DNA of 45,753 nt from Pseudobutyrivibrio sp. (GTDB taxonomy: Bacteria; Bacillota; Clostridia; Lachnospirales; Lachnospiraceae), in assembly GCF_017471675.1 (NCBI RefSeq), contig NZ_JAFUSK010000067.1:1-45753 (forward strand), written 5' to 3'. The notes under the pieces were generated by a model. That model searched no databases. It saw nothing but the letters and a program-made list of their open reading frames with translations, and was not told where the DNA came from. Position 1 is the first letter of the stretch, and each line of letters begins with the position of its first letter. The translations under genes and the position numbers were made by a program. Positions 1 through 45,753 of this stretch are shown in pieces.

Positions 1-33
1 AGGACACCTATATAAAAAAGGTGTCCTTTTTTT
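1..33 (+). terminator. Rho-independent terminator of an upstream gene
   Basis: An 8-bp stem (AGGACACC with GGTGTCCT) closes an A-rich loop and runs into seven T residues. It ends transcription coming from left of the window, so the phosphorylase genes that follow probably have their own promoter in or near the 50 bases that remain. Confidence 0.8.
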
Positions 34-86
34 AGTGCCTTCATTTTCCTAAGATAAGGAAAGATTAAAGGGGAGGAAGGACGAAC

Positions 87-2804
87 ATGAGCAAAATACG
101 ATTTATTGATGAAAATGGAAGCTTTGAGATTAAAAGTCCTCAACATACTAGCGGGTTGTATTTGCCACTGGCAAGTACTAAGGGACTTAAGAGTGCTGTG
201 GCACCAGATTTTGGTGGGGATGCTAAAACAGATCAGAATCATTTTTTGATTGCCCCTAAAAGTGTAATGGATTTGCAGGCAGACAGGGATACCAGAAACT
301 TCTTTTTGATAATGAATGATGAACTGTGGTCAGCCACAGGTGTATCTGCTATGCAGGAGGCTACTAGATTTACAAAGGATGAGGATGATGTGACATTAAC
401 TGCTGGCAGGATGTGGCAGACAGTAGAAAGCTGCAACAAAGCAAAGGGGATTAAGGCCACTACTTCAATTTTTGCACTGTTAGAACAAAACGCTGAGATA
501 ATGGTTGTTACTATCCAAAATGATGGGAAGGAACCACTAAGCTTTGAGGCTGTGGCAGCTATTCCGGTATTTGGCAGAAGTGCAGATAATCTTAGGGACC
601 ATAGGCATGTTACCTCTCTTTTAAATAGAGCTGTTATTACAGAAGATGGTGTGGTAATGCAGCCTACATTATCCTTTGATGAAAGAGGTCATAAAAGAAA
701 CGATAGCACCTATTATGTCTTTGGCAGTGATGAAAAGGGGGAGGCTCCAAAACATTTCATGGCAGATGCAGATGAGTATCTAGGTGAAGGTGGAACCTAC
801 CTTAGACCTAGAAGCCTTATCGATGGCAAGGGTAAGAAGGATAACTGGATGAAGCCAGGGGACAAGGTGGATGGCAAGGAGTGTGTGGCAGCACTTAGGT
901 TTGAAAAAATCACCTTGGCACCAAAGGAATCCTACACATACCAGGTGGCCATTGGCATTGCAGGGGCTGACAACCTACATGAAATAGATGATGTATGCCA
1001 TTTCATTAAATCCGTAAATACGATAACAGAAAAGTTTGCTGAGACCAAAGAATACTGGAAGAACATAACACCTATCCATTTTAAGACTGGCAATAAGGAT
1101 TTTGATGGATTTATGGAATGGGTGGCTTTTCAGCCAACCTTAAGAAGAATCTTTGGCTGCTCATTTCTTCCGCACCACGATTATGGAAGAGGTGGCAGAG
1201 GCTGGAGAGATTTGTGGCAGGATTGCCTGGCATTACTTCTTACAGACCCTACTGATGTAAGAGAAATGCTTCTTAATAACTTTAAGGGTGTTAGGATTGA
1301 TGGAACCAATGCAACAATCATCGGGGATAAGCCGGGAGAATTTAAGGGAGATAGAAATGGAATTCCCAGAGTGTGGATGGACCATGGATTTTGGCCTTTC
1401 TTAACAGTGAAGCTATATATGGATCAGACCGGTGATCTGGATTTGTTTAAGGAAGAGGTTACGTACTTTAAGGACAATCTAATCCATAGAGGAGATAGGC
1501 TTGAAGCTTCGATAAATGAAGACAGTGACCTTGCTGTAAAGACAAGCACAGGTGAGACCTACAAGGGCTCGGTGCTAGAGCATATCTTAATAGAGAATTT
1601 GACAGCATTCTACGATGTGGGAAATCACGGCATGATTAGACTTAGAAATGCTGATTGGAATGATGCTTTGGATATGGCAGCAGAAGGTGGCGAAAGCGTG
1701 GCATTTACCTGTGGCTATGCTGGGAACCTAAAGGATATTGCTACGTATTTACGAATCTACATGGCAAAATCCAAGGAAACAAAGCTGCTGCTTTCAAAGG
1801 AGATAAATATTCTTCTTGAAGAGGATTCAGTGGGCACATTTAATAATCCTAAGGAAAAGCAACTGGTTCTAGAAAAATATATGAATGCTGTGGAAGTTGA
1901 TTTTACCGGGGAAAGGGAATATGTAGATATTGAAAAAATAGCCCTTTTACTAGAGCACAAATCAGAGTCACTAATGAAGCAGATAAGAGCCAAAGAGTGG
2001 GTATGTGATGAGGAAGGAAATGGCTGGTACAACGGCTACTACGATAATAACAGGGAAAAGGTAGAAGGCGTAATTAATGGCAGAGTACGAATGATGCTTA
2101 CAGGTCAGGTTTTTGCAATCATGAGTGCTACAGCAAAGAAGGATGCGGTGATAGCTATTATTAATTCTGCTAAGAAATACCTGTATAAAAAGGAGATTGG
2201 TGGATATGTCCTTAACACAGACTTTAAAGAGTTGAAAACTGACCTTGGAAGAATGTTTGGATTTGCATACGGTGACAAAGAAAACGGTGCAGTTTTCTCC
2301 CACATGGCAGTAATGTATTCAAATGCTCTGTATAAAAGAGGCTTTGCCAAGGAAGGCTATGAGGCACTTAACAGCTTGTTTGAAACTGCCGCAGATTTTG
2401 ATGTAAGTCATATTTATCCTGGAATACCAGAATATTTTAACGGTAAGGGTAGAGGACTTTATCACTATCTTACAGGTGCAGCCAGCTGGTATCTAATGAC
2501 GATGATTATCGAAGCCTTTGGTGTAAGAGGCAGTGCAGGAGATTTGCACCTAGAGCCAAAGCTAACCAAAGAGCAGTTTGATAAAAATGGAAATGCCACC
2601 ATAACCTTACCATTTAGAGGTCATACATTTACGGTGATTTATAAGAATCCTAAAGCTAAGGATTATAAGGAATATGAGATAGGTCAGGTGGTGATTGATA
2701 ACACCTGCATAATAAAGGGACAAAAGAATCTGGTGAGCATTTCGGAGAATCAGATTGATTCATGGAATGAAACAACACATGTAATTGAGATAGAGCTTAT
2801 ATAA
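87..2804 (+). CDS. GH94-family glycoside phosphorylase
   Basis: A 905-aa cytoplasmic protein with no signal peptide. It has the layout of GH94 phosphorylases: an N-terminal beta-sandwich, an (alpha/alpha)6 barrel with the RGWRDLWQD segment near residue 370, the DWND tetrad at 523-526 that carries the general acid of the family, and a C-terminal LYHYLTGAASWY segment typical of the end of the barrel. GH94 enzymes split beta-glucosides with inorganic phosphate, giving alpha-glucose 1-phosphate and saving ATP. The linkage (cellobiose, laminaribiose, beta-1,2 or other) cannot be read from sequence by eye. The start at 87 has a strong GGGGAGGAAGG site. The next gene begins 13 bases downstream and encodes a distant relative, and a CUT1 importer follows, so intracellular phosphorolysis of an imported oligosaccharide is the likely role. 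Confidence 0.85.
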   Translation: MSKIRFIDENGSFEIKSPQHTSGLYLPLASTKGLKSAVAPDFGGDAKTDQNHFLIAPKSVMDLQADRDTRNFFLIMNDELWSATGVSAMQEATRFTKDEDDVTLTAGRMWQTVESCNKAKGIKATTSIFALLEQNAEIMVVTIQNDGKEPLSFEAVAAIPVFGRSADNLRDHRHVTSLLNRAVITEDGVVMQPTLSFDERGHKRNDSTYYVFGSDEKGEAPKHFMADADEYLGEGGTYLRPRSLIDGKGKKDNWMKPGDKVDGKECVAALRFEKITLAPKESYTYQVAIGIAGADNLHEIDDVCHFIKSVNTITEKFAETKEYWKNITPIHFKTGNKDFDGFMEWVAFQPTLRRIFGCSFLPHHDYGRGGRGWRDLWQDCLALLLTDPTDVREMLLNNFKGVRIDGTNATIIGDKPGEFKGDRNGIPRVWMDHGFWPFLTVKLYMDQTGDLDLFKEEVTYFKDNLIHRGDRLEASINEDSDLAVKTSTGETYKGSVLEHILIENLTAFYDVGNHGMIRLRNADWNDALDMAAEGGESVAFTCGYAGNLKDIATYLRIYMAKSKETKLLLSKEINILLEEDSVGTFNNPKEKQLVLEKYMNAVEVDFTGEREYVDIEKIALLLEHKSESLMKQIRAKEWVCDEEGNGWYNGYYDNNREKVEGVINGRVRMMLTGQVFAIMSATAKKDAVIAIINSAKKYLYKKEIGGYVLNTDFKELKTDLGRMFGFAYGDKENGAVFSHMAVMYSNALYKRGFAKEGYEALNSLFETAADFDVSHIYPGIPEYFNGKGRGLYHYLTGAASWYLMTMIIEAFGVRGSAGDLHLEPKLTKEQFDKNGNATITLPFRGHTFTVIYKNPKAKDYKEYEIGQVVIDNTCIIKGQKNLVSISENQIDSWNETTHVIEIELI

Positions 2805-2817
2805 CAGGAGAATGATA

Positions 2818-5800
2818 ATGGAAATAGTTACAAAGGTAAAAGATGAAATAGAAAATTATGGTGTAAAAAGTGAGTTTGCCAGCTTTCTTCCTGGTATAGC
2901 AGGGTTAAATGGCATTCCAATGTGGTGCTATATAGTAAACAGAGGCCAGGCAGTAGTGAGCTTTGGTGTGCAGGACAAGGACCACGGAATTATGGAATTC
3001 TATCCAGCCCACACAGCGTATCAGATGGTGGAGCGCATGGGCTTTCGCACCTTTATCAAGGCTGATGGAAAGTACTATGAGCCATTTAAGAATCCTGCAT
3101 CTAAAACAAAAATGTCTGTCTATATGAATAGCTTAGCCATTGAGGATGAAGAAGATGGCATAAAGGTAAAGGTTAGCTATACAACACTTCCAGGAGAAAA
3201 GCTTGCAGCCTTAATGAGAGTGGTGGAGATTACAAACACTTCTGATGCAAAGAAAAGCTTTGAGATATTAGATGGAATGCCTTCCCTTATTCCATACGGA
3301 GTAGGACAGGAAAGCCTTAAGATGATGGCACAGACCACTAAGGCATGGATGCAGGTGGAGGATGTGGAAACAGGTATCCCATATTACAGGGTAAGAGTTA
3401 GCATGGAAGATTCTGCTGTTGTAAAAAAGGTAGATGGTGGAAACTTCGCCCTTGGCAGATTGTCAGATGGAACATCCCTTAGGGTGATAGTTGACCCACG
3501 TGTAGTGTTTGATTATGACTTAGGCTTTGATACTGCTGTAGGCTTTAAGGAAACAGCACTTAAGGAGCTTGTACAGGAGCACCAGAACACATCCAACGAA
3601 TTGCCATGTGCATTCTTTGCTAAGGAGGCCACTGTTGAAAGTAACGAGACAATCACTTTGTATGAAATGATTGGTCAGGTTAGAAACAAACAGGTTTTAA
3701 ACAGTTTTTTGGAAAATAAGATAGATGGCGATTTCTTTGAAAGAAAGTTTGATGAATCTACAAAGCTTACAGAAACCCTTACAGATAGTGTGGCGACAAA
3801 GACAGCCAACAAGACATTTGATAGCTACACAAGATACAATTACATGGATAATGTGCTAAGAGGAGGTAAGCCAATTCAGCTTGGTAACAAGCACACCTAC
3901 TACGTGTATTCCAGAAAGCATGGTGATTTAGAGCGTGACTACAATTATTTTTCTATGTCACCAGAATTTTACTCTCAGGGAAATGGTAATTTTAGAGATG
4001 TAAATCAAAACAGAAGATGCGATACATTTTTTAGCCCCATTGTTAAGTCTAAGAATATAGAAATGTTCTATTCTCTGATTCAGTTGGATGGTTACAACCC
4101 TTTGAAAATAGAGCAGATGAGATATGAATCCAAAAAGGCAAAAGAGCTTGGAATAGAAAAGCCATTTACTCCAGGAGAGCTTGCAGCAGCAATTATGGAT
4201 AAGGATGATGGTGCATTTGATACTAAGGAAGCAAAGCTGTTTGATGAAATAATGGCTGATGCTAAAGAAACTGTAAACGGGGATTTTGGTGAAGGCTACT
4301 GGAGTGACCACTGGACCTACAATCTGGATTTGATAGAGGAATATTTGGAAATCTACCCTGATGATGCCAAGGACTTGCTATATCACACTAATGTAAAGGC
4401 ATTTGATTGTAAGGAAAAGGTTCGCCCAAGATTTAAAAGATACGAAGAAACAGATAATGGAATCAGACAGTACTATTACTTGGATTCCAGGGATAACACA
4501 ACTAAGGCACCAAGCTTTGCCATAGATAAAGAGGGCAAAGAGGTTACCATGCCTCTTATTTCTAAGCTGATACTTATGTCTGCAATTAAGCTTGCAACAC
4601 TTGATGCCTATGGACTTGGTGTGGAGATGGAAGGTGGCAAGCCAGGATGGTATGATGCCTTAAATGGTCTGCCTGGACTACTTGGCTCATCCATGAACGA
4701 ATCCTATGAGCTTGCAAGAATGATTGATTTTGTAAAGGATGTCCTCTACAAATATCAAGAAAATATTGTACTGCCTAAAGAGGTGGCTGATTTTATTATC
4801 TCTATTCATAAGGCAGAGCAGGAGCTAAATGATAGCTTAGATAAATGGAATCGTAAAAACCATATTAAGGAAGAATATAGAAGCAAGGTATATGAAGGCT
4901 TTACAGGGGAGACAAAAGAAATATCTCCTTCATTGATTAAAGAGATTTTTGATACCTTTAGTGCTTCTATGAATGCATCTATAGCTAGGGCAGTGGAGAT
5001 TTCAGATGGCATTGCACCAGCTTATTTTACCTATGATATTGATGAATACGAAAAGACAGCTGAGGGCATTGTTCCAAAGCATTTTACCATGGTAAAGGTT
5101 CCATATTTCTTAGAAGGCCCGGTTCGTTTCCTAAAGCTAGGAGATGATATAAGTGCAAAAAGGGCAATGTATTTAAAGGTTAAACACAGCGACCTGTTTG
5201 ATGAGAAGCTATCCATGTACAAGGTAAATGCATCCCTTAAGGATGCAAGTTTTGAGCTTGGAAGATGTAGAGCCTTTACACCAGGCTGGCTTGAAAACGA
5301 ATCTATCTGGCTTCACATGGAATATAAATATTTATTGGAGCTTCTTAGGAGTGGACTTTACAAGGAGTTCTTTGAGGATTTTAAGAATGCAGCAGTTCCT
5401 TTCCTTGATAAAGATACATATGGAAGGAGTACCTTAGAGAATTCATCATTTATAGCAAGCTCTAAAAATCCTAACGAAAGAATCCATGGTAAGGGCTTTG
5501 TGGCAAGGCTTTCAGGCTCAACCATTGAATTTATCAGTATGTGGAAGCTGATGTTCTTTGGCAAGAATATATTTACAGTAAACGAAGCAGGCGATTTGCA
5601 GTTTGAGCTTACTCCTGCCATACCAGAATATTTAATTGCTGATAAAGATGGAAAATATTATGTTTCATCAACACTCCTTGGAAACACTACGCTTAGGCTG
5701 GAGTTTGATAAGAAGCAGGATTACATTCCAGGCCAGTATGCCATTACAGAGATTACAGTAAATTATAATGATGGAACATCTATTACTGAAAATAGCAATG

Positions 5801-5877
5801 TGCTTACAAAAGATGCAGCAGAAAAAATAAGAGACAGGTGTGCAATTTCTATCACTATAAAAATGACACCTAAATAA
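2818..5877 (+). CDS. Large GH94-like phosphorylase-related protein
   Basis: A 1019-aa cytoplasmic protein. I chose ATG 2818 over ATG 2812 because AGGAG at 2806-2810 is 7 bases from 2818 but only 1 from 2812. It keeps the order of a GH94 enzyme: an N-terminal sandwich, a GEGYWSDHW segment where GH94 has its RDxxQD region, a GWYDALNGLPG segment at about 610-619 in the place of DWND (Asp613 is the candidate acid), and a C-terminal HGKGFVARLSGSTIE segment. It is clearly diverged from its neighbour and could belong to a related phosphorylase family such as GH161 rather than GH94. Pairing of a short and a long phosphorylase suggests one acts on longer chains and one on the disaccharide end product; that is inference. 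Confidence 0.65.
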   Translation: MEIVTKVKDEIENYGVKSEFASFLPGIAGLNGIPMWCYIVNRGQAVVSFGVQDKDHGIMEFYPAHTAYQMVERMGFRTFIKADGKYYEPFKNPASKTKMSVYMNSLAIEDEEDGIKVKVSYTTLPGEKLAALMRVVEITNTSDAKKSFEILDGMPSLIPYGVGQESLKMMAQTTKAWMQVEDVETGIPYYRVRVSMEDSAVVKKVDGGNFALGRLSDGTSLRVIVDPRVVFDYDLGFDTAVGFKETALKELVQEHQNTSNELPCAFFAKEATVESNETITLYEMIGQVRNKQVLNSFLENKIDGDFFERKFDESTKLTETLTDSVATKTANKTFDSYTRYNYMDNVLRGGKPIQLGNKHTYYVYSRKHGDLERDYNYFSMSPEFYSQGNGNFRDVNQNRRCDTFFSPIVKSKNIEMFYSLIQLDGYNPLKIEQMRYESKKAKELGIEKPFTPGELAAAIMDKDDGAFDTKEAKLFDEIMADAKETVNGDFGEGYWSDHWTYNLDLIEEYLEIYPDDAKDLLYHTNVKAFDCKEKVRPRFKRYEETDNGIRQYYYLDSRDNTTKAPSFAIDKEGKEVTMPLISKLILMSAIKLATLDAYGLGVEMEGGKPGWYDALNGLPGLLGSSMNESYELARMIDFVKDVLYKYQENIVLPKEVADFIISIHKAEQELNDSLDKWNRKNHIKEEYRSKVYEGFTGETKEISPSLIKEIFDTFSASMNASIARAVEISDGIAPAYFTYDIDEYEKTAEGIVPKHFTMVKVPYFLEGPVRFLKLGDDISAKRAMYLKVKHSDLFDEKLSMYKVNASLKDASFELGRCRAFTPGWLENESIWLHMEYKYLLELLRSGLYKEFFEDFKNAAVPFLDKDTYGRSTLENSSFIASSKNPNERIHGKGFVARLSGSTIEFISMWKLMFFGKNIFTVNEAGDLQFELTPAIPEYLIADKDGKYYVSSTLLGNTTLRLEFDKKQDYIPGQYAITEITVNYNDGTSITENSNVLTKDAAEKIRDRCAISITIKMTPK

Positions 5878-5895
5878 AAAAAGTATCATTTTTTC
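5860..5895 (+). terminator. Possible terminator overlapping the end of the second phosphorylase gene
   Basis: AAAATGACAC at 5860-5869 pairs with GTATCATTTT at 5883-5892 with one mismatch, followed by T residues. The stop codon lies in the loop. It may reduce read-through into the transporter genes. A TATAAT at 5912-5917 just downstream could be a new -10 box, but I see no convincing -35. Confidence 0.4.
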
Positions 5896-5960
5896 AGTAA
5901 GGACAGCCTCCTATAATTTAACCATAACAACAAACAACAAAAGGTTGGGAGGATGAAAGA

Positions 5961-7358
5961 ATGAAGCTAAAAAAATTCTTAGCAGTTCTTCTCGTAGGCG
6001 CAATGACACTTTCACTTGCAGCCTGCGGAAGTGATGGCAGTGATGCCACATTGGAAGGTGAAAATGTAGATTCTGCAACAGTTGGTAGCGAGGATGGAGA
6101 AAAGCTCGTTATCTGGACACTTGCAAAGGATCTTCAGACCTTCGCAGAAAAGTATGCTGAGCTTAACCCAGATGTCCAGATTGAGACAGTGGTTATTGAA
6201 CCAGCAGACTATGTAACAAAGGTACAGACAGCTCTTAACGGTGGTCAGACAACACCTGATATCATCGTTGGTGAGCCACAGATGCTTGAGGATTTCTATG
6301 ATGCTAATTACTTTGAGGATTTGAACCAGGCACCATACAATGCTCAGGATTATGCAGATCAGATTGTTGATTATGTATGGAAGGTTGGTCAGGATTCAGA
6401 AGGAATTCAGCGTGCTATTTCTTACCAGATTACTCCAGCAGGTATTTACTATCGAAGAGATATTGCTGAAAAGGTATTTGGAACAGATGATCCAGAAGAA
6501 ATCGGTAAGCTTTTTGCTGACTATGACACAGTTCTTTCTACAGCAAAGACACTTAAGGACAATGGTTACCGCATCTTTGCATCAGATGCAGAAATTAACT
6601 ACTTCTCAGGTGATAGCGCATGGGTTGTTGATGGCAAGTTAAATGTTAACCAGGCTCGTCTTGATTACATGGATCTTGTAATTGATTTATATCAGAACGA
6701 TTACACAGCTTATGCTAACCAGTGGTCTACACCATGGTATCAGGCTATGGCCGGCGAGGTACCTATCCTTACAGCTGATATCCAGAACTATGCTGATGAT
6801 TCTGTAAACGTATGGGATGCAGAGCAGTTTGAGGAGGCTACAAAGGACCTTGATAAGACAGAGGTTTTCGCATTTGGTCTTCCTAGCTGGGGCGTTCTTA
6901 CACTTAGAGATAATGTAGGCGAGACATCAGGTAAGTGGGGCGTTTGCTCTGGACCTGCATATGGCTTTGGTGGTGGTACATTCATCGGTATCTCTGCTAA
7001 CTCAGAGCACAAGGATCTTGCTTGGGATTTCCTTAAGTGGGTAACACTTGATGAGGAAACAGCTGAGTGGTGGATTGAAAAGTCAGAGGGTGACACAGTT
7101 TCACTTATCTCTGTACTTGAGAAGCACAAGGATGATGAGAACCCTGTATATGGCAACCAGCACATGTATTCATTCTGGCAGTCACAGGCTGAGCACATTG
7201 ATTACTCTAAGGTAACACGTTACGACAAGGTAATTAACGATGCTTGGGGCGCTGCAATCACAGCAATCAAGACTGGTGAGAAGAACAAGGAAGATGCAAT
7301 CTCTGAGTTCTACGATGTAGTTGAATCTACATATCCAGATATCACAGTTGAAAGATAA
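5961..7358 (+). CDS. Sugar ABC transporter substrate-binding lipoprotein
   Basis: A 465-aa extracellular solute-binding protein of the CUT1 (maltose/oligosaccharide) type. Residues 1-21 are a lipoprotein signal with lipobox LAAC, so Cys22 would be lipidated and anchor the protein outside the membrane. The body is rich in aromatic and acidic residues and has the usual length and two-lobe pattern of this family (for example the NGGQTTPDIIVG segment near residue 95). It is followed by two permease genes of the same system but no ATPase gene; a shared MsmX-like ATPase elsewhere is the usual arrangement in Firmicutes. The start has a GGGAGGATG site. Confidence 0.9.
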   Translation: MKLKKFLAVLLVGAMTLSLAACGSDGSDATLEGENVDSATVGSEDGEKLVIWTLAKDLQTFAEKYAELNPDVQIETVVIEPADYVTKVQTALNGGQTTPDIIVGEPQMLEDFYDANYFEDLNQAPYNAQDYADQIVDYVWKVGQDSEGIQRAISYQITPAGIYYRRDIAEKVFGTDDPEEIGKLFADYDTVLSTAKTLKDNGYRIFASDAEINYFSGDSAWVVDGKLNVNQARLDYMDLVIDLYQNDYTAYANQWSTPWYQAMAGEVPILTADIQNYADDSVNVWDAEQFEEATKDLDKTEVFAFGLPSWGVLTLRDNVGETSGKWGVCSGPAYGFGGGTFIGISANSEHKDLAWDFLKWVTLDEETAEWWIEKSEGDTVSLISVLEKHKDDENPVYGNQHMYSFWQSQAEHIDYSKVTRYDKVINDAWGAAITAIKTGEKNKEDAISEFYDVVESTYPDITVER

Positions 7359-7373
7359 TTTAGATGACAAAAA

Positions 7374-7395
7374 GGGGCTGACAGTGGTCAGCCCC
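7374..7395 (+). promoter_or_regulatory. Intercistronic hairpin between binding-protein and permease genes
   Basis: GGGGCTGAC at 7374-7382 and GTCAGCCCC at 7387-7395 form a perfect 9-bp stem with a four-base loop and no T tract. Such hairpins after binding-protein genes commonly protect the upstream mRNA, giving more binding protein than permease. That role is inferred here. Confidence 0.65.
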
Positions 7396-7416
7396 GAAAT
7401 TTAAAGGGAGGAAAGG

Positions 7417-8340
7417 ATGAAAGCAATTTCCATGAAAAATGTGATGAAGAATAGGAATAATGCAGCATATCTGTTTGTGCTCCCATTCGTCATCGTTTTT
7501 TTGATTTTTAGTGTATATCCAGTATTTAGAACCTTATATCTTAGCTTTACAGATTATAAGGGATATGGTGATCCTGTTTTAGTAGGATTAGAAAATTATA
7601 AGCGTGTTATAGGAGACAAATTCTTTTGGCGTTCACTTTATAACACAGTAAAAATGTGGGGATTAAATATAGTATTACAGCTTGGCTTGGCATTCCTGTT
7701 AACTATCGTATTTTCGGATATTAAATACAAGCTTGCTGGACTTCCAGTATTCAGAGCTTTGTATTATTTGCCAAATCTTATTGCAGCTACATCAGTAGCA
7801 TTTTTATTCAAAACATTATTAGATTGGAAATATGGAACCTTTAATCAGATTCTTCTTGCCACAGGCATTGTTGACCAGCAGGTAAACTGGTTAGGACAGC
7901 GTTCTACAGCATGGGCGGTAGTATCTGTTATTCAGGCATGGATGTGGTTTGGAAATTCCTTCATCATGCTTATGGCAGGTGTTCAGGGTATTCCACAGGA
8001 TTATTTTGAGGCGGCAGCAATAGATGGTGCAGGTAGATGGAAGACCTTCGGTAAAATCACATTACCTTTGCTTAGACCAATTCTTTTATATGTAGCAGTT
8101 ACATCACTTATTGGTGGTTTGCAGCTGTTTGATTTGCCATTCCTTATCAATGGTGTTGCAGGTGCATCTACAGCCGGTGAACCAGGTGGAACACTTCAGA
8201 CTGTGGTTATGTACATGTACAAATTTGGATTTGAAACACATCAGGTTGGCTTTGCATCAGCAATAGCTTATACACTGTTTATCATAATACTAATCGTATC
8301 AGTACTAGAATTTAAGTTTATCGGTGGAAAGGAGGATTAG
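7417..8340 (+). CDS. Sugar ABC transporter permease, MalF/UgpA type
   Basis: A 307-aa integral membrane protein with about six hydrophobic segments. The cytoplasmic EAA loop that contacts the ATPase is visible near residues 198-220 (EAAAIDGAG followed by ITLP). The FLIFSVYPVFRTLYLSFTDY start is typical of the MalF-like subunit of CUT1 importers. A GGGAGGAAAGG site precedes ATG 7417. It forms a heterodimer with the next gene product. Confidence 0.9.
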   Translation: MKAISMKNVMKNRNNAAYLFVLPFVIVFLIFSVYPVFRTLYLSFTDYKGYGDPVLVGLENYKRVIGDKFFWRSLYNTVKMWGLNIVLQLGLAFLLTIVFSDIKYKLAGLPVFRALYYLPNLIAATSVAFLFKTLLDWKYGTFNQILLATGIVDQQVNWLGQRSTAWAVVSVIQAWMWFGNSFIMLMAGVQGIPQDYFEAAAIDGAGRWKTFGKITLPLLRPILLYVAVTSLIGGLQLFDLPFLINGVAGASTAGEPGGTLQTVVMYMYKFGFETHQVGFASAIAYTLFIIILIVSVLEFKFIGGKED

Positions 8341-8344
8341 TAAG

Positions 8345-9172
8345 GTGGCCACAAAAATCAAAAGATTCATTTTATATATTGCACTTATAGTACTTTCCCT
8401 TGCTTGCCTTCTTCCATTTTGGTTGATGATTGTTAACTCTACTCGCTCGGGTGTTGAGATAACTCATTCATTTTCATTTTTGCCGGGACACAGCTTACAT
8501 GATAACTGGGTTGTGTTGTTTGATTACGTTAACCTTTTCAGAGGCTTCTTCAACAGTATCAAGGTGGCTGTGCCGGCAACTCTCCTTACAGCATACTTTT
8601 CAGCTATTACAGCATATGCAATGGCTATGTATGAATGGAAGGGTAACAGCCTACTCTTTAAGGTAATAGTGGTATTTATGATGATACCTGCTCAGCTCTC
8701 TTTGATTGGTTTTTACAACCTTTGCCAGAAGCTTAGACTTATTGATTCATACGTACCATTAATTGTTCCAGCTATAGCAGCGCCAGGAATCGTGTTCTTC
8801 CTAAGGCAGTATGTTAAATCAACATTATCAAAGGCGCTGCTTGAGGCTGCCAGAATCGATGGAGCATCAGAAATACATACATTCCATAAAATCGTACTTC
8901 CTATTATGGCACCTGGTATTGCTACCATGTCCATAGGTGCATTTATTGGAAACTGGAATTCATACCTTATGCCATTAATACTTTTAAATACTCCAAGTAA
9001 AATGACATTGCCTGTAATGATTTCTACACTGAATGCTGCAACAGACCTGCAGAAGAATCAGGGAGCTATATACCTTGGTGTTGCTATTTCTGTAGTACCT
9101 ATTATGATAGTATTTGCATTCTGCTCTAGATATATTATCAGCAGTATTTCTGCAGGTAGCGTAAAAGAATAA
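8345..9172 (+). CDS. Sugar ABC transporter permease, MalG/UgpE type
   Basis: A 275-aa membrane protein and the second CUT1 permease. I place the start at GTG 8345, because the ribosome-binding site AAAGGAGG lies at 8328-8335, inside the last codons of the previous gene. An in-frame GTG at 8324 lies upstream of that site and has none of its own. The EAA loop (EAARIDGAS, then IVLP) sits near residues 166-190. The gap of four bases to the previous stop implies translational coupling and equal amounts of both permeases. Confidence 0.9.
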   Translation: MATKIKRFILYIALIVLSLACLLPFWLMIVNSTRSGVEITHSFSFLPGHSLHDNWVVLFDYVNLFRGFFNSIKVAVPATLLTAYFSAITAYAMAMYEWKGNSLLFKVIVVFMMIPAQLSLIGFYNLCQKLRLIDSYVPLIVPAIAAPGIVFFLRQYVKSTLSKALLEAARIDGASEIHTFHKIVLPIMAPGIATMSIGAFIGNWNSYLMPLILLNTPSKMTLPVMISTLNAATDLQKNQGAIYLGVAISVVPIMIVFAFCSRYIISSISAGSVKE

Positions 9173-9179
9173 AATATTG

Positions 9180-9210
9180 GGACTGGCGCTTATTGCGGCA
9201 GTCCTTTATG
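9180..9210 (+). terminator. Hairpin at the end of the importer operon
   Basis: GGACTG at 9180-9185 pairs with CAGTCC at 9199-9204, with an inner CGC/GCG stem and the sequence TTTATG after it. The T tract is poor. Together with a promoter 18 bases further on, it suggests that the importer transcript ends here and a new one starts. Confidence 0.5.
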
Positions 9211-9221
9211 CCGTTTATTTA

Positions 9222-9250
9222 TTGAAAGTGTCATAACAAGAAAGTATAAT
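9222..9250 (+). promoter_or_regulatory. Near-consensus housekeeping promoter
   Basis: TTGAAA at 9222-9227 and TATAAT at 9245-9250 are separated by exactly 17 bases, a close match to the sigma-A consensus. The predicted transcription start, about seven bases after the -10 box, falls on or beside the ATG at 9257. It would drive the orphan binding protein, the kinase and the response regulator. Confidence 0.65.
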
Positions 9251-9256
9251 AATTAT

Positions 9257-10849
9257 ATGAAAAATTGCGCACAATCAATTAACAAATTAATAGCCCTGTC
9301 ACTTGCAGCTTTATCCCTTACAGGATGTGGCATAGGTTCGGTGGACACTCCATCAAAATCCAGTGGTGATGATACTGTTACGTTGGATTGGTATATTAAT
9401 TATTCCTGGTTTAATACAGGCTGGGGAAGCAATGTAGTATCCCGCACTATCACAGAAAACACAGGTGTAGACATTAATTTTATCACCCCTCAGGGTAACG
9501 AGGAGGAGAAGCTGAATGCCATCATTGAATCCGGCTCTCTGCCTGATTTAATCACACTTGGATGGTGGGAGCCTCAGGTCAACGAGCTGATTCAAAAGGA
9601 TATGGTATATGCCATCAATGAGCTGGCTGATGAGTACGACCCATATTTTTATCAGGTATGCGACAAGCAGGCTGTCAGCTGGTATACCCAGTCAGATGGA
9701 AATATATATGGATATCCAAGCTCATCTGTCACCCCCCAGGATGTGGAAAGCAATGACAAAATCGGCTCCAACCAAACCTTCCTTGTAAGAAAGGATATAT
9801 ACGAAGCCATTGGAAGCCCTGATATGACCACGATAGAGGGCTTTGAGGGTGCTGTCAAAAAGGCAAAGGAGATGTTTCCTCTGATAGATGGCAAACCACT
9901 TATTCCAATTGGCGCCCATCTTTTTGATGATTCGGGAAATGTTTCCTTTGACCAGTATATCCAAAACTTCCTTGCCATTCCTTACGAAAAGGATGGTAGG
10001 CTTTACGATAGAAACACGGACCCTGAGTATATTAAGTGGCTAAAGATGTTTAGAAAGCTTAATGAGGAGGGCTATCTTTCTACTGATGTGTTTATCGACC
10101 AAAGGACACAGATGGAGGAAAAGATTGCTGAGGGCAGATATTTTTGCATGCTGTATCAGTACACGGACATGGCAGCACAGCAGAAGACCCTTTATTCTAA
10201 GGCCCCAGATAGCATATATATTGCAGTAGATGGGCCTAAGAATATGAACGGTGATGACCATGTGCTTCCAACTAATACAGTCAGTGGCTGGACAGTTACC
10301 ATGATTTCAAAGGATTGCAAGCATCCTGATAGAGCCATTCAGTTTATGGATTATCTTATTTCAGAAGAGGGGCAAAGAATAGTATATCTGGGGGTTGAGG
10401 GCATCACCTACGATATGGTAGATGGCAAGCCTGTGATAAAGCCAGATGTGCTAAAGCTTCTTAACACAGATAGAGGTACCTATGATCAAATATATGGTGC
10501 AGATGATGCCTATTGGATGCTGCAGGACAATGTAATGCAGCTAAAGTGGCGGACAGATAACACCTCACCAACTACCCAGCTGGAGGAATGGACATATAAA
10601 TATGCCCGGTATACTGGTCAGTATGATGTTATCCTGCCGGCTGATACTGAGGATGCATACATAGATAGTCAGCTAAGCGCCCTTTGGGCAGACACATTGC
10701 AGCAGCTACTTTTGGCAGCCAGCGACGAGGAATTTGACAGGATTTTAGAGGAATATAAGCAGGAGCGAGTTGTACTTGGTTACAATGGGCTTCAGGAGAA
10801 ACGATATCAGTATGTTGTTAAAGCAAAGGAAAAATTGGGAATCAATTAA
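9257..10849 (+). CDS. Orphan extracellular solute-binding lipoprotein
   Basis: A 530-aa lipoprotein with signal residues 1-23 and lipobox LTGC (Cys24). The body resembles the large LplA-like family of carbohydrate-binding proteins: an early WYINYSWF segment, NAIIESGSLPDLI near 90, and a C-terminal helical part. It has no permease genes of its own and is followed, with an overlap, by a sensor kinase. I infer that it delivers or presents the ligand to that kinase or shares the upstream permeases. No Shine-Dalgarno sequence is visible before ATG 9257, and the only good promoter puts the transcript start there, so the message may be leaderless. Confidence 0.8.
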   Translation: MKNCAQSINKLIALSLAALSLTGCGIGSVDTPSKSSGDDTVTLDWYINYSWFNTGWGSNVVSRTITENTGVDINFITPQGNEEEKLNAIIESGSLPDLITLGWWEPQVNELIQKDMVYAINELADEYDPYFYQVCDKQAVSWYTQSDGNIYGYPSSSVTPQDVESNDKIGSNQTFLVRKDIYEAIGSPDMTTIEGFEGAVKKAKEMFPLIDGKPLIPIGAHLFDDSGNVSFDQYIQNFLAIPYEKDGRLYDRNTDPEYIKWLKMFRKLNEEGYLSTDVFIDQRTQMEEKIAEGRYFCMLYQYTDMAAQQKTLYSKAPDSIYIAVDGPKNMNGDDHVLPTNTVSGWTVTMISKDCKHPDRAIQFMDYLISEEGQRIVYLGVEGITYDMVDGKPVIKPDVLKLLNTDRGTYDQIYGADDAYWMLQDNVMQLKWRTDNTSPTTQLEEWTYKYARYTGQYDVILPADTEDAYIDSQLSALWADTLQQLLLAASDEEFDRILEEYKQERVVLGYNGLQEKRYQYVVKAKEKLGIN

Positions 10850-12638
10850 AGGAATAAAACTGAATAGAAAATTGACTGCCATTATCCTTGTCTTTGTTAT
10901 GATACCTATCGCAATTCTTAGTGGCGTAATGTTTTACAATATGGAACAATCCACCATTAAGGAAAATGTATCCTATCTGGATTCCACCATGGGAAGACGT
11001 CAGGATAGTATCAAAAATAACATTGATTCTATCAATATGACTACCCAGTTTTTCTTGTCAGATGAGACCATGAATAGGATATTGATTAGCGCTAAGAATC
11101 AAGGTACCTATTCCACTAAGGAGTGGTTATCCTTTTACAGGAATGATGTGGCTTCCCTTGAGCGACTTATCAATACCAACCCTGTGCTTGCAGGTGCAAG
11201 ATATTATGCAGCCAGCGATAATGTGCAGGAGATGATGCCAGTTATGTATAACGCTTCAAGAATGCAAAGACAGCCTTGGACATATATGGCAGAGGCTGGT
11301 GGCTGGGTATACGATTACAAGGATAATCTGTTTTCAAACAGTGATACAGCACCGCTTTTGGCTCTAATTACCCCAATCAATGACAGGAAATATGGCAAGC
11401 TTGGTGTTATAGAAACCAGCATGAAAATGAGCACTATGTTTCCATCTATGTATGAGAATGTGCCAGGGGAAATTAGCTGCTTTGTTACATCAGATGGGAA
11501 TGTTATCTTTGGCAAAAGAACAGATGAAAAGGTGAAGGCTATAGCAATTAATCTTGCAGCTGAGATGACAGACAAGGCTAAGGGGCTAGAGAATAATGAA
11601 ATAAAGACCTACTATAGCAGGTATGATAAAAGCGTAATCTCTGGCATGTACATCAAGGAGCTTTCAGGCACATTGGTTTCCGTGGAGGATATTAGTGACA
11701 GCCTAAATGAGGTGTATAAGCAGCGGAATATATTTGTGCTTTGGATGATTGTTATACTTATTCTTTTGTCATTTGTGGTGGACCTTTTGGTGCGTCAGGT
11801 ACTAAAAAGCTTTTATGCAACCCTTTATACCATCAGACAGGTTAGAAAGGGAGATTTATCTGTTAGGGCTAAAGAATCAGGCAGGGATGATGAAATGGGT
11901 GAGCTTGCTCATCAGGTTAATAGAATGCTTGATAACATTCAGACTCTGATGCAGCAGAATATTGATAGAGAAATACTTGCCAAGGACAGCCAGATTAAGG
12001 CTCTGCAAAATCAGATTAACGCTCACTTTATATACAATGTGCTGGAATCTATTAAGATGATGGCTGAGATGCAGGAGGAGTATGACATTTCTGATGCTAT
12101 AACAAGCCTAGGCAAGCTCCTTCGCTACAGTATGAAGTGGACTTCTGAAATGGTGCTTGTATCAGAGGAACTGGAATATATCAAAAACTATATGGCATTA
12201 ATTAATCTGCGTTTTGATTATGATATTATTCTTTCTCTAAACATTCCTTTTGCCATTATGAATCAGCGTGTGCCTAAGATGTCTCTACAGCCTATTATCG
12301 AAAATGCCATAATTCACGGTGTGGAAGAAATAGCTGAGGATACCACCATCTATATTAAGGGCTTAATAGTAGATAATGATTGCATTATCGAAATCACCGA
12401 TAACGGCAGGGGCATGAATGATGAGGAACTAGACAGGCTTAAGAAAAAGATTTCAGGAGAAATTGCTACAGGTGGAGGCTCAGGAAATGGAATCGGTCTT
12501 AAGAATGTGCAGGATAGATTAAAGGCAAGCTTTGGTGAGGGCTATGGCATAGACGTAGCCACCATGGAGGGCTGCTACACAAAGGTCAGTGTAAGAATTC
12601 CACTTAAGAGTGTAGAAAATGTAAAAGAACTTTGTTAG
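10812..12638 (+). CDS. YesM-type sensor histidine kinase
   Basis: A 608-aa membrane kinase. ATG 10812 has AGGAG at 10794-10798, a rather long spacing, so the start is uncertain; an in-frame codon at 10770 would add 14 residues. Order of parts: transmembrane segment about 21-41, an extracellular sensing region to about 300, a second transmembrane segment about 304-326, a HAMP linker, the His_kinase segment with phospho-acceptor His405 in INAHFIYN, and a HATPase with NGRGM and GNGIGLKNV boxes. The family normally reads NPHFLYN, so the Pro is replaced by Ala. It overlaps the upstream lipoprotein gene by 38 bases. It would phosphorylate the following response regulator. Confidence 0.88.
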   Translation: MLLKQRKNWESIKGIKLNRKLTAIILVFVMIPIAILSGVMFYNMEQSTIKENVSYLDSTMGRRQDSIKNNIDSINMTTQFFLSDETMNRILISAKNQGTYSTKEWLSFYRNDVASLERLINTNPVLAGARYYAASDNVQEMMPVMYNASRMQRQPWTYMAEAGGWVYDYKDNLFSNSDTAPLLALITPINDRKYGKLGVIETSMKMSTMFPSMYENVPGEISCFVTSDGNVIFGKRTDEKVKAIAINLAAEMTDKAKGLENNEIKTYYSRYDKSVISGMYIKELSGTLVSVEDISDSLNEVYKQRNIFVLWMIVILILLSFVVDLLVRQVLKSFYATLYTIRQVRKGDLSVRAKESGRDDEMGELAHQVNRMLDNIQTLMQQNIDREILAKDSQIKALQNQINAHFIYNVLESIKMMAEMQEEYDISDAITSLGKLLRYSMKWTSEMVLVSEELEYIKNYMALINLRFDYDIILSLNIPFAIMNQRVPKMSLQPIIENAIIHGVEEIAEDTTIYIKGLIVDNDCIIEITDNGRGMNDEELDRLKKKISGEIATGGGSGNGIGLKNVQDRLKASFGEGYGIDVATMEGCYTKVSVRIPLKSVENVKELC

Positions 12639-12648
12639 AGGGTAATGT

Positions 12649-14067
12649 ATGAAGAAGGTTTTAGTAGTAGAAGATGAAAAGCTTATAAGACAGGGAATTG
12701 CAGCTATGATAAAGCGCAGCGGTGTTCCTGTTGAAGAGGTAATAGAATGTAACAATGGGCTTAGCGCCATGGATGTTTTATCTAAGGAGCAGATTGATGT
12801 GGTGTTCACAGATATCCGTATGCCAAAGATGAACGGTATAGAGCTGGTTCAGGCTATGCAGGAGTTGGATAATCCTCCGCTTGCAGTAGCCATCAGCGGA
12901 TATGATGATTTTTCCTACGCAGTAGAAATGATGAGGCATGGCGTAAGGGAATATATTCTAAAGCCAGTGGAAAGAGATAAGCTTAAATCTATTCTTGAAA
13001 AGCTGGATAATGAGATTAACCATCGTATAGAGGACAAAGAAAAGCTAGATGCCCTAGACAATCAGCTTCTTAAATACATGCTTAGGGATAAGGATTCCAA
13101 GGAGGAAGACACCTTGCTTTTAGCCCAGACTCTTAATAGAGAGGTGGGAAATGAGTATGTTGTAGTAGTGGCAAATGCTGATACTTCTGCTTTATCAGGA
13201 ATCACTCTTAGGGGAGTTCAGGGTGGTAATGTATACATAGTTGCTCCTGATGAAATCTCTTCTGTCGCAGGGTTAAAATATATAGGAATAAGTGATGTAT
13301 ATTCTAATGTAACAGATTTAAAAAGGGCATACACCCAGGCTTTCATAAGAAGAGGCGAAGCGTTTCTTCAAAACATGAATGTGGTAGATTACGACCTGCC
13401 TGCTATTCCTTCAGAACTTTTAAAAACAGCAGCAAAGCTTACAGAGGAAAACTCTATCAGTGCCAGAGTTCAGCTAATGGGGGTGGACAGGCCAAAGGAA
13501 CTAAAAAAAGAATGGGATAGCTTCTTTATAGCTGCCACCCGTGGTCAGATTCCTCCAAAGAAATTTATAGCAGCTATTAATCAATTTGTGGGAGAGCTTT
13601 GTGCCACCTACAAGGTAACAGTAGCAGATACCCTGGTAAATCCACTTGTTACAGATTGTCTGAGCAATTACAGAGAAGGATTTATGAGCTTTGTATTAGA
13701 TATGCAGTCTAAGCTAAGTTCAGCTGAGGATGTGGATCAAACCACAGCCAAGATAAATGAAGCTATTGCATACATTAATGAAAATTACGCCAGGGATTTG
13801 AATATGGCTGTTGTAAGCAACCATATATCAATGAACTATTCTCTATTTTCAGCAGAATTTAAAAATATTACTGGAACAAATTTCGTAACCTACGTAAAGG
13901 AACTTAGAATGAAGGAGGCAAAGAAGCTTCTTTCCGAAACTGATATGAAGGTTAATGAAATATCTGTAAATGTTGGTTACGACAACGAAAAGCATTTTAT
14001 GAAAAGCTTTAAGGCTTATGTAGGCGTGTCTCCTAGCGAGTATAGAAAAAATGCCTTGCGAAACTAG
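12649..14067 (+). CDS. YesN-type response regulator, AraC family
   Basis: A 472-aa cytoplasmic regulator. The receiver domain covers residues 1-120, with phospho-acceptor Asp55 in FTDIRMPKMNG and the switch Lys in YILKPVE near 105. A middle region of no clear type follows. The C-terminal 100 residues are a double helix-turn-helix AraC DNA-binding domain ending in VGVSPSEYRK. The start is ten bases after the kinase stop, with a GAGGGTAATGT site. The likely targets are the neighbouring phosphorylase and importer genes. Confidence 0.92.
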   Translation: MKKVLVVEDEKLIRQGIAAMIKRSGVPVEEVIECNNGLSAMDVLSKEQIDVVFTDIRMPKMNGIELVQAMQELDNPPLAVAISGYDDFSYAVEMMRHGVREYILKPVERDKLKSILEKLDNEINHRIEDKEKLDALDNQLLKYMLRDKDSKEEDTLLLAQTLNREVGNEYVVVVANADTSALSGITLRGVQGGNVYIVAPDEISSVAGLKYIGISDVYSNVTDLKRAYTQAFIRRGEAFLQNMNVVDYDLPAIPSELLKTAAKLTEENSISARVQLMGVDRPKELKKEWDSFFIAATRGQIPPKKFIAAINQFVGELCATYKVTVADTLVNPLVTDCLSNYREGFMSFVLDMQSKLSSAEDVDQTTAKINEAIAYINENYARDLNMAVVSNHISMNYSLFSAEFKNITGTNFVTYVKELRMKEAKKLLSETDMKVNEISVNVGYDNEKHFMKSFKAYVGVSPSEYRKNALRN

Positions 14068-14141
14068 TCTTGCTGTTATAGAATAAGGGGTTGTGAGTAA
14101 TATTATTTATCTTATAACTGTTTAGCGATAGAGAGGACAAC

Positions 14142-14519
14142 GTGGGTAACAGATTTACAGTAAAAGGGCCAGACCGTGAGACAATAGAAGCGGCTAAGGC
14201 CATGAGATCAAAACTTAAAGATAATACCTATACTATCATGGATATATATACCTTTCAGTCAAAAGTGCTCAGTGGTGAAATCAATGACGACAAAGGCATA
14301 GCAGAGCTTATTATCAATGGCTCTGTTTCCACCTATCATATCCATATCGACAGAAGATGTGTAACAAAATCAGACGGTACCCTGATTACATATACTGGCA
14401 TTATGAAAATGTACAAACCAGAAGAACTTAAAATCAAATACACCAAAAGGCCTAAAAAAATGATGAGTGTAGCCCAGCTTAAACAAATGCGTAAGGAACG
14501 CAATAAGATTAATCTTTAA
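14142..14519 (+). CDS. Uncharacterised 125-aa protein
   Basis: I do not recognise this family. It is a soluble, basic protein with no signal peptide and no cysteine cluster. It starts at GTG 14142 after a GAGAGGAC site. The C-terminal 35 residues are very Lys/Arg-rich (for example KRPKKMMSVAQLKQ), which would suit nucleic-acid binding, but this is only composition. It lies 74 bases after the response regulator and ends just before a bidirectional terminator, so it may be the last gene of that transcript. Confidence 0.65.
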   Translation: MGNRFTVKGPDRETIEAAKAMRSKLKDNTYTIMDIYTFQSKVLSGEINDDKGIAELIINGSVSTYHIHIDRRCVTKSDGTLITYTGIMKMYKPEELKIKYTKRPKKMMSVAQLKQMRKERNKINL

Positions 14520-14523
14520 ATAT

Positions 14524-14567
14524 ACAAGGAGTGATTAACAGATAACTGCTAATCACTCCTTGTTTTT
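14524..14567. terminator. Bidirectional terminator
   Basis: ACAAGGAGTGATTA at 14524-14537 pairs perfectly over 14 bp with TAATCACTCCTTGT at 14550-14563, followed by a T run on the plus strand. A shorter T run (from AAATATA) serves the minus strand. It separates the convergent genes at 14142 and 14549; the minus-strand gene's last codons lie in its loop and right arm. Confidence 0.9.
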
Positions 14568-15433
14568 CTAAATATCTCATCCTTATATTTCTTTGGAGAT
14601 TTGCCATATTCTTTAACAAAAGCTCTGTAAAAAACGGAATAATCACTAAAGCCGTAGGATTCAGCTACAGTGGTGATATCAGCCCCACTAAGAATGGCAT
14701 CCTTACACATGCTAAGCCTTTTTTTGGTAATATATTTATGAAGAGGCATTCCACTGGTCTCAGTAAATATATGAGAGATGTGGAATTTGCTTACGTGTAG
14801 CTTTTCAGACAATTCATCTAAGGAAAGGTTTTCATCTATATGGTTTTCAATATAGACTACGATGCTTTGATACAGGGTATCTGAATCAGTACCAATAGCC
14901 GCAGGATTAATAGATTCGTAAACCATGCGATTTACAGAAAGAATAAAATCACTAACAGAAAGCAGAATCTTTGCATCACGTCCAAATCTGTTAGAGTGAA
15001 TCTCATCTATAAGAGTAAAGCCCTTTCCCTGAATAGTATTAAATTCAATATCAGTAAACTTATGTATAAAAAACTTATCATCATTAGTCTTGTCGGCTAA
15101 ATAATTGTAATCAGATGATATATTAGCCAGGCTATCCAAGAAATCTCTGGTAATCCAAAACACAAATCTACGATAAAAGATAGACCCATCAACTAGCCTT
15201 GCAAAATGCTTCATCCTAGGTGGAATAACAATCAGTGTACCAGGGGTAGGTGTAAATTCCTTCCCATCAATGTGCATAACAATATGCCCATCAATGAAGA
15301 AATAAAATTCATAATAATCATGGGTATGAGCCGCCACCGCAGGAATCTTCTTATCACTGTAGTAATAAATCTCAAAATCCCTGGAGAGCATATATTGTCT
15401 TGTACTAAATTCCGATTTAAGATTCTTTTTCAT
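14549..15433 (-). CDS. AraC-family transcriptional regulator with cupin sensor
   Basis: A 294-aa regulator. The start is the ATG complementary to 15431-15433, which has a GAGGA site about eight bases upstream; an upstream in-frame codon at 15463 lacks one. The N-terminal half is a cupin (HTHDYYEFYFFIDG, then PGTLIVIPPRMKH) expected to bind a sugar or sugar acid. The C-terminal 100 residues form the AraC double helix-turn-helix, ending in YGKSPKKYKDE. It is divergent from the glucuronate operon, so it is the obvious candidate for its regulator, with glucuronate or a pathway intermediate as effector. Confidence 0.88.
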   Translation of the reverse strand: MKKNLKSEFSTRQYMLSRDFEIYYYSDKKIPAVAAHTHDYYEFYFFIDGHIVMHIDGKEFTPTPGTLIVIPPRMKHFARLVDGSIFYRRFVFWITRDFLDSLANISSDYNYLADKTNDDKFFIHKFTDIEFNTIQGKGFTLIDEIHSNRFGRDAKILLSVSDFILSVNRMVYESINPAAIGTDSDTLYQSIVVYIENHIDENLSLDELSEKLHVSKFHISHIFTETSGMPLHKYITKKRLSMCKDAILSGADITTVAESYGFSDYSVFYRAFVKEYGKSPKKYKDEIFRKTRSD

Positions 15434-15459
15434 GTTCACAGTCCTCGTGGTTAATATAA

Positions 15460-15597
15460 GCAAGTCTTTCTCAACCTTGGCAAGCCGAGCAAGATATGAC
15501 CATCATTTTCCGAATGAAATGAAGGAAAATGTTGGTCTAGTAAGCGAAGCTTACATCTGATGGCTTGCGGGAGCACGGAGTACTAAATTAGACTTGC
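15460..15597. repeat. Structured dispersed element, family 1, copy 1
   Basis: Outer arms GCAAGTCT (15460-15467) and AGACTTGC (15590-15597) enclose GCAAGC (15480-15485) paired with GCTTGC (15563-15568). Inside are a variable hairpin, GACCATCATTTTCC (15498-15511) with GGAAAATGTTGGTC (15524-15537), one mismatch, and a small hairpin GTAAGC-gaa-GCTTAC (15540-15554). The flanks GAGCAAGA and GATGGCTTGCGGGAGCACGG are shared with copies at 16386 and 20564. It fills the divergent promoter region between the AraC regulator and eda, so it may lie in a leader transcript. Confidence 0.75.
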
Positions 15598-15713
15598 GTA
15601 TAAATTACCATACTACCGCAATATTTGCAATATAGGTCGCAAGGGTGACAATGGGAGTAAAAGTAAGGGGAAGGTATGATAAATGAAGTAATTGTAGAAG
15701 AGGAGATAGAAAA

Positions 15714-16355
15714 ATGTATGATGAGATAAAAGCTAGATTTCAAGAGATTGGTATTATTCCAGTGGTAGTTCTTGAGGATGCTAAGGATGCTCTTGCTCTT
15801 GGGGAAGCTCTTATGAAGGGAGGACTTCCAGCTGCAGAGGTTACATTTAGAACAGATGCAGCAGAGGAATCCATAAGAATTATGGCAAAGGAATTTCCAG
15901 ATATGCTGGTAGGTGCAGGTACAGTGCTTACCTGCGAACAGGCTGATAGAGCCATGGCTGCTGGTGCAAAGTTTATTGTGGCACCAGGCTTTAATCCAAA
16001 GGTTGTTAATTATTGTATTGAAAAGGGTTATCCTGTATGTCCTGGAGTGCAGACACCTGGTGAGATGGAGCAGGCTATGGAGCTTGGCCTTGATTTTGTT
16101 AAGTTCTTCCCTGCTGAGCCAGCAGGAGGCCTTTCTATGATAAAGGCTGTTGCTGCCCCATATACCAAGCTTACATTTATGCCTACAGGCGGTATCAACA
16201 AGGATAACGTAAAAGAATATCTTAAATATAATAGAATTGTTGCCTGCGGCGGCACCTGGATGGTAAAGAGCGATATGATTGCAAACGGTGACTTCGAAAA
16301 AATCGAGACCCTAACCCACGAGGCAGCGGATATCGTAAAGGAAATCAGAGCGTAA
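15714..16355 (+). CDS. eda: 2-keto-3-deoxy-6-phosphogluconate aldolase (KDPG/KHG aldolase)
   Basis: A 213-aa cytoplasmic class I aldolase, the usual length for the family. It contains the PAAEVTFRTDAA segment with the catalytic Glu near 43-45, the GAGTVLT segment at about 69, and the Schiff-base Lys in DFVKFFPAE near 131. It splits 2-keto-3-deoxy-6-phosphogluconate into pyruvate and glyceraldehyde 3-phosphate, the last step of glucuronate breakdown. A GAGGAGA site precedes the ATG. It is the first gene of the eda-uxuA-uxuB-uxaC-kdgK order. Confidence 0.95.
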   Translation: MYDEIKARFQEIGIIPVVVLEDAKDALALGEALMKGGLPAAEVTFRTDAAEESIRIMAKEFPDMLVGAGTVLTCEQADRAMAAGAKFIVAPGFNPKVVNYCIEKGYPVCPGVQTPGEMEQAMELGLDFVKFFPAEPAGGLSMIKAVAAPYTKLTFMPTGGINKDNVKEYLKYNRIVACGGTWMVKSDMIANGDFEKIETLTHEAADIVKEIRA

Positions 16356-16385
16356 TATTCATAACTAATAATGCGACCACATAGA

Positions 16386-16484
16386 CTTGGCAAGCGCGAG
16401 CAAGAGGGCCCCATGTAGTTAAGGAGGGACCCTTTAGGGAGGATTCCTTGACTGCAATGGGAGATGGCTTGCGGGAGCACGGAG
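16386..16484. repeat. Structured dispersed element, family 1, copy 2
   Basis: It begins CTTGGCAAGCGCGAGCAAG and ends GGCTTGCGGGAGCACGGAG. The variable stem is GTAGTTAAGGA (16415-16425) with TCCTTGACTGC (16445-16455): 11 pairs including two G-T wobbles, extended by CCCAT with ATGGG. The stem sequence is unrelated to that of the other copies although the ends are conserved. It sits between eda and uxuA. The antisense reading frame here that begins MLPQAISHC is a product of the repeat, not a gene. Confidence 0.8.
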
Positions 16485-16524
16485 TTATAGAGGGGAGCAG
16501 TACAGATTTGGAGGATTTATATAG

Positions 16525-17592
16525 ATGGAAATGACACTTAGATGGTACGGTAAGGATTTTGATACCGTAAGCTTAGAGCAAATTAGGCAAATTCCTGGTG
16601 TCCATGGAGTAATCACTACGCTCTATGACACTAAGCCAGGCGAGGTGTGGAGCCGTGAGAGAATACATGCTCTTAAGGAGCAAGTGGAGGCGGCAGGCCT
16701 TACAATTGCTGGAATTGAAAGTGTAAATGTACATGAGGATATTAAGCTTGGCAAGCCAAGTAGAGATCAGCTTATTGATAATTATATTGAGACACTGAAG
16801 AACTTAGGTGAAGAGGATATTCATCTGGTTTGCTATAACTTTATGCCAGTGTTTGACTGGACCAGAACTGAGCTTGCAAGAAAAAGACCTGATGGCTCAA
16901 CTGTGCTTGCATATACTCAGGAGGCAGTTGATGCGTTGGTTCCAGAGAAGATGTTTGAATCTATTTCAGGGGATACTAATGGAACAGTGATGCCAGGCTG
17001 GGAGCCAGATAGACTTGCTCATGTTAAGGAATTGTTTGAGGAGTATAAGGATATTACAGATGAGGATTTGTTTGAGAACCTTAAATACTTCCTTGAGAGA
17101 ATTATGCCTGTGTGTGATGAGTATGATATCAACATGGCTATTCATCCAGATGACCCTGCATGGCCTGTGTTTGGCTTGCCACGTATTATCATCAATAAGG
17201 AAAACATTCACCGAATGATGAAGATGGTGGATAACCCACATAATGGTGTTACATTCTGTTCAGGTTCCTATGGAACAAACTTAGAGAATGATTTGCCAGA
17301 TATGATTAGAAACCTTAAGGGCAGAATACATTTTGCTCATGTAAGAAATCTTAAATTTAATTCTCCTACAGATTTTGAAGAGGCAGCACATCTTTCTTCT
17401 GATGGAAGCTTTGATATGTATGAGATTGTAAAGGCTCTTTATGATATAGGATTTACAGGCCCAATCCGCCCAGACCATGGACGTATGATTTGGGGTGAAA
17501 AGGCTATGCCAGGCTACGGACTATACGATAGAGCCCTTGGCGCCGCCTATATCAACGGACTATGGGAAGCTATAGAAAAGAGCAACAAATAG
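16525..17592 (+). CDS. uxuA: Mannonate dehydratase
   Basis: A 355-aa cytoplasmic enzyme of the UxuA family, a metal-dependent TIM barrel, of normal length. The start MEMTLRWYGKDFDTVSLEQI, the segment HPDDPAWPVFGLPRI near 210 with metal-ligand His, and IHFAHVRN near 270 are characteristic. It dehydrates D-mannonate to 2-keto-3-deoxygluconate. A GGAGG site lies ten bases before the ATG. It is preceded by a family 1 repeat and followed by tandem hairpins. Confidence 0.95.
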   Translation: MEMTLRWYGKDFDTVSLEQIRQIPGVHGVITTLYDTKPGEVWSRERIHALKEQVEAAGLTIAGIESVNVHEDIKLGKPSRDQLIDNYIETLKNLGEEDIHLVCYNFMPVFDWTRTELARKRPDGSTVLAYTQEAVDALVPEKMFESISGDTNGTVMPGWEPDRLAHVKELFEEYKDITDEDLFENLKYFLERIMPVCDEYDINMAIHPDDPAWPVFGLPRIIINKENIHRMMKMVDNPHNGVTFCSGSYGTNLENDLPDMIRNLKGRIHFAHVRNLKFNSPTDFEEAAHLSSDGSFDMYEIVKALYDIGFTGPIRPDHGRMIWGEKAMPGYGLYDRALGAAYINGLWEAIEKSNK

Positions 17593-17634
17593 GCTTCCCC
17601 CTATTTTTAGGGGGAAGCTGTCAGCGCAGCTGAC
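17593..17634 (+). promoter_or_regulatory. Tandem intercistronic hairpins between uxuA and uxuB
   Basis: The first stem is GCTTCCCCCTA (17593-17603) with TAGGGGGAAGC (17608-17618), 11 bp. The second is GTCAGC-gca-GCTGAC (17620-17634), 6 bp with a three-base loop. Only the loop of the first has T residues, and no T tract follows, so these look like mRNA-stability or processing structures rather than an efficient terminator. Confidence 0.6.
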
Positions 17635-17663
17635 TGATGAGGGTAAAAAAGAGGAGATTTATT

Positions 17664-19160
17664 ATGGTATTAAACAACGAAGGTATAAAAGACAAAGCCG
17701 CCTGGGAGTCAAAGGGCTACAAGCTCCCAGATTATGATAGAGAAAAAATTATCGTAAATACGAAGCAGCATCCTACCTGGATTCACTTCGGTGCAGGAAA
17801 TATTTTCAGAGCCTTTCAGGCTAATGTGGTAGACAAGCTTTTAGATGAAGGTGTACTTGATACTGGTTTAATTGTTGCAGAGGGCTACGATTACGAAATC
17901 ATCGAAAAATACAATAGACCTTGCGATGACCTAAGCATTCTTGCCACACTTAAGGCTGATGGCACAGTAGAAAAAAAGGTTGTAGGTTCTATTGCAGAGT
18001 CATGCATTCTTGACGAGGATAATGAAAAAGAAATCGAAAGATTAAGAGAGATTTTCAGAGCTCCATCACTTCAGATGGTAAGCTTTACAATCACAGAAAA
18101 GGGCTATAAAACAAAGGCTTATATGTCTAAGGTGGTAGACCTTATCTTAGAGCGATTTAAAGCTGGCGCACTTCCTATTTCTATTGTGAGCATGGATAAC
18201 TGTTCGCACAATGGAGATAAGCTAAAAGAAGCTGTTATAGAGCTTGCCAAGGAATGGTTCAAAGAGGGCAAATGCGATACCGATTTTATTGCATACCTTG
18301 AAAATCCAAAGCTTGTTGCATTCCCTCTTACAATGATAGATAAAATCACACCACGTCCAGATGACACAGTAAAGCAGATGTTAATAGATGATGGTGTTGA
18401 AGATGCTGAGCCTATTGTCACTAGCAAAAATACTTACGTTGCAAACTTCGTAAATGCGGAGGAAACAGAGTATCTTGTAATAGAGGATTTGTTCCCTAAT
18501 GGACGCCCAGCCTTAGAAAAGGGTGGCATCCTGTTTACAGATAGAATCACTGTAGATAAGACAGAGAAGATGAAGGTGTGCACTTGCCTTAATCCTCTTC
18601 ATACAGCCCTTGCAATCTATGGCTGTTTGCTAGGCTTTAAAACCATCCATGATGAGATGAACGATGCAGCTTTAAAGAAAATGGTAACTATCCTTGGTAA
18701 GGAAGAGGGCATGAAGACAGTTGTAAATCCAGGGGTGATTTCACCGGAGGATTTCCTTGATGCTGTACTTACCAAGCGTCTTCCAAATCCATTTATGCCA
18801 GATACACCACAGCGTATTGCATGTGATACATCACAGAAGCTTCCTATTAGATTTGGTGAGACCATTAAAGCATATAGGGCTAATTCATCACTTGGCACTG
18901 ACAAGCTAAATATAATTCCGCTGGTGCTTGCAGGCTATTTAAGATACTTAGAGGGCATTGATGATGAAGGAAAGCCATTTGAGCAAAGTCCAGACCCATT
19001 ATTAAATGAGCTGAAGGGCTTGCCTGCAAAGGATGTGCTAAAGAGGACAGATGTGTTTGGCGTAGATTTGTATGAGGATAATCTTGCTGCCAGAGTGTTA
19101 GAAATATATGTAAGATTACAGGGCAAGGGTAACGTGAGAAAGGAATTAGAAAAGCTATGA
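17664..19160 (+). CDS. uxuB: Fructuronate reductase / mannonate oxidoreductase (mannitol dehydrogenase family)
   Basis: A 498-aa NAD-dependent polyol dehydrogenase of the long-chain mannitol dehydrogenase family. ATG 17664 was chosen because GAGGAG lies at 17651-17656; an in-frame codon at 17637 overlaps the upstream hairpin. Seen in the sequence: HFGAGNIFRAFQ near 38 (nucleotide-binding region), SMDNCSHNGDKL near 182 with the family Asn, and CLNPLHTALA near 305 with the catalytic Asn-His. It reduces fructuronate to mannonate. In this context fructuronate reductase is more likely than tagaturonate reductase, because uxuA follows the same branch. Confidence 0.9.
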   Translation: MVLNNEGIKDKAAWESKGYKLPDYDREKIIVNTKQHPTWIHFGAGNIFRAFQANVVDKLLDEGVLDTGLIVAEGYDYEIIEKYNRPCDDLSILATLKADGTVEKKVVGSIAESCILDEDNEKEIERLREIFRAPSLQMVSFTITEKGYKTKAYMSKVVDLILERFKAGALPISIVSMDNCSHNGDKLKEAVIELAKEWFKEGKCDTDFIAYLENPKLVAFPLTMIDKITPRPDDTVKQMLIDDGVEDAEPIVTSKNTYVANFVNAEETEYLVIEDLFPNGRPALEKGGILFTDRITVDKTEKMKVCTCLNPLHTALAIYGCLLGFKTIHDEMNDAALKKMVTILGKEEGMKTVVNPGVISPEDFLDAVLTKRLPNPFMPDTPQRIACDTSQKLPIRFGETIKAYRANSSLGTDKLNIIPLVLAGYLRYLEGIDDEGKPFEQSPDPLLNELKGLPAKDVLKRTDVFGVDLYEDNLAARVLEIYVRLQGKGNVRKELEKL

Positions 19161-20557
19161 TGGCATTTATGGATAAGGATTTTTTGCTCACAAATGATAC
19201 AGCTAAGGCTTTGTTTGAGGAAGCTAAAGATGTACCTATTATTGATTACCACAATCATCTAAGCCCAAAGGAAATATACGAGGATAGATGCTTTGATAAT
19301 ATTGCTCAGGTTTGGCTTGGTGGCGACCACTACAAGTGGCGTGCCATGCGAGCTAACGGCATATCTGAAAAGCTTATCACAGGTGATGGGGCACCTTTCG
19401 ATAAATTTGTGGCATGGGCAGACACTGTTCAAAATCTTATTGGAAATCCTTTGTATCACTGGACTCATTTAGAGCTTCAAAGATATTTTGGAATAACAAC
19501 TGCGCTTAATCCTGAGACTGCAAAGGATATTTGGGATAAGTGTAATGCTTTGCTTAAGACAAAGGAATATTCAGTAAGAAACCTCCTAAGAATGCAAAAT
19601 GTGTCTGTCCTTTGTACCACAGATGACCCTGCTGATTCATTAGAGTGGCACAGAAAGATTGCTGAGGATGGCTTTGAAATTAAGGTGCTTCCAAGCTTTA
19701 GACCAGAGAAGGCCATGGGCATTGAAAAGGATGGATTTGCTACATACATTGAAAAGCTTGGCGGTGTAGCAGGCTTACAGATAACAGATGTTAGTAGCTT
19801 GCTAAAAGCACTTAGCATCAGGCTAAAATTCTTTACTGATAATGGATGCAGAGTATCAGACCACAGCTTAGAGGGCCTGTTTTACGTAAAGGCTACAGAG
19901 GCTGAGGTTAATAAGATTTTCAAAAAAGGCCTTGCAGCAGCCCCACTTACCGAAGAAGAAATAGCCAAATTTAAGGGTTATATCCTTACAGAGCTTGGAA
20001 GAAAATACAGTAAAGCTGGCATTGTAATGCAGCTTCACATAGGAGCTATCCGAAATAATTCTAAGCGTTTCTATGAATTGCTTGGCGCTGATACAGGTTT
20101 TGATGCTATGGCAGATTTTGCCTACGCCCCACAGCTTGCAGCAGTATTATCTGAAATGGATTTAACAGATGAATTACCAAAGACTATACTTTACTGCCTT
20201 AACCCTAAGGACACAGAAATGCTTGCAGTAATGGCATCAACCTTCTGCAGCAACGAACAGGGCATAAAAGGCAAGGTACAGCTTGGGGCTGCATGGTGGT
20301 TCTGCGACCACAAAAACGGGATGGAGCGACAAATAGAAGCTATGTCTGATGCAGGGCTTATTTCCACATCCGTAGGAATGCTCACAGATTCCCGCAGCTT
20401 TTTATCTTTCCCTCGCCACGAACTATACCGCCGTATCCTTTGCAACAAAATCGGCACCTGGGTAGAAGCCGGCGAGTACCCCGCAGACCTATCGTATTTA
20501 CGTACCCTCGTAAAACGTATATGCGGAGGCAACGCAGGAGAATATTTTGGATTATAA
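19157..20557 (+). CDS. uxaC: Glucuronate isomerase
   Basis: A 466-aa protein of the UxaC family, normal length. The amidohydrolase-like metal motif HNHLSP lies near residue 35, with WWFCDHKNGMERQ near 390 and DSRSFLSFPRHEL near 415. It converts D-glucuronate to D-fructuronate, the first step after uptake. Its ATG overlaps the uxuB stop (ATGA at 19157-19160), so the two are translationally coupled; a second ATG at 19160 would drop one residue. Confidence 0.95.
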   Translation: MMAFMDKDFLLTNDTAKALFEEAKDVPIIDYHNHLSPKEIYEDRCFDNIAQVWLGGDHYKWRAMRANGISEKLITGDGAPFDKFVAWADTVQNLIGNPLYHWTHLELQRYFGITTALNPETAKDIWDKCNALLKTKEYSVRNLLRMQNVSVLCTTDDPADSLEWHRKIAEDGFEIKVLPSFRPEKAMGIEKDGFATYIEKLGGVAGLQITDVSSLLKALSIRLKFFTDNGCRVSDHSLEGLFYVKATEAEVNKIFKKGLAAAPLTEEEIAKFKGYILTELGRKYSKAGIVMQLHIGAIRNNSKRFYELLGADTGFDAMADFAYAPQLAAVLSEMDLTDELPKTILYCLNPKDTEMLAVMASTFCSNEQGIKGKVQLGAAWWFCDHKNGMERQIEAMSDAGLISTSVGMLTDSRSFLSFPRHELYRRILCNKIGTWVEAGEYPADLSYLRTLVKRICGGNAGEYFGL

Positions 20558-20563
20558 AAACCG

Positions 20564-20702
20564 TTGCGGCTTCCAAGTATTACATGCTCCCGCAAGCCAT
20601 CTCCCATTGTCTTGCAACAGAAACTCCCCGCCGGCGTGGGTCCCCTCTGTTGCAAGCCATGGGGCCCTCTTGCTCACGCTTGCCAAATATATGTAGCCGC
20701 AA
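20564..20702. repeat. Structured dispersed element, family 1, copy 3 (inverted)
   Basis: Read on the minus strand, it carries the same conserved ends as copies 1 and 2 (GGCAAGCGTGAGCAAGAGGG and GGGAGATGGCTTGCGGGAGC). Outer arms TTGCGGCT (20564-20571) and AGCCGCAA (20695-20702) pair. The variable stem CTTGCAACAGA (20611-20621) with TCTGTTGCAAG (20646-20656) is a perfect 11 bp of a sequence absent from the other copies. It begins seven bases after the uxaC stop. Confidence 0.8.
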
Positions 20703-20709
20703 TAATTAA

Positions 20710-20804
20710 ATGAGCCTGTAGTAGACAAGCTATTATGTTTCTTAAGCGAAGCTTTCTATGCTGAGCGTAGAAATATAATGCTTGTATACGTAACAGGCGG
20801 ACTA
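20710..20804 (+). repeat. Structured dispersed element, family 2, copy A
   Basis: Outer stem GCCTGT (20714-20719) with ACAGGC (20793-20798); an internal loop of AGTAG facing ATACGTA; a long stem ACAAGC-T-ATTATGTTTCT (20725-20742) with AGAAATATAATGCTTGT (20769-20785), with one bulged T and one G-T wobble; then two small hairpins, AAGC-gaa-GCTT and CTATGC-tga-GCGTAG. The whole folds as a three-way junction on a long stalk. Other copies are at 21941, 35584 and 35691. It lies directly upstream of kdgK. Confidence 0.8.
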
Positions 20805-20814
20805 GGAGATTGAC

Positions 20815-21912
20815 ATGAACTTAGAACTTAGAAAAAAAGAAGATTGTAAATATGACGCAGTATCTCTAGGTGAGGTAATGCTTAGATTTGACCCAGGTGA
20901 GGGTAGAATCCGCACAGCCCGTGAGTTTAAGGTATGGGAAGGCGGCGGAGAGTACAATGTTATCCGTGGACTTAGAAGATGCTTTGGCATGGATACTGCA
21001 GTAATTACTGCTTTTGCAGATAATGAGGTTGGACACTTGGTGGAGGACTTCATTATGCAGGGGGGTGTAGATACTAGATTAATTAATTGGAAGAAGACTG
21101 ATGGAATTGGCAGAGAGTGCAGAAACGGCCTTAATTTTGTAGAGAGAGGCTTTGGTATAAGAGGCGCACTTAGCTGCTCTGACAGAGCAAACACTGCTAT
21201 TTCTCAGGCAACAGATAAGGATTTTGATTTTGATTATATCTTTGGCGAGCTAGGTGTTAGATGGTTCCACACAGGTGGAATATATGCAGCTCTTTCAGAG
21301 CAGTCAGCAGAGACTGTTGTAAAGGCAATAAAGACAGCTAAGAAGTATGGCACTATTGTTTCTTACGATCTTAACTATCGTGCTTCTATGTGGTCTGCAA
21401 TTGGTGGACAGGCTAAGGCTCAGGAGGTCAATAAAGAGATTGCAAAGTATGTAGATGTAATGATTGGAAATGAAGAGGACTTTACAGCTTGCCTTGGATT
21501 TGAGATTGAGGGAAACGATGCTAACCTTAAGGAGCTTAATATCGAAGGCTATAAGAAGATGATTGATAATGCTGCCAAGGTATATCCTAATTTTAAGGTA
21601 GTGGCAACTACACTTCGTACTGTTAAGACAGCCACAGTAAATGACTGGTCAGCACTTTGCTGGGCAGATGGTAACATCTATAAGGCTAAGGATTATAAGG
21701 GATTAGAGATTCTTGATAGAGTAGGTGGTGGCGATTCATTTGCATCAGGATTAGTGTACGGCCTGATGACAACAGGTGACGCTGCAAAGGCAGTAGAATA
21801 CGGTACAGCCCATGGTGCTCTTGCTATGACTACACCTGGTGATACTACTATGGCTACATGTGCTGAGGTAGAAGCTATTATGGGTGGCGCTGGCGCCCGT
21901 GTAAAGCGTTAA
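20815..21912 (+). CDS. kdgK: 2-keto-3-deoxygluconate kinase (PfkB family)
   Basis: A 365-aa ribokinase/PfkB-type sugar kinase. The C-terminal PfkB signature with the catalytic Asp is at about 303-312 (RVGGGDSFASG). The N-terminal region has GEVMLRFDPGEGRIR and GGGEYNVIRGL, the substrate-binding part. It phosphorylates 2-keto-3-deoxygluconate to the substrate of the eda aldolase, which completes the pathway encoded here. A GGAG site is eight bases before the ATG. It is separated from uxaC by about 260 bases that hold two structured repeats. Confidence 0.9.
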   Translation: MNLELRKKEDCKYDAVSLGEVMLRFDPGEGRIRTAREFKVWEGGGEYNVIRGLRRCFGMDTAVITAFADNEVGHLVEDFIMQGGVDTRLINWKKTDGIGRECRNGLNFVERGFGIRGALSCSDRANTAISQATDKDFDFDYIFGELGVRWFHTGGIYAALSEQSAETVVKAIKTAKKYGTIVSYDLNYRASMWSAIGGQAKAQEVNKEIAKYVDVMIGNEEDFTACLGFEIEGNDANLKELNIEGYKKMIDNAAKVYPNFKVVATTLRTVKTATVNDWSALCWADGNIYKAKDYKGLEILDRVGGGDSFASGLVYGLMTTGDAAKAVEYGTAHGALAMTTPGDTTMATCAEVEAIMGGAGARVKR

Positions 21913-21940
21913 TATAAAAGGGTATAATCACAAAACAAAT

Positions 21941-22049
21941 AAAACAGCTACTTGGAATGTAGGTATCAATGATTTGTAATTCTGGCGAGCCAATCTCGCG
22001 AGGTGGAATTGCAAATTATTGATAGCGTAACATTTCAAGTAGCTGTTTT
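21941..22049. terminator. Long convergent hairpin, apparently family 2 copy D
   Basis: A 20-bp outer stem (21941-21960 with 22030-22049, one G-T wobble) and a 19-bp inner stem (21964-21982 with 22006-22024, two wobbles) are separated by an internal loop. At the top are two small hairpins, TGGC-ga-GCCA and ATCT-cgcg-AGGT. The 5' TGTAG and 3' GCGTAACA around the internal loop match the family 2 elements. The T run after it is short on both strands. It separates kdgK from the convergent GGDEF gene, so it probably works as a bidirectional terminator. Confidence 0.7.
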
Positions 22050-22061
22050 CATTGTTATATT

Positions 22062-23738
22062 CTACATTGTTACCTGATTCTTTCCGTTAGTTTTTGACAT
22101 GTATAGATTATCGTCAGCTCTCATTACCACATTATCATCACCGCTTCCAATGGCGCATCCAATACTTACAGTAATTAATAAATCATTATCATCAAATTCC
22201 CATACCTGTTCTTCCATGTGCTTACGAATGCGGCTTGCCACGGCTTTGATATAAGCTAAATCTGTTTTTTCCACAGTTAAAACAAATTCTTCGCCACCGT
22301 ATCTGTAAGCCTTTATATCAGGAGTAATTTCCTTGCTGATTATTTGTCCTAAACGTCTGAGAACCATATCTCCATTTAGGTGGCCATAGTTGTCGTTTAC
22401 TTTTTTGAAGTCATCTATATCAATCATTATGATGCCATACTTGGCTTTAGAGCCTTTAATCTTTACCAGGTTATAGTTAAACATATTTCTGTTAAGCAGA
22501 CCAGACAGGGTATCAAAACGTGAGTTTGATACCATAACCAGCAAGAATGCCAGTATAGATATTCCAAAAAACCATGAAAATGTTCTTAATAGAGAATTTG
22601 TAAGGTGTTGCTTTTTTTCGCCCTGTGCATCCTGTAATTCATTTGTTGCATTAGAAACTACACCATCTGCGATGCTTGCAATGGTGTAGTTTTGCTGATT
22701 AAACAGTGTGGTGTTAAGCTGGTTTAAAATAAAGTTCAGCTCCTTTTGAATAGCTTCGTTTCTGGTAGGGTATTCCTTCTGTACCTTCGTGATTGTATAA
22801 AGCTCTGCTTTTTCATAACTGTTAGCCTCGCATAAATCCATAAATTCGTGCAAATAATTAATTACAGCCTGCTCCTTTGCAGCACTATCCATGCTGGCAA
22901 TGTTGTTATATTCTTTTATATTTTCCGCACATAGATAATAGCATTTGGCTTGATAATAAGGGATGATAAAATCTCTAAGGTGTATGGTACGATAAATCTT
23001 TGTTGTAAACATATCGCTGTCAGCCCATTTATCCAACTTTTCTTTACATTTTGCAAGACGTCCGGTCTCTTCATATATTCTGGCAAGCCAAACATCGTTC
23101 ATGGCCATGTAGCTGGTAGTGTATCCTTCGTTTGGATGCTTTTCCAAAACACGCTGGGAATTCATAATAGCTGTTTCAGCTTCGTTGTAATTGTATTTCA
23201 TAATATGCATTATGCCTTGCATTCTGTAGGCATAGCTTTTTATCTGAGGGTTTGTGATATCTTCTATGGGCTTAATAGCATAAGCCTTATCCAGCATTTC
23301 CTGGGCATACGTAAAGGAATAATTATTAAGGTAGAAATTGGCCAAATCCAGATAGATATTTACAGCCACATCATCATCGCTTCCATTTAGATAATAAAGG
23401 GCATATCCCAGATTTTTGTAATAAGAAATGTTATCACCTTTTTGTAGATATATGAGTGCAGTTCTTTCGTAGAGAACACCTGCATCATCTTTGAAAAGCT
23501 GTCCATGTTTTGCTATATCTTCTAATGTTGCCAGCTGTTCATCCATAGTGTCCCAGGAATAAGCAAGATTTTTAGATATAATACTTTCTACTTTATTATG
23601 GTTTGCAATTTTTTCTAAATGGATTTGGGCAACATAAATAAGCTGCATTAATAACAGTGCAACGAAGATAAGTAGAATAAAAATTGTGATTTTTTTGGTT
23701 GAAATTCTTTGCATTAGCTTAACATTCGCCTTACTCAC
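22062..23738 (-). CDS. Membrane diguanylate cyclase with TPR-like sensor
   Basis: A 558-aa protein on the minus strand. The start is taken as GTG 23738; an ATG at 23714 would drop eight residues and neither has a strong ribosome site. Order: transmembrane segment about 17-36, an extracytoplasmic helical region of TPR-like repeats to about 370, a transmembrane segment about 386-405, then a C-terminal GGDEF domain with the active-site GGEEF at 481-485. GGEEF is a functional variant that makes cyclic di-GMP from two GTP. I see no RxxD inhibitory site five residues before it. It converges on kdgK and is divergent from the small gene at 23979. Confidence 0.85.
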   Translation of the reverse strand: MSKANVKLMQRISTKKITIFILLIFVALLLMQLIYVAQIHLEKIANHNKVESIISKNLAYSWDTMDEQLATLEDIAKHGQLFKDDAGVLYERTALIYLQKGDNISYYKNLGYALYYLNGSDDDVAVNIYLDLANFYLNNYSFTYAQEMLDKAYAIKPIEDITNPQIKSYAYRMQGIMHIMKYNYNEAETAIMNSQRVLEKHPNEGYTTSYMAMNDVWLARIYEETGRLAKCKEKLDKWADSDMFTTKIYRTIHLRDFIIPYYQAKCYYLCAENIKEYNNIASMDSAAKEQAVINYLHEFMDLCEANSYEKAELYTITKVQKEYPTRNEAIQKELNFILNQLNTTLFNQQNYTIASIADGVVSNATNELQDAQGEKKQHLTNSLLRTFSWFFGISILAFLLVMVSNSRFDTLSGLLNRNMFNYNLVKIKGSKAKYGIIMIDIDDFKKVNDNYGHLNGDMVLRRLGQIISKEITPDIKAYRYGGEEFVLTVEKTDLAYIKAVASRIRKHMEEQVWEFDDNDLLITVSIGCAIGSGDDNVVMRADDNLYMSKTNGKNQVTM

Positions 23739-23978
23739 ATACTCATCACAAGTGTATCAGTTTAATCTAAAACTCATCTTACATTAAAAGTATGAAAAAA
23801 CTGTAGAAAATCAAGGTTGATATTACGAAAATGCTTTGAAAACGATTAAGTAGAGTTCATAAATTGTTCACAGTTTACTAATAGACAAAACCTACAATTG
23901 AGGCTATTATATAGAAGTTCCATGTGATGTTTCTAAGGGTTACAGGGAATGAAAATACACCACGGGGAGGCATGAGAA

Positions 23979-24128
23979 ATGGCAATAGGTGAAATTATTA
24001 CATGTACAGGTCCAGAGGACCTTTTTAGAAGAGCTGAAGATCTTCAGCAAAAGGGAGTGCAGACGGTATTTGTAGCAAGAAATACTCTTAAAGTCGTTGG
24101 AGTTATGACGGAGAAAAAGGCTAGCTAA
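23979..24128 (+). CDS. Small protein of 49 aa, unknown function
   Basis: A short frame reading from MAIGEIITCTGPEDLF to VMTEKKAS. GGGGAGG lies eight bases before the ATG, one of the strongest ribosome sites in the window, and a good terminator follows the stop, so this is very likely a one-gene transcript. The protein is soluble, with no signal or membrane segment, and looks like a small alpha/beta fold (strand IGEIITC, helix EDLFRRAEDLQQKG, strand TVFVARN, strand LKVVGVMT). I do not recognise a family. It sits between two cyclic-di-GMP genes. Confidence 0.75.
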   Translation: MAIGEIITCTGPEDLFRRAEDLQQKGVQTVFVARNTLKVVGVMTEKKAS

Positions 24129-24161
24129 GAGCTAGGCGTTAATAGGGGTTAGAGGGGTTTT

Positions 24162-24190
24162 GAGATAGGATTTATCCTATCTCTTTTTTT
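24162..24190 (+). terminator. Rho-independent terminator after the 49-aa gene
   Basis: GAGATAGGAT (24162-24171) pairs with ATCCTATCTC (24174-24183), 10 bp with a two-base loop, followed by seven T residues. It is a textbook terminator. The EAL gene downstream must therefore start its own transcript. Confidence 0.92.
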
Positions 24191-24314
24191 AATTAAATTA
24201 GATTTATTTGATAATTGGTAGAATTGTCGGAACTTTTCTTGTTTTGGACACATTTGTATAGTAGAATCTAAAAGAATGGACAATAGCGTGCATATGCACA
24301 TAGTGGGGGTCAAA

Positions 24315-26045
24315 ATGAGAGAAGAATATTATAAAACCTTGATGGGTGGAGCTATTCCAACGGGGCTACCAGGGGGATTTTTTATTTACGAGGCAGATGG
24401 AGAAGAGAAGGTTATATTTGCCGAGACAAATATTGTGAGGCTTTTTGGATGCGAAACTTATGAAGAATTTTTGGAGTATATAGGTGGCAGCTTCAAGGGG
24501 ATGATTCATCCAGATGATTTACTGAAGATAGAAAATCAAATTGAAGCCCAGACAGTCTATGCCGAAAAACGCCATGATTATGTTCGCTATCGTATTATCA
24601 CAAAACAGGGTGAAGTAAGATATGTAGAGGATTTTGGCCATCTTCTTCATTGGTCAAACGGCAAAAGCTTTTACTATGTGTTCATAGTGGATGTTGATAA
24701 AAACGAGTATCTTAATACCAGCAGCAATTCTTATGCAGAAGCAGAAGCTTTGTCAGGGGATAGAGAGACAGACAGTCTTACCGGGCTTTTTAATATGGCA
24801 TATTTTTACAACAAAGTGCAGACACTTTTAAGCCAGCCTGACATTCGGCGCCAGAATGTTTCTTTTGTTCATTTTGATATTCCTAACTTTAAACTATATA
24901 ATGAGCGCCATGGCTTCAAAATGGGTGACGAATTGCTAATCGATTTAGGTCGCACCATTAAGGAAGTATTTTCAACAGCTACTGTTGCCAGGTTCTCTGA
25001 TGATCATTTTATGGTTTTCACCACGCTACCAAGGGATGAAGTGGTTGAGTGCGTAGAAGAAATATATAAGTCCATGCTTCTTTCAGAAGATGTTAATAAG
25101 AAGATAAAGGTAAAGGCAGGTATTTATTTCATGGACGACCAGCGTGCTGAGGTAGGTCTTGCCTGTGACCATGCCCGTCTTGCTTGTAATAGCATAAAGA
25201 GCAGACATGATGTTAACTATTGTATTTATGATGATATTATCAGGGATAATTTAAGACGTCAGCAATTTGTAGTTGACCATATTGATGATGCTATAGCCAA
25301 TGATTATATAAAGGTATTCTATCAGCCAATCGTTCGTGTTAAAACTGGCGAAATCTGCGGCTATGAGGCATTAGTACGCTGGGTGGATCCAGAGGATGGA
25401 ATGCTGCCACCAGGCTACTTTATTGAAACATTAGAGCACTTCCATTTAATTCATTTTGTAGATGAGTTTGTGGTTAAGAAGGTATGTCAGGATTATAGAA
25501 AATTATGCGATGAGGGCGAGGCGCTAGTACCATTTTCTGTAAATATTTCCCGCTTGGATTTTGAAGTATGCGATGTATACAAGATGCTTTCTGATTACTG
25601 CGAGATATATGATGTCCCACCAAACATGATAGATGTAGAAATTACTGAAAGTGCATTTTCTGATAATACAGGTCTTATAAAGGATGCCTGTAAGAAGATT
25701 AGAGATGCAGGCCATGAAATATGGATAGATGATTTTGGCAGTGGCTATTCATCTCTTACTACACTTGCGGATTATGAATTTGATGTGCTTAAGCTGGATA
25801 TGGTTTTTCTTAGAAGCATTGACAAAAATCCAAAGACAAGAACACTTATGAGTTATATAATAAAAACAGCTAACGAAATGGGACTATCACCACTTTGCGA
25901 AGGTGTGGAAACTAAAGAGCATTACCAGTTTTTAAAGGACGTTGGCTGTGAAAGAGCACAGGGGTATTATTTTGGCAAACCAATGCCTTTAGAGGAGCTT
26001 TTAGATAAAATGTACAATGATGGTATGCAGTGGGAAATAGTGTAA
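24315..26045 (+). CDS. PAS-GGDEF-EAL cyclic-di-GMP phosphodiesterase
   Basis: A 576-aa cytoplasmic protein. ATG 24315 is preferred because AGTGGGGGT lies just upstream; an in-frame ATG at 24276 would add 13 residues. Order: a PAS domain about 10-130, a GGDEF domain whose motif is degenerate (SDDHF at 228-232, so no cyclase activity expected), and an EAL domain with intact EAL at 351-353, the DVEITES, DDFGSGYSSL and KLD motifs, and CEGVET near 525. All the phosphodiesterase residues I can check are present, so it should hydrolyse cyclic di-GMP to pGpG. The inactive GGDEF may bind GTP and act as a regulator. Confidence 0.9.
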   Translation: MREEYYKTLMGGAIPTGLPGGFFIYEADGEEKVIFAETNIVRLFGCETYEEFLEYIGGSFKGMIHPDDLLKIENQIEAQTVYAEKRHDYVRYRIITKQGEVRYVEDFGHLLHWSNGKSFYYVFIVDVDKNEYLNTSSNSYAEAEALSGDRETDSLTGLFNMAYFYNKVQTLLSQPDIRRQNVSFVHFDIPNFKLYNERHGFKMGDELLIDLGRTIKEVFSTATVARFSDDHFMVFTTLPRDEVVECVEEIYKSMLLSEDVNKKIKVKAGIYFMDDQRAEVGLACDHARLACNSIKSRHDVNYCIYDDIIRDNLRRQQFVVDHIDDAIANDYIKVFYQPIVRVKTGEICGYEALVRWVDPEDGMLPPGYFIETLEHFHLIHFVDEFVVKKVCQDYRKLCDEGEALVPFSVNISRLDFEVCDVYKMLSDYCEIYDVPPNMIDVEITESAFSDNTGLIKDACKKIRDAGHEIWIDDFGSGYSSLTTLADYEFDVLKLDMVFLRSIDKNPKTRTLMSYIIKTANEMGLSPLCEGVETKEHYQFLKDVGCERAQGYYFGKPMPLEELLDKMYNDGMQWEIV

Positions 26046-26070
26046 ATTTGATTTCTTAGGGGACTACCGA

Positions 26071-27432
26071 ATGAATACATTGATAAGGGTGCAAGGATTA
26101 GTGAAGAGAATTTTCGCAATCCTTGCAACTATTTTAATTGTAATTATTATCGCATTTCTTTTTCATGTAATGCAGGTTAACAAATTTAATAATCTGGAAA
26201 GAAAAGTTACTGCTGATTCTGTAACCATGGAAGTAACTACAGATATTCACCCAAGGGGATTAATTACAGATTCCTGGGAAAAGAACGACGCCTTTCCTAA
26301 TAAGATAATCTATGCCAAAATCTATGAAGCTACAATTTCAAACAATTCTAAATGTCTCCTTAACGAGTGGAGTTTGCGTATAAATATTAATGAGGATTGT
26401 TATATAAACAATTCATGGAATGGTGTTGTAGAAATTCATCAGTTTACTGATATAGAAAGAACTCAGATTATTGATCTTAGAAACTATAATGTAGACGATA
26501 TTATTCTTAATTACTATTTGGCAGGTCAGGATTTATTAATTCCACTAAAAAGTGGAGATTATATTATTTACTATCCAGACCCTAGTCCAAGTTCAAGTGA
26601 AGTCCCTCTAAAATCTACCAAGGATTATTCTGGTCAGGCTAACATAGGTATAATTATGTATAGTCTAACTGGTGATGTAAATCTTACAGATTTCGAAATG
26701 ACATATAAGCTTCACAAATCTTATTTTGCAGATATTAAGGGCAAAATATATTTGGTGCTACTGCCAGCGTGGATTCTTTTAATGGCAGTAGGTGGTTTGA
26801 TTGCCTGGATTATTTTAGGCTTTGAGGGGCAGCTTTTGGTTAAAAATCAAATGTTGGATGACACCTTTAATCTTTGTGCAATCGTAGCTGATGCCAAGGA
26901 TTATTACCACAGAGAGCATTCTAAAAATGTGGCAACCTATTCAAGGATTATTGCAGAGCACATGGGAATGGATAAGGTGGATTGCGACGATATTTATTAT
27001 TCAGCATTGCTTCACAACATAGGTAATTATTCAGTTCCAGAAAAAATTCTTGGCAAAGCAACCAAGCTTACAGATGAAGAAAGAAAAATAGTGCAGATGC
27101 ATACTGTAAAGGGAGCTTATATTTTAGAGACATTAAGCTCCTTCCCACATGCAGCAGAGGCTGCCATGTTCCATCATGAAAAATATGATGGCAGCGGCTA
27201 CCCAGTTGGTAAAAAGGGTGAGGATATTCCGCTTATTGCCCGCATAATTGCAGTGGCAGATGCATACGACAATATGAATAGAGAAAAGGTATATAGAAGA
27301 AAATTTACTAAAGAAGAAATTATAGAAGAATTCAAGGCTAAATCAGGAACACAGTTTGATCCTGCAATAGTTGATGTATTCTTAAGTATTATTGATGAAA
27401 TTGAGGAGCTGTATGAATCTGAAGCCAACTAA
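26071..27432 (+). CDS. Membrane HD-GYP-like protein with altered metal site
   Basis: A 453-aa protein with a transmembrane segment at about 12-35, an extracytoplasmic region of about 190 residues, a second transmembrane segment at about 228-252 and a C-terminal HD-GYP domain. The GYP part is intact (HHEKYDGSGYP near 370, then ARIIAVADAYDNM). The signature HD is HN (His315-Asn316) and the following GK is GN, in LLHNIGNYSVPEKIL. Since that Asp binds metal in the family, phosphodiesterase activity may be lost or changed. It starts 25 bases after the EAL gene, and its end overlaps the next gene by 20 bases, indicating an operon. Confidence 0.85.
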   Translation: MNTLIRVQGLVKRIFAILATILIVIIIAFLFHVMQVNKFNNLERKVTADSVTMEVTTDIHPRGLITDSWEKNDAFPNKIIYAKIYEATISNNSKCLLNEWSLRININEDCYINNSWNGVVEIHQFTDIERTQIIDLRNYNVDDIILNYYLAGQDLLIPLKSGDYIIYYPDPSPSSSEVPLKSTKDYSGQANIGIIMYSLTGDVNLTDFEMTYKLHKSYFADIKGKIYLVLLPAWILLMAVGGLIAWIILGFEGQLLVKNQMLDDTFNLCAIVADAKDYYHREHSKNVATYSRIIAEHMGMDKVDCDDIYYSALLHNIGNYSVPEKILGKATKLTDEERKIVQMHTVKGAYILETLSSFPHAAEAAMFHHEKYDGSGYPVGKKGEDIPLIARIIAVADAYDNMNREKVYRRKFTKEEIIEEFKAKSGTQFDPAIVDVFLSIIDEIEELYESEAN

Positions 27433-30400
27433 GGAAGAAATCAAAATTCTAATATACGGAATTATTTATAATCTGGTGGGAAGAGCCATAGCAGTATACA
27501 CAGGATTTCCAGTTTTTTTTAATGTTACAGGAACAATCTACAGTGCATATTATGGGGACGCCTGCATAGGGGCTATTGTTGCCATTTTTAGTGGAGTATG
27601 CTCATCTATTTTTATACATAAGGATATATACTATTTGATTATTGAATTCGTCTTTGCCATAGCAGCAGGCTTGCTTAGCAAAAACAACAGATTTCTTAAC
27701 AGATTCTTTTCAGTTCTTAGTTTAATCCTAACCTTAAGCGTTATTAGAGCCATAATGGTAACAATGGTTAATGTGGGATTTTTCAACGGAAGAACAGGAC
27801 TATATTTACCAGATGCTACTATAGATTTTCTAAATTCTATGGAATTGCCACAACTGGTGCAATCATTTGTGGCGGCTCTTTATGTTTGCTTTGCTGATGT
27901 ATGTATAGCTTTACTTTTGATTTATTTTATAAGGGCAAGCTTTAAAAGATATATTAAAAGAAAAACTGCATTAAAATTAAAAAGAGCTCTTGGAAAAAAA
28001 GCCACCTTATGCCTTGCTATAGCTTTTGCTTCATTTTCATTTCCTTTAGTTGCCCAGGCAAAGGGAATGGAAATAGAGAATCATGTTGCAAGGGTATATA
28101 ACAGTGAAAATGGCCTGGTTGGTGGCTGCGCCAATGCAATAGTGCAAACATCAGATGGAAGCATGTGGGTTGGAACATACGGTGGTTTGTATCGTTTTAA
28201 TGGAAAGGATTTCCAGCTGCTGGATATGTTTCAGACTATTAGATCTGTTCAATGCCTGTATGTTGATACAGAGGACCATCTATGGGTAGGTACAAATGGC
28301 TCAGGAGTTACTGTTATTGACGATGACTTAAATGCCTACAATATTGATACTACAAGAGGGCTGATGTCTAATACCATTCATGGCATTGTAGAAGATAAGA
28401 ATTCGTATTTTTACATAGCAACAACTGCTGGACTTAGCTATGTAAAATTACAGAATGGCAAAATATTCATTTATAAAGAATATAGAGATATAGGAAATGT
28501 ATTAAATATCCAGAGAGATAGCTCTGGCAGGTTAGCAGCCCTAAATACAAACGGTCAAATCGTTGTATTTCAAAATGGAGATATTTTAACTCGCATATCT
28601 TTAAGTGATATGGGAACCAGTTGTGTAGCCTACGACAAGGAAAACAATCTATATGTTGGCACGGACCATGAATGTATGTACAAATACAGCTTCAATGGTT
28701 CATCCTATGATTTTGTAGGGGAGATACAGGCAGCAGGATTAATATACATTAACAATATTTATTTTAAAGATAATGGATATGGATATATAGCAGCAGATTC
28801 AGGTATTGGAATAATAGATTCTAGTATGAATATTGCGGTACTTAATCCTAGTGGGTTTGATAGTGCAGTAGAGGAAATCTACGAGGACTATCAAGGCAAT
28901 CTTTGGTTTACATCCTATAGAAGGGGATTGTTATGCCTTAGCAAATCCAGCTTTATAGATTTATTTAGCGTATGTAATGAGCCTGCTTCTGTTGCCAATG
29001 CCATCTACCGAAAGGACAATATTTTTTATGTAGGAACAGATGACGGACTGGTTATCATTAATCTGGATTCTTTGGAAAGTATCAAAAACGAAGCTACAGA
29101 TTATTATGCCAACAACCGTGTAAGGAGTATTGCTGAGGATGCTGATGGCAATCTTGTTATTGCAGCTTATGGCAAAGAAATAAAGGCGCTGTCACCGTCG
29201 GGAGAGTTCTTTACATATCTTGAGGGGGAGCAGATAACAGATAGACGTGCAAGATTGGTATATCCACTTTCAACAGGAGAAATGGTCATTTCAGCTGAAA
29301 GCGGTTTGTATTTTATTAAGGATAGAAAAATAGAATACAAAATGGAGTTAGGGGATAGCCTAAAGGAATCTGAAATACTAAATCTATTGGAATTAGATGA
29401 CGGTACTATTTTGGCTGGAAGTGATGGGGATGGCATTGAGCTAATAAAGAATCATAAGGTATATAGGGTAATATCTAAGGAAGAGGGGCTTAGTGCAGGA
29501 GTTATCCTAAGGCTTGTTAAAGATAAAAAAGGTGATGGCATATTTGTGGTTACAGGAAGTGGCCTATGCTATCTTGACGCAGCATATAATGTCAGGGAAA
29601 TATCAGGAGTTCCTTTTTACAATAATTATGATATATACCAGGGCACTAAAGGTAATGTCTTTATTATTGGCGGAGCAGGAATCTATGTTATTAAGTATGA
29701 TGCATTGATGGAAAATGCTAATCCAGACAGCTTTGAGCTACTGGATGTAAAAACAGGTCTTCCAGGAAGCCTTACAAGTAATGCATGGAATTGCATAGAT
29801 GATGAAGAAAACATATATCTATGTGGCAGCACAGGTGTGTATAAGTTGGATGTTAATAACTATGATATTGATATTGACAAATATAAAAGCAAGATTACAG
29901 CAGTGGACATGGATGGTGCTACCATTGCCATTACTAATAGTGATGAGATAGTTATTCCACGTGGTGTTAAAAGAGTCAACCTTACATTGGATTTAAACAA
30001 TTTTACACCTACTGACCCTTATGTGCGCTATTACCTTAATGGTATTGATAAAGAGAAGACCAAGGCTTTGTCATCAAGCCTTAGTACAATTTCCTATTTC
30101 ATGATTCCTTATGGAACCTACGATTTTCATGTGGAAGTATTAGATGATGACAATAGTGTAATAGATGAAAATGTATATACTATTACAAAGGAAAGGGAGA
30201 TATACGAGACAACAGGCTTTAGGTTGTATTTTTACACGGTATTGGTGTTTATAATTACCTTTGTAATTGTTTCTATTGTTAACGGAACTGTCTACATGCT
30301 TACCAAAAAGCAAAAGGCAGAGCATGAGGATATAGTTAGAAAGCTACAGGTTGAAAAGACTCAAGCCTTGGAAAAAGCTCTTCGCATGGAAGAAGAAGCT

Positions 30401-32206
30401 AACAAAACCAAATCAGCCTTTCTTGCAAATATGTCTCATGAAATCAGAACACCTATCAATGCAATTATTGGTATGGGAACAATGATTTTTAGAGAATCTA
30501 AAGAGGCTGATACTAAAAAATATGCAAGGGATATTAGAAATGCCAGTAAGACACTGCTTGCTCTTATTAACGATATTTTGGATTTCTCCAAGATAGAATC
30601 AGGAAATCTAGAGCTTGTTATGGGTGAGTATGACTTAGGTATAGTAGTTAATGATTTGGTGAATATGATTCAGCCAAAAGCAGATGACAAGAAGCTGGAA
30701 TTCATAGTAAAGGTTAATCCAAATATTCCTAAAAATCTGTATGGTGATGATGTAAGAATAGAGCAAATCATAATCAACATACTAAATAATGCCGTTAAAT
30801 ATACTCATGTGGGCTCAGTCACCTTTACTATGGATTATGAAATGGTATCTGAGGATCAGATAGAATTAGAGGTAAGCGTATCTGATACAGGTATCGGTAT
30901 AAAAGAAGAGGACATGGAAAAACTGTTTTCTCCTTATCAGCGTATTGATGAAATGCGAAACAAAAAGGTTGAAGGTACAGGCCTTGGCATGAGTATTACA
31001 AAGAGCCTTCTTGAAAAGATGAATTCATCCCTTCATGTATCCAGTGTATATGGTAAAGGCTCAAACTTCTCATTCACGCTACTTCAATCTGTTACAGGAA
31101 CTGATGTTATAGGAGATTATAGAGAAAACAATGATTTTGGCAACAGAGAAAATGATATAGAAAAATTCCATGCAAAAAATGCAGTTATTCTTGTTGTTGA
31201 TGATGTGGAAATGAACCTTGTTGTTGCCAAGAGTTTGCTTAAGCGAATTCAGATTGATGTGGAAACAGCATCATCTGGTAGAGATGCAATAGCCTTAGCA
31301 AAAATCCGTAAATACGATATCATCTTTATGGACGCTATGATGCCCGGCCTTAGTGGTGAGGAATCTATGCAGATTATCAGGAAGGAATGTACTATAAATG
31401 CAGATACCCCAATTATTGTACTTACTGCCAATGCTATAAAGGGGGCTAAGGAAGAGTATTTAGAGGCTGGCTTTGATGATTATCTGTCTAAACCAATAGA
31501 TGGTATTCAGCTTGAGGATACTATTGAAAAATATCTCCCAGAAGATAAGCTTGAGCCAGTTGATAGTAGTAACGCCTCTGCTAATGATGCTTCCAGTGAT
31601 AAGGAAAATACTGTAATCGACTTGTTTAGAAAAGAAGTATTTATAGATGTGGACAAGGGTATAGAGGCAAGCGGTGATGCAGACACATATCTGATTGTAT
31701 GCAAGAGCTTTTACGATACTGCTAAGGATAAGATTAATCTTATCAAGCAATATCAGGAGGAGGGTGATATTAAAAACTACACTATTCAGGTTCACGCTTT
31801 AAAATCATCAGCCAGATTAATAGGAGCTTTGGATTTGTCTGAAAAGGCTTTAAAGCTTGAAATGGCAGGCAAGGAAGGTGACGTAGAATTTATAAAAGAA
31901 AATACTCCAGAGGTGCTTGTAATTTACAAGTATGTTTTTGACAGGCTGGATTATTTCTATAGTAAGGATAACGAAGCTACAGTAGATGAAGCAGCTGACA
32001 AGGAGCCTATACCTGAGGATGAGCTTAAAGAAGCATACCAGGTCCTAAAGGATTTAGTGGAGCAAATGGATTATGACGGTGCCACAGATGTTATAGAAAC
32101 CCTTAAGGAATATATGTTACCTAAGGAGGATGCCGATAAGGTTGCAAAGCTTGGTGGCGCCCTAAAAATCTTTGATTGGGATGCCATGGAGGAAATTTTA
32201 GAATGA
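27413..32206 (+). CDS. Hybrid histidine kinase with N-terminal membrane module and beta-propeller sensor
   Basis: A 1597-aa protein; ATG 27413 is chosen because GAGGAG at 27403-27408 precedes it. Order: five or six transmembrane segments about 8-180; a second hydrophobic stretch about 193-215 ending VAQAKG like a signal peptide; beta-propeller repeats (for example DGSMWVGTYGGLYRFNG) to about 830; a Y_Y_Y-like strand domain; a transmembrane segment about 935-962; a HisKA domain with His1009 in MSHEIRTP; a HATPase with DTGIGI and GTGLGMS; a receiver with Asp1307 in FMDAMMPG; and an HPt domain with His1461 in VHALKSS. It follows two cyclic-di-GMP genes, so its phosphorelay may feed that signalling. 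The N-terminal membrane module is unusual for a propeller-type kinase. Confidence 0.9.
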   Translation: MNLKPTKEEIKILIYGIIYNLVGRAIAVYTGFPVFFNVTGTIYSAYYGDACIGAIVAIFSGVCSSIFIHKDIYYLIIEFVFAIAAGLLSKNNRFLNRFFSVLSLILTLSVIRAIMVTMVNVGFFNGRTGLYLPDATIDFLNSMELPQLVQSFVAALYVCFADVCIALLLIYFIRASFKRYIKRKTALKLKRALGKKATLCLAIAFASFSFPLVAQAKGMEIENHVARVYNSENGLVGGCANAIVQTSDGSMWVGTYGGLYRFNGKDFQLLDMFQTIRSVQCLYVDTEDHLWVGTNGSGVTVIDDDLNAYNIDTTRGLMSNTIHGIVEDKNSYFYIATTAGLSYVKLQNGKIFIYKEYRDIGNVLNIQRDSSGRLAALNTNGQIVVFQNGDILTRISLSDMGTSCVAYDKENNLYVGTDHECMYKYSFNGSSYDFVGEIQAAGLIYINNIYFKDNGYGYIAADSGIGIIDSSMNIAVLNPSGFDSAVEEIYEDYQGNLWFTSYRRGLLCLSKSSFIDLFSVCNEPASVANAIYRKDNIFYVGTDDGLVIINLDSLESIKNEATDYYANNRVRSIAEDADGNLVIAAYGKEIKALSPSGEFFTYLEGEQITDRRARLVYPLSTGEMVISAESGLYFIKDRKIEYKMELGDSLKESEILNLLELDDGTILAGSDGDGIELIKNHKVYRVISKEEGLSAGVILRLVKDKKGDGIFVVTGSGLCYLDAAYNVREISGVPFYNNYDIYQGTKGNVFIIGGAGIYVIKYDALMENANPDSFELLDVKTGLPGSLTSNAWNCIDDEENIYLCGSTGVYKLDVNNYDIDIDKYKSKITAVDMDGATIAITNSDEIVIPRGVKRVNLTLDLNNFTPTDPYVRYYLNGIDKEKTKALSSSLSTISYFMIPYGTYDFHVEVLDDDNSVIDENVYTITKEREIYETTGFRLYFYTVLVFIITFVIVSIVNGTVYMLTKKQKAEHEDIVRKLQVEKTQALEKALRMEEEANKTKSAFLANMSHEIRTPINAIIGMGTMIFRESKEADTKKYARDIRNASKTLLALINDILDFSKIESGNLELVMGEYDLGIVVNDLVNMIQPKADDKKLEFIVKVNPNIPKNLYGDDVRIEQIIINILNNAVKYTHVGSVTFTMDYEMVSEDQIELEVSVSDTGIGIKEEDMEKLFSPYQRIDEMRNKKVEGTGLGMSITKSLLEKMNSSLHVSSVYGKGSNFSFTLLQSVTGTDVIGDYRENNDFGNRENDIEKFHAKNAVILVVDDVEMNLVVAKSLLKRIQIDVETASSGRDAIALAKIRKYDIIFMDAMMPGLSGEESMQIIRKECTINADTPIIVLTANAIKGAKEEYLEAGFDDYLSKPIDGIQLEDTIEKYLPEDKLEPVDSSNASANDASSDKENTVIDLFRKEVFIDVDKGIEASGDADTYLIVCKSFYDTAKDKINLIKQYQEEGDIKNYTIQVHALKSSARLIGALDLSEKALKLEMAGKEGDVEFIKENTPEVLVIYKYVFDRLDYFYSKDNEATVDEAADKEPIPEDELKEAYQVLKDLVEQMDYDGATDVIETLKEYMLPKEDADKVAKLGGALKIFDWDAMEEILE

Positions 32207-32210
32207 GTAG

Positions 32211-32250
32211 AAATACAAGCGGGTTTATATTGACCCGCTTGTATTTTTTT
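32211..32250 (+). terminator. Rho-independent terminator after the hybrid kinase
   Basis: AAATACAAGCGGGT (32211-32224) pairs with ACCCGCTTGTATTT (32233-32246), a perfect 14 bp, and runs into T residues. It ends the three-gene signalling operon. Confidence 0.93.
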
Positions 32251-32295
32251 GTTATTATCCTACTAAAAAGATAGGTAAAACTCGGGTAAAGTATT

Positions 32296-33111
32296 ATGGA
32301 AGCAGATTTATTAGAAAAATACGATAGATTAAAGGATTATTTCAAGGGGCTTGGCAGTGTTGCTGTGGCCTTTTCTAGTGGCGTAGATTCTACATTTCTT
32401 TTGTATGCAGCAGTAGATGCTTTGGGGGACAAAGCCGTTGCTATTACTGCATCATCATGTTCATTTCCCAAAAGAGAACTAAATGAAGCTAAGGACTATT
32501 GTAAGGTGCTGGGCGTTAGACATTTTATTGTGGAATCAGAAGAGCTTGAGATTGAGGGCTTTGCTAAAAATCCTCCTAATAGATGCTATCTATGCAAAAA
32601 AGAGCTTTTTGAGAAAATGTTTGAATTGGCAAAAAGCCTTGATATAGCCTATGTGGCAGAGGGTTCCAATCTAGATGATAATGGTGACTATAGACCAGGG
32701 CTTATAGCAGTGGCAGAGCTTGGTGCCAAGAGTCCACTTAGGGAGATAGGCTTTACTAAACAGGAAATCAGGCAGCTATCTAAGCATTTTGGCTTGCCAA
32801 CTGCTTCTAAGCAATCTTTTGCCTGCCTTGCCAGCAGATTTCCTTATGGCGAAACCATCACCAAAGAAAAGCTTGCTATGGTTGATAAGGCAGAACAGTT
32901 GCTTTTAGATGAGGGCTTCAATCAGTTTAGAGTGAGAATCCATGGTGACAATGTGGCACGTATTGAGCTTCAGCCTCAGGATTTTCCAAGGATGCTTGAT
33001 GAAGAATTTAGAATTCGTATATACGATACTTTTAAGACATACGGATTTGCCTATGTTTCATTGGATTTAAAGGGCTATCGCACTGGAAGTATGAATGAAA
33101 CATTAAAATAA
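32296..33111 (+). CDS. larE: LarE-like ATP-dependent sacrificial sulfur transferase
   Basis: A 271-aa cytoplasmic protein with the PP-loop AFSSGVDSTFLL near 24-35, which binds ATP. In LarE the enzyme adenylates a pyridinium carboxylate and inserts sulfur taken from its own cysteine, for the nickel-pincer cofactor of lactate racemase. The segment FACLASRFPYG places Cys177 where the sacrificial cysteine is found in characterised LarE. A second Cys pair is in NRCYLCKKE near 98. Family-level recognition is good. No larA, larB or larC is seen in this window, so the pathway role is open. Confidence 0.82.
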   Translation: MEADLLEKYDRLKDYFKGLGSVAVAFSSGVDSTFLLYAAVDALGDKAVAITASSCSFPKRELNEAKDYCKVLGVRHFIVESEELEIEGFAKNPPNRCYLCKKELFEKMFELAKSLDIAYVAEGSNLDDNGDYRPGLIAVAELGAKSPLREIGFTKQEIRQLSKHFGLPTASKQSFACLASRFPYGETITKEKLAMVDKAEQLLLDEGFNQFRVRIHGDNVARIELQPQDFPRMLDEEFRIRIYDTFKTYGFAYVSLDLKGYRTGSMNETLK

Positions 33112-33129
33112 AGATTTAAAGAGGTATTT

Positions 33130-33897
33130 ATGTTAAATCAGTTTTCAAGAACAGAGCTTTTGCTTGGCAAGAATGCTATGGAAGGCCTGGAGAATAAACG
33201 TGTTGCCATTTTTGGCATTGGTGGCGTAGGTGGTTATGTATGCGAGGCGCTTGTTAGAACAGGTGTAGGGCATTTTGATTTGATAGATGATGATCAGGTA
33301 TGTCTGACTAATCTTAACAGACAGATTATCGCAACCCGTTCCACAGTAGGAAAAAACAAAGTAGATGTTATGAAGGAACGAATGCTTGATATCAATCCTA
33401 AGGCAGATATTACAGTACATAAGTGCTTTTTCCTACCGGAGAATGCAGATGATTTTGATTTTAAATCCTACGATTATGTGGTGGATGCAGTGGATACTGT
33501 TACTGCCAAGATTGAAATTATCATGCGATGTAAAAAGGATGATGTGCCAGTAATCAGCTGCATGGGAGCAGGAAATAAGCTTGATCCTAGTAGATTTAGA
33601 GTAGCTGATATTTATAAAACTACAATGTGTCCACTTGCAAAGGTGATGCGGCGTGAGATGAAAAAACGTGGAGTTAAGCATCTTAAGGTAGTATTTTCAG
33701 ATGAAAAGCCAATTCGCCCAATAGAAGATATGGCTATCAGCTGTAGAACAAATTGTATTTGCCCACCTGGTGCAGAACACAAATGTACTGAAAGAAGAGA
33801 TATTCCAGGTTCTATTGCATTTACACCGGCAGTGGCAGGACTTGTACTTGCCAGCGAAGTGATTAAAGATTTAACAGGCGGCTTTTTGCGCGAATAA
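33130..33897 (+). CDS. tcdA: tRNA threonylcarbamoyladenosine dehydratase (ThiF/E1-like)
   Basis: A 255-aa E1-like ATP-dependent enzyme. It has FSRTELLLGKNAME at the start, the nucleotide-binding GIGGVGGYVCEALVR near 30, DDDQVCLTNLNRQ near 55 and VVDAVDTVTAK near 120. This order is typical of TcdA (also called CsdL), which cyclises t6A at position 37 of tRNA. A second possibility is another ThiF-like enzyme, but the length and C-terminal AFTPAVAGLVLASEV fit TcdA. It starts 18 bases after larE. Confidence 0.85.
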   Translation: MLNQFSRTELLLGKNAMEGLENKRVAIFGIGGVGGYVCEALVRTGVGHFDLIDDDQVCLTNLNRQIIATRSTVGKNKVDVMKERMLDINPKADITVHKCFFLPENADDFDFKSYDYVVDAVDTVTAKIEIIMRCKKDDVPVISCMGAGNKLDPSRFRVADIYKTTMCPLAKVMRREMKKRGVKHLKVVFSDEKPIRPIEDMAISCRTNCICPPGAEHKCTERRDIPGSIAFTPAVAGLVLASEVIKDLTGGFLRE

Positions 33898-33909
33898 GGG
33901 AGACTAACT

Positions 33910-34851
33910 ATGACAATACAACAAATGCTTTATGCTCTAACTATTGAGGAGTACGGTTCAATGAACAAGGCTGCAGAAAAGCTATACATTGTTCAGCCTA
34001 CACTTACCAGTGCTATTCAGGAATTAGAGAACGAAATCGGAATCACTATTTTTATGAGAACCAACAAGGGTGTTATTGTGACCCCTGAGGGAGCTGAGTT
34101 TTTGGACGATATCAGAGGCTTTTATCGCCAGTATGATATCGTTATGCAAAAGTATAGGGATGAGGGAAGCTACAAACGAAAGTTTGGGGTATCCACTCAG
34201 CATTATACATTTGCAGTAAGAGCATTTGTTGACATGGCAAAGGAATACGATATGAATCAGTTTGACTTTGCCCTTAGAGAGACTACCACTCAAAACATTG
34301 TAAAGGATGTAAGTACACTGAAAAGCGAGATAGGCATTCTTTACATCAGTGAGCATAACAAAAAGGCAATGAATAAGCTTTTCAATGAACATGCAGTGGA
34401 GTTTCATTCCCTGATTAAATGTAGAGCATTTGTGTATCTATGGCATGAGCATCCTCTTGCAAAGCAGGATTCAATAGGCTTTGAGGATCTTAAGAATTAT
34501 CCTTGTCTATATTTTGAACAGGGAGAAAACAGTGAATTTCTTGCAGAGGAAATACTTAGTGAAAACATTTACCCTCAGACCATACGTGTAACGGACCGTT
34601 CAACTATGCTTAATTTAGTGAAGGCTATGAATGGCTATACACTCTGCTCAGGAATTATCTGGGGTGATTACAATGGTGATGGTTACATTGTTGTGCCATA
34701 TCGTGAGGACGAGGAAAATCCAAACAGTATAATGGAAATAGGCTATATCACCAAGAAGAATGCTGTAATGTCTAAAATAGGTATGCAGTATTTGGAGGAA
34801 ATAGATGCCGCCTTAGCTCAGATTGATAAATCAGTTATCTACGAAGAATAG
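33910..34851 (+). CDS. LysR-family transcriptional regulator
   Basis: A 313-aa regulator with the N-terminal winged helix-turn-helix at 1-60 (YGSMNKAAEKLYIVQPTLTS) and a C-terminal substrate-binding domain. The start is 12 bases after tcdA with GGGAG upstream. The siroheme gene follows on the same strand, so it may respond to a sulfur or nitrogen source; the effector cannot be read from the sequence. Confidence 0.92.
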   Translation: MTIQQMLYALTIEEYGSMNKAAEKLYIVQPTLTSAIQELENEIGITIFMRTNKGVIVTPEGAEFLDDIRGFYRQYDIVMQKYRDEGSYKRKFGVSTQHYTFAVRAFVDMAKEYDMNQFDFALRETTTQNIVKDVSTLKSEIGILYISEHNKKAMNKLFNEHAVEFHSLIKCRAFVYLWHEHPLAKQDSIGFEDLKNYPCLYFEQGENSEFLAEEILSENIYPQTIRVTDRSTMLNLVKAMNGYTLCSGIIWGDYNGDGYIVVPYREDEENPNSIMEIGYITKKNAVMSKIGMQYLEEIDAALAQIDKSVIYEE

Positions 34852-34922
34852 CAACAATAATATTTCACAATGATATGATAAAATTCAATTTATGATAGCA
34901 TTTTTCGTGTAAGGAGGGGACT

Positions 34923-35555
34923 ATGGCATATTTTCCTATGTTTGTTGATATAACAGAATCCAATTGTTTGGTTGTAGGTGGCGGTGATGTGGCACTTAGA
35001 AAGGTAAACGTACTGCTTGATTTCGGTGCCAGGGTGCATGTGATTGCCAAGGAAATATCTATGGAACTTGCTGCTTTATCTGAGGAGACAGACCATTTGC
35101 TACTAGAGCAGCGAGAGTTTACACCACTTGATTTACAGGAGCGTAAGCTTGTGGTTGTGGCTACAAACGACGAGGAATTAAATGGTCAGATTTCCATGAT
35201 GTGCAAAGAGGGAGGTATCCCTGTAAATGTTGTGGATGATAAGGAAAAGTGTACTTTTATTTTCCCTTCATATCTAAAGGAACAGAATCTGGTGGGAGCT
35301 TTTTCCAGTGGCGGCAACAGCCCTGCTCTTACGCAGTTTCTTAAGAACAAAGAAAAAGAAGTGCTTACACCAAAGCTTGGTGAGCTTAACGAAATGCTTG
35401 GAAGATGGCGCCAGCCAATTACAGAGCTATTCCCGCTTGAGGAAAGCCGCCGCAGCGCCTTCGAACAGCTAATAGACTACGCCCTTTGCTACGACGGCAT
35501 CCCTACCGACGAAGAGGTAGAGGAGCTTCTGGGAGCAATAAGTATGACGTTGTAG
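34923..35555 (+). CDS. Precorrin-2 dehydrogenase / sirohydrochlorin ferrochelatase
   Basis: A 210-aa protein of the Met8/CysG N-terminal family. The NAD-binding start is VVGGGDVALRKVNVLLDFGA near 18-37, and SSGGNSPAL near 128 is the conserved family segment. It oxidises precorrin-2 to sirohydrochlorin and may insert iron to make siroheme, used by sulfite and nitrite reductases. A strong AAGGAGGGG site precedes the ATG. Confidence 0.9.
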   Translation: MAYFPMFVDITESNCLVVGGGDVALRKVNVLLDFGARVHVIAKEISMELAALSEETDHLLLEQREFTPLDLQERKLVVVATNDEELNGQISMMCKEGGIPVNVVDDKEKCTFIFPSYLKEQNLVGAFSSGGNSPALTQFLKNKEKEVLTPKLGELNEMLGRWRQPITELFPLEESRRSAFEQLIDYALCYDGIPTDEEVEELLGAISMTL

Positions 35556-35583
35556 TACGTTATGCCACAATGTAAATAATCTA

Positions 35584-35680
35584 GATGAGCCTGTAGTGAA
35601 CAAGCTCTGATAATTCATAAGCGTAGCTTTCTATGCGAAGCGTTGAATTCATCAGGCTTGTGCGCGTAACAGGCGGATTA
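35584..35680 (+). repeat. Structured dispersed element, family 2, copy B
   Basis: Outer stem GCCTGT (35589-35594) with ACAGGC (35669-35674); internal loop AGTGA facing GCGCGTA; long stem ACAAGC-T-CTGAT-AATTCA (35600-35617) with TGAATTCATCAGGCTTGT (35644-35661). The central stem differs in sequence from copies A and C but pairs equally well. Two small hairpins follow: AAGC-gta-GCTT and CTATGC-gaa-GCGTTG. It starts 28 bases after the siroheme gene. Confidence 0.8.
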
Positions 35681-35690
35681 AAGCTGATTA

Positions 35691-35785
35691 GATGAGCAAG
35701 TAGTTAACAAGCTATTATATTTCTAAAGAGAAGCTTTCCATGCTGAGCGTAGAAATATAATGCTTGTTAGTGTAACTTGCGGACT
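35691..35785 (+). repeat. Structured dispersed element, family 2, copy C
   Basis: Outer stem GCAAGT (35696-35701) with ACTTGC (35775-35780), a compensated change from GCCTGT/ACAGGC in copies A and B. Internal loop AGTTA facing TAGTGTA. Long stem ACAAGC-T-ATTATATTTCT with its full complement, keeping the same bulged T as copies A and B. It lies in tandem with copy B, 10 bases apart, before the S66 peptidase gene. Confidence 0.8.
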
Positions 35786-35810
35786 ACATTAATAGAAAGA
35801 GTAAAGTTGC

Positions 35811-36860
35811 ATGAAATATCCAGAGTATTTAAAAGAGGAAGGTGTTATAGGGCTTGTAGCACCTTCCTTTGGTTGTACATTTGAGCCCTACAAAAGCTGT
35901 TTAGATGCAGCTATAAAGCGATTTGAGGGCATGGGTTATAAGATAGTGGAAGGCCCTAATTGTAGAAGAGATGATGGCATTGGCATCAGCTCTACTCCTG
36001 AGAATTGTGGCAAGGAGTTAACAGATTATTACTGCAGTGGGGATAATGATGTGTTGATTTCCTGCGGCGGTGGAGAACTCATGTGTGAAACCATAGACTA
36101 TGTGGATTTTGATGCTGTAAAGCAGGCTAAGCCTAAGTGGTACATGGGCTATTCTGATAACACTAATTTTACATTCCTGCTTAATACTATTTGTGATACA
36201 GCTTCAATCTATGGACCTTGCATTGGGGCATTTGGAATGCATGAATTGCATCCAGCATTGAATGATGCCATAAAGGCATTAACAGGGGCGCTTAATACAG
36301 TAAGCGGTTATGATAGGTTTGAGCTGGAGTCACTTAAGGATGAGGAACACCCCTTTGCACCTTATAATCTTACTGAAGAAAAAGAGCTTAGGCTTTTTAT
36401 GGGAGAAAACGAGATGAATCGCCTGCCTGGCTTTACAGGAAGAATCACAGGAGGCTGCCTTGATTGCCTTGCTAATCTGGTAGGCACTAAATACGATAAT
36501 GTTGATGCCTTTAACGAAAAATATAAGGATGAAGGCATTGTTTGGTTCCTAGAGGCATGTGATTTAAATGTTATGTCTATTAGAAGGGCACTGTGGAACT
36601 TAGATAGAGCCGGCTGGTTCAAATATGCAAAGGGCTTTATCATAGGCCGACCTCTTGCAGCATATAAGCAGGAGCTGATGGGGCTTGATCAATACAATGC
36701 TGTAACAGGAATCCTTGGCAAATACAATGTACCTATTATCATGGATGCAGATGTGGGACATCTTCCACCAGCCATGCCGATTATTTCTGGTGCAATGGTG
36801 GATGTTACTGTAGAGGGTGGAAATCTTTCACTTTCATATGTGGAAAGATTTAGTAAATAA
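35811..36860 (+). CDS. S66-family serine peptidase (LD-carboxypeptidase / MccF-like)
   Basis: A 349-aa cytoplasmic protein of peptidase family S66. The nucleophile is Ser115 in YMGYSDNT; Glu in WFLEACDLN near 247 and His in DADVGHLPP near 318 would complete the triad. The family includes LD-carboxypeptidases that trim peptidoglycan peptides and MccF-type enzymes that give immunity to microcin C-like compounds; length and the SCGGGE segment are closer to the MccF branch. The RiPP cluster that follows is separated by a terminator and a new promoter, so a functional link is not implied. Confidence 0.85.
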   Translation: MKYPEYLKEEGVIGLVAPSFGCTFEPYKSCLDAAIKRFEGMGYKIVEGPNCRRDDGIGISSTPENCGKELTDYYCSGDNDVLISCGGGELMCETIDYVDFDAVKQAKPKWYMGYSDNTNFTFLLNTICDTASIYGPCIGAFGMHELHPALNDAIKALTGALNTVSGYDRFELESLKDEEHPFAPYNLTEEKELRLFMGENEMNRLPGFTGRITGGCLDCLANLVGTKYDNVDAFNEKYKDEGIVWFLEACDLNVMSIRRALWNLDRAGWFKYAKGFIIGRPLAAYKQELMGLDQYNAVTGILGKYNVPIIMDADVGHLPPAMPIISGAMVDVTVEGGNLSLSYVERFSK

Positions 36861-36871
36861 TTTATTAAGAT

Positions 36872-36916
36872 AAAAGGAGCAACCTACTAAGTGAGTGAGG
36901 GTTTGCTCCTTTTTTC
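36872..36916 (+). terminator. Rho-independent terminator before the RiPP cluster
   Basis: AAAAGGAGCAA (36872-36882) pairs with TTGCTCCTTTT (36903-36913), with CC/GG just inside, and is followed by further T residues. Confidence 0.88.
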
Positions 36917-36927
36917 GTGATAAATCA

Positions 36928-36955
36928 TTAATTTTTAACATTATATTGCTATAAT
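36928..36955 (+). promoter_or_regulatory. Extended -10 promoter of the RiPP cluster
   Basis: TATAAT at 36950-36955 is preceded by TGC (an extended -10, TGn). TTAATT at 36928-36933 is a weak -35 at 16-base spacing. It lies between a terminator and the first cluster gene and would start a transcript about 35 bases before that gene. Confidence 0.6.
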
Positions 36956-36996
36956 ATAAAAATTATAACCATCAAATTACAAAATGGGTAAAAAAC

Positions 36997-37416
36997 ATGA
37001 GGAAAAATCATAGTAAGGAAGATTCTAATAACAGCAAAATTACGACTCCGGATGAGCTTTCATCCTATTTAAAAATAACAAACATAGGAGTGTGGATTGT
37101 GCTCTTTTCAGTAGCATTAATGTTTATAGGCCTATTTTTATGGGCATCCACAGGAACTCTTGAGACAACAGTAGCAGCTAAAATCGTAGTAGAGGATCAT
37201 TTGGCTAGTGTAGTAGTAATGGGCGATTACAGTATACAGGCAGGTGATACTGTAGAAATTCCAAGCGATAAATTTACTATAGCCTCAGTGAAATTTGATG
37301 AATATGATAGACCAGTTGGATTGGCAGAGGTTATTCTACCTGATGGAAAGTATGACGGAACTATTGTAAAAGACAAAATAAGTCCTGTAGATTTTTTGTT
37401 TAGCAGCAAGGAGTAA
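36997..37416 (+). CDS. Minimal HlyD-like secretion protein
   Basis: A 139-aa protein with one transmembrane segment at about 34-56 and a small beta-rich outer domain. The segment TPDELSSYLKITNIGVWIVL is like the N-terminus of HlyD-type proteins of NHLM bacteriocin systems, but the usual length is 300 residues or more and the coiled-coil hairpin is missing. It sits one base before an exporter with a peptidase domain, so it may be a membrane partner of that exporter. The Shine-Dalgarno sequence (GGGT) is weak. Family assignment is tentative. Confidence 0.65.
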   Translation: MRKNHSKEDSNNSKITTPDELSSYLKITNIGVWIVLFSVALMFIGLFLWASTGTLETTVAAKIVVEDHLASVVVMGDYSIQAGDTVEIPSDKFTIASVKFDEYDRPVGLAEVILPDGKYDGTIVKDKISPVDFLFSSKE

Positions 37417-37417
37417 A

Positions 37418-39595
37418 ATGGACATTAAAAAGATTAGACAACCAATTACAAAAGGTGTAGCAAAAGTTCCGGTTATTATTCAGTTGGAGATGCTTGAATG
37501 TGGTGCAGCTGCGTTGGCTATGGTTATGGCGTATTACGGGAAATGGGTGCCATTAGAACAGGTACGCTTGGACTGTGGAGTTTCACGAGATGGTTCCAAT
37601 GCTAAAAATATGGCTGATGCGGCAAAATATTATGGGTTTAACGTAAAAGCTTATAGAATGAGCGCTAATGCCATAAAAACTCAGGCAAGTTTTCCATGTA
37701 TAATACACTGGAATTTCTGTCATTTTGTTGTACTTTGCGGATTTAAAGGAAAGTGGGTCTATATAAACGATCCAGCAAGAGGGACTGTAAGGTTATCGGA
37801 GAAGGAGTTTAAAAAATCATTTAGTGGCGTTGTTATAATACCGACTCCATCAGAAGATTTTGTTCCAGAAGGAAACCCCAAAAGTACACTTGATTACGCA
37901 AGAAAAAGGCTTGTGGGAACAGGCGTTGCCACATTTTTTTTGATGCTCACAACAGCGATTGCATATTTATTTGGCATTTTCAATTCTGTAACAGCACGTA
38001 TATTCATAGATAGAATTTTGACTGGAGAAAATCCAGAATGGTTAAAACCATTTATGGGTGTGTTGATTGTTTTTTCTATCGTTCAGTTGGTTGTTATGTG
38101 GATTAATGCAATCTATTCCATAAAGATAGATGGAAAAATGGCTGTTGTTGGAAATACAACTTATATGTGGAAGGTTCTAAGACTTCCAATGGAATTCTTT
38201 TCTCAAAGATTGGCTGGAGACATTCAATCTAGGGCAAATCTTAGTGCAAATATTTCTTCATCTATAATAGAAACTTTTACTCCTTTGTTATTAAATTCCG
38301 TAATGATGATTTTCTATCTAGTATTAATGGTAAAGCAGAGCGTAATGTTGGCATCTATCGGAATTATAACAGTAGCTATAAATGTAGCAATATCTAAAAT
38401 AATTGCCGACAAAAGAATTAATATTACCCGAATTTTAATGCGAGATTCGGGAAAACTGATAGGAGCTACAGTTACAGGAATTAATCTTATTGAAACAATA
38501 AAGGCAAGTGGCTCTGAGGAGGTATTTTTTCAAAAATGGGCTGGAATTCAGGCTTCTATAAATGAACAAAATGTCAAATTAATAAAGACCACAACTTTTT
38601 TAAGTCTAATACCAACTGTACTTGATATCATGGCAAATTATATTGTTCTTATTTTGGGTGTATTACTAACTATTGAGGGCAAATTTTCGATTGGTGCTGT
38701 AGTTATGTTTCAGGGATTTTTAAGTTCATTTATTAATCCAGCGGAACAACTTATTCAGGCAGGCAAAACAATGCAGGAAATGCGAACAAACATTGAGAGA
38801 GTAGAAGATGTCATTTCCTATCCGAGTGACGAAAATGATAATAGCGAAGTCAGAAATGACAATAATCTAAACAAATTGTCAGGGAATATCGAGATAAAAA
38901 ATATTTCTTTTGGATATGCCAGGCTAGATGAGCCGTTTATAAAGGATTTTTCTCTTTCGATTAAGGCAGGGCAAAGTATAGCAATTGTAGGTGCATCAGG
39001 TTGCGGAAAATCTACAATGTCCAGTCTTATTGCGGGGTTATATAAAATATGGTCAGGTGAAATATTGTTTGATGGAAAAACAAGAAATGAATATCCCCGT
39101 GAAACCATGGTAGGCTCAATTGCCGTAGTAGATCAGGACATTACCCTTTTTGAGGATTCAATAGAAAACAACATTAAAATGTGGGATGAGTCAATTAAGG
39201 ATTTTGAAATGATTTTAGCAGCTAGAGATGCCGCATTGCATGATGAAATAATGGCTCTTCCAGATCATTATAAACATAAGTTAGAGTATGGTGGTAAAAA
39301 TCTTTCCGGAGGTCAAAAGCAAAGGCTAGAAATTGCCCGTGTTCTAGCCCAGGATCCATCAATTATCATTCTTGACGAAGCAACATCAGCCTTAGATGCG
39401 TTGACTGAGCACAAGGTTGTGGAGGCAATACGAAATAGGGGAATTACCTGTATCGTAATCGCACATCGTCTTTCTACAATCAGAGATTGTGATGAAATCG
39501 TTGTACTGGATAAAGGTATGATTGCTGAGCGAGGAACTCATGAGGAACTGATAAAACTAAATGGTTTATACATGGAGCTTATACAGAATGAATAG
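37418..39595 (+). CDS. Peptidase-containing ABC exporter (C39, NHLM type)
   Basis: A 725-aa exporter. An N-terminal C39 peptidase (1-140) has Gln22 and catalytic Cys28 in IIQLEMLECGAAALA, His in HFVVL near 104, and Asp in INDPARG near 120. A six-helix transmembrane domain follows to about 450. The C-terminal ATPase has GASGCGKST and LSGGQKQRLEIAR. C39 enzymes cut leaders after a double glycine, which both precursor peptides in this cluster have, and export the product. It begins one base after the HlyD-like gene. Confidence 0.93.
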   Translation: MDIKKIRQPITKGVAKVPVIIQLEMLECGAAALAMVMAYYGKWVPLEQVRLDCGVSRDGSNAKNMADAAKYYGFNVKAYRMSANAIKTQASFPCIIHWNFCHFVVLCGFKGKWVYINDPARGTVRLSEKEFKKSFSGVVIIPTPSEDFVPEGNPKSTLDYARKRLVGTGVATFFLMLTTAIAYLFGIFNSVTARIFIDRILTGENPEWLKPFMGVLIVFSIVQLVVMWINAIYSIKIDGKMAVVGNTTYMWKVLRLPMEFFSQRLAGDIQSRANLSANISSSIIETFTPLLLNSVMMIFYLVLMVKQSVMLASIGIITVAINVAISKIIADKRINITRILMRDSGKLIGATVTGINLIETIKASGSEEVFFQKWAGIQASINEQNVKLIKTTTFLSLIPTVLDIMANYIVLILGVLLTIEGKFSIGAVVMFQGFLSSFINPAEQLIQAGKTMQEMRTNIERVEDVISYPSDENDNSEVRNDNNLNKLSGNIEIKNISFGYARLDEPFIKDFSLSIKAGQSIAIVGASGCGKSTMSSLIAGLYKIWSGEILFDGKTRNEYPRETMVGSIAVVDQDITLFEDSIENNIKMWDESIKDFEMILAARDAALHDEIMALPDHYKHKLEYGGKNLSGGQKQRLEIARVLAQDPSIIILDEATSALDALTEHKVVEAIRNRGITCIVIAHRLSTIRDCDEIVVLDKGMIAERGTHEELIKLNGLYMELIQNE

Positions 39596-39606
39596 GGGGC
39601 ATGTAA

Positions 39607-41793
39607 ATGGGGTGGTTTAAAAACCAAATTGAGGAAAGGCAGGCGGCTGATCAGCAATTATTAGAAGATGCATACAAAAAAGTAATCTCGTCAATTTTAG
39701 GTGGGGAACAGGCCGAGAAAATACAGGATAAAAGACAGGTAATCAAGGGTAATATTGATGAAATAATGAGATTTTATCATCTTAGACCAATTGATGTGTC
39801 AAAGGAAATGATTGATGTAGATAGTGAGTTTGATTACATTCTTAAATCAAGAGGAATAATGAAAAGAAAAATAAAGCTCACTGAAGGATGGTATAAAGAT
39901 GCCTTTGGCCCAATACTTGCTTTTACTAAGGAATCTAATGTACCAGTGGTTTTAATACCAGGTAACATCGCATATAGGTTTGAAAACCCTTTTACGAAAA
40001 AACGAGAATGGGTTAACAATAATAATGCGGGACTATTTGATGTAGAAGCATATCATTTATATAGACCACTGCCTAATAAAAAGATGAACATCATTGATTT
40101 ATTAGTCTTTATGAGGCAAAGTCTCTATTTAAATGATTTGGTATATATTGTACTATGCAGTTTTATGGCAACCGCTACAAGTATGTTTTTGCCAGAATTT
40201 GCAAGGATATTGGTTGGACCTATTCTCGAAATAAAAGAATCATCATACATTGTTAGTTTAGTAATATGTATGATTTGTATTACTGTATCCTATCAATTAT
40301 TCGAAGGGATAAAAACATTACTGCAAAGCCGTATTAAGACAAAAATATCCGTCAATGTTGAGTCCGCAATGATGATGAGGATTATGAGCTTACCGTCTGG
40401 ATTTTTCAGAAAGTATAGTCCTGGCGAGCTATGTAATCGTTCATTGGCAGTTAACCAATTATGTAACACACTTGTAGACATAATAATGGGCTCCAGCCTT
40501 ACTGCCTTTGTATCACTCTTGTATATATTCCAGATATTTAGTTTTGCAAAATCACTTACGGTACCAGCAATTTTTATTGTACTAATCACACTATTTTTTT
40601 TAGTTTCCACTAGTATGATACAGATGAAAGTTGATAGAGAGTTATTGAACAGACAAGCGAAAACTGCCGGACTTTCATATCAGTTTATTTCAGGTATAAA
40701 AAAACTAAAGCTGTCAGGATCAGAGAAGAGAGCTTATTCTAAATGGCTTATGGCATATGCGGAGGAAGCTAAATATCAGTATAATCCGCCTTTATTTATA
40801 AAGGCAAACGCCGTCTTTTTTGCTGGAATAAATTTATTTTCAACTATTGTTATATATTACATTGCGGTGAAAAGTAATCTAAATCAGTCTTATTACTATG
40901 CATTTATGGCATCCTTCGGAATGCTTATGGGGGCTTTTGACTCGGTTTCTTCAGTGACTGATTCATTTGCTCAAATAAAGCCTATTCTCGAAATGGCCAC
41001 CCCATTTTTAAAAACTGAGCCTGAGATAGAGGCTGAAAAACAACTTGTAAATAACGTTTCCGGAATGATAACAGTGGAGAATTTAAGTTTCAAATATAAT
41101 GATGATTCACAATATGTGTTTAAGAACTTATCTTTAAAAGTAAAGCCTGGGGATTATATTGCTATTGTAGGAAAAACTGGATGTGGCAAGTCAACATTAA
41201 TAAGATTGCTGCTTGGACTAGAACATCCTCAGATGGGTGCAATTTATTACGACAATCAAAATATTGACACCATGGATTTGCCATCATTAAGAAGGAAAAT
41301 TGGGACAGTTATGCAGGATTCGGCTCTATTCCAAGGAGATATTTATTCAAATATTGCAATTACAAATCCAGATTTGACAGAAGATGAAGCCTGGCAAGCT
41401 GCAGAAATAGCAGGCATTGCAGATGATATTAAAAAGATGCCAATGAAAATGAAGACAATGATAACAGAAGGTCAGGGAGGTATCTCGGGAGGTCAAAGAC
41501 AGAGGATTATGATTGCCAGAGCAATAGCCACAAGACCCAAAATACTATTTTTTGATGAAGCTACTAGTGCTTTGGACAACATAACACAAAAAAAGGTTTC
41601 CGACGCTTTGGATAAAATGGGATGTACAAGAATCGTAATTGCTCATAGATTATCAACCATTAAGAATTGTAATAAAATAATTGTCATTAATAATGGGCAA
41701 ATAGTTGAATCTGGTACTTATGAGGAGCTAATAGCCAAGCAGCAGTTTTTTGCAGAACTTGTAAAACGACAGCAATTAGACAATTCACAGTAG
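39607..41793 (+). CDS. Second ABC exporter without peptidase (NHLM type)
   Basis: A 728-aa exporter half. The first 160 residues are a soluble N-terminal domain that is not a C39 peptidase and that I cannot name. Transmembrane helices run from about 170 to 450, and the ATPase has GKTGCGKST and SGGQRQRIMIAR. NHLM clusters commonly carry a peptidase exporter next to a peptidase-less one, so the two may form a heterodimer. It starts 11 bases after the first exporter, with GGGGGC upstream. Confidence 0.9.
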   Translation: MGWFKNQIEERQAADQQLLEDAYKKVISSILGGEQAEKIQDKRQVIKGNIDEIMRFYHLRPIDVSKEMIDVDSEFDYILKSRGIMKRKIKLTEGWYKDAFGPILAFTKESNVPVVLIPGNIAYRFENPFTKKREWVNNNNAGLFDVEAYHLYRPLPNKKMNIIDLLVFMRQSLYLNDLVYIVLCSFMATATSMFLPEFARILVGPILEIKESSYIVSLVICMICITVSYQLFEGIKTLLQSRIKTKISVNVESAMMMRIMSLPSGFFRKYSPGELCNRSLAVNQLCNTLVDIIMGSSLTAFVSLLYIFQIFSFAKSLTVPAIFIVLITLFFLVSTSMIQMKVDRELLNRQAKTAGLSYQFISGIKKLKLSGSEKRAYSKWLMAYAEEAKYQYNPPLFIKANAVFFAGINLFSTIVIYYIAVKSNLNQSYYYAFMASFGMLMGAFDSVSSVTDSFAQIKPILEMATPFLKTEPEIEAEKQLVNNVSGMITVENLSFKYNDDSQYVFKNLSLKVKPGDYIAIVGKTGCGKSTLIRLLLGLEHPQMGAIYYDNQNIDTMDLPSLRRKIGTVMQDSALFQGDIYSNIAITNPDLTEDEAWQAAEIAGIADDIKKMPMKMKTMITEGQGGISGGQRQRIMIARAIATRPKILFFDEATSALDNITQKKVSDALDKMGCTRIVIAHRLSTIKNCNKIIVINNGQIVESGTYEELIAKQQFFAELVKRQQLDNSQ

Positions 41794-41870
41794 TGTGACA
41801 TTTTTGTGATAATAATTATATTATTATTTATTTAGAATTATAGTAAAGGCAACAGAAAGGAGGTTTTACT

Positions 41871-42254
41871 ATGAGAGAGGAAATGAATAAGTATCTGGAA
41901 ATGCTAGGTGAGGATGAGGAAGCCCAAAAGAAATTAAAGTCACTAAATGAAGACGATAAAGAAGGTGTAATCACGGCCAGCATTGAGATTGCCAAAAGTT
42001 ATGGTATCAATCTTGTCAAAGAAGACTTTAACTTAGAGACCTCAGAGCTTGATGAAAATGAATTAGAAGCTGTATCTGGTGGCGCAACTGCATGCGCTTG
42101 TTTAGGTGCAGGTGCAGGTGCATCAGGTGATGGCTTTTATGGAGGCTGTGGATGTGTTATTGGAGGAGGTGGCCAATTCTATTATGATAAAAAGCATAAA
42201 AAGCTAGCAGGTTTTTGTAGGTGCCCTGGAGTAGGCGGAGGCGGTGCATCATAA
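41871..42254 (+). CDS. Nif11-leader RiPP precursor, three CxC-glycine units (A)
   Basis: A 127-aa precursor peptide. Residues 1-69 are an acidic Nif11-like leader ending ELEAVSGG (Gly70-Gly71), the cut site of C39 peptidases. The core (72-127) has three CxC units: C75-A-C77, C93-G-C95 and C116-R-C118, each followed within a few residues by Gly/Ala-rich or GGGG runs. A strong AAAGGAGG site precedes the ATG. A 77-base AT-rich gap separates it from the exporter, so it may have its own promoter. The radical SAM gene starts 16 bases later and is the likely modifying enzyme. I do not recognise this core class. Confidence 0.88.
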   Translation: MREEMNKYLEMLGEDEEAQKKLKSLNEDDKEGVITASIEIAKSYGINLVKEDFNLETSELDENELEAVSGGATACACLGAGAGASGDGFYGGCGCVIGGGGQFYYDKKHKKLAGFCRCPGVGGGGAS

Positions 42255-42270
42255 ATAAGGAGAATTAGCG

Positions 42271-43719
42271 ATGTATTATCTTCTGAATGAACGATATAGG
42301 CTTTGTGGCTGGGAAAAATTACCATACGCAATTATAGATAGAAAATATGGACGAGCTCAGTTTGTTAACAAATTTATATTAGATACTCTTGAAATGTGTA
42401 ATGGAAAAATAGATTTTTCTATTCCTATTATTACTGATGATCAACGTAAACTTGTAGAACAATTGGTAAAAGAGGGTGTCGTATCAGAGTGTGAAAAAGG
42501 CTCAGAGCTCAAAGAAAAACAAAAATATATTTTTTACAATAATCGCTATATGAACACAGTGCATTGGTCGATAACTGGCAAATGCAACTGTAAATGCAAA
42601 CACTGCTATATGTCAGCCCCAGATGCTAAATATGGCGAACTGACCCATGAGCAAATAATGAAAATTGTTAATGATATGGGGAATTGTGGGGTACTTAGAT
42701 GCACTTTGACAGGTGGTGAAGCCCTTGTACGTTCAGACTTTTGGGACATTGTGGATGGATTACTTGAAAGAGAAATACTCATTACTCAAATCTATTCAAA
42801 TGGTTTTCTTGTAAATGAGAAATTCCTCGATGAGTTGGAAAAACGAGGTATTCACCCTGAAATCAATATGAGTTTTGATGGAACAGGACATCATGATTGG
42901 TTGAGAGGTATTCCAGGGGCTGAGCAGGCTGTGAGAAAAGCATTTTTGTTGTGCCAAAAACGTGGTTTTCCAACTGGTGCTGAAATGTGTTTATGGAAAG
43001 ATAATGCAAGCTCTTTACGTGAAAGCATAAACGATCTGACACAGATGGGGTGTCGCAGTCTAAAAGTAAATCCAATATCAGATACTGGTGCATGGAAAGA
43101 TGGAAACTATGGTAACGCCCTGTCAATGACAGAAGATGAGGTATTCAATGTTTATTACGAGTATATTGACTCTTTCTACCAGGATTTACCGAATATACTT
43201 GTACATTTAGGTGGATTCTTTTATGCAGACGGTGGTGAACCTGATTTTTATGAATTACCAGCTGTTCATATCTACGAGAATCCAATGAGGGCAAGTATGT
43301 GTGTACACGCGAGAAATACAATGTACATATCAGCCGAAGGCAGAGCGGAAACCTGCATGGGCATGGCAAGCATGTCAGATGAATTCCAAAATCAATACCC
43401 TCTTGTTCAGGAAATGGGCCTTAGGGACTGTTTGGTTGATTCTTCTTACATGAAATTGATTGATACCAGAGTAGAAGAGATAATAGCTCGAAATGAAAAG
43501 TGCATTGATTGTAAGTATAAATCATTATGTCTAGGTGGATGCCGAGCAAGCGCCATGATGTTTCATCGTGATGATGTTCTGGCTGTAGATGAAATGACCT
43601 GCAAGATTTATAGAGACGGTTGGCTCACAAAAATTATAGATAAGATATCAAAACTAAGGCCAGAAGCAGTTTGTTACGGGGTGGAAGAATATTTAAAAGT
43701 GGAAAGGAGCGATATCTAA
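42271..43719 (+). CDS. Radical SAM/SPASM peptide maturase
   Basis: A 482-aa enzyme. Residues 1-80 look like a PqqD-type leader-recognition (RRE) domain. The radical SAM cluster is CxxxCxxC with C105, C109 and C112 (CNCKCKHC, with an extra Cys at 107). The GGEAL segment for SAM binding is near 147. The C-terminal SPASM domain has C-rich segments CMGMAS, CIDCKYKSLCLGGC and MTCK that would hold one or two auxiliary 4Fe-4S clusters. Enzymes of this kind cross-link cysteines or other side chains in RiPP cores. It lies between two precursors whose cores carry six cysteines each. Confidence 0.92.
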   Translation: MYYLLNERYRLCGWEKLPYAIIDRKYGRAQFVNKFILDTLEMCNGKIDFSIPIITDDQRKLVEQLVKEGVVSECEKGSELKEKQKYIFYNNRYMNTVHWSITGKCNCKCKHCYMSAPDAKYGELTHEQIMKIVNDMGNCGVLRCTLTGGEALVRSDFWDIVDGLLEREILITQIYSNGFLVNEKFLDELEKRGIHPEINMSFDGTGHHDWLRGIPGAEQAVRKAFLLCQKRGFPTGAEMCLWKDNASSLRESINDLTQMGCRSLKVNPISDTGAWKDGNYGNALSMTEDEVFNVYYEYIDSFYQDLPNILVHLGGFFYADGGEPDFYELPAVHIYENPMRASMCVHARNTMYISAEGRAETCMGMASMSDEFQNQYPLVQEMGLRDCLVDSSYMKLIDTRVEEIIARNEKCIDCKYKSLCLGGCRASAMMFHRDDVLAVDEMTCKIYRDGWLTKIIDKISKLRPEAVCYGVEEYLKVERSDI

Positions 43720-44108
43720 TGAAAGAGAGTATTAAGAAATTCATGGAAGTTGTTTCAAGCGAAGGTAACGATACTATCGAAAAATTACAAAATGCTGACG
43801 CTGAAACTATTATTAGTATGGCGTTAGAACGTGGAATTACTATAGAAGCTGATGATCTAAAGCAAGAAGATGAATTGACAGAAATGTCGATGGATGAGCT
43901 TGCTGCTACCACAGGGGGAAAAAGATGTGTATGCCCTGCAGTTGGAGGAGGATTAGAAGATAGTCATCATTATGCATGTGCTTGTGTTGTCGGAGGAGGC
44001 GGAAGAGCTAAACCTGGATATTCATTTTCCTATGTTAATTCTTGTTTATGTGTTATAGGAGGAAATGGCGGAAAAGAGGACGGTAGATATCCAGATGATC
44101 CAGATTAG
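43719..44108 (+). CDS. Nif11-leader RiPP precursor, three CxC-glycine units (B)
   Basis: A 129-aa precursor. The start ATG 43719 overlaps the last base of the maturase stop (TAATG), with GGAAAGGAGC upstream. Leader 1-65 is Nif11-like and ends LAATTGG (Gly66-Gly67). The core (68-129) has C70-V-C72, C87-A-C89 and C109-L-C111, followed by GGG, GGGG and GGNGG. First-Cys spacing is 17 and 22 residues, against 18 and 23 in precursor A, so the two cores share a layout while the residues between differ. The tail DGRYPDDPD is unique to B. It is most likely processed by the same maturase and exporter. Confidence 0.88.
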   Translation: MKESIKKFMEVVSSEGNDTIEKLQNADAETIISMALERGITIEADDLKQEDELTEMSMDELAATTGGKRCVCPAVGGGLEDSHHYACACVVGGGGRAKPGYSFSYVNSCLCVIGGNGGKEDGRYPDDPD

Positions 44109-44145
44109 AACAGTTGTAAGTCCTTTAGGATCTATGTACACGTAC

Positions 44146-44181
44146 AAAATCCAACCTTTTAGTATAGAGGTTGGATTTTTT
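44146..44181 (+). terminator. Rho-independent terminator of the RiPP cluster
   Basis: AAAATCCAACCT (44146-44157) pairs with AGGTTGGATTTT (44168-44179), 12 bp, followed by T residues. Confidence 0.92.
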
Positions 44182-44340
44182 ACGATTATTTTTATAAAAG
44201 TGTGAAGAAATTTCTATTTACTTAAAATAAAGCTGAGGCTACTATATTATCACGAACTGCCATAGATTAAGGGATTGGGGAATCTTTTTCTATGGTGTAA
44301 CAAAGGACTTTTGTCCTAATTTTTAATTGGGGGAATAGTG
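44182..44340 (+). promoter_or_regulatory. Leader region of the secreted-protein gene with two hairpins
   Basis: A weak promoter candidate is TTTACT (44217-44222) and TACTAT (44240-44245) at 17-base spacing. Downstream are CCATAGA (44260-44266) with TCTATGG (44289-44295), holding an inner GATT-GGGG-AATC, and AGGAC-TTTT-GTCCT (44304-44317) followed by AATTTTT, which could act as a weak attenuator. I recognise no known riboswitch here. Confidence 0.4.
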
Positions 44341-45753
44341 ATGATGCAAAAAGAGAACTTTAAGCGTCTCTTAGCTACAGCTCTTGCACTTTCAATGGCC
44401 TGGTCAGGGTTTACACCTGGCTCAGGTCTTTCTTTAGTGCAGGCAACTGAAGCTGGAGAGACCAAACAAGAAGAATCTTCTGAAGAAAAATCACAAGAAG
44501 AATCAAAAGCATCTGAGGAAGAAACAAGCCAATCTTCTGAGGATGCCAAAGAAGTTCCTGACTCTGATTCCTCAGCAGAAGATGTAGCAGATGAATCAAC
44601 AGACGATAATGAATCCCAAAAGGATGTTGATGAAGAAGCTGAAGAAGATGAAGATGCTGAGCTTGATGAGAAAGAGCTACTTGAAGAAGAAAAACTGTTA
44701 AAGGAAAAAGAAGATGAAGAAGAGGATGAAGATAAGTTAAAGCTAATTGCAGATTTTGACTTTGAAAACCTCGAAGATAATGCAACCATTACAGGCGGCG
44801 GTGCTAAGGCAACAGGTACTTATTCTGTTGTAGATAGCTTTGGTGAAAGTGGAAAGGCTATTTCGCTTTCTGATGGTAAAAAGCAATTCCTTAATGTTAC
44901 CAAGGAAAATGGAGACAGCTTGCTTGCAGGCGTAAAATCTGTTTCTATCTCCTTTGATGCAAATATTGGTAGAACTGGAACAGACTGGTTATTCTACTCA
45001 GCCCCAAATGAGAACCCACAGTCAAGTCCAGAATATTACCTTGGTGCAGCTAACATCAGTTCAAAGCTAACTATCGAGCAGTTTAAAAACGGTAGAACGA
45101 ACGGAACCACAAACACACCTATTGCAATTAACACATGGACCCACATAGATGTTGTTTATTCTCAGGATGAGACAATTGTTTATGTAGATGGTGAAAAGAA
45201 ATCAAGCTTTAGTTCAGACAACAAGCTTGAGGATATCCTAGGAGCTAATCCTATTACTTATATTGGAAAAGCCAACTGGGGTTCAGGAGAATACTGTAGA
45301 GCATATCTTGATAACTACAAAATTTATCAGGGTAAGCTCACAGATAGTGATGTAGAAGACCTTTACAAAGCATTCCTTGACAAGAAGGTAGGCAAGGCTA
45401 CAGAAGTTGAATTTTCTCTCAACTTAGGATACGTAACAGGAGATATTAATCTTCCAGCAGAATATGATGGCAAGAAAATCTCTTGGAAATCAAGTGATGA
45501 GAAGGTTGTGACAAATAACGGTAAAGTCACACGTGGAAATAAAAATAAAGAAGTAACACTTACAGCAACTATTGATGGGGCTGATAAGGAATTCAAAATC
45601 GTAGTCCTGAAAGAGGGCGAGGATATTGCAACTTATGTAAGCAATAGTCCAGGTGTTGGTCAGGATGGTTGTATGAAGATTGATGCTAAAAAGATTGGAA
45701 GTTTTCAGGCTCTTCATAAGAATCTACCTATTATGTACAGAAGCCTTGGTAGC
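44341..45753 (+). CDS. Large secreted protein, 3' end outside the window
   Basis: The first 471 codons of an open frame that runs off the right edge. Residues 1-37 are a signal peptide (basic start, LLATALALSMAWSG core, QA cut site). A linker of about 100 residues, almost only Glu, Asp, Ser and Lys, follows. Residues 140-340 look like a LamG/concanavalin-type sandwich (IADFDFENLEDNATI at its start, YLDNYKIYQGKL at its end). Then comes a short immunoglobulin-like segment (ISWKSSDEKVVTNNGKVTRG) of the kind found beside GH43 and other polysaccharide-degrading domains. A secreted carbohydrate-active enzyme is likely, but the catalytic part lies outside. GGGGG lies upstream of the start. Confidence 0.8.
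   Translation, partial: MMQKENFKRLLATALALSMAWSGFTPGSGLSLVQATEAGETKQEESSEEKSQEESKASEEETSQSSEDAKEVPDSDSSAEDVADESTDDNESQKDVDEEAEEDEDAELDEKELLEEEKLLKEKEDEEEDEDKLKLIADFDFENLEDNATITGGGAKATGTYSVVDSFGESGKAISLSDGKKQFLNVTKENGDSLLAGVKSVSISFDANIGRTGTDWLFYSAPNENPQSSPEYYLGAANISSKLTIEQFKNGRTNGTTNTPIAINTWTHIDVVYSQDETIVYVDGEKKSSFSSDNKLEDILGANPITYIGKANWGSGEYCRAYLDNYKIYQGKLTDSDVEDLYKAFLDKKVGKATEVEFSLNLGYVTGDINLPAEYDGKKISWKSSDEKVVTNNGKVTRGNKNKEVTLTATIDGADKEFKIVVLKEGEDIATYVSNSPGVGQDGCMKIDAKKIGSFQALHKNLPIMYRSLGS

Follow-up and report, generated by a model that had tools for sequence, protein, structure and literature searches.

We conclude that a Pseudobutyrivibrio sp. contig encodes two small precursor peptides with a single radical SAM/SPASM maturase gene between them and that the product is almost certainly a RiPP in which a short repeated unit is the substrate of that maturase. 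The stretch of DNA that was analyzed (here, the window) is 45,753 nucleotides long. Each of the two cores carries three units, and all six fit the pattern C-x-C-x3-G-x-G exactly (positions C1, C3, G7, and G9 in what follows). The architecture of the system, the conservation of the unit, and the pairing pattern of its cysteines and glycines are established by comparison with relatives, and the family is real, widespread, and apparently undescribed. We put at slightly better than even the chance that the whole account holds, namely, that this is a secreted RiPP in which each unit forms a nested hairpin with two Cys-to-Gly alpha-thioethers.

The genes of interest lie on the plus strand between positions 36997 and 44108, in the order HlyD-like, ABC1, ABC2, precursor A, maturase, and precursor B (Table 1). 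A sequence-only reading of the locus had proposed two precursors with a Nif11-like leader and a double-glycine cut, one radical SAM/SPASM enzyme between them, core lengths of 56 aa (A) and 62 aa (B), and first-Cys spacings of 18/23 in A and 17/22 in B. All of this was borne out, the lengths and spacings by direct reading of the sequence; the leaders themselves score below threshold in the window (TIGR03798, 24.8 bits for A and 24.3 bits for B; cut-off, 32.3), and the same cut-off is exceeded in 10 of 10 relatives scanned, these being chosen ones. Precursor A, the maturase, and precursor B are intact frames, each with a ribosome site. The site AAAGGAGG lies immediately 5' of precursor A, and AAAGGAG lies upstream of the likely start of precursor B, an ATG at 43719 that overlaps the maturase stop (TAATG); the frame listed from 43671 for this precursor begins at an upstream TTG start.

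Table 1. Features of the peptide system, in window coordinates
Feature	Positions	Strand	Remarks
Short HlyD-like adaptor, N-terminal part only	36997..37416	+	139 aa; TIGR03794 NHLM_micro_HlyD, E 0.0028, first 54 positions, far below cut-off
NHLM ABC1 exporter with C39 double-glycine peptidase	37418..39595	+	TIGR03796, 870.9 bits (cut-off 853.3); Peptidase_C39, 1.9e-34
Partner exporter NHLM ABC2	39607..41793	+	TIGR03797, 684.6 bits, slightly below cut-off 709.4
Precursor peptide A	41871..42254	+	127 aa; leader 41871-42083, ends SGG; core 42084-42251
Unit A1, CACLGAGAG	42093..42119	+	pattern CxCx3GxG
Unit A2, CGCVIGGGG	42147..42173	+	pattern CxCx3GxG
Unit A3, CRCPGVGGG	42216..42242	+	pattern CxCx3GxG
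Radical SAM/SPASM maturase, N-terminal RRE-like domain	42271..43719	+	482 aa; PF04055, 2.8e-18
Precursor peptide B	43719..44108	+	leader 43719-43919, ends TGG; core 43920-44105
Unit B1, CVCPAVGGG	43926..43952	+	pattern CxCx3GxG
Unit B2, CACVVGGGG	43977..44003	+	pattern CxCx3GxG
Unit B3, CLCVIGGNG	44043..44069	+	pattern CxCx3GxG

An NHLM/NHLP export pair is thus present, with ABC1 and its C39 peptidase above the model cut-off and ABC2 slightly below. Gene groups near 49 loci in relatives that encode at least one canonical unit comprise the maturase (44), precursors (31), the NHLM ABC1/ABC2 exporter (28), HlyD-like proteins (16), and a sigma factor (11), from which three members were scanned. 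The scan also took in smaller groups, namely, response regulators, general permeases, and proteins of the SpoIIE or GGDEF type. Among the scanned members of the neighbor groups occurring in at least 5 of these 49 loci, no second modifying enzyme was found. Besides these scanned groups, frames antisense to the enzyme gene form one at 7 loci. The HlyD-like group of the relatives has a median length of 160 aa, against the 421 positions of the NHLM adaptor model. Just upstream of the system genes, at 35811-36860, lies a peptidase S66 (LD-carboxypeptidase), which probably stands outside the system because only three members of its group (L027 to L029, same genus) occur near the 49 canonical loci; the S66 family also includes the MccF immunity peptidase. 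On the other side, at 44338-45753, a large acidic secreted surface protein is cut by the contig end and measures about 2,300 aa in L027 to L029.

Within the window, the units are not readily reproduced from composition: three units appeared in 0 of 20,000 composition-preserving shuffles of each core, and two units appeared in 7 of 20,000 for A and 0 of 20,000 for B. When the whole genome was searched with the corresponding DNA pattern, 38 scattered single matches were obtained on both strands (12 with a control pattern), and triplets within 150 bases occurred at this locus only.

To describe the unit in relatives, an alignment of eight maturases was scanned against one genome per species. The scan matched 305 stretches, 288 of which encode a relative, and the best 80 of these 288 loci were kept; many are metagenome bins, whose individual taxon labels may be wrong. 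Open reading frames were selected on their size, strand, and distance, on the presence of a leader-like cut, and on a content of two or more Cys, without any demand for glycine, which gave 163 distinct cores from 68 loci. Cores with at least two CxC motifs (94 cores, 49 loci) supplied 232 distinct CxC windows. At least one canonical unit was found in 93 cores from 49 of the best 80 loci, and three units were found in 77 cores from 40 of them; the two sets of 49 loci overlap in 45. The remaining 31 of the 80 loci show no canonical core, some being cut short and some having other Nif11 cores.

Across the 232 CxC windows, glycine occupies position 7 in 229 and position 9 in 219, compared with 114 at position 6, 103 at position 8, and 18 at position 10. 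The three windows without G7 read CxCx4GxG, so that the loop is one residue longer and the G-x-G is shifted as a pair; position 7, where not glycine, is V, I, or A. Spacing between units is far looser, 11 to 27 and 12 to 30 residues in the 79 cores with three CxC motifs. Given a fixed register inside the units and varied spacing between them, the unit behaves as a rigid module joined by free linkers. The sequence-only proposal, a RiPP family whose CxC units all follow one plan while the linkers vary, is therefore supported. Its description of three CxC motifs per core also stands, and the "glycine runs" said to follow them can be defined more exactly, the invariant feature being a G-x-G at fixed register and not a run. 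Examples from other loci include the units WCGCPVVGGGT...QCACVGYGTG...DCFCLVGGEG in L071 and EECICGIGGGGG...VCVCVLGGGG...RCVCVVAGGGD in L079.

The natural variants also indicate which cysteine goes with which glycine. Among the 93 canonical cores there are 23 distinct lone Cys, counted with no glycine required after them and with any Cys that has a close Cys neighbor set aside. Glycine follows at +4 in 13 of 22, at +6 in 3 of 19, and at +8 in 1 of 18, with 4 of 23 at both +1 and +2 and 4 of 13 at +10. Since lone cysteines keep the +4 glycine and mostly lose the one at +6, we infer that C3 goes with G7 and C1 with G9. With C3-x3-G7 as the anchor, G9 is present in 221 of 233 cases that have C1 and in 16 of 37 that lack it (Fisher p 2e-13, relatedness ignored). 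This anchoring favors G7 by construction, so the C3-G7 pairing relies on the lone-Cys test, and the C1-less anchors include zinc-ribbon-like tails. Where C1 is absent, position 9 is varied, and in L039 and L043 the two kinds of unit coexist in one peptide, the lone-Cys unit lacking G9 and the CxC unit retaining it. There are exceptions: G9 is present without C1 in L036, L045, and L054, and 12 windows have C1 without G9, position 9 being A, S, N, Q, H, or T. Furthermore, 18 units at 10 loci (L066, L074, L101, and seven others) have an additional, third Cys that precedes the pair by two residues (CRCxC...GxG) and lacks a fixed partner downstream, the corresponding position being glycine in 5 of 15. 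The number of Cys is odd in 42 of the 93 canonical cores, 16 of which carry CRCxC. Zinc-ribbon-like tails (e.g., YCEKC...PCSKCGTIL) follow two units or a lone-Cys unit in cores at L031:5774-6133, L031:9460-9852, L032:106-465, and L033:9605-9964.

Glycine has no beta carbon, and a link to it could be made only at the alpha carbon, as in a sactionine. Donors two apart, acceptors two apart, and a three-residue loop provide the geometry that a nested hairpin would need. On these grounds, we consider Cys-to-Gly alpha-thioethers in the units probable, and the nested pairing of C3 with G7 and C1 with G9 about evenly balanced between right and wrong. The loss of the outer pair with retention of the inner fits the inner-first order of ruminococcin C, an agreement that is an analogy and not proof. 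Weighing against the nested model, glycine could serve turn geometry alone, and the model leaves unexplained the G9 without C1, the C1 without G9, the other glycines after lone cysteines, and the third Cys.

Some of these observations fit better with one thioether per CxC unit, which the sequence-only reading had offered as one of two options. In such an arrangement, C3 would be joined to G7, C1 would remain free, enter a disulfide, or be bound by the auxiliary cluster while the enzyme acts, and G9 would be structural. The C3-G7 pair scarcely varies and persists alone, G9 remains without C1 at the three loci named above, and the extra Cys of some units has no fixed partner; SKF offers a precedent, as it combines a thioether with a disulfide in the accessible text of PMC8172795. 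Nevertheless, G9 occurs in 219 of 232 CxC windows and in 3 of 19 lone-Cys cases and is in this way tied to C1, so that two nested thioethers seem likelier, and we regard the single bridge as unlikely. Thioethers might instead reach x4 to x6, x8, x10, or side-chain carbons, in the manner of ranthipeptides, the glycines then being needed for the turn alone. The bond that PapB makes at the same i+4 distance (CX3D) runs from Cys to the Asp beta carbon, as described in the available parts of PMC9413430, and D, E, or T occupies position 10 in 113 of 232 CxC windows. However, position 10 is none of these in any of the 6 window units, no residue is fixed at positions 4 to 6 or 8, and D or E never stands at position 7, the fourth place after C3 where the CX3D type would have it and where 229 of 232 CxC windows have glycine. 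Acceptors of this kind are very unlikely.

The other option of the earlier reading, metal binding by the CxC pairs, is disfavored as well. On this view, the pairs would act as metal ligands or be joined as disulfides, and the reaction of the maturase would be epimerization, C-C bonding, or something else; EpeE, SuiB, and anSME, which share the fold group of the maturase, lend this some plausibility. We also counted in its favor that repeated Cys pairs with G-x-G presumably resemble the DnaJ zinc motif. Yet lone cysteines keep the +4 glycine (13 of 22), which would be useless to a Cys-pair metal site, and the odd Cys number of the 42 cores, including the 16 with CRCxC, argues in the same direction, making this explanation quite unlikely. 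We give negligible weight to the readings that the cluster is decayed or its peptides unmodified, or that the glycine-rich repeat arose by chance. Glycine and cysteine are certainly abundant in the cores (22% and 11%, respectively), but none of the 20,000 shuffles gave three units, the unit is kept across three phyla, and the frames are intact and have ribosome sites.

With two nested alpha-thioethers per unit as the preferred reading, the system may work as follows. The Nif11-like leader would deliver the precursor to the maturase, a binding suggested by the leader match and by an N-terminal domain that superposes on those of SkfB and SuiB. The maturase would handle each C1-x-C3-x3-G7-x-G9 unit separately, removing the alpha hydrogen of G7 and joining G7 to C3, then joining G9 to C1 likewise. 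Each unit would become a nested bicyclic hairpin, giving three per peptide with the linkers left free. In this, the peptide would parallel ruminococcin C, with three hairpins and with glycine as the acceptor. The C39 peptidase of the exporter would cleave after the double glycine, and the peptide would be exported, probably as an antibacterial or signaling molecule.

The maturase has features in keeping with such a role. Its radical SAM cysteines are Cys105, Cys109, and Cys112, and its SPASM cysteines are Cys344, Cys362, Cys411, Cys414, Cys420, Cys424, and Cys444. These seven are kept in 80 to 81 of 81 homologues (C414 in 80), with no invariant eighth; C342 is found in 47 of the 81 and is lacking in the window maturase. 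A count of seven underlies the open-site proposal for AlbA in the portion of PMC6231123 available. In a structure model (pLDDT, 94.2), the alignment of the N-terminal domain begins at residue 7 with SkfB and at residue 3 with SuiB. In the sequence-profile comparison, SkfB comes first (4.4e-26), ahead of PqqE (1.9e-19), and it is also first by Foldseek E-value. TM-scores rank SuiB (0.59 to 0.62) above SkfB (0.50), and VIA gives a tie between SkfB (27.4) and anSME (26.5), followed by SuiB (25.5) and CteB (25.0); EpeE, too, belongs to this fold group. An RRE, a radical SAM domain, and an auxiliary cluster domain are all present, a combination not specific to sactipeptides, and ranking of the modeled fold alone does not tell thioether synthases from C-C or other synthases. 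The equivalog cut-offs are missed for TIGR04103 (71.6 of 725 bits), StsB NF045574 (73.4 of 625 bits), and AlbA NF012164 (52.5 of 850 bits).

The nearest public records of the maturase (99 to 100% identity) number three and are all from Pseudobutyrivibrio genomes, one being OR37 and the other two metagenome bins. By their taxon labels, the best 80 of the 288 loci belong to Lachnospiraceae, Oscillospiraceae, Selenomonas, Erysipelotrichaceae, Synergistaceae, Atopobiaceae, a Collinsella strain, and others. In the maturase tree, loci with a three-unit core make up 37 of 81 rows and span Bacillota, Actinomycetota, and Synergistota. The window maturase groups with that of an Atopobiaceae bin (58% identity) in a clade of 14 enzymes with mostly reduced cores, the 12 other members having fewer than three units. 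Within the bacterial family, a maturase relative (E up to 1e-40) is encoded in 14 of 397 genomes, and a profile of 25 cores (E up to 1e-4) matched in only 2 of the 397, G000 and G157, both with a close maturase; the other genome of the same genus in this search had no maturase match at E up to 1e-40. In one more of the family genomes with a close maturase, G080 (57%), the core has diverged and comprises a single lone Cys and two CxCx3G units without G9. Because 14 of the 397 genomes have the enzyme and 2 have the core, and because the nearest clade is reduced, the enzyme group is not tied to the CxCx3GxG unit. The unit was not found at ten loci with distant maturases (L126 to L135; 27 to 35% identity), two of which (L128, 32%; L129, 29%) have other Nif11 cores downstream, Cys-rich and zinc-ribbon-like with CPYC/CxxC. 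Since it is absent beside distant enzymes, the unit seems to belong to an inner clade. Viral contigs yielded 8 relatives, which are 21 to 37% identical, none of them close.

Among the relatives, L066:11423-15307 has twelve unit-bearing precursor genes in a row with one maturase, the leaders being short and without most of the Nif11 domain; this array is a natural library of loops. Maturase copies occur in tandem at L083 and L096, where cores have one canonical unit, at L087, with other Cys patterns, and at L104, where no core was found.

The broadest form of our proposal, which we hold tentatively and rate at a little under an even chance, is that of an undescribed radical SAM peptide class from the gut and rumen, present in at least three phyla. 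One enzyme would convert three units into the smallest known nested sactionine bicycles, making six Cys-to-glycine alpha-thioethers per peptide, with freely evolving linkers and, in one genome, a twelve-precursor array. If this is true, the nine-residue unit would be a portable element with a defined bicyclic fold that a single enzyme could write into peptides, and more than 200 distinct natural units would be available for study. Glycine as acceptor would be the rule and not the exception, and natural cores without the outer pair would permit a direct test of the order of inner and outer bridges in a sactisynthase. Gut and rumen microbiology would gain a widespread, apparently unnamed group of secreted peptides.

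No described family matching the cores was found in NCBIfam, Pfam, or the accessible literature, in which subscription papers and bioRxiv were thinly covered. The sactipeptide-like clusters of a pig isolate, in the text available from PMC7738495, have the SCIFF motif. "Radical" and "OR37" are absent from the main text of the Hungate1000 bacteriocin paper (PMC13289728), as far as that text was accessible; such clusters might sit there under another heading. A search of the core profile against the PDB returned EED and fibronectin chains only, at chance level, and none of 25 cores matched the NCBIfam/Pfam sactipeptide models. The likeness to RumMC/RumC drawn below comes from their published descriptions.

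Known systems share parts of this plan. Nif11-class radical SAM maturase 3 (TIGR04103) likewise combines a Nif11 leader with a radical SAM enzyme, and the window maturase falls far short of that model. SkfB and AlbA resemble it in joining an RRE, a radical SAM domain, and an auxiliary cluster domain, and AlbA also has seven C-terminal Cys; unlike it, SkfB has a Twitch domain in place of SPASM, and SKF has one thioether and subtilosin has three long-range ones. SkfA-type precursors (TIGR04404) occur in 0 of the 397 genomes, G000 included. The ranthipeptide PapA (PapB) is alike in linking Cys to i+4 in repeated motifs, in the available text of PMC9413430, but its acceptor is the Asp beta carbon, whereas the fixed residue here is glycine.

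The sequence-only reading recognized nothing similar among sactipeptides, which does not hold, because ruminococcin C has CxC donors and tandem hairpins, and Cys-to-Gly links occur in streptosactin and in RumMC2 products. Streptosactin (GggA/GggB, StsB) has two unnested rings, and the window maturase matches the StsB model weakly, far below its cut-off. Its leader is of another type than the leader here. The parts of PMC8172795 available to us describe a Cys31-Gly34 alpha-thioether in streptosactin, and those of PMC8188230 describe RumMC2 as able to take glycine as acceptor, with Cys-to-Gly alpha-thioethers. For ruminococcin C, the accessible text of PMC6779426 and PMC8172795 gives bridges from Cys22 to Asn35, from Cys24 to Glu31, from Cys41 to residue 61, and from Cys45 to residue 53. 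Formation of the inner bridge precedes that of the outer, which in the second hairpin requires it, and the authors describe the connectivity of Cys22 and Cys24 as harder to prove. Ruminococcin C (RumC1/RumC2) differs in having two hairpins where three are proposed here, longer inner loops (6 and 7 residues, against 3), Ala/Glu, Asn, Arg, and Lys as acceptors in place of Gly, and second-hairpin donors four apart. It shares with the system studied here, as far as the same text describes it, CxC donors in a thioether hairpin, hairpins in tandem, and several precursors per cluster, and the conservation of G7 and G9 suggests that this system operates in the manner of such a sactipeptide.
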